DNA of 41,016 bases from Dehalococcoidia bacterium (GTDB lineage Bacteria > Chloroflexota > Dehalococcoidia > Dehalococcoidales > UBA3254), in assembly GCA_025361145.1 (NCBI GenBank), contig JANYAV010000013.1, positions 1 to 41,016 on the forward strand, read 5' to 3'. A program made the translations under genes and the position numbers. Below are positions 1 to 41,016 of this stretch, one piece after another. The notes below the pieces were generated by a model that was given only the letters and a program-made list of their open reading frames with translations, was not told where the DNA came from and searched no databases. The first letter of the stretch is position 1, and each line of letters begins with the position of its first letter.

Positions 1-1
1 T

Positions 2-124
2 ATACGTCCTAAATTATTAGAATGGGAATTAACTTGTAATACGATCAGACCTAGTCAGGCTCTACATTACCTTACTCCAGCGGAAAACTTGGGATTGCTT
101 TTAAAGGAGGTAAGGTGTCACTGA
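2..124 (+). CDS. C-terminal end of an IS integrase/transposase, cut by the window edge
   Basis: Reading frame 2 is open from the window edge to a TGA at 122-124 and gives 40 residues. They contain the arrangement typical of the end of the rve integrase core in IS481/IS3-type transposases: W-E-L-T, then N-T-I-R-P-S-Q-A-L, then Y-L-T-P-A-E. Usual forms of this motif are N-x-x-R-P-H-x-A-L-x-x-x-T-P; here the His is Ser. The rest of the protein lies outside the window, so it cannot be said whether the element is intact. No terminal inverted repeat was recognised between the stop and mtnA. Confidence 0.72.
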   Translation: MRPKLLEWELTCNTIRPSQALHYLTPAENLGLLLKEVRCH

Positions 125-169
125 TCAACCGAACGAGTACAGCTCATAGCTAATCGCTTTTTTATCGAC

Positions 170-175
170 TATAAT
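170..175 (+). promoter_or_regulatory. -10 box upstream of mtnA
   Basis: A perfect TATAAT lies 32 nt before the mtnA start. The hexamer 17 nt further upstream (TAGCTA) is a poor -35, so this is a tentative promoter supported mainly by the -10 box and its position between the IS remnant and mtnA. Confidence 0.4.
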
Positions 176-207
176 AAACTCGTAAACTGCACGGTGAGGA
201 ATTATGA

Positions 208-1239
208 ATGACGGACTTAAAACCGGTTGAATGGCGCAGTGACAGGTTGATTATTCTGGACCAGACCCGCCTGCCCGGCGAAGAAGTCTATTTGGAAATC
301 ACTGATTATCGAGAAGCTGTCGAGGCAATTCAGCGGTTAGCGGTTCGAGGAGCGCCGGCTATCGGAGTAGCAGCTGCTTACGCGGTAGCTTTAGGTGCTT
401 TGTCTATTAAGACTACAGTTAAAGCTGAATTTGTGGTCAAACTGCAAAAGGTTATCCAGGCCATCAGTCAGAGCCGTCCTACTGCCCGCAACCTTTTCTG
501 GGCCATTGAATGCATGGAAGAAATCGCTGCCCTGGGCAAAGATCCTGGGTCTATTAAAACCGCTCTGGTTGAGCAAGCTGTTAAGATTCACCATGACCAG
601 GTCCAGTCTGATAAACAACTTAGTCTTCTGGGTGCTGCACTGCTGAATGAAGGCAATACTGTTTTGACCCATTGTAACACCGGGGCTCTAGCTACAGCAG
701 GCTACGGCACTGCTCTGGGAGTGATTAAACAAGCCTTCGCAGAAGGCAAGAAAATCCGGGTTATCGCCACCGAGACCAGACCGCTTTTACAGGGGGCACG
801 CTTGACTGCCTTCGAATTAAAGAGAATGGGAATACCGTTTACTTTGATCACAGATTCTATGGCGGGTTCTTTAATGCGCCGGGGGTTGATCGACGTGGTT
901 ATGGTGGGAGCTGACCGTATCGCGCGCAATGGGGATACAGCTAATAAGATTGGCACTTACTCGCTGGCGGCGTTGGCCAAAGAACACGCTTTGCCCTTTT
1001 ATGTGGCTGCGCCCATGAGCACTATCGATTTTTCTCTTGCTAGCGGTGAGGGTATCGTCATTGAGGAGCGTTCTCCTGACGAGGTTACCGGTTTTCAGGG
1101 ATTGCGCGTTGCCCCGGAGGGCGTCCAGGTCTACAATCCGGCATTTGATGTCACTCCTTACCAATATATAACCGCTATCGTTACGGAAAAGGGTGTTATT
1201 AGAAGTCAGTTTGAAAAAGAACTTTTGAAATTGGCCTGA
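208..1239 (+). CDS. mtnA: S-methyl-5-thioribose-1-phosphate isomerase
   Basis: Cytoplasmic enzyme of methionine salvage that converts methylthioribose-1-phosphate to methylthioribulose-1-phosphate. At 343 aa it has the usual MtnA length. Visible motifs are RGAPAIG (47-53), the catalytic Cys156 in T-H-C-N-T-G-A, and the catalytic Asp236 in G-A-D-R-I-A-R-N-G-D. The ATG at 208 is chosen because GTGAGGA ends 7 nt before it; another ATG at 204 is closer and out of frame. mtnP follows 44 nt later on the same strand, so substrate production and use are linked. No mtnK is seen, which fits the phosphorylase (MtnP) route. The family also includes ribose-1,5-bisphosphate isomerases and eIF2B-like proteins, but the motif context favours MtnA. 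Confidence 0.94.
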   Translation: MTDLKPVEWRSDRLIILDQTRLPGEEVYLEITDYREAVEAIQRLAVRGAPAIGVAAAYAVALGALSIKTTVKAEFVVKLQKVIQAISQSRPTARNLFWAIECMEEIAALGKDPGSIKTALVEQAVKIHHDQVQSDKQLSLLGAALLNEGNTVLTHCNTGALATAGYGTALGVIKQAFAEGKKIRVIATETRPLLQGARLTAFELKRMGIPFTLITDSMAGSLMRRGLIDVVMVGADRIARNGDTANKIGTYSLAALAKEHALPFYVAAPMSTIDFSLASGEGIVIEERSPDEVTGFQGLRVAPEGVQVYNPAFDVTPYQYITAIVTEKGVIRSQFEKELLKLA

Positions 1240-1252
1240 CCTTTGTTATAAT
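1225..1252 (+). promoter_or_regulatory. Promoter for mtnP inside the mtnA end
   Basis: TTGAAA at 1225-1230 and TATAAT at 1247-1252 are separated by 16 nt. The expected start point is near 1259, about 25 nt before the mtnP ATG, leaving room for the GGAGGG ribosome site at 1271-1276. mtnP may therefore be transcribed independently of mtnA. Confidence 0.6.
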
Positions 1253-1283
1253 TTCAGTTATTTATTAATAGGAGGGTTTTCGC

Positions 1284-2147
1284 ATGTCGAAGGCTAAGGT
1301 CGGTGTGATTGGTGGATCCGGTTTGTACCAGATTGAGGGTATGACCGATATCAATGAATTGAACTTGGATACGCCTTTCGGGCAACCCAGCGACAGCATT
1401 GTTCTGGGCAAACTGAACGGTGTTGGTATCGCTTTTCTGCCCCGACATGGTCGGGGGCACCGCATTATCCCCTCTGAAATTCCCGCCCGGGCCAATATTT
1501 ACGCTTTGAAGTCTCTAGGTGTTGAGCATATCATCGGTATCAATACCTGCGGCAGCTTTAAGCAGGAGGTTAAACCCGGTCATCTGCTGATCCCCGATCA
1601 GGTCATAGACCGCACTCAAGGAAGGATCAGTACCTTTTTTGGGGATGGCGTAGTAGCCCATGTCTCGATGGCTGATCCCTTCTGTCCTGATTTAAGTAAA
1701 GTGCTATTGGAGTCTGCTCGGGAAGCCGGTGTAACCGTTCATGAGAAAGGCACTTATCTCGCAATGGAGGGTCCTGCTTTTTCCACCCGTGGCGAATCGC
1801 TTCTTTATCAGTCCTGGGGCGCTCATGTCATCGGTATGACCCTTTTACCTGAGGCCAAACTTGCTCGCGAGGCTGAAATTTGCTATGCCAGTGTTTGCTG
1901 CATCACGGATTATGATTGCTGGAAAGAACAAAATGTCAGCGTAGACATTATTCTCGGTTTTATGAAGCAGAATGTAGCAACAGCCAAAAACATCATTAAA
2001 TTGGCGGTAGGCAAGATTCCTTTAAAGCGTGGTTGCGAATGTGCCTCGGCCCTTAAAACGGCTATCGTCACTGCCCCAACTTATATGAACCTGGAGCAAA
2101 AAAAGAAGTTTGACCTGCTCATCGGAAAATATATAGAGAAGAAGTAG
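1284..2147 (+). CDS. mtnP: S-methyl-5'-thioadenosine phosphorylase
   Basis: Cytoplasmic phosphorylase splitting methylthioadenosine into adenine and methylthioribose-1-phosphate, the substrate of MtnA next door. It is 287 aa, normal for the MTAP/PNP family. Evidence: the phosphate-binding GGSGLY (10-15), RHGRGH (54-59), M-E-G-P-A-F-S-T-R near 161, the M-T-x-x-P-E-A-x-L-A-R-E-A segment near 185-196, and T-D-Y-D-C-W near 208-213, whose Asp is typical of adenine-specific MTAPs rather than guanine/hypoxanthine PNPs. The ATG is preceded by GGAGGG with good spacing. It is convergent with the core-MetE gene downstream across a repeat-filled gap. The C-terminal extension (C-E-C-A near 250) is ordinary for bacterial MTAPs. 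Confidence 0.94.
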   Translation: MSKAKVGVIGGSGLYQIEGMTDINELNLDTPFGQPSDSIVLGKLNGVGIAFLPRHGRGHRIIPSEIPARANIYALKSLGVEHIIGINTCGSFKQEVKPGHLLIPDQVIDRTQGRISTFFGDGVVAHVSMADPFCPDLSKVLLESAREAGVTVHEKGTYLAMEGPAFSTRGESLLYQSWGAHVIGMTLLPEAKLAREAEICYASVCCITDYDCWKEQNVSVDIILGFMKQNVATAKNIIKLAVGKIPLKRGCECASALKTAIVTAPTYMNLEQKKKFDLLIGKYIEKK

Positions 2148-2154
2148 ATGGAGC

Positions 2155-2275
2155 CAAATTCTAAATCCTGAGTTCTAGACTAACAAAGATCTCAATATCA
2201 AACAGTTTTAAACATTGGAATTTAGGTGATTGTGATTTGTTTCAGATTTCTGATTTAGTACTTCGAATTTTCTAC
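2155..2275. repeat. AT-rich intergenic repeat of the GAATTT/GATTT type
   Basis: The gap between the convergent mtnP and core-MetE genes has no ORF. It is a run of short degenerate units built on GGAATTTAGG, GTGATTTGTTTCAG, GATTTCTGATTTAG and TTCGAATTT. This resembles interspersed non-coding repeats often seen between genes in environmental bacterial genomes. No clear intrinsic terminator hairpin with a T run is seen here. Confidence 0.5.
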
Positions 2276-3307
2276 TTATCCCCATTTAGAGCGCATCTTC
2301 TCTGATACCGCGTTTAGCAGCTCCATGGCCAGTTCAAATCCGCCGTTGGAGAAACCCGCCAGACCGCAGGAAGGTGTCACCAGACTCTGTTTAACCAGCT
2401 GTTTGAATGGAAACTCTACCCCTTTTCTGGTCAAGGGTGCCATCGTCTCCTCCAATCGCTCCACCAGGCTGGCGACCGACTCTTGTTTTAAGATGGCTTC
2501 ATCATTGGGAATGATGCCCCAGGCGATGGTTTTACCATTGTTGAGGAAGTTTTGTACCTCTTTAGGATAAAGGGCTAGCGACGGCCCATAATTGTATGCG
2601 TCGAAATTCAGGATGTCCAGGCCGGTGCTCAGGACAATAGACCAGTCAGATTGTCCGCAGCAGTGAATGCCCTTGATCCCCTGGATGCCGCTGAAAACTT
2701 CTTGAATCAGGCTTACCACTTGCTCCTTACTGAGGGCAAAAAAGGCCGAGCCGATAGAGTGCAAATATGGTTCATCTATGAAAATGATCGTATTTTTATT
2801 TATTTGCTTGAGTTCATTCTCCATCCAGGCGGCTTTCAGTTTTAGGAGCTTGGCCGAGGCGTCTGCTAACGTCTCATCATAAGCAATGGCGCGGCCGTCC
2901 TGGTCTGTTACCGTCATGCCCCAGCTTACCGGTCCTGTCACATGCCCTTTGACGGCCATTACAGTTGATTTAGCGACTTTCATGAATTGATAAAGACCGG
3001 CTGCATAATCGGCTGATATGGGGAATTTGCTGATATCGTTTTCCAGGTAGGCTGCATAGAGTTTTTCCAGCTCAGGGAAAAGATCCTGATTGCGATCTAC
3101 GAAAATTTTCTCGCTGCTAATCTTGATCCCGGGGAAACCCTGACTGAACTGCGCGTACATATTCTCCGCGAAGGCGCGTTTAGGCAACTGCGGCCAGGCA
3201 GGTATGTCTTTTAAATAACGCAATATACTGTTGCAGGCCTCAACCGGGTCCTTAAAAGGCACACTGCCGATAATGGTGGGCAAACAATTAAATTCTAAGT
3301 TTGACAC
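2276..3307 (-). CDS. Core-MetE-type methionine synthase (MetE C-terminal / UROD superfamily)
   Basis: Probably transfers a methyl group to homocysteine. The protein has only the MetE catalytic barrel (about 343 aa against about 750 for full MetE), as in the short 'core-MetE' of Dehalococcoides, which takes its methyl group from a corrinoid instead of folate. Numbering from an upstream TTG, H218-C219-C220 and C317 (in P-S-C-G-L-A-G) fit the zinc-site His-x-Cys and distal Cys, and D181-E182-P resembles the family barrel motif. Where MetE has its zinc-ligand Glu, only Asp239 or Asn242 is nearby. The TTG at 3316 directly abuts AGAGGA, so the GTG at 3307, 9 nt after it, is the better start. The context of mtnA/mtnP and homocysteine genes supports a methionine role. 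A UROD-like methyltransferase for another thiol is the main alternative. Confidence 0.75.
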   Translation of the reverse strand: MSNLEFNCLPTIIGSVPFKDPVEACNSILRYLKDIPAWPQLPKRAFAENMYAQFSQGFPGIKISSEKIFVDRNQDLFPELEKLYAAYLENDISKFPISADYAAGLYQFMKVAKSTVMAVKGHVTGPVSWGMTVTDQDGRAIAYDETLADASAKLLKLKAAWMENELKQINKNTIIFIDEPYLHSIGSAFFALSKEQVVSLIQEVFSGIQGIKGIHCCGQSDWSIVLSTGLDILNFDAYNYGPSLALYPKEVQNFLNNGKTIAWGIIPNDEAILKQESVASLVERLEETMAPLTRKGVEFPFKQLVKQSLVTPSCGLAGFSNGGFELAMELLNAVSEKMRSKWG

Positions 3308-3378
3308 AGTTCCCAATCCTCTAAGTATTTCTGTGATTTATTTTACCTCGTCATTAAAAGATAAGCTAGTAAAACCTT

Positions 3379-3407
3379 TTGACTAGCAGATTAAGCAGCT
3401 TTATACT
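3379..3407 (+). promoter_or_regulatory. Strong promoter giving a leaderless mRNA for the CPBP gene
   Basis: TTGACT (3379-3384) and TATACT (3402-3407) have an ideal 17-nt spacer. The -10 box ends exactly 6 nt before the ATG at 3414, so transcription should begin at or next to the A of the start codon. No Shine-Dalgarno sequence is present, which agrees with leaderless translation. Confidence 0.65.
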
Positions 3408-3413
3408 TTAAAA

Positions 3414-4055
3414 ATGCTAACTACTTCCCTTCAAGATAAACGGTTTTTACCTGTCATCGCGCCGTTTGCGCCTTATCTGACCGTGGGGATAGGACTCCTG
3501 GTATTACATAATGTCTGGGTTGCTGTCTTGAGCTATCATGCGGCCATGCTGATCGTATTATTTGTGTCTGGGAAAAGGTCGGTTATTTCACAACTATTTA
3601 GAGGAGGAGATGGGCTGCGTTTGCCTCTTCTCACCCTGGCCGGGGGGTTAAGCGGGTTTCTGTTATGGATTTTACAGCCCTGGGTTCTGGTTAACGGCGA
3701 ACTAGCCGCCTTTACCCAATCCATCGGTCTCACTCAGCAGTCCTGGCCTTTTTTCATTGTCTATTTTGTCTTGGTTACTCCAGCCCTGGAAGAACTTTAC
3801 TGGAGCAGCTACCTCGGCAATTCTACCTTAAAACCTCAGCTTAATGATTGCTTATTCGCTGGTTATCACCTGATTGTTTTGGGCGGGATAATTCAAATTG
3901 GCTGGCTCATTATTATCTTCTTCTTACTGGCGACTGCCTCCTGGTGCTGGCGCCAATCCAACCGCCTGGGAGGAGGCCTTTTATCCTCTTTTACTTCCCA
4001 TCTGGCAGCTGATATTTCCATCATTCTGGCGGCTTATTTTTTAGTAATTCACTAA
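3414..4055 (+). CDS. CPBP-family (CAAX protease/Abi-like) integral membrane protein
   Basis: A 213-aa very hydrophobic protein with about six predicted membrane spans. The three CPBP (type II CAAX prenyl protease-like, intramembrane metalloprotease) motifs can be aligned: motif 1 as E-E-L-Y-W-S near 126-131, where the usual EExxxR has Ser in place of Arg; motif 2 F-x-x-x-H in F-A-G-Y-H near 148-152; and motif 3 H-x-x-x-D in H-L-A-A-D near 196-200. The two Glu and the His residues thought to bind metal are kept, so it may still be active. The substrate is unknown; other family members process peptides or act in bacteriocin immunity. The start is fixed by the leaderless promoter. The gene stands alone between core-MetE (divergent) and gntR. 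Confidence 0.68.
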   Translation: MLTTSLQDKRFLPVIAPFAPYLTVGIGLLVLHNVWVAVLSYHAAMLIVLFVSGKRSVISQLFRGGDGLRLPLLTLAGGLSGFLLWILQPWVLVNGELAAFTQSIGLTQQSWPFFIVYFVLVTPALEELYWSSYLGNSTLKPQLNDCLFAGYHLIVLGGIIQIGWLIIIFFLLATASWCWRQSNRLGGGLLSSFTSHLAADISIILAAYFLVIH

Positions 4056-4089
4056 ATTTACCTCTTTGGGTTTTCCGGCTTCCCTTTTC

Positions 4090-4118
4090 TTGAATATTGG
4101 GTCATCTCCTATTATGAT
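4090..4118 (+). promoter_or_regulatory. Promoter of the GntR regulator gene
   Basis: TTGAAT at 4090-4095 and TATGAT at 4113-4118 with a 17-nt spacer; the start point would be near 4125, leaving a leader of about 35 nt with an AAGGGA ribosome site at 4148-4153. Confidence 0.6.
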
Positions 4119-4159
4119 TGATGTTATCCTGAAAGAATTAATTAACAAGGGATGCATAT

Positions 4160-4555
4160 ATGCTTGGTATCATAGTCAAAGCTCGCTCTACAATTCCCCT
4201 CTATCAGCAAATCGCGGCGGAGATTAAGCGTTGTATTGCCGCTTCCAAGGTCAAGCCGGGAGAGCGTATTCCTACCGTCAGGGAATTGGCTGATCACTTG
4301 CAAATTAATCCTGCTACTGTTGCTCGAGCTTACCAGGAATTAGAACGGGAGGGGATTGTAGCCGCCAGCCGTCGCCGTGGCACGATCGTATTGGGTGAGG
4401 CTGATTCGCCTCAAAGGCTGCCTATGCGGCAGGAACAATTGACAGCTATGATTAATAAATTAATTATGGAAGTTTTGAGTTTGGGTTATAGCCGAAAAGA
4501 ACTGACAGCCTCATTTAAATCAAACCTGTCTCGCTGGCATAAACCAAAGGGTTAA
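4160..4555 (+). CDS. GntR-family transcriptional regulator, YtrA-like
   Basis: A 131-aa DNA-binding protein. Residues about 10-78 form the GntR winged helix: P-L-Y-Q-Q-I near the start, then P-G-E-R-I-P-T-V-R-E-L-A, the recognition helix N-P-A-T-V-A-R-A-Y, and E-L-E-R-E-G-I-V with the wing ending in R-R-R-G-T-I-V. The C-terminal part is only about 50 aa and mainly helical, which is the short YtrA type that usually represses a neighbouring membrane or transport operon without a large ligand domain. Here the next three genes are not transporters, so its target is unclear. A 13-bp palindrome lies over the promoter of those genes, 19 bp after its stop, and is the obvious candidate operator. Confidence 0.88.
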   Translation: MLGIIVKARSTIPLYQQIAAEIKRCIAASKVKPGERIPTVRELADHLQINPATVARAYQELEREGIVAASRRRGTIVLGEADSPQRLPMRQEQLTAMINKLIMEVLSLGYSRKELTASFKSNLSRWHKPKG

Positions 4556-4573
4556 ATACTTGCCGCAGCCGCT

Positions 4574-4607
4574 GAAGGTGACCTTCCCCTTATTCATCCG
4601 CTATAAT
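4574..4607 (+). promoter_or_regulatory. Promoter and overlapping palindromic operator of the 4636-6623 operon
   Basis: TATAAT at 4602-4607 is a perfect -10 box. The region 17 nt upstream (4579-4584, TGACCT) is covered by a perfect palindrome, GAAGGT-G-ACCTTC, at 4574-4586. A protein bound there would block RNA polymerase at the -35 position. The GntR gene ends directly upstream, so autoregulation-type control of the downstream genes by GntR is an inference from position. Confidence 0.5.
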
Positions 4608-4635
4608 AGGAATATAAACATGAGAGGTGCCGACT

Positions 4636-5229
4636 ATGGGAGATATTAAGAGTGCCCGCGAAATCGCGATGGAGAAAATAGCTGCGTTGGGAGAGCCGAC
4701 CGAGGCCGAACGTTTGGAATGGAAATACCTGCCTGAGGGTGAAAAACTGGCAGCTCGTTATTTAAAAGGCGATGTTAAATTATCTGAAGAGATCGCTAAA
4801 TTTGATAAGAAAGCGGCCCCCATTATTACCAGAGCGGTTTCTGTGGTTTTGATCAAGAATATTAGTTTGCCCAAAGATGAAATGACAAAAAAGACCAATA
4901 AGATTGCCATGGAAGGATTGAAATCGATCAAGATGGAGAAGGCCAAAGTAGAGGCGGTTCTTAATCAAATCAATCAGATTTTTACTCATTTTGCTACCCA
5001 GGGCGAGCAGCAGATGAAACAGGCCTACGAAGTAGTCAAGCAAGATTTTCAGGCTAAAGTTGAACAGGCTTTGAGACAGCAGATGGGCAGCAACGCGGCC
5101 AATATGCGGATCGATATCGAAAAACAGCCGCAATTTCAGGAAGAATGGCGTAAAGTAAAAAGCCAGTTAGATGGCCAGTATATTACGGTCTTAACTGAGC
5201 TCAAACAACAGCTTACCCTTCTTAATTAA
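4636..5229 (+). CDS. Unknown conserved-looking helical protein
   Basis: I do not recognise this 197-aa protein. It is highly charged, soluble and almost entirely helical. The N-terminal half starts with E-I-A-M-E-K-I and contains a Y-L-P-E-G-E-K-L-A-A-R-Y segment; the stretch 95-165 is rich in Gln, Glu, Lys and Ala with coiled-coil character. No signal peptide, membrane span or catalytic motif is seen. A GTG lies at 4627, but GAGAGG at 4622-4627 is placed 8 nt before the ATG at 4636, so the ATG is preferred. It is first in an operon with another unknown gene (20 nt later) and a thymidylate-synthase-like gene, under a promoter overlapped by a palindrome. Confidence 0.75.
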   Translation: MGDIKSAREIAMEKIAALGEPTEAERLEWKYLPEGEKLAARYLKGDVKLSEEIAKFDKKAAPIITRAVSVVLIKNISLPKDEMTKKTNKIAMEGLKSIKMEKAKVEAVLNQINQIFTHFATQGEQQMKQAYEVVKQDFQAKVEQALRQQMGSNAANMRIDIEKQPQFQEEWRKVKSQLDGQYITVLTELKQQLTLLN

Positions 5230-5249
5230 ACAGGGGTTAATACTAAACC

Positions 5250-5948
5250 ATGGAATCCGACGAAAGAATCCGAAACGCGGTGATGAATACCGAGATAGTC
5301 AGGCCTCCCAGGCAGAGTTTGGCCACTTTTGGCACGACTAGTGTCTACTATTATCTGGTGGCGGAAGCAACCTATAACGAATTGATTAAAAAACAGGAAA
5401 CTGTTATCCGCGAAGGTCGCGTCATCGCTGAAAGGCCTAAGATAGTCACTCCTTCTTATTTGTCCCGGGTACAGGGTTTTAGCCCCGAGGCTAAGAAATA
5501 CTTCGACATGTTGATGACCCAGGGCCATCCGGATTCTCCCGGCCTGGTCTACGCCTACCGCAACGAACCGAAAGAATTGAACATAGTTTCCGACAACCTG
5601 ACCACAGTGGTTGCCAGGCTGAATGAGCAAATAGACCAGAAGGGCGATCCTTTAATCTCAATTATTAAAGGGGAAGATTACCTCTGGGACGTTTCAATTT
5701 TGAAATTTATTTACGAGATCACCAGCCGCTCGGTAGGGGATAACGTTCGACAGCTTAATCAGCGCGGGCTGCTTAACGTTGATTCCAGAGGTGTTACTTC
5801 CGATGCCAGAATTCGCATAGAGAGCCTATTTGATCTGGTGGAAAAGGGCGAGATGGAGCCTGCTGATCTCAAGGTTGAACTGGACCGCTGGGGTGTTTTT
5901 GAAGACTATCAGGACCGTTTCTTTTCAATTTTTCATAAGAAACATTAA
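5250..5948 (+). CDS. Unknown soluble protein, second gene of the thyA-like operon
   Basis: A 232-aa protein of unknown function with no signal peptide or membrane span. The N-terminal 40 residues carry F-G-T-T-S-V-Y-Y-Y-L-V-A-E, followed by I-V-T-P-S-Y-L near 67-73 and F-S-P-E-A-K-K-Y-F near 78-86. The C-terminal 90 residues look like a helical domain (S-I-L-K-F-I-Y-E-I-T, then a Leu/Glu-rich tail). The spacing, 20 nt after the upstream gene and 30 nt before the next, indicates one transcript. AGGGG sits about 13 nt before the ATG, a rather long gap. A small GC hairpin (CCGGC-ACT-GCCGG, 5950-5962) separates it from the next gene and may tune its expression. Confidence 0.75.
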   Translation: MESDERIRNAVMNTEIVRPPRQSLATFGTTSVYYYLVAEATYNELIKKQETVIREGRVIAERPKIVTPSYLSRVQGFSPEAKKYFDMLMTQGHPDSPGLVYAYRNEPKELNIVSDNLTTVVARLNEQIDQKGDPLISIIKGEDYLWDVSILKFIYEITSRSVGDNVRQLNQRGLLNVDSRGVTSDARIRIESLFDLVEKGEMEPADLKVELDRWGVFEDYQDRFFSIFHKKH

Positions 5949-5978
5949 ACCGGCACTGCCGGCATAAGGGGGCAATAC

Positions 5979-6623
5979 TTGGATATCACTGTCGTAGAAG
6001 CCCGTGATCTTTCCGAAGCCTGGTTTTTGTGTGTCGGTAAGGCCATGAACGAAGGCTATACCTATAAAATAGAGCGAGGTAGCTTTGCCGGACAGCATCG
6101 CAAGGAATTGGGACTGATCGTAGTCCGTATTAAAAATCCAGGCTCTCGTCCCCTGGTGCCGGATGTTCCTCAGGGAGTTCCGCCGCCCTCTACTATGGAA
6201 TATGTTGAATCCTATCTGCCTTATTTGATGACTTCTCATCGAGTCGAGGGCGAGCAGTATACCTACGGCCAATATCTGGAGAAACAAATTCCCGAAGTCA
6301 TCAAAATGTATAAGGAGCAGGGTCCCAATACTAATCAGGCTTATATGACCGTGGGAGACGAGAAATCGATCTTTTTAGAGGATCCGCCCTGTTTAAGGGG
6401 TATTGATACCCGGATACGGGACAATAAATTGAATTTTATCGTCTATTTTCGCTCCTGGGACCTTTGGGCAGGTTTTCCCTCCAATCTGGCCGCCATTCAA
6501 TTATTAAAAGAATATATGGCCAGTGAGATAGGTGTGGAAGACGGTGAATTGGTGGGCATGAGCAAAGGCCTTCATATTTACGAATATGCCTGGGATCTGG
6601 CTAGAACTACTCTAAGGATGTAG
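5979..6623 (+). CDS. Thymidylate-synthase-like protein (short, archaeal-type ThyA fold)
   Basis: Likely methylates (or hydroxymethylates) a pyrimidine deoxynucleotide with a folate cofactor. At 214 aa it is shorter than E. coli ThyA (264) and closer to archaeal forms. Core residues are present: nucleophile Cys138 in D-P-P-C-L-R, R158-S159-x-D161, N169 in G-F-P-S-N-L, and the dUMP-ribose pair H199-x-Y201 in L-H-I-Y-E-Y. The TTG start is supported by AAGGGGG 6 nt upstream. The last gene of a three-gene operon, it overlaps the end of the convergent dnaJ-like gene by 17 bp. The dUMP-specific Asn aligns as N169, so dTMP synthesis is favoured over dCMP hydroxymethylation, but this rests on motifs alone. 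Confidence 0.8.
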
Positions 6624-7434
6624 TGATTTTTACCGCCAGGTAGAGATCTCCGCTCCTGCGTCCCTCTTTTTTACCCAGTCCTTTCAGCCGGATGCGTGTG
6701 CCGTTTTGTATCCCTGCCGGAATTTTAACCATTAATTTGCGGGTCTTCAGACCGCCGCGGTGAAGATATTTCTTTTCACCACCGGAAGCGGCTTCCTCAG
6801 CGGATATCTCGAAATTTTGCGAGATATCCAGGTTAACCGGTGGGTCCGGTAATTGTATTCCAAAGGCCTTGCGCAGTAAAAACTTATTTAGTTTAGTGAT
6901 GGTTTTCGTGGCCCAGCGCTCTACGAAATTGGGTTTGTACTCCCGTGTTGCCATCGCTTCCTGTTGGAACCGGGTAGCGCTTTGATTTGAATAGGTATAA
7001 CCGCTGGCTCCGCTTCCTCCGAAGTTATAGACGCGGAAGACCACATTATTGGCGCCGAAAAAGATTTTGTTCAGAAACTCAGGATCGAAGCGCAGCCCTT
7101 GCTGGGCGAACATGCGATTCAATTCGTCCAAATTGGCCTGGTTGCTAAAAGCGTCGCGGAAAATGTCCTGTTGAGAGTAATTAAAACCCTGAGCGGGGTT
7201 GAACCCTGGATTGGCTATGCCACCCTGCCGCACTTGATCGTACTGCCCGCGTTTGACTGGATCGCTTAGCACGCTATAGGCTTCATTGATGTCTTTAAAT
7301 TTTTCCTCAGCCGCTTTCTCATGCCCTAGGTTTTTATCCGGGTGATGTTTAAAAGCCAGTTTGCGGAAGGCCTTGCGTATATCTTCGTCGCCGGCGTTTT
7401 CAACCACGCCCAGCGTCTTGTAATAATCTTTCAT
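6607..7434 (-). CDS. J-domain co-chaperone, CbpA/DnaJ-like without zinc finger
   Basis: Stimulates a DnaK-type Hsp70 ATPase. Residues 1-70 are a clear J-domain with HPD at 31-33 and the [15 protein letters not shown] helix. A Gly/Phe/Asn-rich linker (about 70-165) follows and then a single DnaJ C-terminal substrate-binding segment (about 205-275) containing G-G-x-K-K and [14 protein letters not shown]. There is no CxxCxGxG zinc-finger domain, and the protein (275 aa) ends after D-L-Y-L-A-V-K-I, so the second C-terminal domain and dimerisation helix of full DnaJ are missing. Its end overlaps the thyA-like gene by 17 bp tail to tail. It is probably a specialised J-protein and not the main DnaJ. 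Confidence 0.88.
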
Positions 7435-7523
7435 GGAAAAACTCAGTCCTCACAACTACCCTGTCATGATAAGTATATCACTGCTGAGAGGCTGCTCCCA
7501 AATCTTGCGTTCACCAAAGGGGC

Positions 7524-8255
7524 TTAGCTAATCTCTGTCCGCCGTAGCTTGATGTCACCCCAGGCACCCATCTCCTCCCCTTTGATAATAACGATACCCC
7601 GGACACCGCTGATTACTTGGGCTTTGGTGATTCCGCTGGGGATATCTGCGGCAGTTATGATCAGATTGCCGATGTAGGTTGCTACCGCGTCTGACAGAAC
7701 GGCAGACTCGGCCAGTATCACCACTGCGTCCGCCTTACCAAAGCTTAAAGAATGTCCCACTGTCCCTGATGAAGTGCTGATCCCCAGGGGTGTGTCTTTG
7801 GCTTGAATTTCTATGCCTAACTTGCCGCTCAGGGGAGATTGTCCTGCATAGATACCGATTAGCCGATTTTTTGTGCTGCGCAGATAGATATCACCGCCGT
7901 TCTCAATAATCACATCTTGAGAAAATTCCGCCAGATCTTCACCGACAAAATAGGCGATCGCTCCCGCTACGGCAGCCATAGGGCCGACGGAGGCTTGTTC
8001 GCCGGCTTTGCACATAGCTTTGACAATCAGGGGAGCATCTTCCGGGCATGCCAGGGGTTCTAGTGTAGTCAGGAAAAGCGGATTAGCAGTTATGTATTTC
8101 TTGAGATGAGAACGGTATTTTTGAATAAGACGTTGGGCTTTTCCGGTCAAATTGGAAGCGGCGCTGATATAGCAGTCTGTTTCTTCGACAATGACGTTGA
8201 AGTTGACCAGGTCTTTATGTTTTACCCAATCCCTGTAGGCCCTGGGTTGATACAT
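7524..8255 (-). CDS. UPF0280 / COG2122 (ApbE-like fold) protein linked to homocysteine synthesis
   Basis: A 243-aa member of the UPF0280 family, related in fold to ApbE FAD:protein FMN transferases. Seen: Q-A-S-V-G-P-M-A-A-V-A-G-A-I-A near the middle, then I-I-E-N-G-G-D-I-Y, then G-I-S-T-S-S-G-T-V-G-H-S and D-A-V-A-T. Its methanogen counterpart (COG2122) helps homocysteine formation when sulfide is scarce, together with COG1900 and NIL-ferredoxin proteins; all three are present here in order. The frame stays open upstream, but the ATG at 8255 shares its A with the stop of the ferredoxin gene (TAATG), so it is the coupled start. Earlier starts would overlap the ferredoxin gene by about 60 bp. 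Confidence 0.85.
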   Translation of the reverse strand: MYQPRAYRDWVKHKDLVNFNVIVEETDCYISAASNLTGKAQRLIQKYRSHLKKYITANPLFLTTLEPLACPEDAPLIVKAMCKAGEQASVGPMAAVAGAIAYFVGEDLAEFSQDVIIENGGDIYLRSTKNRLIGIYAGQSPLSGKLGIEIQAKDTPLGISTSSGTVGHSLSFGKADAVVILAESAVLSDAVATYIGNLIITAADIPSGITKAQVISGVRGIVIIKGEEMGAWGDIKLRRTEIS

Positions 8256-8692
8256 TAAAAATGCAATTCCATAGCCCTGGGAGGACAGGCCTTGATGCAC
8301 AGCCCGCAGGCTACGCACTTTTTACTGTTAAAGCGCACTACCATGGTGCCGGGTTCGCTGGAGAAGGCCCCGGCGGGACAGACCGTAACGCAGGCCCCGC
8401 AGGAAGTGCAGCGGTCTTCATTACGGGTGACGTCCTGGCTCAAAGCCTGGATTTTGACTCCGCAGTTGAGCAGATATTGAACCCCCAGGTCGTAGCTGGC
8501 TTGCTCGCCCTTCAGCTCAACCACCATCAGGCCTTCGGCTTCAGGCGTGATCGAAGCCTTGAGGATGTTAAATTCCAGGTCATAATCTTTAATCAGTCTG
8601 AAAAGGATAGGTTCATCCACCCTTCTCTTGGGGAAATGCAGGACCACCTTCTTTGTTACCATTTTTTTTGTGGATTTTTCTTTTTCAGACAT
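8255..8692 (-). CDS. NIL-domain di-[4Fe-4S] ferredoxin, iron-sulfur partner of COG1900
   Basis: A 145-aa two-domain protein. Residues about 15-85 form a NIL (ACT-like) domain; the C-terminal half is a 2[4Fe-4S] ferredoxin with C95-C98-C101-C105 and C126-C129-C132-C136. In methanogens the same protein is the iron-sulfur subunit of L-aspartate semialdehyde sulfurtransferase and supplies electrons or sulfur handling for homocysteine synthesis. It sits 16 nt after the COG1900 gene and overlaps the next gene by one base. AAAGGAAA lies about 10 nt before the ATG. NIL domains also occur in methionine ABC transporters (MetN) as Met sensors, so Met feedback through this domain is possible but only inferred. 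Confidence 0.9.
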   Translation of the reverse strand: MSEKEKSTKKMVTKKVVLHFPKRRVDEPILFRLIKDYDLEFNILKASITPEAEGLMVVELKGEQASYDLGVQYLLNCGVKIQALSQDVTRNEDRCTSCGACVTVCPAGAFSSEPGTMVVRFNSKKCVACGLCIKACPPRAMELHF

Positions 8693-8708
8693 GGGTTATT
8701 AATTTCCT

Positions 8709-9926
8709 TTAATATTCCCCCGCCGGGCGTTCATTTAGCGGTTTGAAAGTCACCCCTGATTCCGGTCCGGGCAGCGCGGCAACAGGTTCAGAAAGCAGGA
8801 ATTCTCCTTTTCCAATCCAGTCTTTTAAGGTATTAGCGATCTCTAATGCTCGCGGATAGCTAGAAAGTGCGGCTGTAGGTATACTCTTCCCCTGGACTTT
8901 GATCTTGCCGGAACGCAGTTCAGCATAGCTTACCTCACCTAAAATATCCGGCTCGCGGTTGGGATAAGAACTGGAGTAATCTATCACCGGCGCGAAAATT
9001 TCAGCGTCTGTTATCGCGGTATACCGCAGGATGTCCTCATTCAAGATAGGAATAGGCACACCGATACCCACCGCCAGGCTGACTCCGTAACCCTGCATGC
9101 TGGTACCCACTAGATAGCGTGGGCTCATTTGTTTAAGATCCCCTATCACACAGAGCGTGGCAGCGCCGCCGCGGGGGGTACCATTCTCAGAGCGCGGAAC
9201 GCCCGGATTGAATTGAGTCCCGGGCCAGGCTACGTAACCCACGCCGCCTCCCAGGAAGATGCGGGTTCCCACGCCGATTGTTTTATAGCAGGGGTCCTTC
9301 ATCAGCGGGGAAAGCTGTCCGGCGCTTGAATAGCCCGCGCTGCCCAGCCTTGGTTTAAGGACCCCCATATAGGTGTATATTGTCTTATCTGAGGTATTAA
9401 CTGCCACATTATAGTTCTGGTAGGCGTTGCGCATGTTGAAAAGCACAGCCTCATTCAGATCTTTGATGTTGATCCAGGTTTCCAGTTTCTTGCGCGGATA
9501 GCAATCCGTACCATAGGCCGAAGCGATCAGGCGTACATCGTGTCCGGCCACCAGTTCTTCAATGACATGGCCACCGCCGTAATTAAAATCGCCGGGGTGG
9601 TTGTGGTTGCGGGGGTCGTCGTCAGGTAAAGCATTAGCTCCGATAAAAAGGTCGACAGCTGCGAAGGCCGCGTAAGCGGGGACATCATTCAGATAACTTC
9701 TACCGCCGCCCAACTTCATGCGCGGTTTAGTGTGACCGATGTTAAAATAGGCTCCGGAAGAACACATCGGGCCGAAAGTGCCGGTAGTCACCACGTCTAC
9801 CATCTCCGCGGCTTTCTTGATGCCTTCCTGTTTGGCGATCTCGATGATTTCCGCGGCAGTGACTACTACAGCCTTGCCCTGCTTAATCTTTTGATTGATT
9901 TCGCTAATTGTTTTTGTCATATTCAT
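8709..9926 (-). CDS. L-aspartate semialdehyde sulfurtransferase-type protein (COG1900 / DUF39)
   Basis: A 405-aa DUF39 protein. Methanogen homologues make homocysteine directly from aspartate semialdehyde and sulfide through a protein-bound persulfide, bypassing homoserine activation. Conserved-looking cysteines are C55 (G-P-M-C-S-S-G) and C142 (Y-G-T-D-C-Y-P-R); Gly-rich runs K-L-G-G-G-R and F-L-G-G-G-V-G-Y are typical of the family. There is no C-terminal CBS pair, unlike some archaeal versions; the ferredoxin is a separate gene immediately downstream. The start could be the ATG at 9926, 4 nt after a TATTAT box (leaderless), or the second ATG at 9920, which has AGGA upstream. It heads the operon COG1900 / NIL-Fd / UPF0280. 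Confidence 0.88.
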   Translation of the reverse strand: MNMTKTISEINQKIKQGKAVVVTAAEIIEIAKQEGIKKAAEMVDVVTTGTFGPMCSSGAYFNIGHTKPRMKLGGGRSYLNDVPAYAAFAAVDLFIGANALPDDDPRNHNHPGDFNYGGGHVIEELVAGHDVRLIASAYGTDCYPRKKLETWINIKDLNEAVLFNMRNAYQNYNVAVNTSDKTIYTYMGVLKPRLGSAGYSSAGQLSPLMKDPCYKTIGVGTRIFLGGGVGYVAWPGTQFNPGVPRSENGTPRGGAATLCVIGDLKQMSPRYLVGTSMQGYGVSLAVGIGVPIPILNEDILRYTAITDAEIFAPVIDYSSSYPNREPDILGEVSYAELRSGKIKVQGKSIPTAALSSYPRALEIANTLKDWIGKGEFLLSEPVAALPGPESGVTFKPLNERPAGEY

Positions 9927-9930
9927 CCTG

Positions 9931-9960
9931 ATAATAGTCTGAAAATGAAGACCTTGTCAA
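9931..9960 (-). promoter_or_regulatory. Promoter of the homocysteine operon
   Basis: On the minus strand, TTGACA (9960-9955) and TATTAT (9936-9931) are separated by 18 nt. The expected start point falls on or next to the first ATG (9926), so the mRNA should be leaderless or nearly so. No riboswitch could fit between promoter and gene. Confidence 0.55.
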
Positions 9961-10039
9961 TAAAAAAGAAGGGGAAAATAAGAATGTAAAAATATTGAAA
10001 ATATCTAGAATGGTTGAAGCCTGCATAGCCGGCCTGCGG

Positions 10040-10068
10040 TTGAAGGGAAAGGCATAATACGATATAAT
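10040..10068 (+). promoter_or_regulatory. Promoter of aspS
   Basis: TTGAAG (10040-10045) and TATAAT (10063-10068) with a 17-nt spacer. The start point is near 10075, giving a 30-nt leader with AGGAG at 10093-10097. No T-box-like structure can fit in this leader. Confidence 0.62.
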
Positions 10069-10104
10069 TTTATAGATTATGGTAATTTTTTCAGGAGAAT
10101 GTTT

Positions 10105-11919
10105 TTGCTTAAAACCATTAATTGTGCTGAATTAAATAAGAAAGATATCGGCAAGACAGTTAAACTGGCCGGCTGGGTAGATCGCCGGCGAGACCATGGT
10201 CAATTGATTTTTATCGATCTTCGAGATCGATCCGGAGTCATACAGGTCGTCTTCAATCCCGAAACTTCTAAAACGGCCCATGAAATTGCCTCTCAATTAC
10301 GCAGTGAATTTGTCGTGCAGATTAGCGGTGCAGTATCTGCCCGTCCAGGCGGCACAGAGAACCCCAAAATGCCTACTGGCGATGTAGAAGTGGTTGTAGA
10401 GAATGCTGTTATTCTCAATACCTCTAAGACTCCGCCCTTTTATATCAACGAAGATATTGATGTTAACGAGAACGTGCGCTTGAAATACCGTTATCTGGAT
10501 CTACGTCGCGACCGCATGAAGGCCAATATCATGATGCGCCACGAAGTGGTTCGTTATATGCGAGAGTTCCTTTATGCCAAAGATTTTCTGGATATCGAGA
10601 CGCCTATCTTGATGAAAAGCACGCCGGAAGGCGCTCGCGATTATCTGGTTCCTAGCCGCCTGTATCCCGGCAAGTTTTATGCTTTGCCTCAGTCTCCTCA
10701 GCAGTTCAAGCAGCTGTTAATGGTTGCAGGACTGGAAAAATACTTTCAGATCGCTAAGTGTTTCCGTGATGAGGACTCCCGCAAGGACAGGCAGCCTGAG
10801 TTCACTCAGTTAGATATTGAAATGAGCTTCGTCGAGGAAGAAGATATTCTCAATCTGCTGGAAGAACTATTTTCCGGGATGATGGCCAAGTTAAAACCTG
10901 AATTAAAGATCAATAAACCATTCCTGCGTTTGTCTTATGCTGACGCTATGGAAAAATATGGTTCGGATAAACCGGACTTGCGCTTTGGCTTAGAGATAGG
11001 CGATATTTCGGATATCGCAGCGACAACCGAATTTGGAGTATTTAAAAACGTAGTTACCGCAGGCGGTAAGGTTAAAGGAATCGTGGCTCCCGGCTGTGCT
11101 GGCTATGGCCGAGGTCAATTGGATGAGCTTAACGCGGTAGCCCAGGGCTTTGGAGCACAAGGCCTGCTCACTATTTCTCTGGGTAACGGTCCTGGTGATC
11201 TATCAGAGCTCACCATGGAAATGGTGAAGTCACGTGCGTCCAAATTCATCACCTTAGATCAGGTCAAGGCTCTGGCTGGCAGATTGGGCGCGAAGATGGG
11301 CGATCTGCTCATGATCGTTGCCGGCAAGTCTGAGATGACGATTGCTGTTCTGGGTGAAATGCGTAAGGAAATGGCACGCCGTTTAAATTTAATCAATGAA
11401 ACAGAACTTAAATTCGCCTTTATTGTAGACTTCCCTTTGCTCAATTGGAACCAGGAAGAGAAGCGCTGGGAAGCCATGCATCATCCTTTTACTCAGGCCA
11501 AAGAAATCGATATGCCTTTATTGGATACCGCGCCGGAGAAAGTACATGGCCGTCATTACGATTTGGTCTGCAATGGCTTTGAACTGGGCGGTGGCAGCAT
11601 CAGAATTCATAACGCTGATTTACAGAGAAAAATCTTCCGTATTTTCGGTCATTCCGAAGAGAAGATCAACCATTTGTTCGGGCACTTGCTGGAAGCCTTT
11701 GAATACGGTGCTCCTCCACACGGTGGAGTGGCTGTAGGAATCGACCGCTTTGTCATGATCATTCAGGGCGGCGAAACAATTAGAGATGTTATTGCTTTCC
11801 CCAAGAACCAGAGCGCTTATGATATGATGTTTGATGCTCCGGCTGACGTCAGCGAAAAACAAATCGATGAACTTCACATAAAATTGAAAATGGAAGATAT
11901 GGAAAACTCTAAGTCCTGA
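10105..11919 (+). CDS. aspS: Aspartyl-tRNA synthetase, bacterial type
   Basis: Class II synthetase charging tRNA-Asp (or Asp/Asn). The protein has the bacterial order: N-terminal OB-fold anticodon domain (G-W-V-D-R-R-R-D-H-G and I-F-I-D-L-R-D near 25-50), class II core with motif 2 F-R-D-E-D-S-R-K-D-R-Q-P-E-F-T-Q-L-D-I-E, the inserted GAD domain in the middle, and motif 3 G-x-A-V-G-I-D-R-F near the end. An ATG at 10099 is in frame but only 1 nt after AGGAG; the TTG at 10105 lies 7 nt after it and gives the family-typical start M-L-K-T, so TTG is preferred (604 aa). It is followed 96 nt later by tig. Confidence 0.96.
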   Translation: MLKTINCAELNKKDIGKTVKLAGWVDRRRDHGQLIFIDLRDRSGVIQVVFNPETSKTAHEIASQLRSEFVVQISGAVSARPGGTENPKMPTGDVEVVVENAVILNTSKTPPFYINEDIDVNENVRLKYRYLDLRRDRMKANIMMRHEVVRYMREFLYAKDFLDIETPILMKSTPEGARDYLVPSRLYPGKFYALPQSPQQFKQLLMVAGLEKYFQIAKCFRDEDSRKDRQPEFTQLDIEMSFVEEEDILNLLEELFSGMMAKLKPELKINKPFLRLSYADAMEKYGSDKPDLRFGLEIGDISDIAATTEFGVFKNVVTAGGKVKGIVAPGCAGYGRGQLDELNAVAQGFGAQGLLTISLGNGPGDLSELTMEMVKSRASKFITLDQVKALAGRLGAKMGDLLMIVAGKSEMTIAVLGEMRKEMARRLNLINETELKFAFIVDFPLLNWNQEEKRWEAMHHPFTQAKEIDMPLLDTAPEKVHGRHYDLVCNGFELGGGSIRIHNADLQRKIFRIFGHSEEKINHLFGHLLEAFEYGAPPHGGVAVGIDRFVMIIQGGETIRDVIAFPKNQSAYDMMFDAPADVSEKQIDELHIKLKMEDMENSKS

Positions 11920-11970
11920 TTATTTTAAACAATATCAAGAAACAAAATTGAGGCTACTTAACTCCAACAA

Positions 11971-12000
11971 ATTTTGAATTTTGAACTTTGAATTTGAACT
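11971..12000. repeat. Short TTTGAA tandem-like repeat between aspS and tig
   Basis: Degenerate iterations of TTTGAATTTTGAACTTTGAA fill the 3' half of the aspS-tig gap and run up to the tig ribosome binding site. They resemble the AT-rich intergenic repeats elsewhere in the window but use a different unit (TTTGAA rather than ATTAC). Confidence 0.45.
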
Positions 12001-12015
12001 ATTATTGGAGGAACC

Positions 12016-13347
12016 GTGAAAGTAACTGTTGACAAAATTGAGAATCGCCAGGCCTACCTGACCATTGAGATGGAACAGGCAGAGGTTGACGAAGGTTTAA
12101 AGCAAGCCTATTCTCACCTGGTGCAAAAATATAACATCCCTGGCTTTCGTAAGGGCAAAGCTCCCCGGCCTATTCTGGAGCAATACCTTGGAAAACAAGC
12201 CTTTATGGAGGAAGCCGTAGAACATATGGCGCCGGATGCCTTTGAAAAAGCTTGTAAAGAAAAAGACATTCATGCTATTGCTCGGCCGCATATTGAGCTG
12301 GGAAAAATGGAACCGGTTATTTATAAAATGACTGTTCCTCTGGAGCCGGTGGTTAAGCTGGGAGATTATAAATCTGTTAGGGTGGCTATGGAACCTATCG
12401 AAATCAAGGATGAAGATGTCGAGAAGACCATCGAGCAAATCCGCAAGCAGCACGCTGTCTTTGATTCTATAGACAGGCAAGTCAATTCTCACGATATGCT
12501 GCTACTGGATATTGACAGTCATATAGGTGAACAGCAATACATCAACCAGAAAGATGCTGAATATGAAGTTGAGAAGGGTTCGGAATTCCCTATGAAGGGC
12601 TTCGCTGAGGAGCTGATTGGCTTGAAAAAGGGCGAAACCAAGGAATTCAAGCTGAGTTTTCCTGCGGATTACGGTCGGGCTGAATTAGCTGGCAAGGAAG
12701 CGGCTTTTAAAGTTACCGTCAAAGATGTTAAAGAGCAGAAATTGCCTGAATTAAATGACGAACTAGCCGTTAAAGTCAATCCTGAATTCAAGACTGTGGC
12801 TGATATGAGGGCTAAAGTAACCGAGAGCCTTAAAAATAATGGCGAGAACATTGCTAAAAAGAACTACCAGCAGAAAGTGATTGACGAGGTTGTGAAGATT
12901 TCTGAGGTTGAATATCCTGTTATAATGGAAGAAGAGGAAATCGATAATCTGGTTGGTCAGCAGATGCAGCGCTGGCAGATGGATGAAAAAGGCTTGGATG
13001 AATATTTGGCCAGTATCAAAAAGACTGCTGCCGAGTTACGCGAGGAATTCCGGCCGTTAGCTATCCGCAGTGTTAAACAGTCCTTGGTAATGACTGAAGT
13101 AGCGCGCGGTGAGGATGTTAAAGTTGAGAAGGAAGATATTCAAACTGAAATAGAAAGCATGACCAAAGACCTTCCCAGCGACCGTAAGCAACAATTGTTA
13201 GGACTTTTAACTGTTCCTCAAAACCAGATGAATGTAGCTTCTTCGGTCGCTACGCGCAAGACACTTGAAAAATTATTAGAGATAGCCCAATCTCCGACTG
13301 AGACCAATGTGAAAACCGATGCTGAGGCTAAAAAAGCCCAGGCATAA
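12016..13347 (+). CDS. tig: Trigger factor, ribosome-associated chaperone and peptidyl-prolyl isomerase
   Basis: Binds near the ribosomal exit tunnel and folds nascent chains. It is 443 aa, the family's normal length. The N-terminal domain has the ribosome-docking signature G-F-R-K-G-K-A-P near 42-49; the FKBP-type PPIase domain spans about 150-245, with the F-P-M-K-G-F-A-E-E-L-I-G core; the rest is the helical arm domain, ending in an Ala/Lys/Thr-rich tail. The start is a GTG directly after GGAGGA (12007-12012). clpP follows after 14 nt, the standard tig-clpP pairing of chaperone and protease. Confidence 0.95.
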   Translation: MKVTVDKIENRQAYLTIEMEQAEVDEGLKQAYSHLVQKYNIPGFRKGKAPRPILEQYLGKQAFMEEAVEHMAPDAFEKACKEKDIHAIARPHIELGKMEPVIYKMTVPLEPVVKLGDYKSVRVAMEPIEIKDEDVEKTIEQIRKQHAVFDSIDRQVNSHDMLLLDIDSHIGEQQYINQKDAEYEVEKGSEFPMKGFAEELIGLKKGETKEFKLSFPADYGRAELAGKEAAFKVTVKDVKEQKLPELNDELAVKVNPEFKTVADMRAKVTESLKNNGENIAKKNYQQKVIDEVVKISEVEYPVIMEEEEIDNLVGQQMQRWQMDEKGLDEYLASIKKTAAELREEFRPLAIRSVKQSLVMTEVARGEDVKVEKEDIQTEIESMTKDLPSDRKQQLLGLLTVPQNQMNVASSVATRKTLEKLLEIAQSPTETNVKTDAEAKKAQA

Positions 13348-13361
13348 CTTAGGAGGCAATA

Positions 13362-13967
13362 ATGGATATTCAGAATGTCATTCCAATGGTAGTTGAATCC
13401 GGTAGTAAAGGGGAGCGTGCTTTTGATATTTACTCCCTCCTGTTAAGGGAACGCATCGTTATGCTGAACATGCCCATCAACGATCAGGTGGCGAATGTGG
13501 TGATTTCCCAGCTTTTGTATCTGGACAGGGAAGATCCGGATAAGGACATCAGTTTATATATTCACTCCCCCGGCGGCGTAGTTACAGCCGGTTTGGCTAT
13601 CTATGATACCATGCAGTTGATCCGCCCCGATGTTTCAACTATCTGTTTGGGTATTGCGGCCAGCATGGCGACTATTCTGCTGACCTCAGGCGCTAAGGGC
13701 AAGAGATACGCTCTGCCTCATTCCACCATCCATATGCACCAGGTTTTGGGTGGAGCCCAGGGTCAGGCTGCGGATGTCGTTATCGCGGCCAAAGAAATCA
13801 TGAGACTGGACGGTATTATTCGCACTATCATGATGAAACACACCGGACAGACTGCGGAAAAATTGCTGCATGATATGGATCGTGATTTCTATCTGGATCC
13901 TGTTCAGGCTATAGAATATGGTTTGATTGATCAGGTTCTCGAGAAACAGCAGCTCAGTAAAAAATAA
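13362..13967 (+). CDS. clpP: ATP-dependent Clp protease proteolytic subunit
   Basis: Serine protease that forms the tetradecameric Clp chamber with ClpX or ClpA/C ATPases. It is 201 aa with the full catalytic triad at family spacing: Ser101 (G-I-A-A-S-M-A), His126 (S-T-I-H-M-H-Q) and Asp175 (M-D-R-D-F). Strong AGGAGG precedes the ATG, and the gene is cotranscribed with tig. It ends before a bidirectional terminator. clpX is not downstream; the convergent PHP-pepP-xer-topA-dprA operon is. Confidence 0.96.
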
Positions 13968-13990
13968 ATTCTTGTGAAATAGATAATCAA

Positions 13991-14024
13991 ACGGGGGGCG
14001 AGTTAAAATCGTCCCCCGTTTTTT
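13991..14024. terminator. Bidirectional intrinsic terminator between clpP and the PHP gene
   Basis: An 11-bp stem (ACGGGGGGCGA paired with TCGTCCCCCGT, one G-T pair) with a 7-nt loop is followed by six T's on the plus strand. On the minus strand the same hairpin is followed by TTTGATT, so it can also serve the convergent PHP-ended operon. Confidence 0.85.
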
Positions 14025-14041
14025 CTTATTCCCTCAGCAAA

Positions 14042-14695
14042 TTATTTCGTCCAGGTGTTTTTCTTAAAACGAGCCGCCAGACTGCTTAAGCGGACTAAAG
14101 GGCTGGTGTGGTGAGCGGTGATCTTGCCCTTTCTCAAAGCCTGTAAAAAACCCTCTTTGTCTTTAAACTCGGGCATTTCTATATAAGTATTGCCGATTTC
14201 ATAAGCTGAATGAGAGTCACTGCCAGCGCAGCCCGGCAAACCATGCTCCTGGGCGAATTTGGCGGCCAGGACAGAGGAATTCTTTAAGGGGTTGCGCGCG
14301 TTAAAGACCTCTACGACATCGATCTCCGGCGCGATGCTGTCCATGACCTCGCTGTTCAGCGAGTCGGGCCTGACTTTATCAAAGGGATGTTGAGCGCACA
14401 ACAGCCCGCCTTGCTCTTTGATCAGGCGGATGCTTTCTTCCATAGAGAGACCGCTTGGGACCTGACGAGTAAGAAACATCCCCATGATCTCCCCAGTGGT
14501 TGTAAGAATTTCTTCAGCAATGATGACTTTGAAAGGCGCCAGTGTTTGCATCTTAACCGCCCCTTCGATCGTGCCATGATCTGCTAGGGCGATACAATTC
14601 AAACCTTTTATTTGACAGGTTTTAATGATATCTTCAAGGGGAGTGGTGCAGTCCATAGAAAAGCAAGAGTGGATATGGAAGTCGGCTTTAAACAA
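14042..14695 (-). CDS. PHP-domain metal-dependent phosphoesterase
   Basis: A 217-aa PHP-superfamily hydrolase. Metal-binding motifs: D-F-H-I-H-S at 5-10, A-D-H-G at 38-41, A-Q-H-P near 100-103 and G-S-D-S-H near the C-terminal third. The family includes histidinol-phosphatase-like and 3',5'-nucleoside bisphosphate phosphatases as well as DNA-polymerase-linked PHP domains; this stand-alone form cannot be assigned a substrate from sequence. It is the last gene of the leftward dprA-topA-xer-pepP operon, 20 nt after the peptidase gene, and is followed by the shared terminator. Confidence 0.87.
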   Translation of the reverse strand: MFKADFHIHSCFSMDCTTPLEDIIKTCQIKGLNCIALADHGTIEGAVKMQTLAPFKVIIAEEILTTTGEIMGMFLTRQVPSGLSMEESIRLIKEQGGLLCAQHPFDKVRPDSLNSEVMDSIAPEIDVVEVFNARNPLKNSSVLAAKFAQEHGLPGCAGSDSHSAYEIGNTYIEMPEFKDKEGFLQALRKGKITAHHTSPLVRLSSLAARFKKNTWTK

Positions 14696-14715
14696 AAGAT
14701 TCTCCCTGTGTTGTA

Positions 14716-15786
14716 TTATTTCCTGGCCGAGGAAATTACTCTTATTTTACCATTTTCAATGACAATGTCATCTTCAATGCGCACGCCGCCCCAGTCGCTG
14801 ATATAAATACCGGGTTCAATAGTGAACACCATACCTTCACTCAGAATATCGTTAGAATTCAGACTGACTCGGGGATTTTCATGAGTAACCAGCCCAATAC
14901 CGTGCCCCAATCCGTGGCCGAATGAATCCGCATAACCGGCCTCAGAAATCACCCTACGGGCCAAAGCATCCGCTTCAGCTCCGGTCATCCCGGGTTGGAG
15001 GTTCTCGATAGCCATCATCTGGGCTTTCAAGACGATATCATAAATCTTTTTAAAAGTATCGTTCGGCTGGCCGAGACAGAAGGTACGGCTAAGGTCGCTA
15101 CCGTAAAAGTTACAACGGGCGCCTAGATCAACCAAAATGGGTTCTCCGGCCTTAATAGGGCGGTCGGAAGGCCGGGCGTGGGGCAGAGCGCTGTTGGGTC
15201 CGGCGGCCACAATTAACTCAAAGGGCAAAGACTGGCTGCCGTGCTCTCGCAGGTATTTCTCAATCTCCCAGGCCACCTGCAATTCGGTAAGCCCGGGTGC
15301 CAGAAACTTTGCAATATGGGCCAGTACGGCATCAGTAAGATGGGCGGCCTTTTCAATGGCTCCGATCTCTTCCTCGTCTTTGACTGCCCTCAAATTCTCC
15401 ACCAAACCATTTACCGGCACCAGAATAGGACCACTAGGCAGGGTCTTGAGATTAGTGTTCAATTGCTCAAAAAACGCCACCGTCGCGAAACCGCTCTCAA
15501 ATCCCAGCGATTTGATATGGTGGTCTTTAAATAGGGCGGGTAGCCATTCCGCCATCTTGCCGGAGATACGGAAAAGAGCATATTCTGGCGATTGCCTTTG
15601 AGCCTGTTCGACATAACGGAAATCGGTAACTATGACCGCCTGGTCTGCAGTTATCAATAGGTGACCTTCTAGTCCCTCGCAACCAGAAAGATAATACAAA
15701 TTTTCTGGTTGAGAAATCAGAATAGCGTCTATTTGGTGATCTGAAAATTGCCGGCGAAGTTGGTTTATTCTATCTTGAATCTGCAT
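14716..15786 (-). CDS. Xaa-Pro peptidase, M24B family
   Basis: Cytoplasmic metallopeptidase (PepP/PepQ group) that removes residues next to proline. It is 356 aa: an N-terminal creatinase-like domain (1-130) and the pita-bread catalytic domain. All five metal ligands are visible: Asp220, Asp231, His295 (G-H-G-L-G-H-G-I-G), Glu324 (F-T-I-E-P-G) and Glu338 (R-I-E-D-D). The ATG at 15786 shares one base with the stop of the xer gene (TAATG), so the two are translationally coupled. Whether it acts on dipeptides (prolidase) or peptide N-termini (aminopeptidase P) cannot be told from the sequence. Confidence 0.92.
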   Translation of the reverse strand: MQIQDRINQLRRQFSDHQIDAILISQPENLYYLSGCEGLEGHLLITADQAVIVTDFRYVEQAQRQSPEYALFRISGKMAEWLPALFKDHHIKSLGFESGFATVAFFEQLNTNLKTLPSGPILVPVNGLVENLRAVKDEEEIGAIEKAAHLTDAVLAHIAKFLAPGLTELQVAWEIEKYLREHGSQSLPFELIVAAGPNSALPHARPSDRPIKAGEPILVDLGARCNFYGSDLSRTFCLGQPNDTFKKIYDIVLKAQMMAIENLQPGMTGAEADALARRVISEAGYADSFGHGLGHGIGLVTHENPRVSLNSNDILSEGMVFTIEPGIYISDWGGVRIEDDIVIENGKIRVISSARK

Positions 15787-16748
15787 TATTTATCTCCTTG
15801 TTCAAGTGCCAGGGGATGGGTGGCCATATAGACTTTTTTAGCCTGGTTTTTAGTGACGTGGGTGTAAATTTGCGTCGAAGAAAGATCAGCGTGACCGAGC
15901 AGTTCCTGGACTACCCGCAAATCTGCGCCGCCATTCAGCAGGTGCGTGGCAAAGGTGTGGCGTAGAACGTGAGGATGGACATCTTTTTGAATGCCGGCCA
16001 CTTTAGCATAATGTTTAAGCATTTTCTGCATACCCCTCATGCTCAGCCGCTGTCCTTGCTTGTTTAAAAATATGGCTGGATTAAGACGCTTATTGAGCAA
16101 TTCAAGGCGTGCGCGGGCGAGGTATTTTTGCAGAGCCTCCGTTGCCGGTAAACCCATAAGAGTGATGCGCTCCTTGGAACCTTTGCCGATTACGCGGATT
16201 TCGCGGCTTTGCAGATCGATATTACCCAGATTTAACTGCCAAATCTCACTAACGCGCAAGCCGGAAGCGTAAAGCAATTCAATCAGTGCTCTGTCGCGCA
16301 TACCTTCAGGTTTAGATAAATCTGGCATAGTGAGTAAGTGCTTGATCTCCTGTTCAGTCAGGAAAACCGGCAATTTCTTATCCAGTTTGGGAGATAGAGA
16401 GGAGCGGTTGCCCTTACGTCCGGAGGCGTTAATCGGAATAGGGCTGGTTTTAAGTAGTCCTTCTGCCAATAGGTAGCGATAGAAGGATCGGATGGCTGAG
16501 AGTTTACGCACCATACTGACTTTCTCAACACCCTGCTCCATCAGCCAGCCCAGATAATCGCGGATGACCTTTTTATCCACATCGCGGAAATCGCCGATTT
16601 TCTGCAGCTTAAGAAATTGAAAAAAGCCCTTGCCGGGGCCGCGCTTATAAGTGCCCAATAAATCCGTACGGTAGTTGCGCAAAGTATAAGGCGAAGCATT
16701 ACACTCCGCCTTAAGGTAATTCAGATAGCTGTTAAAGACTTCTTGCAC
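15786..16748 (-). CDS. Tyrosine recombinase, XerC/XerD type
   Basis: Site-specific recombinase, probably the chromosome dimer-resolution enzyme. It is 320 aa with an N-terminal SAM-like core-binding domain (1-110) and a C-terminal catalytic domain. The catalytic set is complete: Arg in A-S-G-L-R-V-S-E, Lys in G-K-G-S-K-E-R, H-x-x-R in P-H-V-L-R-H-T-F-A, His in L-L-G-H-A-D, and the nucleophile Tyr in Q-I-Y-T-H-V. About 15 residues in the first helical region (near 35-47, Gly/Lys-rich) look like a small insertion compared with usual XerC/D. The operon setting with topA and dprA is the housekeeping arrangement, not a mobile element. Confidence 0.9.
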   Translation of the reverse strand: MQEVFNSYLNYLKAECNASPYTLRNYRTDLLGTYKRGPGKGFFQFLKLQKIGDFRDVDKKVIRDYLGWLMEQGVEKVSMVRKLSAIRSFYRYLLAEGLLKTSPIPINASGRKGNRSSLSPKLDKKLPVFLTEQEIKHLLTMPDLSKPEGMRDRALIELLYASGLRVSEIWQLNLGNIDLQSREIRVIGKGSKERITLMGLPATEALQKYLARARLELLNKRLNPAIFLNKQGQRLSMRGMQKMLKHYAKVAGIQKDVHPHVLRHTFATHLLNGGADLRVVQELLGHADLSSTQIYTHVTKNQAKKVYMATHPLALEQGDK

Positions 16749-16811
16749 TATAAACCTCTGATCAGGGAACTCAAAAGGTAAATAAGAAACCAGGAAGTCA
16801 TATATTAATTT

Positions 16812-18974
16812 TTATTCGTCCGATTGTTCGCTTTCTGTTTTAACGTCCACGCTAGCCGTTTTTGAATCTTCCACTTTCTCCGTATGAGAACACTTCAGAC
16901 ATTTAGCGGTCTTATTACGCTGCGCGACCATCAATCCGCCGCAATCCGGGCAGGGTTTCGGCACCGGCTGCATAAAAGTGGCGAATTTACAGTCGGGATA
17001 ACCGCTGCAGCCGTAAAAACGCTTCTTCCTCTTGCTAATACGCTGGACTAACTCTTTGCCGCACTCCGGGCATTTAGCGCCAGTCTTGACCTGATAAGGT
17101 TTGGTGCTTTTACACTCAGGATAGCCGGTACAGGCCAAGAATTTACCGAAGCGGCCGCTTTTAATCGCCATAAATTTGCCGCATTTGGGGCATTTCTCAT
17201 CAGTTAGCTCGTCTGCCAGTTTTATCCTTTCAAGGTTTTCATTGGCCTTGGCCAGGTCTTTTTCCAGAGGCAGGTAGTATTCCCGTATTACTTTGACCCA
17301 GTCTTTCTTTTCACTGGCGATCTCATCCAGTTCCTCTTCCATCTTGGCAGTGAATTCAATATCCATCAGGTCGGGGAAGCTCTGGATCAGCAGATCATTG
17401 ACCACAAAACCCAGTTCGGTGGGAGCGAAAGATCCCTTGGTGCGGGTAACGTATTCACGATCCTGGATAGTGTAGATTATGGGGGCATAGGTGCTGGGCC
17501 GTCCGATGCCTTTTTGCTCCAGAACTTTGATCAAGGTAGCTTCAGTATAGCGCGAGGGCGGTTGGGTAAAGCGCTGTTCTGCTATGATTTTTAATAATTT
17601 TAAAAGATCGCCTTTGCTTAAAGTAGGCAACGGTGAGCTTTTTTCATCTTCATTTTCATCTTCGTCCCGGCCTTCAATGTAGAGGGTGGTATAACCGGGG
17701 AAGTCCAGTTTAGTGCTGGAGGTGCGCAGCAGGTAGCTGTTTTTGGGCTCCTGGCATTTCGCCTCAATATCCACACTGATATTATCATAAGTCGCATTAG
17801 CCATCTGGGAGGCGACCATACGTTTCCAGATCAGGTCATAAAGCTTGAATTGGGCTTCGTTCAAATATTGTCTAACTTCAGCCGGTTCACGGTGAATGCG
17901 GGTTGGCCGGATAGCTTCGTGGGCTTCTTGTGCTCCTTTGACAGTTTTAGTAAAGACGCGGACTTTCTCTGGCATATATACTGCACCATATTTCTCTTTG
18001 ATAAAATCGCGGGTCTCTTCCAGGGCTGAAACAGCGATATGAGTAGAGTCGGTACGCATATAGGTGATCAAACCCACGCTGCCTTCACTGCCGATCTCCA
18101 GACCTTCGTAAAGCTGCTGAGCCAGCATCATGGTCCGGCTGGCGGAATAACGTAGTTGGCGCCAGGCCTCCTGCTGCAGGGTAGAGGTGATAAAGGGTGG
18201 AGCGGGGGTGCGGTTAGTCTTTTTGGTGGTGACTTTATGGACACCGAACTCCGATTTCTCCAGGTTGGTTTTCAAATCGGTGGATTCCGTCTCATTGTGA
18301 ATTTCTATCTTGGACCCGCCTATTAAGCCGACTAAAGCCGCGCTAAAGGTCGCTTTTTTGGTTGTTTCAGGCTGCTTGGTTAATTCAGCCTGCATGTTCC
18401 AGTACTCCACCGGTTTAAAAGCCAGAATTTCTCTCTCCCGGTCAACAATGATACGCACCGCTACAGACTGTACTCTTCCAGCAGATAGGCCTCTCTTGAC
18501 CTTGCGCCAGAGTAAGGGACTGATTTTATAGCCGACCAGGCGGTCTACAATCCGGCGGGCTTGCTGCGCGTTGACTAAATCAAGATCGATATCACGGGGA
18601 TGTTTAAAGGCATCCTTGATGGCTTCTTCGGTAATTTCATGGAATACTACTCGCTGGTAGGGGATATTAGTTTTTCCCTTGATCACCTCTGAGAGATGCC
18701 AGGAAATGGCCTCTCCTTCACGGTCAGGATCAGTTGCCAGAAAAACGGCAGAGGCTTCCGCGACTGCCGCTTTTAGTTCGGTCACCAGTTTTTTCTTGTC
18801 CGTGGGGATCACGTACCTGGGCTCAAAATTGTTCTCGGCGTCCACTCCGATCTGGCTTTTAGGCAGATCGCGGATATGTCCCATGGAGGCCTTCAGATTA
18901 TAACCTTTACCCAATATTTTCCCCAGGGTTCTGGCTTTGGCCGGAGATTCTACAATAACTAATTTGTCTTTCAT
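16812..18974 (-). CDS. topA: DNA topoisomerase I (type IA)
   Basis: Relaxes negative supercoils through a 5'-phosphotyrosine link. It is 720 aa with the TOPRIM domain (1-120, acidic D-P-D-R-E at 82-86), the catalytic Tyr305 in L-I-T-Y-M-R-T-D-S-T, the G-Y-K-I-S-P-L-L-W segment near 148-156, and a C-terminal tail of three Cys4 zinc ribbons (C-P-K-C, C-P-E-C, C-P-D-C starts). The tail ends in a short acidic and Ser-rich stretch. It lies 5 nt after dprA, so they are cotranscribed. Confidence 0.96.
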   Translation of the reverse strand: MKDKLVIVESPAKARTLGKILGKGYNLKASMGHIRDLPKSQIGVDAENNFEPRYVIPTDKKKLVTELKAAVAEASAVFLATDPDREGEAISWHLSEVIKGKTNIPYQRVVFHEITEEAIKDAFKHPRDIDLDLVNAQQARRIVDRLVGYKISPLLWRKVKRGLSAGRVQSVAVRIIVDREREILAFKPVEYWNMQAELTKQPETTKKATFSAALVGLIGGSKIEIHNETESTDLKTNLEKSEFGVHKVTTKKTNRTPAPPFITSTLQQEAWRQLRYSASRTMMLAQQLYEGLEIGSEGSVGLITYMRTDSTHIAVSALEETRDFIKEKYGAVYMPEKVRVFTKTVKGAQEAHEAIRPTRIHREPAEVRQYLNEAQFKLYDLIWKRMVASQMANATYDNISVDIEAKCQEPKNSYLLRTSSTKLDFPGYTTLYIEGRDEDENEDEKSSPLPTLSKGDLLKLLKIIAEQRFTQPPSRYTEATLIKVLEQKGIGRPSTYAPIIYTIQDREYVTRTKGSFAPTELGFVVNDLLIQSFPDLMDIEFTAKMEEELDEIASEKKDWVKVIREYYLPLEKDLAKANENLERIKLADELTDEKCPKCGKFMAIKSGRFGKFLACTGYPECKSTKPYQVKTGAKCPECGKELVQRISKRKKRFYGCSGYPDCKFATFMQPVPKPCPDCGGLMVAQRNKTAKCLKCSHTEKVEDSKTASVDVKTESEQSDE

Positions 18975-18979
18975 GTTTT

Positions 18980-20104
18980 TTAATTCACTTTTACGCTATA
19001 TTTTTCTCTGGTTTCGCGGGCTAGTACGTAATTCATAGTGCTAACCTGTTTTACCATGCCTTTAAGTTCCATTATAGCCAGATTACTGCTAACGGTGGCT
19101 ATGGGGAGGCCGCTGCTGCGGCAAATTTCATCTATATGCAGCGGTTCACTGTTCAACTGCTTTAAGAGTTGGTCCTCAACGTCGGTAGTGGGCACCACTT
19201 CTTTCATTTCAAGCTGCTGGACATTAGCGGTTAAATTCAACTCTTGCAGTATATCCGTACAATTCCTGACTAACTTAGCTCCCTCTTGTATTAAGGTGTT
19301 GGTGCCGCGGCTCATAGGAGAGAGAATGCTGCCGGGCACGGCAAAGACTTCCCGGTTCTGCTCCAGCGCCATATGGGCGGTGATGATAGCCCCACTGGTC
19401 TCATTGGCTTCGATGACCAATACACCCAGGCTCATCCCGCTCATAATACGGTTGCGCCGGGGGAAGTTGTCCGGACGGGGCTTGGCTCCCAGCGGATATT
19501 CGCTTATTAAGGCCCCACTGGTGGGGATTCGGCGCGCCAGGGCGGCATTTTCAGCGGGATAGACTGAATCCAGTCCGCAAGCACAGATAGCGGCAGTGCG
19601 GCCTCCGGCTTCTAAGGCGGCATGATGGGCAATGGTATCTATCCCTCTGGCCAGTCCGCTGATTACTGTAATTTTATTGTGTGCCAGATCTGTAACTATC
19701 TCTTGAGTTACCTGTTTACCATAAATGGTGGCGTTGCGAGAGCCTACTACCGCGATGCACCATTCATCCTGTAGGTTCAGTTCTCCTTTCAAATAAATAA
19801 CGGGTGGGTAGTCGTAAATTTCGCGTAACCTGGCCGGATAGTCGTCGTCATAATGAGTATAGACCCTGATACCCGCTTTCTCCAACTTGTCCATTTCGGC
19901 AGCCAGATCGATATGCGGACGGGCTTCCGCGATGGCTTTAACGATATTGTTGTCCAGACCCGCCTGTTTGAGGTCTGCGGCGCCGGCCTGCCAGGCGGTT
20001 TCCAGTTTACCAAAATAATTTTCAAGCTTGGAGAACTTGACTCTGCCTATTCCGGGTATAATATTGAAGCCCACCCAGTAGGGTAATTCTCTTTTAGTCG
20101 TCAC
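18980..20104 (-). CDS. dprA: DNA processing protein DprA/Smf
   Basis: Single-strand DNA-binding protein that loads RecA during transformation. From the GTG at 20104 it is 374 aa, the family's usual size. Seen: N-terminal SAM/HhH-like region (G-I-G-R-V-K), the Rossmann core with V-G-S-R-N-A-T and I-S-G-L-A-R-G-I-D, the R-F/P-R-R-N-R-I-M-S-G signature, and a C-terminal winged-helix. The frame stays open about 40 codons further upstream, but that part is low-complexity and unlike DprA. TACAAT (20119-20114) lies 9 nt before the GTG and no ribosome site is seen, so a near-leaderless start is likely. First gene of the leftward operon. Confidence 0.9.
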   Translation of the reverse strand: MTTKRELPYWVGFNIIPGIGRVKFSKLENYFGKLETAWQAGAADLKQAGLDNNIVKAIAEARPHIDLAAEMDKLEKAGIRVYTHYDDDYPARLREIYDYPPVIYLKGELNLQDEWCIAVVGSRNATIYGKQVTQEIVTDLAHNKITVISGLARGIDTIAHHAALEAGGRTAAICACGLDSVYPAENAALARRIPTSGALISEYPLGAKPRPDNFPRRNRIMSGMSLGVLVIEANETSGAIITAHMALEQNREVFAVPGSILSPMSRGTNTLIQEGAKLVRNCTDILQELNLTANVQQLEMKEVVPTTDVEDQLLKQLNSEPLHIDEICRSSGLPIATVSSNLAIMELKGMVKQVSTMNYVLARETREKYSVKVN

Positions 20105-20161
20105 AAGTGAATAATTGTAACACAATTGGTTTATAAAATGATACAAGGAGGCAGTTTTTGT

Positions 20162-20201
20162 GTAATTAGTATTTGTAATTAGTAATGAGGAGTAAATTTT
20201 G
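20162..20201. repeat. AT-rich TTTGTAATTAGTAAT arm, inverted relative to the 20228 repeat
   Basis: Two units of GTAATTAGTA/TTTGTAATTAGTAATGAG lead into GGAGTAAATTTTG. The stretch is roughly the reverse complement of the ATTACTCATTAC and CAAAATTTAC parts of the repeat at 20228-20285, so the two form a large imperfect palindrome downstream of the S23-type gene. A similar arm (GTTTGTAATGTTGGAGTAAATTTTTGG) is at 20700-20727. Confidence 0.5.
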
Positions 20202-20227
20202 CATCTATGGTCAAAGCTTCGTTGCCC

Positions 20228-20285
20228 CAAAATACAAATTACTCATTACAAACTACTGTAAATTTTGACGAAGGCAAAATTTACT
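20228..20285. repeat. 58-bp direct repeat, left copy
   Basis: Matches 20799-20856 at 55 of 58 positions without gaps. The right part contains a perfect hairpin, TAAATTTTG-ACGAAGG-CAAAATTTA (20259-20283), identical in both copies. The left part is made of the ATTACAAATTACTCATTAC-type sequence. The copy ends inside the stop codon of the four-helix-bundle gene, so the pair of repeats brackets that gene. Confidence 0.8.
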
Positions 20286-20631
20286 ATCTTTGACTGTTGA
20301 TTAATCCAAATAGCATTTTAGAAATAGCTTCAAAGTTCTGTTTGTAATACTCAAATTGATCGAGTTTAATCTGGTTCTCGTCAAGAATTATTTCAAATAA
20401 GGAGACACATTCATATACCGAACCTCTAGAGATTGTATAAAAGTTCCTTTTATCAGCTTTAGAGAATTTACCGCTCCCCTCAGCGATGTTGATGACTACA
20501 CTTACGGAGGCTCTTTTCAACTGGTCTCGAATATATGAATCTATTCCTTTGTTAACTCTAAGAAAAGCTAATATTTCCTTATTAGAGGATTTGGCTTTTT
20601 GATATACTTCAAGATTTTCAAAATCAAACAT
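20284..20631 (-). CDS. Four-helix-bundle protein, S23/IVP-type
   Basis: A 115-aa protein of the four-helix-bundle family (TIGR02436) named after proteins in 23S rRNA intervening sequences; other members are Avd-like partners of retroelements. Typical features: N-terminal F-E-N-L-E-V-Y-Q-K-A, central Q-L-K-R-A-S-V-S-V-V-I-N-I-A-E-G-S-G, then Y-x-x-S-R-G-S-V-Y-E. Function of free-standing copies is unknown; RNA or DNA binding is likely. It lies outside any rRNA, between two 58-bp direct repeats and beside tRNA-Ser. It is markedly AT-rich compared with its neighbours, which points to recent arrival. TATTAT 7 nt before the ATG may give a leaderless mRNA. Confidence 0.88.
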   Translation of the reverse strand: MFDFENLEVYQKAKSSNKEILAFLRVNKGIDSYIRDQLKRASVSVVINIAEGSGKFSKADKRNFYTISRGSVYECVSLFEIILDENQIKLDQFEYYKQNFEAISKMLFGLINSQR

Positions 20632-20798
20632 ATCGTTAATAATACAACGATATGGATATTTTTTAAAACGAGGCTTAGCAGATTGTAGTTAGTGTGGGTA
20701 GTTTGTAATGTTGGAGTAAATTTTTGGATAAAGCCAGATATTCGCTGAATCCTAATCACTAATCACAAACTACAAATTACTCTTCGCGGTCGGTTCCT

Positions 20799-20945
<147 letters not shown>

Positions 20946-20981
20946 GTGAAAAGGGATATCAATGTCGGTGGCAACTCTCGA

Positions 20982-21071
20982 TGGCGGAGAGGGCGGGATT
21001 TGAACCCGCGCTCCGGAGAACCGGAGGCCGCTTTTCGAGAGCGGTACCATAAGCCACTCGGACACCTCTCC
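20982..21071 (-). tRNA. tRNA-Ser (anticodon CGA)
   Basis: A 90-nt class II tRNA with acceptor stem GGAGAGG/CCTCTCC, anticodon loop CTCGAAA (CGA), a long variable arm (CCTCCGGTTCTCCGGAG) and encoded CCA. The acceptor stem is identical to the adjacent tRNA-Ser(GGA), suggesting they derive from one another or share synthetase identity elements. Confidence 0.96.
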
Positions 21072-21089
21072 CTTAGTTTGCCAAAAAGT

Positions 21090-21118
21090 ATTATACCACG
21101 TTCAGGCCAGATAGTTAA
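21090..21118 (-). promoter_or_regulatory. Promoter of the two tRNA-Ser genes
   Basis: On the minus strand TTAACT (21118-21113) and TATAAT (21095-21090) are 17 nt apart; the expected start point is about 12 nt before the 5' end of tRNA-Ser(CGA). Confidence 0.6.
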
Positions 21119-21171
21119 AACGAAAGTATCCCAATTATTATATTAGAGCTTAAAGCCTGGCCCCTGGCTCC

Positions 21172-21237
21172 GCTAATTACCAATTACTAATTACACATTA
21201 CAGGTATTCATGTGCCTCAAACTACAAAATACATATT
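21172..21237. repeat. AT-rich ATTAC repeat, dispersed copy
   Basis: Contains CCAATTACTAATTACACATTAC, a spacer of about 15 nt, then CCTCAAACTACAAAATACA. The copy at 25781-25858 has the same order of blocks. It occupies the 283-bp gap between the tRNA-Ser pair and the DUF1646 gene; apart from this the gap holds nothing recognisable except the AGGAGGT ribosome site of the next gene. Confidence 0.55.
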
Positions 21238-21354
21238 ATTGCGACTATCCAATAGGAGCTAAATTTGTCGCGGATAATCTTATTGTGTAAAATGAATTGT
21301 TATTTAGTCATAGCTAGAAAAAATCTGTTTAAGCTTTAAATTCAGGAGGTTATT

Positions 21355-22539
21355 GTGTCACATATTCTGATGACTGCAATTCCGGCTGAACCGATCTGGT
21401 GGATGGTGGCCGGACTGGTTCTGGTAGCCTTGATGGTTCTTGTTCTGCCCTTTAAAGTAAAATGGTGTGAACATAACCTCGAAGTCTTCTTCCTGATCAT
21501 GGGTCTGCTCTCGGTAACTATTTCCCAGCAGTGGAGCTTAACCTTAGTTATTGACGCTCTTAAGGCCCCAGTAATGATAGGTTCGCTGCCTATCGGTATC
21601 TTCCAAGTAGTATTAATCTTCGGCCTTTTAATCTATTTCTTCAATCGCCCCTTCTACCGTTTTATTCAGACCATGGTAAAAAAACTCAGCATGCGTGTCT
21701 TCATGTTTATTTTAATTCTGATATTAGGACTCTTTTCCAGCGTGATATCCGTGATTGTGACCTCGGTTATTCTGGCTGAAATTGCGGCTGTGCTGCCTAT
21801 TAGTCGCAACGACCGGATTAAGCTAGTGGTAGTAGCTTGTTTCGCGGTGGGTTTGGGCGCTGTTTTAACCCCCCTGGGGGAGCCCATGTCTACCATCCTG
21901 GTACAAAGATTAGCCGGGCCTCCTTATAATGCCGGCTTTATCTGGCCGATCCAGCATTTTGCGGTATATATTATTCCAGCCTGTGTAGTTTTAGCCATTT
22001 TTGGCGCGATCTGGATCGGTAGAAAAGCGCCAACAGCTCTTTCAGATAAAGTGATGCCTCTTGAATTTCCCGAATTAAAGGATTCAGTGGACGTGGCAGG
22101 TACTACCACTGATCAACTTACCGAATACTCTGAGACACTCAGGACAGTAATAATGCGGTCAGTCAAAGTCTTTGCTTTTGTGGCTGCCCTGGTTCTGCTG
22201 GGCGAGGGTTTAAAACCTTTAATCGTCTGGTTCCTGGAAAAAGTGCCTGCCTACGCCTTATATTGGATCAATATGATCTCTGCCATCCTGGATAACGCTA
22301 CTCTCACCGCTATCGAAGTCAGCGTAGAGATGAAAATGGATCAAATTGTTTGCGTCGTGATGGGTCTGCTCATCGCCGGCGGAATGTTAATTCCCGGCAA
22401 TATTCCCAATATCGTCGCAGCTGGACGGCTTAAGATCAGTATGAAAGAATGGGCCGTGATCGGCCTGCCTATCGGTTTGGTGGTCATGGCCATCTTTTTC
22501 GTGATTCTAATCCTGACCGGGCAAATTAACTTCGCTTAG
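21355..22539 (+). CDS. DUF1646 family membrane transporter
   Basis: A 394-aa integral membrane protein with about ten to eleven spans, belonging to the DUF1646 family of putative cation (Na+/H+ antiporter-like) transporters in the ion-transporter superfamily. Marks of this group are A-V-L-T-P-L-G-E-P in the middle and the late D-N-A-T-L-T-A-I-E, a helix-break motif resembling NhaD/ArsB transporters. The substrate is not known. The GTG start follows AGGAGGT. It is a single gene with a hairpin after it. Confidence 0.82.
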   Translation: MSHILMTAIPAEPIWWMVAGLVLVALMVLVLPFKVKWCEHNLEVFFLIMGLLSVTISQQWSLTLVIDALKAPVMIGSLPIGIFQVVLIFGLLIYFFNRPFYRFIQTMVKKLSMRVFMFILILILGLFSSVISVIVTSVILAEIAAVLPISRNDRIKLVVVACFAVGLGAVLTPLGEPMSTILVQRLAGPPYNAGFIWPIQHFAVYIIPACVVLAIFGAIWIGRKAPTALSDKVMPLEFPELKDSVDVAGTTTDQLTEYSETLRTVIMRSVKVFAFVAALVLLGEGLKPLIVWFLEKVPAYALYWINMISAILDNATLTAIEVSVEMKMDQIVCVVMGLLIAGGMLIPGNIPNIVAAGRLKISMKEWAVIGLPIGLVVMAIFFVILILTGQINFA

Positions 22540-22548
22540 TATTAATTA

Positions 22549-22584
22549 AATGACGTACTCAGCGCTCCTGCTGAGTACGTCATT
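22549..22584. terminator. Hairpin after the DUF1646 gene
   Basis: A perfect 15-bp inverted repeat, AATGACGTACTCAGC and its complement, with a 6-nt loop (GCTCCT). The following bases ATTTAAA contain only a short T stretch, so termination efficiency is uncertain; the structure could act on both strands, since the convergent sensor kinase gene ends 133 bp away. Confidence 0.7.
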
Positions 22585-22716
22585 ATTTAAATCCCCGCCG
22601 CTTTATCACTTCTGAGTGCTCAAGTTCTGACCCTAACGTTTCAGAATCATCACTTTTAACGGATGACTTTTACTATAAAGTCTCAGAAATATACACCTCA
22701 ATCTAGAGACGTGAAC

Positions 22717-23835
22717 TTAAATAATTGTGGTTCCCCTTTTTATTTCTAGATAAATAGTGGTGCCTGCCCCCAATTCGGAATGGATATCAAAAGTCCCGCC
22801 TGATAATTCAACCCGATATCTCATGCCTAAAATACCGGATTTACTTAAGTCATGCAGATTGTTATTGGTTCGTGAGTGAGAAAAACCTTTACCATCATCG
22901 GTGATTTTAATTTTTAATTGCTCGGGCAAAAATTCAAAATAAATGACTGCCGTTTTAGCTTCTGAATGTCTTTTAATATTGTTCAGGGCTTCCTGTATAA
23001 CTCTAAAGAGATGAGCCTCTGTTTCAGGCGTTAAGGGGTAAGTTTCACCGCTTATTACTACTTTTGTTTTGATGTTCTTGTCAGTGCTCAGTTTTTCGAG
23101 TAGATATTTGACCGCCGGAACCAGTCCCATCGTGTCTAAGATGCTGGGTCTCAAATATAAACTTATTTTTCTTAAATCATCGCAAACTTCCAGAACAGTG
23201 GTTTTGATCCACAATGACAAATCTTTTTTGCCTGGATCATCTTCATATTCGGGTAGTAGTTGTGTGCTTCGATTCGCGACTCCAATTAGATCCTGTATCG
23301 CCCCATCATGGATCTCATAGGCTAGCCATTTCCGCTCTTGTTCCTGTATCTTGAGAACGTTGGCAATATAGATTTGCCGTTCTTTCACTCTCTCCTGCAT
23401 GAGATTATTTTCTCGTTGTCTCCAGTTTCTTTCAATGATAAAAATCATCAATAGGGCTAAAGGAACTAATAATATCAATAAGTTGTTAATCGTGAAAATG
23501 ACTCCGAAGAAATAATAGAACATTTGAGGCAGGTTGAGCATAAAAGAAACCAGCCAGGTGATTAAAACCCCATTCCTCTGGGTAAAAACAGCGGAATATA
23601 TTATGGGTATATAATATAGCAGGCCGTGGCAATGCTTTACAATTTCAAAGACGGCATAGGGATAAAACCAGTCCAGAGATTTGCCTTGATGCAGAATATA
23701 GAAATATAAAAAAGAATAGTACAGTACTGAAATGAGCAATATCAAAAGCCCTATAACCCAATAGTGTAAGCGGGGATTGCCCCATTTGATCAATGAGGTT
23801 TGCTCTTGTTTTAAAGAGTTAACAGTCGCCCTCAT
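22717..23835 (-). CDS. NarX/DegS-type sensor histidine kinase
   Basis: A 372-aa membrane kinase. Residues about 25-135 hold four membrane spans with very short loops and no extracellular sensor domain, so it likely senses a membrane-borne or intramembrane signal. A coiled-coil linker precedes the HisKA_3 dimerisation domain with His176 in Y-E-I-H-D-G-A-I-Q-D-L; the HATPase domain has N-box E-A-L-N-N-I-K-R-H and G1 box D-D-G-K-G-F. Its ATG overlaps the stop of the upstream NarL-type regulator by 4 nt, so regulator and kinase are coupled. A TRAP receptor gene is divergent upstream and may be its target. Confidence 0.92.
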   Translation of the reverse strand: MRATVNSLKQEQTSLIKWGNPRLHYWVIGLLILLISVLYYSFLYFYILHQGKSLDWFYPYAVFEIVKHCHGLLYYIPIIYSAVFTQRNGVLITWLVSFMLNLPQMFYYFFGVIFTINNLLILLVPLALLMIFIIERNWRQRENNLMQERVKERQIYIANVLKIQEQERKWLAYEIHDGAIQDLIGVANRSTQLLPEYEDDPGKKDLSLWIKTTVLEVCDDLRKISLYLRPSILDTMGLVPAVKYLLEKLSTDKNIKTKVVISGETYPLTPETEAHLFRVIQEALNNIKRHSEAKTAVIYFEFLPEQLKIKITDDGKGFSHSRTNNNLHDLSKSGILGMRYRVELSGGTFDIHSELGAGTTIYLEIKRGTTII

Positions 23836-24527
23836 GGTATCTCTCTCAGGGTTAGAAAACCTGCCTGGAGGGCTTTTACTACCGCCTCTGTTCGAGAATT
23901 CACGTTCATTTTACTGAAGATTTCATCCAGATAGCCTTTGGCGGTAAGTGGACTAATATTCAAATTTATGGCTATTTCTTTGTTGCTCTTGCCCCTGGCA
24001 ACTAATCTCAGGATCATCTGTTCTTTTGCTGAGAGTATATTGCTAATTGGCAAATCAGCTGTTTGGATTTCGCTGCGCGCAGCCTGGATTAAAATTTGCT
24101 TTAGTGCGGCACCGGTTAATACCGATTCACCAGCTGCTACCGAGCGGATGGCCTGAATTAGCTCCTGGCCGAAGACACTCTTGGTCAGGAAGCCGGCAGC
24201 GCCGGCTTGCAGAATACCCAAAATATTTTCGCTATCGTTGTGTATGGTAAGTACCAGGATGGCAGTTTTGGGGCAATTAATTTTGATGAGTTTGGTCGCT
24301 TCCAGTCCATTAAGCCGCGGCATGCCAATATCCATCAGCACTATTTGGGGTTTATTTTCCAGGCATAACTGCACTGCTTGTTCGCCATCTTGAGCTTCAC
24401 CGACCACAACCATATCAGTTTCTTTGGCAATAAGGTCGCTAATGGCTTGACGTATAATTGGATGATCGTCTGCGATCACGATCGTAATAAGGCTAGATTT
24501 AGTTTCCACGTCTGGAACATTTTTCAT
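23832..24527 (-). CDS. NarL/LuxR-type response regulator
   Basis: A 231-aa regulator. Receiver domain 13-135 with acidic pocket D20-D21, phospho-acceptor Asp66 (L-M-D-I-G-M-P) and K at T-K-S-V. The C-terminal LuxR HTH is near 165-225 (L-S-A-K-E-Q-M-I-L-R-L-V-A-R-G-K-S-N-K-E-I-A). It precedes its kinase in a two-gene operon. The promoter places the transcription start on the first base of the ATG, with no ribosome site, so the mRNA appears leaderless. Confidence 0.93.
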   Translation of the reverse strand: MKNVPDVETKSSLITIVIADDHPIIRQAISDLIAKETDMVVVGEAQDGEQAVQLCLENKPQIVLMDIGMPRLNGLEATKLIKINCPKTAILVLTIHNDSENILGILQAGAAGFLTKSVFGQELIQAIRSVAAGESVLTGAALKQILIQAARSEIQTADLPISNILSAKEQMILRLVARGKSNKEIAINLNISPLTAKGYLDEIFSKMNVNSRTEAVVKALQAGFLTLREIP

Positions 24528-24533
24528 AGGCTA

Positions 24534-24562
24534 ATTATACACTCTCAATTTATGAGGTTCAA
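24534..24562 (-). promoter_or_regulatory. Promoter of the two-component operon, leaderless type
   Basis: Minus-strand TTGAAC (24562-24557), 17-nt spacer, TATAAT (24539-24534), then 6 nt and the ATG at 24527. The geometry is the same as at the CPBP gene (3379-3414). Confidence 0.65.
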
Positions 24563-24571
24563 TTTAAAATG

Positions 24572-24590
24572 AGGTGACTATATGTTACCT
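24572..24590. promoter_or_regulatory. Operator-like palindrome between the two-component and TRAP receptor genes
   Basis: AGGTGAC-TATAT-GTTACCT is a near-perfect inverted repeat (6 of 7 arm pairs) in the divergent intergenic region. It lies just upstream of the -35 of the two-component operon and near a possible TRAP-gene promoter (TTGGTA at 24591-24596, TTATAA about 18 nt later). It is a candidate site for the LuxR-type regulator. Confidence 0.4.
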
Positions 24591-24678
24591 TTGGTAATTT
24601 CAGTTGTGATAAACTTATAAGGTCTTTGTTATTTTAGCTGTGGATTATAACTATATCAGAACAGGGGTTAAAAGAAAG

Positions 24679-25764
24679 ATGACAATGCATAGACTACTGC
24701 TGATAGCGCTGATTTCTATCACCCTGCTGTCTCTGCTTTTAAGTAGCTGTGGCGGTTCAGTATCTACGTCTTCGCCGGCCTTAAAAACTTATGAACTTAA
24801 AATTGCCCTCGGTACTCCTCCCGGTCATCCCATCACTCTGACTTGGGAGGATTGGGTTAAGGACATCGAGGCCGCCACCGGAGGCAGAGTCACCGCTAAA
24901 ATTTACAATTCAGGGTCATTAATTCCCGAGGCTCAGATTAGAAGTGCCCTTGTTTCAGGTATTGCCGACTGCGGTAATTTTGTACCCGCCAATACGCCGG
25001 GCGTCTTCAATGTCCTGGAAGGTTTTGAGCTGCCAGGCAATGGACCTGCCAGTGGAGTCAGCGGCAGCTTAGCGCTTTGGGAAGCCTATAAGTCCACGCC
25101 CGCAGCCCAGGCTGAATCTAGTGACCTCAAAGTTCTCTGGTTAGCAACTTCGGGAAGCGCTCATATTGGCACGGTGAACCGACCCATTCGTACCCTCGGG
25201 GATATCAAGGGCCTGGCAATCAGAGGGTCAGGGGTGACTCTGGATGCTCTCAACGCTCTGGGAGCGACCGGAGTATCTATGGCTATGGTAGATACCTATC
25301 TCAATCTTAAAAAAGGTGTAGTTGATGGCGCTGTTAATCCCTTGGACGTTATTAAAAGTATGGCCTTTGGCGACCTTTACCACTACTATACTATCTGTAA
25401 TATCTACTCATCCTATAGGTTTTATGGCGCCATGAGCCTTCATGCTTGGAATTCTCTACCCACTGACCTGCAAACGATTATTGCCGATGTCAGCGATGGT
25501 TATGCCTTGAAGATGGGGCAATATTTTGATCAGGGTAATGAGGCGGCCTATCAGGTCTGCCTCGATAAAAATATAGAAATAATCCGCCTATCTTCGGCTG
25601 AAACCACACTCTGGGAAAATAGTTGGAAGCCAATTCGTGAAAAGTGGGCCGCCGATATGACAGCCAGAGGCCTCCCGGGCCAGCATCTGCTTAATCAGGC
25701 AGGAAGCTTGTTAGCCAAATATTATCCCCTCTATCCCGACCCATTGGGCTTGCATTTCAAATAG
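24679..25764 (+). CDS. TRAP transporter substrate-binding lipoprotein (DctP-like), orphan
   Basis: Extracytoplasmic receptor that would bind an organic acid or similar solute. It has a lipoprotein signal peptide with lipobox L-L-S-S-C, followed by a Gly/Ser-rich linker and a DctP-type domain: I-A-L-G-T-P-P-G-H-P, T-G-G-R-V-T-A-K-I-Y-N-S-G-S-L, I-R-T-L-G-D-I-K-G-L-A-I-R, and the family signature V-D-G-A-V-N-P. The frame is open to a GTG at 24640, but the ATG at 24679 gives the proper signal peptide (361 aa). No DctQ/DctM membrane genes are in the window, so it either serves a transporter elsewhere or signals to the divergent sensor kinase. Confidence 0.88.
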   Translation: MTMHRLLLIALISITLLSLLLSSCGGSVSTSSPALKTYELKIALGTPPGHPITLTWEDWVKDIEAATGGRVTAKIYNSGSLIPEAQIRSALVSGIADCGNFVPANTPGVFNVLEGFELPGNGPASGVSGSLALWEAYKSTPAAQAESSDLKVLWLATSGSAHIGTVNRPIRTLGDIKGLAIRGSGVTLDALNALGATGVSMAMVDTYLNLKKGVVDGAVNPLDVIKSMAFGDLYHYYTICNIYSSYRFYGAMSLHAWNSLPTDLQTIIADVSDGYALKMGQYFDQGNEAAYQVCLDKNIEIIRLSSAETTLWENSWKPIREKWAADMTARGLPGQHLLNQAGSLLAKYYPLYPDPLGLHFK

Positions 25765-25780
25765 CTTAAAGCAGGGTTCT

Positions 25781-25858
25781 TCAAAATACAAACTACCAAT
25801 TACATATTACACATTACACGTAATCTGGTTCCTCTAACTACAAACTACAAATTACACG
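25781..25858. repeat. AT-rich ATTAC repeat, dispersed copy
   Basis: ACCAATTACATATTACACATTAC, a 12-nt spacer, then TTCCTCTAACTACAAACTACAAATTACAC. The copies at 21172-21237 and 20760-20830 have the same order of blocks. It opens a gene-free stretch of about 360 bp between the TRAP receptor gene and tRNA-Arg. Confidence 0.55.
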
Positions 25859-25870
25859 TCCCCCTCTCTC

Positions 25871-25929
25871 GGTAAAGGTCGGTAAAGGTCGGACCTCGCA
25901 ATCGCCTTTCCCAATGCAGGTCTGACCTT
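25871..25929. repeat. GGTAAAGGTC tandem pair and AGGTCNGACCT palindromes
   Basis: GGTAAAGGTC occurs twice in tandem (25871-25890). AAGGTCGGACCT (25885-25896) and AGGTCTGACCTT (25918-25929) are inverted copies of each other (11 of 12), and each is itself an 11-bp palindrome centred on G or T. They can pair as a stem around a 21-nt loop. No gene is present; this may be a REP-like element. Confidence 0.5.
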
Positions 25930-26121
25930 ATGAAACTCCTGGCTCCCTTTCTCTACTGTTCCAAACGACTAACCATCGAAGATCCCGCCGCCGCAGGTCC
26001 TGCATGAGTGGAACGAATCGGGATGATTTTTGACTTATTTTGGAAATCCTGCATAGCTAACGCTCAGGTATCGTTGATTTGTGCAAATTCAGTTTTTTCT
26101 ATAAAATGGAATGTGGATCAT

Positions 26122-26194
26122 GCCCCTGTAACTCAGGTGGATAGAGTGCTGGCCTCCGAAGCCGGATGCGAGAGTTCGAGTCTCTCCAGGGGCA
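26122..26194 (+). tRNA. tRNA-Arg (anticodon CCG)
   Basis: A 73-nt cloverleaf: acceptor GCCCCTG/CAGGGGC with discriminator A, anticodon loop CTCCGAA (CCG), T-loop GTTCGAGTC. CCA is not encoded (GGT follows), unlike the tRNA-Ser genes in the same window. TATAAA at 26099-26104 is a possible -10. The gene is enclosed by inverted arms GGATGATTTTT (26021-26031) and AAAAATCATCC (26207-26217). Confidence 0.95.
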
Positions 26195-26282
26195 GGTATT
26201 TTGCTTAAAAATCATCCGCTCCATTCGGCCTGGTTGCTTCTACAAGTAAACCGGAAAGCAGATGCATCGCGGTTACTCATAT

Positions 26283-26288
26283 TATAAT
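26283..26288 (+). promoter_or_regulatory. -10 box upstream of porC
   Basis: TATAAT about 50 nt before the porC TTG start; the -35 region is weak. The leader carries AAAGGAGGT at 26325-26333. Confidence 0.42.
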
Positions 26289-26337
26289 TGTGCGGGAGAT
26301 TGGTTGTAAGTTGCGAATATCGCAAAAGGAGGTCATC

Positions 26338-26931
26338 TTGGAGTATCCCGGAAAAATGATTGAAATAAGGTGGCATGGTAGGGGTGGGCAGGGTGCTGTA
26401 ACCTCAGCCGAAATCATGGCAGAATCTGCCATTAGTGAAGGTAAATATGCTCAGGCTTTTCCCAGCTTTGGGCCAGAAAGACGCGGCGCTCCGGTTCAGG
26501 CTTTTGTTAGAATTAGCGCTGACCAGCCCATCCGTATGCGGTTTTCTATTACAGATCCGGATGTGGTAGTAGTCCTGGATCCCGGCTTATTGGGCGCGGT
26601 AAACGTAGCAGCCGGGCTTAAACCGGGTGGCATTATTGTCATCAATACTGTTAAAACTGTTGCGCAAATTCGTCAGGAATATAACCTCAATGTCAGATTA
26701 GCCACGGTGACAGCTACCAAAATAGCTCTGGAACAGTTAGGCGTCCCGATCACTAATACCACTATGATCGGCGCGGTTTTGAAAATAACCGAGGCTGTAA
26801 AAATGGAATCTTTAATTGAGCCGATCACCAAGCGTTTTGGTCGTCTGGCAGAAAAAAATATTAGCGCTCTTAAAAGAGCCTATGCAGAAACTATTATTGA
26901 GGAGTTAGCCGGTGACAAACTCAGAAGATAA
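26338..26931 (+). CDS. porC: 2-oxoacid (pyruvate) ferredoxin oxidoreductase gamma subunit
   Basis: Gamma subunit of the four-subunit archaeal-type POR that converts pyruvate, CoA and oxidised ferredoxin to acetyl-CoA, CO2 and reduced ferredoxin (reversible). Signature near the start: W-H-G-R-G-G-Q-G-A-V-T-S-A-E; then F-P-S-F-G-P-E-R-R-G-A-P-V and V-V-L-D-P-G-L-L. A GTG at 26290 extends the frame, but the TTG at 26338 follows AAAGGAGGT by 4 nt and is preferred (197 aa). Its end overlaps porD by 20 bp. The order gamma-delta-alpha-beta is the standard one. Confidence 0.93.
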   Translation: MEYPGKMIEIRWHGRGGQGAVTSAEIMAESAISEGKYAQAFPSFGPERRGAPVQAFVRISADQPIRMRFSITDPDVVVVLDPGLLGAVNVAAGLKPGGIIVINTVKTVAQIRQEYNLNVRLATVTATKIALEQLGVPITNTTMIGAVLKITEAVKMESLIEPITKRFGRLAEKNISALKRAYAETIIEELAGDKLRR

Positions 26932-27205
26932 AATGACCTGGAAAGATGTAGAAATTGGCTGTATCGTCACTAAACCTGGCAGCGCGACAATCACGCAGAC
27001 TGGTGATTGGCGTTCACGCCGGCCCACCTACGATTTTTCTAAATGTATTAAATGTGCGATCTGTCAGACTTACTGTCCCGAAGGCTGCATTCATCAGAAC
27101 GAGAAAGGTAATTATGTGGCAGATCTGTTTTATTGTAAGGGCTGTGGTATTTGCGCCAAGGAATGCCCCAAGAAAGTAATTACCATGATTGAGGAGAAAG
27201 AATAG
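26912..27205 (+). CDS. porD: 2-oxoacid ferredoxin oxidoreductase delta subunit (2[4Fe-4S] ferredoxin)
   Basis: A 97-aa ferredoxin subunit that passes electrons from the TPP-bearing beta subunit to free ferredoxin. Two cluster motifs: C45-C48-C51-C55 and C75-C78-C81-C85. The N-terminal about 35 residues (T-K-P-G-S-A...T-G-D-W-R) are the typical POR delta lead. GTG start with GAGGAG at family spacing; the stop TAG shares its G with the porA GTG. Confidence 0.94.
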   Translation: MTNSEDKMTWKDVEIGCIVTKPGSATITQTGDWRSRRPTYDFSKCIKCAICQTYCPEGCIHQNEKGNYVADLFYCKGCGICAKECPKKVITMIEEKE

Positions 27206-28377
27206 TGGCTAAGCGAACAGGAATAGAAGTCTCCATAGCGGTCAGCGAGGCTGTCAAGCTGGCTAATACCGATGTTATCGCCGCTTATCCTATCACTCCC
27301 CAAACTCATATTGTTGAACACCTGGCAGAACTGGTGGCTCAGGGAGAACTCAACGCAGAGTATATTCCGGTAGAATCCGAACATTCTGCCATGAGCGCCT
27401 GCCTGGGTTCCTCCGCTGCCGGCGCCCGCACCTTTACTGCGACTGCCGGTCAGGGACTGGAACTAATGCATGAAGTGGTCTATGTGGCTTCCTCCATGCG
27501 CTTGCCTATTGTGATGGCGGTGGCTAACCGGGCGCTTTCAGGCCCCTTAAGCGTCTGGGGTGATCATTCAGATGTGATGTCAGTCAGGGATACCGGTTGG
27601 ATACAAATCTTTGTCGAGAATGGGCAGGAAGCGGTGGATAACACTATTTGCGCTTTCCGCATGGCGGAAGACTCACGAGTGCTACTGCCGGTTATGGTGC
27701 ATCTGGACGGTTTCCATCTATCTCACATGGTTGAGCCGATCATGATGCCCGATCAAAAAGAAGTCGATGAATTTTTACCTCCCTTCAATTATCCTCTGCC
27801 TCTTGATCCCAGTAAACCGGTTACCATGGGAGCCTTTGCCCCACCCATAGTCTTTACTGAGGCAAAATGGGCGCAGGAGATGAATTTGGAGCAGTCCAAA
27901 GACGTCATTCTGGAGGTCTGGAAGAAATTCGGCGATAAATTTGGCCGTTATTATAATCCCGTTGAGTGCTACCGCTGCGATGATTGCGAAACGCTGATTA
28001 TGACCATGGGCAGTTTCTCTGAAACAGCTATGATGGCGATAGATAAATTAAGGGAAGAAGGAAAAAAGATAGGTTTGTTCCGTATTAGACTCTGGCGTCC
28101 TTTCCCCTTTGAAGAGGTTAGAGAGACAGTTAAGAACGCCAAAGCGATCATTGTTTTAGACCGGGCGATTTCGCTGGGTATGGGCGGTCCGGTTGCTTCA
28201 GAGTTAAGAAATGCCCTTTATCCTTTGGAGAAACGGCCTAAGATAATGGGTTTCGTGGGTGGTCTGGGTGGGCGGGATATTACCCCCACCGATTTTGAGA
28301 AGATCATTAAGCGCGGCCTGGAAATCGCTGCTGCTGGCAGCAATCGAGAATTTGAGATTTACGGGGTGAGAGAATAA
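27205..28377 (+). CDS. porA: 2-oxoacid (pyruvate) ferredoxin oxidoreductase alpha subunit
   Basis: A 390-aa alpha subunit carrying the pyrimidine-binding and transketolase C-terminal-like domains. Near the N-terminus A-A-Y-P-I-T-P-Q-T is the family hallmark, followed by E-S-E-H-S-A-M-S-A-C-L-G and T-A-T-A-G-Q-G-L. The segment E-C-Y-R-C-D-D-C before the C-terminal domain is Cys-rich, unusual enough to note. The pyruvate preference is inferred; 2-ketoisovalerate forms are similar. One-base overlaps with porD and porB show tight coupling. Confidence 0.93.
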   Translation: MAKRTGIEVSIAVSEAVKLANTDVIAAYPITPQTHIVEHLAELVAQGELNAEYIPVESEHSAMSACLGSSAAGARTFTATAGQGLELMHEVVYVASSMRLPIVMAVANRALSGPLSVWGDHSDVMSVRDTGWIQIFVENGQEAVDNTICAFRMAEDSRVLLPVMVHLDGFHLSHMVEPIMMPDQKEVDEFLPPFNYPLPLDPSKPVTMGAFAPPIVFTEAKWAQEMNLEQSKDVILEVWKKFGDKFGRYYNPVECYRCDDCETLIMTMGSFSETAMMAIDKLREEGKKIGLFRIRLWRPFPFEEVRETVKNAKAIIVLDRAISLGMGGPVASELRNALYPLEKRPKIMGFVGGLGGRDITPTDFEKIIKRGLEIAAAGSNREFEIYGVRE

Positions 28378-29285
28378 TGAGCAAACAGACTGTGGTTGAA
28401 ACCAAAGAAAGATTCGCTCCCGGTCACCGCGCCTGTATCGGCTGTGCTGAAGCTCTGGCCGTCAGGATGGTCTGCAAGGTCCTGGGAGATAACGTCATTA
28501 TAGTTAACGCTACCGGCTGCATGGAAATCGTTTCCAGCCAGATGCCCTTCACCTCCTGGACGGTGCCCTGGATTCATACCCTTTTTGAGAATAACTCGGC
28601 GGTCGCTTCCGGTATCGAAGCCGGGCTGAAAGCGCTGACGCGCAAAGGTGTGCGGGATATGTCATCTACCAAAGTAGTCGCCATGGGTGGTGACGGCTCT
28701 ACCCTGGATATTGGTCTGCAAGCTCTTTCGGGAGCCATGGAAAGAGGGCATAATTTCCTGTATATTTGTTTTGATAACGAAGCGTACATGAATACCGGTA
28801 TTCAGCGCTCTTCATCCACCCCTTATGGCGCTACCACCACCACTTCGCCTGCGGGTAAAGCCAGCATCGGCCAGTTCTCCTGGAAAAAGAACCTGCCAGC
28901 CATTGCGGCCGCCCATAACATTCCCTATGTAGCCACTGCTTGTCCCAGCTACCATCGTGATCTGGCGATGAAGGTCAAGAAGGGCATGGAAGTAAAAGGC
29001 CCCGCTTACATACAGATTTTATCACCCTGCCCCACCGGTTGGCGCTGCCCTACCGATAATGCGGTGGAAGTCGGTCGTTCAGCCGTTCAGTGCGGCATGT
29101 ATCCCATCTACGAGGTGGAGAATGGCAAATATAAGATCAATGTGTCTCCTGAACCGCTTAAACCCGTGGTCGAATACTTAAAAGGGCAGGGCAGATTCAG
29201 ACATTTGGCGGATACAGATATCAACAAAATCCAGGATAAAGTCAATCAGGATTGGGCGCATCTTAAAGAATTAGCAAAAATTTAG
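28377..29285 (+). CDS. porB: 2-oxoacid (pyruvate) ferredoxin oxidoreductase beta subunit
   Basis: TPP-binding beta subunit, 302 aa. The TPP/Mg motif G-G-D-G-S (104-108) through D-N-E-A-Y-M-N-T-G (133-141) is intact. Four cysteines placed to hold the proximal [4Fe-4S] cluster are C20, C23 (C-I-G-C), C48 and C218 (L-S-P-C-P-T-G-W). The ATG overlaps the porA stop (TAATG). A strong terminator follows. Confidence 0.94.
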   Translation: MSKQTVVETKERFAPGHRACIGCAEALAVRMVCKVLGDNVIIVNATGCMEIVSSQMPFTSWTVPWIHTLFENNSAVASGIEAGLKALTRKGVRDMSSTKVVAMGGDGSTLDIGLQALSGAMERGHNFLYICFDNEAYMNTGIQRSSSTPYGATTTTSPAGKASIGQFSWKKNLPAIAAAHNIPYVATACPSYHRDLAMKVKKGMEVKGPAYIQILSPCPTGWRCPTDNAVEVGRSAVQCGMYPIYEVENGKYKINVSPEPLKPVVEYLKGQGRFRHLADTDINKIQDKVNQDWAHLKELAKI

Positions 29286-29307
29286 TCGTATACCCGAAAG
29301 GTAAAAT

Positions 29308-29345
29308 GGGGCGGTTCAAAATTTTGAACCGCCCCTTGTTTTTGC
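29308..29345 (+). terminator. Intrinsic terminator of the por operon
   Basis: A perfect 14-bp palindrome arm, GGGGCGGTTCAAAA and its complement (29308-29335), is followed by TTGTTTTTG. Confidence 0.88.
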
Positions 29346-29385
29346 TAGATATGGATCATATTTTGAAGATGAAGTCTGGTAAAAC

Positions 29386-29414
29386 TTGATTTTAGAGCTG
29401 ATTTACCGTAAAAT
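29386..29414 (+). promoter_or_regulatory. Promoter of tRNA-Ile
   Basis: TTGATT (29386-29391), 17-nt spacer, TAAAAT (29409-29414); predicted start about 7 nt before the mature 5' end of the tRNA. Confidence 0.6.
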
Positions 29415-29427
29415 CATAAAGGTCTGC

Positions 29428-29500
29428 GGGCGCTTAGCTCAGCTGGTAGAGCACAGATCTGATAAGTCTGCGGTCAATGGTTCGATCCCATTAGCGCCCA
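29428..29500 (+). tRNA. tRNA-Ile (anticodon GAT)
   Basis: Acceptor GGGCGCT/AGCGCCC, D-loop AGCTCAGCTGGTAGAGC, anticodon loop CTGATAA (GAT), T-loop GGTTCGATCCC, discriminator A. Only CC of CCA is encoded (CCG follows). It is a lone gene, not in an rRNA spacer, so this genome's tRNA-Ile is unlinked from rRNA here. Confidence 0.96.
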
Positions 29501-29718
29501 CCGTATCGATTCTACGCATCGCGCCCTTCCCTAATTCTTTTAAGATTATGTTATCGCTGTCTTTTTAAATAGCCTATACTACACCAAAAACTATTCCATG
29601 TTATTTATCGTAAGCCGTTTAGCGCATTTCTATTGCCTTATCGCGGATTGCGCAAATCCGTTACCGCATTATGGATAAAGTCGGCGGGTCTGGGTACAGA
29701 ATTATAAATAGCGATATA

Positions 29719-29990
29719 GTCCCATTTCTGATGCCGTAGCGTTAAAAAATGGAGACAATATAACCATCATCGGCAGCAGCGGCTACAACGAATGGTTCAA
29801 AATTGATACAGATTCAATTTTAAGTTATAAAAAGCTCGACAAGGCCAAAGTGATTGTTGTCTCAACTGATAATACACCCATATATGATAGTGTGATAAAT
29901 ACAGGCGATATATACTCCGAAGGATTGCTTTATCGTTTTTGAGAGTAACCGGGTGATACGCTAAAGATGATGGCTGAAGAAGCGAAATAA
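29719..29990 (+). pseudogene. Decayed C-terminal fragment of a serine-hydrolase paralogue
   Basis: No intact ORF is present, but frame 3 reads G-D-N-I-T-I-I-G-S-S-G-Y-N-E-W, then D-S-I-L-S-Y-K-K, then I-Y-D-S-V-I-N-T-G-D, then P-G-D-T-L-K, interrupted by TGA at 29940 and TAA at 29946 and ending at TAA 29988-29990. The same order occurs in the last 75 residues of the serine hydrolase at 32241 (G-S-E-G-Y-N-E-W, V-Y-D-S-V-I-D-T-G-E, P-G-D-T-F-K). Roughly a third of residues match, so this is a diverged paralogue and not a fresh copy. It lies on the opposite strand. The 29501-29718 stretch before it shows nothing recognisable. Confidence 0.68.
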
Positions 29991-30017
29991 TAACCCATAT
30001 TGTCAAAGATAAAGATA

Positions 30018-30046
30018 AAGCGGCCGGATTATTAATCCGGCCGCTT
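30018..30046. terminator. Terminator hairpin after the S9 peptidase gene
   Basis: AAGCGGCCGGATTA and its complement form a 14-bp inverted repeat separated by one base; physically the loop is about 9 nt (ATTATTAAT). Minus-strand flank CTTTATCTTT suits the leftward peptidase gene, which ends at 30088; the plus-strand flank ACTTTTA suits the decayed fragment. Confidence 0.75.
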
Positions 30047-30087
30047 ACTTTTACAGGTTCTCTGAAGTGGGTGCTGCCAAGTTGTCT

Positions 30088-32190
30088 TTATTTAGCAGTT
30101 AAATATCCATTAAACCAGTTGATCTCACGTTCCCACATATCCCGTATCAATTTCGGTTCGCCCGGAAAATGGCCGGAACGGGGGTATATCACCATTTTTG
30201 AGGGTACATTTCTCAGCTTAAGTGCGTTGTAAAATTCCTGCGCCTGTCCGAGCGGGACTCTCTGGTCCAACTGACCGTGCAGTATCAACGTAGGTGTGAT
30301 TACATCCTCGACTTGCATGATGGGAGAGCGCGAGAGATACAGATCGTAATTATCCCAGAAATATCCTCCGAAGTAGTCTGGCATATAATTGATGATATCC
30401 AGGGTTCCGGTATCGCTGATGAGGTCTGACATCCCATCTATCGTAGCAGCAGCCTTAAACTTACTGGTCCGGGTGACTGCCCAGGCAGTCATATAACCAC
30501 CATAGCTCTGTCCCATGATAGCCAGGCGGTCCGGATCGGCTATACCCCTGTTCACCAAGTAGTCAACTCCGGCTATAATGTCTTCATAATCTTTCCCGCC
30601 CCAGTCTTTGTAATTCGCCCTGGTGAAATCAGCTCCGTAGCCAGATGAACCCCGGATATTCGGCCTTAACACGGCAAAGCCCTGGGCAGCGAATGATCCG
30701 GCGGGACTGATATACCAGCTTCGGCCTCCGGCATAGTATTCAAAGAACGACGCTGATGGTCCGCCGTGAATTTCTACAACCAGGGGATATTTATGGTCCG
30801 GCTTGCCTCCGGCGGGATAAGTCAAAGTGCCTTCGATAGTCATTCCGTCCTTAGCTTTCCATTGTACTGTTTCGGACTTCCAAACAGCTTCGGTAGGAAC
30901 TTTGGTATTCAGGTGGCTGACCCTGGTGAGTTGAAGATTATTATTTCCATCCAGTACGGCCGCATATACTTCCTGAGGATTATCAAAATCTTCCATGATC
31001 AATCCCAACCTGGTACAGTTACTACTTATCTTGCCGCCCTCAATATAACCGCGGGTAAGGATGTCACGAGGTGCGGAGCCGTCGGCAGGCAGCGCGGTAA
31101 TTGCCACTTTGGTACCCCGGGCATTGGAAATATATAGGTATTTACTATCCGCGGACCAGCCAAGAAGTCCCATAGGGCCGAGCAACAGACTTTCATTTTG
31201 ATCTTTGGCCAAAACGCGTGGCTGACCTCCCGCGGCCGGTATGATAGTAACATCCATCATGACGTAAAATGAATCAATCGATTCGTATGCGATCCATTTT
31301 CCGTCCGGGGAATACTTGACATGGTTATAACCAAGACGCTGGCCGGGCAGCACAAGGTCGGTTACGTTGCCACTTTTCAGGTCCAGCGTGGAGATAGTGG
31401 CCGGGTACTCATACTCCGGCATAACAAGATGTTGTCGGACAAAGGTGACTGCTTTCCCGTCCGGCGAGTAATCCCAGCTATAAATGCTATAATCGCCATT
31501 AGTGACCTGATGCATTCCGTAATTACCGGATGAATCCTTGCGGGTTGACACTGTCCACAGACGGACCATCTTTTCATTTTCACCGACAACAATGGGGTCA
31601 TCCTTTTCATTAGCAGCCTTAATTTCCTCGGCGGTCGGTGGATCGGGCGCCATGTAGCTGATGAACGACCCGTCGTTAGACCAGCGGAACAAGTAAGCCG
31701 CTATAGCGACATGGGTCAGCTGGATTGCCTCGCCGCCTTCCGCCGGCATCAGCCATATTTCGTTTTTGCCTGTAGCCGGAGAAAGAAAAGCGATCTGTTT
31801 CCCATCCGGAGACCATTGCGGACTGTGAAAGGAACCCTCACCTTTAGTAAGTTGCACGGTATTTTCGCCATTTATATCGGAAAGATAGATGTGCGAATCT
31901 AGCACACTTTGAGTATCGGTCATTATAGCTCTGGAGACAGAATAAATAACCTTTTTTCCATCCGGAGATATATCCGCTTCAGACATTGAGGCCATATTCA
32001 AGGTGTTGTCCAGTGTCCAGCCGGATGACGCCGCTTTGGAAGGTTCTACTGCGGTCTCTTTGGGAGTCGTTATGGCGGCTGTCGGAGACACAGAAGCAGC
32101 TGGCGATGTGCTTCTTGGCGGCGGTGAAGAGCAAGATAGGGTCAAAGCAAGCAACAACGCCATTATTATGAATATCATCAATTTACGCAT
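30088..32190 (-). CDS. Lipoprotein S9-family prolyl oligopeptidase/acylaminoacyl peptidase
   Basis: Surface-anchored serine peptidase, about 700 aa. A signal peptide with lipobox L-T-L-S-C is followed by a Ser/Pro/Thr linker, a TolB/WD40-like beta-propeller (repeats of S-P-D-G-K, about 80-420) and an alpha/beta hydrolase domain. Numbering from an upstream TTG, the triad is Ser569 (G-Q-S-Y-G-G), Asp649 (G-Q-L-D-Q-R-V-P) and His681 (S-G-H-F); oxyanion H-G-G-P is near 482-485. The ATG at 32190 is preferred because AGGAG lies 9 nt before it. The serine hydrolase gene ends 50 nt upstream on the same strand, so the two are likely cotranscribed and may degrade external peptides together. Confidence 0.9.
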   Translation of the reverse strand: MRKLMIFIIMALLLALTLSCSSPPPRSTSPAASVSPTAAITTPKETAVEPSKAASSGWTLDNTLNMASMSEADISPDGKKVIYSVSRAIMTDTQSVLDSHIYLSDINGENTVQLTKGEGSFHSPQWSPDGKQIAFLSPATGKNEIWLMPAEGGEAIQLTHVAIAAYLFRWSNDGSFISYMAPDPPTAEEIKAANEKDDPIVVGENEKMVRLWTVSTRKDSSGNYGMHQVTNGDYSIYSWDYSPDGKAVTFVRQHLVMPEYEYPATISTLDLKSGNVTDLVLPGQRLGYNHVKYSPDGKWIAYESIDSFYVMMDVTIIPAAGGQPRVLAKDQNESLLLGPMGLLGWSADSKYLYISNARGTKVAITALPADGSAPRDILTRGYIEGGKISSNCTRLGLIMEDFDNPQEVYAAVLDGNNNLQLTRVSHLNTKVPTEAVWKSETVQWKAKDGMTIEGTLTYPAGGKPDHKYPLVVEIHGGPSASFFEYYAGGRSWYISPAGSFAAQGFAVLRPNIRGSSGYGADFTRANYKDWGGKDYEDIIAGVDYLVNRGIADPDRLAIMGQSYGGYMTAWAVTRTSKFKAAATIDGMSDLISDTGTLDIINYMPDYFGGYFWDNYDLYLSRSPIMQVEDVITPTLILHGQLDQRVPLGQAQEFYNALKLRNVPSKMVIYPRSGHFPGEPKLIRDMWEREINWFNGYLTAK

Positions 32191-32240
32191 CAAGAACACT
32201 CCTGTTAACAAAATATTGTCAATCGTTCTCTTCCATCTGA

Positions 32241-34250
32241 CTAGCGTGCCGTTATTTTAAAAGTATCTCCTGGTTTTCCGGCCAGCTCCACATAGCTGCC
32301 TTTACTAACTAACACCTCGCCTGTATCTATGACGCTATCGTATACAGAGGATAATGCCGGTGAGTAAATTCTAACTCGGCTTTGGGCGGGTTTCTGAAAA
32401 CTCAGGATCAGGTCTTCTTTGGTAGTCAGCCATTCGTTATAGCCTTCACTGCCGAGAGTCATAGACTTGTCACCGCTCAGGAGCGGTTCTGCGGCTTCGG
32501 CTGGGCTCATCAGTTTATAAGAGAGCATGGCCCAGGTCTGTCCTTCTCTATCAATAAGAGTCAATTCTGTCTGGTCCCGCAAATAATTCGCCGCAAAACC
32601 GGCGTAGACCGATGATTTGACCTCCTTAATACCATCAAAATCGATATAGCCGGGTAACGCCGGAATTGTATGCGAAATCACAAACGGATTAAAGAGTGAC
32701 GTTGACCTGGACTCAAATGAACTTATGTTGCGGCGCAGCCAGATTTTTCCGTTGATATCTGTCATCAGGCTTATTGGCTTATCCGGTGGAGTAAGCCGTT
32801 GAGCCATAATATCGTCGCCGAACACGGATTTGGTGACGATGTAGTATTTGCCGTTGACATTGGCTAAACTTATTTTGTCGCTGTCGCTGGAGTAGAAAAA
32901 TCCGTCATGATAAATGGTTGGAGGCCGGGATACCTCCGACCCTTGATAGATTACAGATGATACGAGGATATTTTGGGTAAAGTCTAACCCTATTTTCGTT
33001 ACAAAGCCGCTGCCCGCATAATATCCTTCGTAAGCCGCATATTCTTGCGGAATGGGTTGGGACTCCGGCAGTTTCGTTACCATTGCCGTACTTGCTTTCA
33101 TTATGCCTTTTTCGACCAGCACCGACTCCATGATTTTGGAAGCCGTGGTAATAGCGGGAGGAGATGCACCCGCTTCAACTACGGCAACAGAGAGTTTCTG
33201 GTCCGGGGCCACCAGTATCTGGCCCGTATAACGGCCGGTGTTGCCTCCCTTGCCCAGTATCTGTACACCGTTCGCCTGGAAAGGCGCTAATTCGGTTATA
33301 TCCCAACCCAGACCGTACGGCCAACCAGGAAGGCCTGCTTGCTTCTCAGCCGAAGGCTGCGGCTTTCTCATTTGCAGTAGGGTTGAATTGCTAAGGACCT
33401 GTTTTCCATCCCCGGAGAACATATAGGCAAACCGGCACAGATCATCAGCTGTGGAAGCCATACCTCCGGCGCCTAAAATTGAAACCACCTCTGCCGGCTC
33501 TCGTTTTCCGGTATCCGGATCATAGTAGGCTGCTATAGGCTTGTCTTTCTGCTGGCCGATGCTGAGTCCCGTGTTATTGAGAGAAAGAGGCTTTAAGACA
33601 TTTGTCGCCAGAAAATCCATAAAGCTTTGTCCGGAGACACGCTCGATGATAATCTCTGCCAGGGTAAACCCATCGTTACAATAAGCTGCGGATTCTCCCG
33701 GAGCGTATTTCAAGTTTGACCGTGAAAGGACATCCAGCGTCTTCTGGTGATATTCGGTATCGAATTCAAATCCCATTCCATTGACCCAATTTGTTGTCGG
33801 CAGACCTGACGTATGGTTCAGCAGCATTCTTACTGTAATATCCTTATATCGGGGGTCCAGCATCGTGAATTCCGGCAGGTACGTGGTGACTGGATAATCG
33901 AGTTTGACCTTGCCGCCATCTACCAGCTTCATGATCCCAACCGTACAGAATTCCTTACTGATAGAGCCGATATTGAACAGGGTGTTGGCGTCAACCGGAA
34001 TGCTTTTTTCACGGTCTGCCATACCGAAACCTTCAGCATAGACAATTTGACCATTATCCAGAATCGCTACGGTGGCACTGCTGGCTTTCCCGGAGTTAAT
34101 ATCCTGCCAGATAGCACCACGTGCGATGGCAATTGCTTTTTGATAGTTAGTGGCTCCGGTAGCACCTGATTCACAGGCAGATAAAGTTATAGTGGAAAGA
34201 ACCATTACCAGGAAAAGAAAAAGACAAATTGGACTCTTTAGTTTTAGCAT
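32241..34250 (-). CDS. Lipoprotein serine hydrolase, beta-lactamase/DD-peptidase fold
   Basis: A 669-aa exported class C beta-lactamase-like hydrolase (esterase, D-aminopeptidase or DD-peptidase type). It has a lipobox L-S-A-C and then the catalytic domain: S-x-x-K in N-I-G-S-I-S-K, Y-x-N as Y-C-N, H-T-S-G, and a K-G-G-N-T-G motif in the third-box position. About 250 further residues form a beta-rich C-terminal extension of unknown role, whose end recurs in the pseudogene at 29719-29990. A TTG at 34274 extends the frame; the ATG at 34250 begins a normal signal peptide and has GAGGAG 12 nt upstream. Promoter, palindrome and a leader hairpin lie upstream. Confidence 0.88.
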   Translation of the reverse strand: MLKLKSPICLFLFLVMVLSTITLSACESGATGATNYQKAIAIARGAIWQDINSGKASSATVAILDNGQIVYAEGFGMADREKSIPVDANTLFNIGSISKEFCTVGIMKLVDGGKVKLDYPVTTYLPEFTMLDPRYKDITVRMLLNHTSGLPTTNWVNGMGFEFDTEYHQKTLDVLSRSNLKYAPGESAAYCNDGFTLAEIIIERVSGQSFMDFLATNVLKPLSLNNTGLSIGQQKDKPIAAYYDPDTGKREPAEVVSILGAGGMASTADDLCRFAYMFSGDGKQVLSNSTLLQMRKPQPSAEKQAGLPGWPYGLGWDITELAPFQANGVQILGKGGNTGRYTGQILVAPDQKLSVAVVEAGASPPAITTASKIMESVLVEKGIMKASTAMVTKLPESQPIPQEYAAYEGYYAGSGFVTKIGLDFTQNILVSSVIYQGSEVSRPPTIYHDGFFYSSDSDKISLANVNGKYYIVTKSVFGDDIMAQRLTPPDKPISLMTDINGKIWLRRNISSFESRSTSLFNPFVISHTIPALPGYIDFDGIKEVKSSVYAGFAANYLRDQTELTLIDREGQTWAMLSYKLMSPAEAAEPLLSGDKSMTLGSEGYNEWLTTKEDLILSFQKPAQSRVRIYSPALSSVYDSVIDTGEVLVSKGSYVELAGKPGDTFKITAR

Positions 34251-34314
34251 GGTTTTAGAATACTCCTCAGTCAAATATCAGGTCGATGTAAATATTCCAG
34301 GCCTGAAGATAAAA

Positions 34315-34342
34315 TTAATCGCTGGTGTGAACCAGCGATTAA
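34315..34342 (-). terminator. Terminator-like hairpin in the leader of the serine hydrolase gene
   Basis: TTAATCGCTGGT and its complement form a perfect 12-bp stem with a 4-nt loop. On the minus strand it is followed by TTTTATC. It sits between the candidate promoter (34465-34437) and the start codon (34250), so it could be an attenuator; alternatively it ends transcripts arriving from the SHOCT gene. Confidence 0.55.
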
Positions 34343-34436
34343 TAGCCTCGTATTAAGTTTTGGTTGGACACGCCGCGAAAATCAGGCCAAATAGATACGC
34401 AAACAATGCCATTCATCCCGAACTATCGTTAACCTA

Positions 34437-34465
34437 ATCCTACTAGATTATATTTTGCTTGTCAA
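34437..34465 (-). promoter_or_regulatory. Candidate promoter of the lipoprotein hydrolase operon
   Basis: Minus-strand TTGACA (34465-34460), 17-nt spacer, TAGGAT (34442-34437). The leader would be about 180 nt. Confidence 0.5.
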
Positions 34466-34467
34466 TA

Positions 34468-34492
34468 GTTATTACATATATCATGTAATAAC
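34468..34492. promoter_or_regulatory. Operator-like 25-bp palindrome upstream of the -35 box
   Basis: GTTATTACAT-ATATC-ATGTAATAAC is a perfect 10-bp inverted repeat with a 5-bp centre. It ends 3 bp from the minus-strand -35 box, the usual place for an activator or a dimeric repressor. No regulator gene is adjacent. Confidence 0.5.
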
Positions 34493-34573
34493 TCCTATAT
34501 ATTGCTTAGCTTCTTTTTTGAGAGAATTAAAGATAATTTCCAGATATTATTTCAGGCTGAAGGAAAGTTCAAA

Positions 34574-34645
34574 AGTTCTGTCTATTGAACACGGTAGCCC
34601 ACCATTTTAGCCTCAAAACAGTGGTAGTGTTCAATAGGGAGAACT
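34574..34645. repeat. 72-bp imperfect palindrome (long hairpin or MITE-like element)
   Basis: Outer arms AGTTCTGTCTATTGAACAC (34574-34592) and GTGTTCAATAGGGAGAACT (34627-34645) pair at 17 of 19 positions; the inner part also pairs partly (CCACCATTTT with AAAACAGTGG). No ORF is inside. The rest of the gap 34493-34894 has no recognisable gene or signal. Confidence 0.6.
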
Positions 34646-34894
34646 ACTTAACAATTATTCATAATAGATAGTACCGTCACCACTAACCTCTCCCACAGAA
34701 GTCCCACACAAAATAGAAATTCCGATTTCCAAATCCCAAACAAACCTAACTAGTTAGAAGACTTTCTTAAAAAGAGTTCTACTTTTTATACGAAGTGGTA
34801 AGCCAGCTTCAACCTTATTTTACAAAAGGTACAACTCATGAAGTTTTCATTCTATAAACAACAGAGCAAAGGTTATCCATTCAGAATAACCTCT

Positions 34895-35152
34895 TTAAAC
34901 CAGACCTTTCTTTTTTTCTTCAAATTCCTCTTTGCTGATTTCGCCACTTGCGTACCGCCTCTTCAGGATCTCCAAAGCCGAGTCGTTTGTGACATTGGAA
35001 TTCCCGCAGCAACCCCCTCCACCTGCCCAACCAGCTCTTCGGAACAGCATAACTACCCCCCAAATAATAAGTCCCAGAACGACAATCATTATTATTGGCA
35101 TAAACCACCATCCTCCAAATCCCCAGCCGCCATTAAACCAATTCCACATCAT
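34895..35152 (-). CDS. Small membrane protein with SHOCT domain
   Basis: An 85-aa protein: a Trp/Gly/Met-rich N-terminus (M-M-W-N-W-F then several G-W pairs), one membrane span (about 18-38), a Gly/Cys stretch (G-G-G-G-C-C-G) and a C-terminal SHOCT domain (E-I-L-K-R-R-Y-A-S-G-E-I-S-K-E-E-F). SHOCT is a short oligomerisation or tethering module. Good GGAGG site 7 nt before the ATG. It lies 97 nt after the copper-type sensor kinase on the same strand and often accompanies metal-resistance genes, so a role in metal stress is likely but unproven. Confidence 0.85.
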   Translation of the reverse strand: MMWNWFNGGWGFGGWWFMPIIMIVVLGLIIWGVVMLFRRAGWAGGGGCCGNSNVTNDSALEILKRRYASGEISKEEFEEKKKGLV

Positions 35153-35249
35153 ACTTTTGCCTCCATGAACCTACTTTTAATTGATTATTGTAATATATTT
35201 GAAACACCTGATAATTCAAGAGCCATGTCAATGGATGAAAAATGAGTAA

Positions 35250-36383
35250 CTAAACTGAAATTACAGCAGGAAGTGTAAATAGAAACTTGCTTCCTTTACT
35301 TTCCGCACTGGTCACCCACACCTTTCCGTTGTGAGCTTCTACCAGTTCCTTTACTACGGTAAGACCTATCCCTGACCCTCCAACCCGTTTTTCGTTTTTT
35401 TGTGCCCCCCTAAAATATCGATCGAAAATATGTGGAAGGTCTTCCTTTGAAATCCCCTGACCGGTATCGGCTACCGAAACCAGCAAATCTCCACCCCGGG
35501 TACCAGATGCGTTATCTTTTCCAACACTTACGCTAATTGAGTCTCCTTCTGAGGAATATCTTAACGCGTTGCTCAGGAGGTTACTTACTACTTGAGATAC
35601 CCTGTCCGGGTCTATCATGGCCAGGGGTAGTTTTGGTTCAACTTGAAGTGATAAGGAAATATGTTTCACTTCCGCTTCTGCTTTCGTTGCTAGAACAACC
35701 GATGATACCAATTCACCCAGATCGTTAGGTACTAGCAAAAGGTTCAATCTTCCAGCTTCAGCTTGTGCTAAAGTACGCAAATCATTTACCAGGCGGGAGA
35801 GAAGGAGCGATTCTTGATGCAATGAAGAAATCGTTTCTTTCGACTTGTCAACGACTCCATCCAGCATTCCCTCAAGATTGGCCTGTATTACTGAAAGAGG
35901 AGTGCTCATCTCGTGAGCCAGATCTCCCATCAGTTTCCGTCTGGACTCTTGGTTCTGGTCAAGTGACTCTACCATACAATTAAATGTGTTGGACAAGGTC
36001 CCAACTTCATCGGCAGAACCTGTTGGTACACGGCATGATAAATCTCCCTGTGCAACTTTTCCAACTGCCGAGCTCAACCTTCTTAAAGGGGCAGTGATCT
36101 GGCGGGAGAAAAAGATCGCGATCAAGACCGCTACAACTACAGCGATTCCTCCAGCTATCCATAACGATCTTCCTACCGAATCAAGATAGGCAGTTTCATT
36201 AACGCCCATCATGCCATTAACATTCCCACCCATCATTTGATTCATTCCCGCAACATGTTGCAGATATTGTCCAAAACCACTGGTGGTGGCGTTATGTATC
36301 AACCAGGCGGCCACAATAATACCGGCTGCGGCGGTTAAGACGGAGACTAAAGCCATCTTAAGCCATAACTTGTTAATGCTCAT
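35250..36383 (-). CDS. Sensor histidine kinase with Met-rich periplasmic loop (CusS/BaeS-like)
   Basis: A 377-aa membrane kinase: span 1 (about 10-30), a short extracytoplasmic loop (31-72), span 2 (about 73-93), HAMP, HisKA with His157 (D-L-A-H-E-M-S-T-P-L) and HATPase with N-box N-L-L-S-N-A-L-R-Y and G-box D-T-G-Q-G-I. The loop holds M-N-Q-M-M-G-G-N-V-N-G-M-M-G (47-60), five Met in 14 residues, and two His; this suggests Cu(I)/Ag(I) sensing. It overlaps the upstream regulator gene by 11 bp. It is flanked by a Met-rich exported protein and a CopB-type ATPase. Confidence 0.9.
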   Translation of the reverse strand: MSINKLWLKMALVSVLTAAAGIIVAAWLIHNATTSGFGQYLQHVAGMNQMMGGNVNGMMGVNETAYLDSVGRSLWIAGGIAVVVAVLIAIFFSRQITAPLRRLSSAVGKVAQGDLSCRVPTGSADEVGTLSNTFNCMVESLDQNQESRRKLMGDLAHEMSTPLSVIQANLEGMLDGVVDKSKETISSLHQESLLLSRLVNDLRTLAQAEAGRLNLLLVPNDLGELVSSVVLATKAEAEVKHISLSLQVEPKLPLAMIDPDRVSQVVSNLLSNALRYSSEGDSISVSVGKDNASGTRGGDLLVSVADTGQGISKEDLPHIFDRYFRGAQKNEKRVGGSGIGLTVVKELVEAHNGKVWVTSAESKGSKFLFTLPAVISV

Positions 36384-37071
36384 CTTCTTCCTTGACTAAT
36401 TTATAGCCTACACCACGGACTGTCTCGATATGACAACCACAAGGCTTTGGACTTGATTCCATCTTCTGTCGCAGGTTCTTGACATGGGTATCGATCGTTC
36501 GATCATATCCTTCGTAGGCAATCCCTTGCACTGCATCCAGTAATTGCATCCGGCTCAATACCCTTCCAGGGGTTTGAGACAAGGTAGCCAGCAACTTAAA
36601 TTCGGCGGTAGTAAGATCCAACCCTCCACCCTGACAAGACACTTCATAACGGGAGCTATCAATTACAAGATTGCCTATGGTTTTGGTCTCGGATGTACCT
36701 GACCCTTGGCTCTGGCGACGCAAGACAGCGCGCACTCTGGCAACAATCTCTCTACCGCTAAAGGGTTTGGTTACATAGTCGTCCGCCCCTATTTCCAGCC
36801 CGACAATTTTATCGACCTCTTCACCACGGCCAGTCAACATGATGATTGGGACGTTGGATTGTTTCCGGATATTGCGACAGACCTCCAATCCGTCCATATC
36901 GGGTAAATTCAGATCTAGGATTATGAGGTCGGGTTTATAGCTCGCCGCGCGTTCAATCGCCTGTTTGCCATTAGCCGCGCTGGATACCTGGAATTCTTCC
37001 CTTTCCAGGTACAACTTAAGCACTTCTATGATTTTGGGTTCGTCATCGACGATAAGGATTTTGGTTTGCAT
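36373..37071 (-). CDS. OmpR/PhoB-type response regulator
   Basis: A 232-aa regulator: receiver 1-120 with acidic Asp10, phospho-acceptor Asp53 and Lys102; C-terminal winged helix (about 130-228) ending in R-G-V-G-Y-K-L. A C-G-C pair near the wing (K-P-C-G-C-H) is unusual. AAGGA precedes the ATG by 8 nt. It is cotranscribed with the kinase and probably controls the divergent CopB/cytochrome operon and the Met-rich protein gene. Confidence 0.93.
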   Translation of the reverse strand: MQTKILIVDDEPKIIEVLKLYLEREEFQVSSAANGKQAIERAASYKPDLIILDLNLPDMDGLEVCRNIRKQSNVPIIMLTGRGEEVDKIVGLEIGADDYVTKPFSGREIVARVRAVLRRQSQGSGTSETKTIGNLVIDSSRYEVSCQGGGLDLTTAEFKLLATLSQTPGRVLSRMQLLDAVQGIAYEGYDRTIDTHVKNLRQKMESSPKPCGCHIETVRGVGYKLVKEEDEH

Positions 37072-37131
37072 ATTTTATTCCTTATCTTCATTGTATATCG
37101 CCACCTATTTTCTGGATTATTCTCTAGTTAA

Positions 37132-37162
37132 GAGTCCGGTGGAGAGCTTCCCCACCGGACTC
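37132..37162 (-). terminator. Hairpin after the Met-rich protein gene
   Basis: GAGTCCGGTGG and its complement form an 11-bp stem around a 9-nt loop, between the Met-rich gene (stop at 37194) and the regulator start. No T tract follows on the minus strand, so it may attenuate rather than stop transcription into the regulator gene. Confidence 0.55.
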
Positions 37163-37193
37163 GATCTTCGATCCATTTATCAGTATTTGGAAT

Positions 37194-37874
37194 TTACCAG
37201 CGGCCCATCATCCCGCCGAAACCTGCGCGTGGTGTAGAAGTTGAGCCAGGACTCTGCGGAGTTTGAGTAGCTCCGGGTTGTACCTGGGGATTTCCCCAAC
37301 CACCCATCAGCCCGCCGCCATAATTATTCATCATATTGCCACCATAATCGTCCATCATATCCTGCATAAAACCCCAGCCATTTTCATCAGCAGAATTGAG
37401 TGGGCTGGTAACCAAAGTCTGCAATCTTTCGCTCATTTGCTGGGTCATGCTATTGATCTGGTCCTGGGTTAAGTAATCATACTTAAGCATGAAACTCATA
37501 TGGTCAGTGAAGGGAGCCATAATGATCTGAATTAATTGATCCTGACTGACACTTTTCGCGGTAGCAATATCTGACAGCGTTTTACCTGAATTTAACTGGG
37601 CCCTCAAATCGGCTACCGTGGTTCCCAACAAATTGGCCACTTGAGAAGTTACCAGGACCTGCCCGGCTCCCAGACCCATCATTCCACCCAATCCGCCACA
37701 ATAAGCCACCGTTGTTCGGGTATTCGAATCCGTCGGTGCCGTTGAGGCATAATTTGAAATTGGTTTGTAAGACGCGCTCGGCTCCACGCTCTTGGCATAG
37801 ACAACTCCCGCTCCGGTACCGATAGTTAGTACCGCAGCCATTATCGGGATGGCGAACATTGACTTCTTATTCAT
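37194..37874 (-). CDS. Exported Met/Gly-rich protein of unknown function
   Basis: A 226-aa secreted protein: Sec signal peptide (1-27, cleavage near V-Y-A-K). The middle (about 80-165) is a helical domain with V-A-N-L-L-G-T-T-V-A-D-L and L-S-D-I-A-T-A-K, a repeat-like module seen in exported proteins of anaerobes. The C-terminal third is Met-, Gly- and Asn-rich (M-Q-D-M-M, N-M-M-N-N-Y-G-G-G-L-M-G-G) and ends G-G-M-M-G-R-W; another G-G-M-M-G lies near 63. The Met clusters suggest Cu(I) or Ag(I) binding outside the cell. It is divergent from the CopB gene and leads the leftward regulatory genes. AAGGAG lies 11 nt before the ATG. No homologous family with known function was recognised. Confidence 0.82.
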   Translation of the reverse strand: MNKKSMFAIPIMAAVLTIGTGAGVVYAKSVEPSASYKPISNYASTAPTDSNTRTTVAYCGGLGGMMGLGAGQVLVTSQVANLLGTTVADLRAQLNSGKTLSDIATAKSVSQDQLIQIIMAPFTDHMSFMLKYDYLTQDQINSMTQQMSERLQTLVTSPLNSADENGWGFMQDMMDDYGGNMMNNYGGGLMGGWGNPQVQPGATQTPQSPGSTSTPRAGFGGMMGRW

Positions 37875-38085
37875 TTGAATTCACACTCCTTAATTTCTTG
37901 TGATACTTAGATTATGAGGGGTAAATGTGGAGGCAGTATGAAGATGGTGTGAACGTTTCCGGAAGATTTAAACGAATTGGCTGACACCTCAAGGACTATA
38001 ATGTACTTGGGAAGAGGAACTTGAAAGAATAAACCGGTTTTATACCGATAAGTCTCTGATTGGTTAGTAACTCCAAGGCCGTCTA

Positions 38086-40188
38086 ATGAAAAATATGAAA
38101 CATGAAATGGATCATAGTCACCTCGGACATTCTAACGATACAGAAAAACCGTTAGAGATTTCCGAACATCAACATTTAGCTGTAGCACCGGGGGATCATG
38201 CTCAGCATACTTTGAGAGCAGTTTCCACACAAAATCACAACCATCATGCCATGATGATTGCCGACTTCCGTCGGCGCTTCTGGGTATCCTTGATGCTCAC
38301 CATTCCGATCTTGGCTCTGTCACCAGTAATCCAACAGTTCCTGAGACTTGAAGGCAAGATCAATTTCTTTGGCGATTCATATCTATTATTCGTGCTTTCT
38401 TCAGTTGTCTACTTCTACGGGGGTTGGCCTTTCCTTAAAGGAATTATTAGCGAACTGAAATCGAAAGCACCGGCTATGATGACGCTCATAGCCTTGGCTA
38501 TTACTACGGCATATGTCTACAGCAGTGCTGTGATATTTGGCCTTAGCGGAGAGGTTTTTTTCTGGGAATTGGCTACACTGATCGATGTAATGCTGCTAGG
38601 CCACTGGTTGGAGATGCGTTCTATAGCCGCCGCTTCCTCCGCTCTTGAAGAACTAGCTAGACTCATGCCTTCCGAAGCGCATAAAGTCATGCCCGACGGT
38701 GGGATGAAAGATGTACCTCTAGAGGAACTGATGCCAGGTGACAGAGTCCTAGTAAAACCCGGAGAGAAAGTCCCTGCCGATGGTGTGGTCATCGATGGTG
38801 AAACTTCAGTGAACGAAGCTATGCTGACCGGAGAGTCTGTGCCAGTCCTAAAACGGGTTGAAGCCAAAGTAATCGGCGGATCGGTCAACGGAGAAGGAGC
38901 AATTACTGTAGAAGTAAAACGGACGGGTACCGATTCCTATCTAGCCCAGGTAACCGAACTTGTCAGAATCGCTCAAGAAAGTAAATCGAGGACACAGACC
39001 CTGGCTGACCGAGCGGCATTGGTGTTAACTATCGTTGCCCTAGTCGTTGGAATAACAACACTCTTCATTTGGATAGGTCCGTTGGGACAGGATTTTGTCT
39101 TTGGACTGGCGAGGATGGTTACGGTAATGGTCATCGCCTGCCCGCATGCTCTGGGCTTGGCTATCCCTCTCGTTGTTGCCGTGTCTACTTCGTTATCCGC
39201 GAAAAGTGGGTTGCTCATAAAAAATCGGGATGGTTTTGAACAGGCAAGAAATGTCCAGGCGATACTCTTTGATAAGACGGGCACACTTACCCAAGGCAAG
39301 TTTGGAATTACGGACATGATTACCTTGAACGGCAAGATCAGCCAGGAGGAGATGCTCAAATATGCTGCTTCAGTAGAAGCCAATTCAGAGCATCCCATTG
39401 CCAAAGGCATTGTCACCTCTGCCAACGGAACCTTGCCGGTCGAAGGATTTAAGGCAATTCCGGGTAAAGGGGCGCAGGGCAAAGTCAACGGGAAAGAAAT
39501 AATGGCGGTAAGCCCGGGTTATTTGAAGGAAAAGAATATCGTAGTCAACGATGGTCGGATTGAGCAACTCGCTTTGCAGGGTAAGACAGTGATTTTTGTT
39601 TTGATAGATGGTGAGTTAATCGGAGCTATTGCTCTAGCTGATATTATTCGGCAGGAGTCGAAGCAGGCCATATCACAGCTAAAGGAAATGGGAATCCGAT
39701 GCATGATGATTACGGGGGACAACCGCCAAGTTGCTAAATGGGTAGCGGATGAAATAGGATTGGATGAATACTTTGCTGAAGTACTTCCCGAAAAAAAGGC
39801 TGAAAAGGTTAAAGAGGTGCAATCCAGAGGATTAAAGGTAGCTATGACTGGCGATGGTGTCAATGATGCTCCGGCATTAGCCCAAGCTAACGTAGGAATT
39901 GCCATTGGTGCAGGCACCGACGTAGCAGTGGCCACGGCAGATGTTGTCCTCGTGCGTAGTAACCCGCTTGATGTGGTCTCCATACTTAAGCTTTCGAGGG
40001 CTACTTATAGAAAAATGATGCAGAATTTGGCGTGGGCCACCGGTTATAACGTTGTAGCTATCCCATTGGCTGCCGGAGTCGCTTACAGCGCCGGAATTTT
40101 ACTTGATCCTGCCTTGGGAGCAGCGCTAATGGCCGTCAGCACTATTATCGTGGCTATTAATGCTAGCTTTTTAAGAATAAATAAATAG
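38086..40188 (+). CDS. copB: CopB-type heavy-metal P1B ATPase (copper/silver export)
   Basis: A 700-aa pump. The first 57 residues are a soluble His/Met-rich tail (H-S-H-L-G-H, H-Q-H, H-N-H-H), which replaces the usual CxxC domains. Core motifs: T-G-E (248-250), the membrane metal motif C352-P353-H354 (CPH, the CopB/P1B-3 hallmark), D396-K-T-G-T, H436-P437 and G-D-G-V-N-D-A-P (590-597); the last helices have Y-N and M-A-V-S-T. CPH pumps usually export Cu and Ag. A TATAAT lies at 37997-38002, 84 nt before the ATG. It forms a probable operon with the cytochrome gene 41 nt later. Symbol assigned by type. Confidence 0.92.
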   Translation: MKNMKHEMDHSHLGHSNDTEKPLEISEHQHLAVAPGDHAQHTLRAVSTQNHNHHAMMIADFRRRFWVSLMLTIPILALSPVIQQFLRLEGKINFFGDSYLLFVLSSVVYFYGGWPFLKGIISELKSKAPAMMTLIALAITTAYVYSSAVIFGLSGEVFFWELATLIDVMLLGHWLEMRSIAAASSALEELARLMPSEAHKVMPDGGMKDVPLEELMPGDRVLVKPGEKVPADGVVIDGETSVNEAMLTGESVPVLKRVEAKVIGGSVNGEGAITVEVKRTGTDSYLAQVTELVRIAQESKSRTQTLADRAALVLTIVALVVGITTLFIWIGPLGQDFVFGLARMVTVMVIACPHALGLAIPLVVAVSTSLSAKSGLLIKNRDGFEQARNVQAILFDKTGTLTQGKFGITDMITLNGKISQEEMLKYAASVEANSEHPIAKGIVTSANGTLPVEGFKAIPGKGAQGKVNGKEIMAVSPGYLKEKNIVVNDGRIEQLALQGKTVIFVLIDGELIGAIALADIIRQESKQAISQLKEMGIRCMMITGDNRQVAKWVADEIGLDEYFAEVLPEKKAEKVKEVQSRGLKVAMTGDGVNDAPALAQANVGIAIGAGTDVAVATADVVLVRSNPLDVVSILKLSRATYRKMMQNLAWATGYNVVAIPLAAGVAYSAGILLDPALGAALMAVSTIIVAINASFLRINK

Positions 40189-40229
40189 AGCATCCGTTAG
40201 TATTAGTTTAGTATTAAAGGAAGTAAATT

Positions 40230-40679
40230 ATGCTCGGAAAGATTCTGTCCTTTTCAAGTCTATTAACCTTACTGTTATCTGCAATTACTCTTTTTTTGCT
40301 ATTGTCAGGTTGTGGACAGTCCTTTAGTTCCAACGGACAGAAGATCTATTTCACAGCGGAAAGTACTTCTGGACAACCCATTACTTACTCAGGAGGGCCG
40401 CGTACGATGATGCAAAACCGACTAGCATGCGTCAATTGCCACGGTTCTCAAGGTAAGGGTGGTACAGTAAACATGATGATGCAGAGTTTCGATGTTCCAA
40501 ATATCACCTGGCCGGAATTGACTTCAGATGACCCACCTTTTACCGAGCAAACATTAAAACTGGCGATTACTCAGGGCATTGATCCAGCCGGGGGTACTCT
40601 TAAATATCCCATGCCCCACTGGCAGATGTCAGAGTCAGATTTAAACGATCTGGTAGATTTTATAAAGACCCTTAAATAA
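40230..40679 (+). CDS. Lipoprotein c-type cytochrome, monohaem
   Basis: A 149-aa exported haem protein. Signal peptide with lipobox L-L-S-G-C28, then a single haem site C67-V-N-C70-H71 in a class I cytochrome c fold; the distal Met ligand is probably M133 (P-H-W-Q-M) or M128. Additional Met runs (T-M-M-Q, N-M-M-M-Q) recall the Met-rich copper proteins next door. AAAGGAAG lies before the ATG. Placed after CopB, it may carry electrons to or from a copper-handling step. Cytochrome c synthesis genes are not in the window. Confidence 0.85.
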   Translation: MLGKILSFSSLLTLLLSAITLFLLLSGCGQSFSSNGQKIYFTAESTSGQPITYSGGPRTMMQNRLACVNCHGSQGKGGTVNMMMQSFDVPNITWPELTSDDPPFTEQTLKLAITQGIDPAGGTLKYPMPHWQMSESDLNDLVDFIKTLK

Positions 40680-40799
40680 AAGTGGTTACCCGTGATCAGG
40701 CCAAGTAACCTCTTAGGATAAATAAAAGAATTTGAATGCCTCTAAATCAGGGTTTTCTATTTCATAAAACTCATCCAAAAGTGATTATGCTCGTTCCCT

Positions 40800-41016
40800 C
40801 TACCCCTTCTTCTCCTCTCCCTTCTTCTTCCTGAAATAATACTGCACCAGTATCGTCCAGGTCACGATCAGCGCGCCGGTGACTTCGCTGGGTAAAAACA
40901 GTATTCCCATGCCGGTCATTATCCAGAGAGCAACTATCAGCAGAATGAGAATCAGGCATAGCGTGTCATTGAAATTTTGCGGTATTAGCTTTTTCAATTT
41001 GTCCCATCCGTTGTCA
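40800..41016 (-). CDS. Small single-pass or two-pass membrane protein, 5' end beyond the window
   Basis: The frame is open from a stop at 40800 to the window edge. Visible part: D-N-G-W-D-K-L-K-K-L-I-P-Q-N-F-N-D, then hydrophobic segments (about two spans, L-I-L-I-L-L-I-V-A-L-W and V-T-G-A-L-I-V-T-W), and a Lys/Glu tail. A TTG at 40997 could start it, but the sequence before it reads as protein too, so the true start likely lies outside. Function unknown. The preceding gap 40680-40799 holds only a weak GGTTAC/GTAACC hairpin (about 40684-40711). Confidence 0.6.
   Translation of the reverse strand, partial: DNGWDKLKKLIPQNFNDTLCLILILLIVALWIMTGMGILFLPSEVTGALIVTWTILVQYYFRKKKGEEKKG

Follow-up and report, generated by a model that had tools for sequence, protein, structure and literature searches.

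Organisation of the locus

The window, a stretch of 41,016 nucleotides from a Dehalococcoidia genome (assembly GCA_025361145.1, contig JANYAV010000013.1), carries four adjacent genes on the forward strand, two of which we refer to as U1 and U2. The open reading frame coordinates of an earlier note on this DNA were reproduced for all four, and the features are as follows.

4160..4555, + strand: GntR-family regulator, 131 aa (PF00392, 62 bits, E 4.2e-17, residues 14-77)
4578..4607, + strand: promoter-like GTGACC-18-TATAAT, agreeing with the consensus at 10 of 12 bases, within the 80 bp that separate GntR from U1
4636..5229, + strand: U1, 197 aa, all-helical AF2 model, 63-row alignment
5250..5948, + strand: U2, 232 aa, mixed alpha/beta AF2 model, 68-row alignment
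5979..6623, + strand: short thymidylate synthase of the ThyA type (214 aa, starting with TTG), PF00303 above cut-off

U1 could begin at GTG 4627 or ATG 4636, of which ATG 4636 is the better placed, following AGAGGTG. The gaps of 20 bp between U1 and U2 and of 30 bp between U2 and the ThyA gene are those of a tight operon, and since dozens of relatives keep all three frames open and conserved, they are more than chance reading frames. The earlier description of a three-gene operon with a ThyA-like third product is thus borne out by coordinates, spacing and the PF00303 match, as is the GntR gene ahead of it by its PF00392 match. The 131-aa size of the GntR protein agrees, on length alone, with the YtrA-like subfamily.

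A short and divergent ThyA

The third product matches PF00303 with 43.9 bits (cut-off 24.3, E 2.1e-11) over residues 103-212 only, and the C-terminal half of short ThyA aligns to solved thymidylate synthase structures (best E 1.4e-10). Its best-scoring curated family is TIGR03283 (thy_syn_methano, the short archaeal/methanogen enzyme), which it resembles in length and in aligning over the full model (residues 5-206 on positions 2-199 of 201). It differs from that family in scoring 103.4 bits against a curated cut-off of 174.55, which places it outside the equivalog, and in occurring in folate-making bacteria and viral contigs. The classical ThyA model, TIGR03284, gives 35.8 bits, likewise below its cut-off of 108.35, and the protein falls below the curated cut-off of every thymidylate synthase equivalog model that it matches. 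TIGR03283 was matched by all 98 members of the clade that were scanned (47 from Dehalococcoidia and 51 viral).

The order of the motifs along the protein, Cys, R-S-x-D, Asn, H-x-Y and Y-G, is that of classical ThyA (E. coli, L. casei). The residues on which the earlier assignment was based (Cys138, R158-S-x-D161, N169 and H199-x-Y201) are all present and invariant in a 47-row alignment. Their counterparts in E. coli ThyA, for C138, R158-S-W-D161, N169 and H199-x-Y201 in turn, are C146, R166-S-C-D169, N177 and H207-x-Y209. Cys138, D161, N169, H199 and Y201 are kept, with one gap at Y201, across sets of 47, 30 and 76 sequences. The first two sets have some sequences in common, and the viral set was chosen by EQYTYGQ/FRSWDLW, so that these motifs are biased there.

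In contrast to the classical enzyme, the protein is about 50 residues shorter, without the C-terminal tail of about 50 residues and without the segment bearing E58, W80 and W83 in E. coli ThyA. The E. coli residue H147 is replaced by L139, and Arg126 and Arg127 are replaced by N119 and Q120, with N at position 119 in 152 of 153 aligned sequences. In E. coli ThyA these two arginines are lent across the dimer and bind phosphate in the other subunit; with Asn119 and Gln120 in their place, the phosphate would have to be held differently. Within the short ThyA clade, Arg140 and Arg145 are nearly invariant.

Short ThyA and ThyX across Dehalococcoidia

The genome to which the window belongs is about 96% complete, so absent genes may sit in gaps. 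Within it, the window ThyA is the sole PF00303 match; the second thyA or thyX that the earlier note proposed to look for was not found, and searches for ThyX (PF02511), thymidine kinase and FolA-type DHFR (PF00186) returned nothing. Among 157 genomes of the class, with the ThyA count limited to the short type, so that classical ThyA (PF00303) may occur elsewhere in the class, 11 have both short ThyA and ThyX, 23 have ThyA only, 108 have ThyX only and 15 have neither, a mutual avoidance with a Fisher p of 5e-10 when relatedness is ignored. At least 90% completeness is reached by 18 of the 23 ThyA-only genomes. ThyX, the flavin-dependent enzyme, has the same metabolic role as ThyA, with a fold and chemistry unrelated to it. 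Eight of the 11 genomes with both belong to the same taxonomic order as the window, and this coexistence also fits a second role for ThyA.

Thymidine kinase profiles matched in 16 of the 157 genomes, with 13 above the family cut-off. The best E was 6.6e-5 and every match lay in a frame of 358-796 aa; we take these as chance P-loop matches. The homology together with the alternation with ThyX supports the assignment of the third product as a putative thymidylate synthase, and because it is the only PF00303 protein of a genome in which neither ThyX nor thymidine kinase was found, it is most likely the thymidylate synthase of the cell.

U1, U2 and GntR as neighbours of ThyA

As the earlier note had it, the first two products of the operon resist family assignment, neither of them matching Pfam or NCBIfam at E<=0.01. 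The AF2 model of U1 (pLDDT 92.7) is helical throughout; its best Foldseek E is 0.76, and VIA gives Z 7.5 to BAR-like helices, a level common for helical models. Some relatives of U1 (22 of 63) match DUF6657 (PF20362) with a best E of 2.4e-5, and the window U1 has no such match at E<=0.01, which suggests that U1 may be weakly related to this family. U2, with 33 invariant columns in its 68-row alignment, is modelled (pLDDT 82) as a mixed alpha/beta protein with a helical C-terminal tail, a tail common to PAC2-like proteins and seen in L152-L155. It had no match of its own at E<=0.01 in Pfam, NCBIfam or PHROGs (DUF6137 at 0.013), its relatives gave two isolated weak DUF matches among 68, and against the PDB nothing was found at E<=0.001 (best Foldseek E 9.7e-3, TM 0.21; best VIA Z 4.4). 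Missing fold matches for U1 and U2 are not evidence of new folds.

One could suppose that U1, U2 and ThyA act together, as a complex, in a chaperone-like assembly or through a linked nucleotide step, with GntR controlling them. In favour of this, of 58 relatives whose loci extend 3 kb or more upstream, 55 carry U1-U2-ThyA in the same order and on the same strand, at spacings of 12-417 bp and 6-1173 bp, all within one taxonomic order, in which linkage is found in 10 of 10 genomes with ThyA. Co-occurrence points the same way: U2 is matched in 29 of 34 ThyA genomes against 28 of 123 without short ThyA, and U1 in 28 of 34 against 35 of 123, although shared ancestry alone would also give such figures. 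Against joint action, some loci carry other genes inserted within the unit, five of the 34 ThyA genomes are without a U2 match, and outside the order U2 and ThyA lie on separate contigs in all 19 genomes with both, most of these assemblies being fragmented. Moreover, six ThyX-only genomes outside the order (G002, G005, G026, G027, G058 and G090) carry U1-U2 pairs less than 60 bp apart. The earlier note had suggested the two genes as partners of ThyA and had named their wide occurrence without it as the outcome that would speak against this; that is largely what the 28 of 123 genomes and the six pairs show. Since the pair exists elsewhere without short ThyA, a dedicated partnership is unlikely, and U1 and U2 are neighbours of ThyA more than dedicated partners.

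Control by GntR, also proposed in the earlier note, fares no better: a GntR homologue was found near U1-U2-ThyA at 0 of the 58 testable loci, the upstream stretch of the nearest relative, L002 (94%), being too short to judge. The search for a GntR operator returned only one AT-rich inverted repeat, inside the GntR gene itself. GntR is a local neighbour that lies outside the conserved unit, and joint action of U1, U2 and ThyA under its control appears to us unlikely.

A single controlled unit with GntR in it is a reading of the earlier note and not something observed. The promoter-like site between GntR and U1 is a weak one, since 9 such sites were found in the region against 4.5 +/- 1.9 in shuffles.

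A proposed role and mechanism

We consider it probable, taking all parts together, that the short divergent ThyA is the thymidylate synthase of the cell, U1-U2 an older unit and GntR a neighbour. The short enzyme would then stand in for ThyX in part of Dehalococcoidia. U1-U2 would be an older two-gene unit whose linkage to thyA arose in one order, and its role is probably in structure or assembly. The residue assignments build on the roles of the active-site residues of E. coli ThyA. By homology, Cys138 would add to C6 of dUMP, Arg158-Ser159 would hold the phosphate and Asn169 would read the uracil, while Asp161, Tyr96 and His199/Tyr201 would complete the active site and methylene-tetrahydrofolate would supply both the carbon and the hydride. 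Arg140 and Arg145 are candidates for the altered phosphate holding. The folate product would be dihydrofolate, which presumably some reductase unlike FolA reduces again; dihydrofolate reduction would be needed in the class in any case, since dihydrofolate is also the end point of the FolP route.

The bacterium, a relative of Dehalococcoides, thus appears to make thymine by way of an unusually short ThyA whose usual folate-recycling partner was not found.

Dihydrofolate reduction in a folate-making class

FolA was found in 0 of the 157 class genomes with a PF00186 profile that matched in 9 of 14 control genomes; the two methanogens among these controls have PF00303 without PF00186, as does the genome of the window. 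FolP is present in 138 of 157, this genome included, and 23 have short ThyA without ThyX. FolP without FolA, together with short ThyA without ThyX, implies either that the ThyA is unusual or that there is a dihydrofolate reductase of a kind not yet known.

A DHFR of the RibD_C type was ruled out for the genome of the window, whose sole match lies in a frame of RibD length (367 aa). The other ten genomes of the order have one match each, in frames of 367-387 aa; among the matches listed for the 23 ThyA-only genomes there were none in G035, G047 and G063 and two in G039. U1 and U2 were likewise ruled out as the missing DHFR, U1 being all-helical and U2 without a match; they occur in 63 (a count that includes weak paralogues of U1) and 57 of the 157 genomes, yet the need for dihydrofolate reduction tracks FolP, at 138. 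At folP the genome of the window has a frame of 292 aa, and no FolP-flavin fusion like that of H. pylori was seen there. Around folP in six genomes, with frames named by eye, a PTPS-like ORF adjoins FolP in five cases and a separate FolK-like ORF does so in four, the stretch of G000 having neither; no FolA-like ORF was recognised in the six. FMN-binding-like and ApbE-like ORFs, also named by eye, lie a few kb from folP in L262, and FMN-binding-like ORFs in L263.

These absences raise the alternative that the short ThyA does not oxidise folate at all and takes its hydride from a different donor, in which case it would need no DHFR. The 23 genomes with ThyA and neither ThyX nor FolA, the lack of a stand-alone RibD_C and of a FolP fusion in the genome of the window and the conserved differences close to the active site would agree with this, but the homologous fold and the retained Asp161 and Tyr96 suggest ordinary chemistry, and folate synthesis by way of FolP calls for dihydrofolate reduction of some kind regardless. 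The search covered FolA, RibD_C and the FolP fusion, and a non-homologous DHFR, such as a FolM-type SDR or a DmrX-type flavoprotein, may be present. Nor is ThyA without DHFR unheard of: according to a table in PMC1971073, Bartonella henselae, which salvages folate, has ThyA and neither DHFR nor ThyX, and also neither FolK nor FolP. We regard DHFR independence of the enzyme as quite improbable, and give similarly little credence to its bolder form, a clade in Dehalococcoidia and uncultured viruses that methylates dUMP without free dihydrofolate, in a folate-making cell without DHFR.

PMC1971073 also states that ThyX is what most bacteria use when no DHFR can be recognised in them, and PMC9931769 describes ThyA as coupled with FolA into a single unit. 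Among the papers searched, none deals with both thymidylate synthase and dihydrofolate reductase in Dehalococcoides, with thymidylate synthase in Dehalococcoidia or with DUF6657. Among the matches listed for Dehalococcoides with thymidylate or dihydrofolate, and for MJ0757/M. jannaschii, titles and the opening lines of abstracts held nothing on short ThyA/DHFR. Genomes of the order that are assembled as one contig, 1.4-1.9 Mb in size, carry the same thyA gene, which leaves the system open to testing.

Viral relatives

The short ThyA clade is common to many uncultured viruses. T4-type dCMP hydroxymethylase is a distant homologue with alignable motifs, and it is hard to credit that the ThyA-like protein is instead a dUMP hydroxymethylase, in which folate stays tetrahydro and no DHFR is needed: the absence of FolA from the class sample, the missing E58 segment and the replacement of H147, the many viral relatives and the ThyX retained alongside in 11 of 34 genomes would suit it, but the 23 of 34 without ThyX, of which 18 reach at least 90% completeness, and the lack of thymidine kinase in the genome of the window would leave no source of thymine, Asn169 is the uracil-type residue where the dCMP hydroxymethylase of phage p000v has Asp, and every member scanned matches TIGR03283.

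No DHFR was found near viral thyA in 80 loci with flanks of up to 3 kb, by tblastn with E. coli FolA and a partial Lw1 Frd, a weak test, and DHFR was not among the 25 of 70 Pfam families shown for 150 of the 221 dereplicated neighbouring proteins (259 before dereplication), so that a DHFR may still occur beside viral thyA. In a tree built from the 76 of these 80 loci that gave a sequence, with some Dehalococcoidia rows being duplicates, Dehalococcoidia are nested among the 76 viral sequences, with 0.997 for a group with 23 of them. Since the tree has a long outgroup branch (2.4 substitutions), several weak nodes and no archaeal sequences, we claim no direction of transfer; a central thymine enzyme may have moved between viruses and cells.

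The short ThyA and its alternation with ThyX

The short ThyA is an unusually short enzyme with an ordinary enzymatic role in an unusual folate setting. Its gene is the last of three closely spaced genes, all in the same direction, that follow a GntR gene (4160-6623), and on re-reading the window sequence the coordinates and active-site residues of the earlier note proved correct:

4160-4555: GntR gene
4636-5229: U1
5250-5948: U2
5979-6623: short ThyA-like gene (214 aa), its end overlapping by 17 bp a convergent DnaJ-type gene

The protein matches PF00303 above the cut-off, and its best curated family, over the full length, is the methanogen thymidylate synthase family TIGR03283, at 103.4 bits against a cut-off of 174.55; this family is also matched by all 47 Dehalococcoidia members (best E 9.4e-30) and all 51 viral members (best E 2.7e-32) scanned. 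Compared with E. coli ThyA, it retains Cys146, Arg166, Ser167, Asp169, Gly173, Asn177, His207, Tyr209 and Tyr94, whereas Arg126/Arg127 become Asn119/Gln120 and His147 becomes Leu139. It also lacks the segment bearing Glu58, Trp80 and Trp83, and it stops ~50 residues short of the E. coli C-terminus. Glu92, Leu139 and Cys138 are invariant in 153 of 153 aligned clade rows, and Arg140 in all but one, part of these rows being duplicate sequences. Since the viral rows were picked by the motifs EQYTYGQ and FRSWDLW, the conservation of those motifs among them is biased.

The host genome (1.70 Mb in 25 contigs, of which the window is contig 13; 96% complete) holds a single PF00303 match, and a search of it for ThyX, thymidine kinase and FolA found none; the second thyA or thyX that the earlier note had proposed to look for is thus not seen. 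In the class survey of 157 Dehalococcoidia genomes, short ThyA (counted as the type in the window, not as all PF00303 proteins) occurs in 34 and ThyX in 119: both in 11, ThyA only in 23 (18 of them at least 90% complete), ThyX only in 108 and neither in 15 (Fisher p 5e-10, over genomes that are related to one another and in some cases incomplete). Other members of the class may also have a classical ThyA. Because the two alternate across the class, short ThyA would be expected to synthesize dTMP, and this alternation is the best genomic evidence for that role. Together with the PF00303 match and active-site residues, it supports the proposal that the third product is probably a thymidylate synthase. 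As a counterpoint, ThyX is retained in 11 of the 34 ThyA genomes, including eight of the ten from the host's order; these eight (G013, G049, G098, G068, G083, G124, G135, G146) are small genomes.

Folate makers without FolA

The point of interest is less the GntR and unknown-gene unit than a ThyA found without ThyX and without FolA (DHFR) in folate makers. FolA was detected in 0 of 157 Dehalococcoidia genomes, by a search positive in 9 of 14 control genomes, despite the presence of FolP in 138 of 157, host included. Presumably, FolP-bearing members make dihydrofolate and must reduce it by something other than FolA. A RibD_C-type reductase was considered and set aside for the host: there, and in each of ten other same-order genomes, one hit only was found, and it is RibD-sized. 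In six folP regions read by eye, a PTPS-like ORF lies beside FolP in five and a separate FolK-like ORF in four; the host folP stretch has neither. Both methanogens in the control set have PF00303, with PF00186 not found; methanogens use a different carrier.

According to the part of PMC1971073 available, many bacteria, mostly ThyX users, have no recognisable DHFR, the responsible gene not being known to that study, and Bartonella henselae is tabulated with ThyA and without DHFR, ThyX, FolK and FolP. The present data add a folate-making group with ThyA but neither ThyX nor FolA.

Neighbours of the short thyA

The operon partners U1 and U2 are not specific to short ThyA. The best 80 of 278 relatives are labelled Dehalococcoidia, Dehalococcoidales, Dehalococcoides, Chloroflexi or Chloroflexota, apart from two Deltaproteobacteria; in 58 of them the sequence extends 3 kb or more upstream of thyA, and 22 short loci were dropped. 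U2 lies upstream of thyA in 57 of these 58 and the order U1-U2-ThyA is found in 55. A GntR homologue is found upstream in none, which leaves GntR, placed by the earlier note in one controlled unit with the three genes, outside the conserved unit, although it could be common to very close kin, since the nearest relative (L002, 94%) was among the loci dropped. In seven loci read individually, two kinds of insertion were seen:

L034 5065-5943: optional radical SAM gene between U2 and ThyA (likewise in L008 and L028)
L012 4891-5235: optional 114-aa protein between U1 and U2, no NCBIfam match (small proteins of 114-132 aa in L003, L006, L012 and L019)

In the class survey, the trio lies side by side in 10 of 10 same-order ThyA-bearing genomes, and an eleventh same-order genome (G156) has adjacent U1-U2 with ThyX and without ThyA. 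Outside the order, ThyA and U2 are both present in 19 genomes, most of them fragmented assemblies, and never on the same contig. Seven genomes outside the order (G002, G005, G017, G026, G027, G058, G090) have same-strand U1 and U2 matches separated by under 60 bp, and all of them but G017 have ThyX and no short ThyA; the pair therefore seems to predate its association with thyA. Co-occurrence over the 157 genomes (Fisher p) is 4e-18 for U1/U2, 4e-11 for U2/ThyA and 2e-8 for U1/ThyA. The suggestion that the two genes may be ThyA partners is thus mostly unsupported: linkage is strong in the relatives and the host's order, but pairs without short ThyA occur in G156 and six genomes outside the order. 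In G013, archease-like and RtcB-like genes were seen by eye divergently upstream of the trio (L157 8416-10302).

U1 is helical in a predicted model and weakly resembles DUF6657 (22 of 63 members match). U2 has no family assignment; its last ~55 residues recur at the end of Dehalococcoidia PAC2-like "proteasome assembly chaperone" proteins (L152-L155) as a helical tail, LKxELDRWxLFxEYEDRFL; the one scanned, L152, matches TIGR00162 and TIGR00161, both below cut-off. Given this likeness of C-termini, it is reasonable to guess that the two share a binding tail.

Viral and wider distribution

Short-ThyA relatives are encoded on 141 viral-contig stretches, the best 80 of which are 41-65% identical to the Dehalococcoidia enzyme; those 80 (L163-L242) represent a large family in uncultured viral contigs. 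Immediate neighbours of viral thyA include Cpn10-like (9 of 150 proteins scanned) and ribosomal S21-like (5 of 150) proteins. In a tree, viral sequences hold most of the diversity, with Dehalococcoidia nested among them; several of its nodes are weakly supported, its outgroup branch is very long and it includes no sequences from archaea. Named phages (369 records at E 1e-3, 838 at 1e-2) and plasmids (51 records) match at below 60% identity throughout, and at 22-42% among the matches listed. In a phylum sample of 251 genomes, 21 match; the 15 full-length matches are class members only, the other six being partial and weak.

Other genes in the window

2276-3316 (-): protein resembling MesB, with HCCGxxD and PSCGLAG motifs, assigned by eye (Pfam scan: no match at E<=1)
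7524-9926 (-): HcyBio (PF01837), NIL plus 4Fe-4S and PRK04334-type proteins in a row

According to the available part of PMC7857596, MesB was described in Dehalococcoides mccartyi as a methionine synthase that works independently of folate. Apparently the same trio as at 7524-9926 was seen by eye adjoining folP in a relative (L264 6820-9197). We take the PRK04334-type protein of the window to be UPF0280-like.
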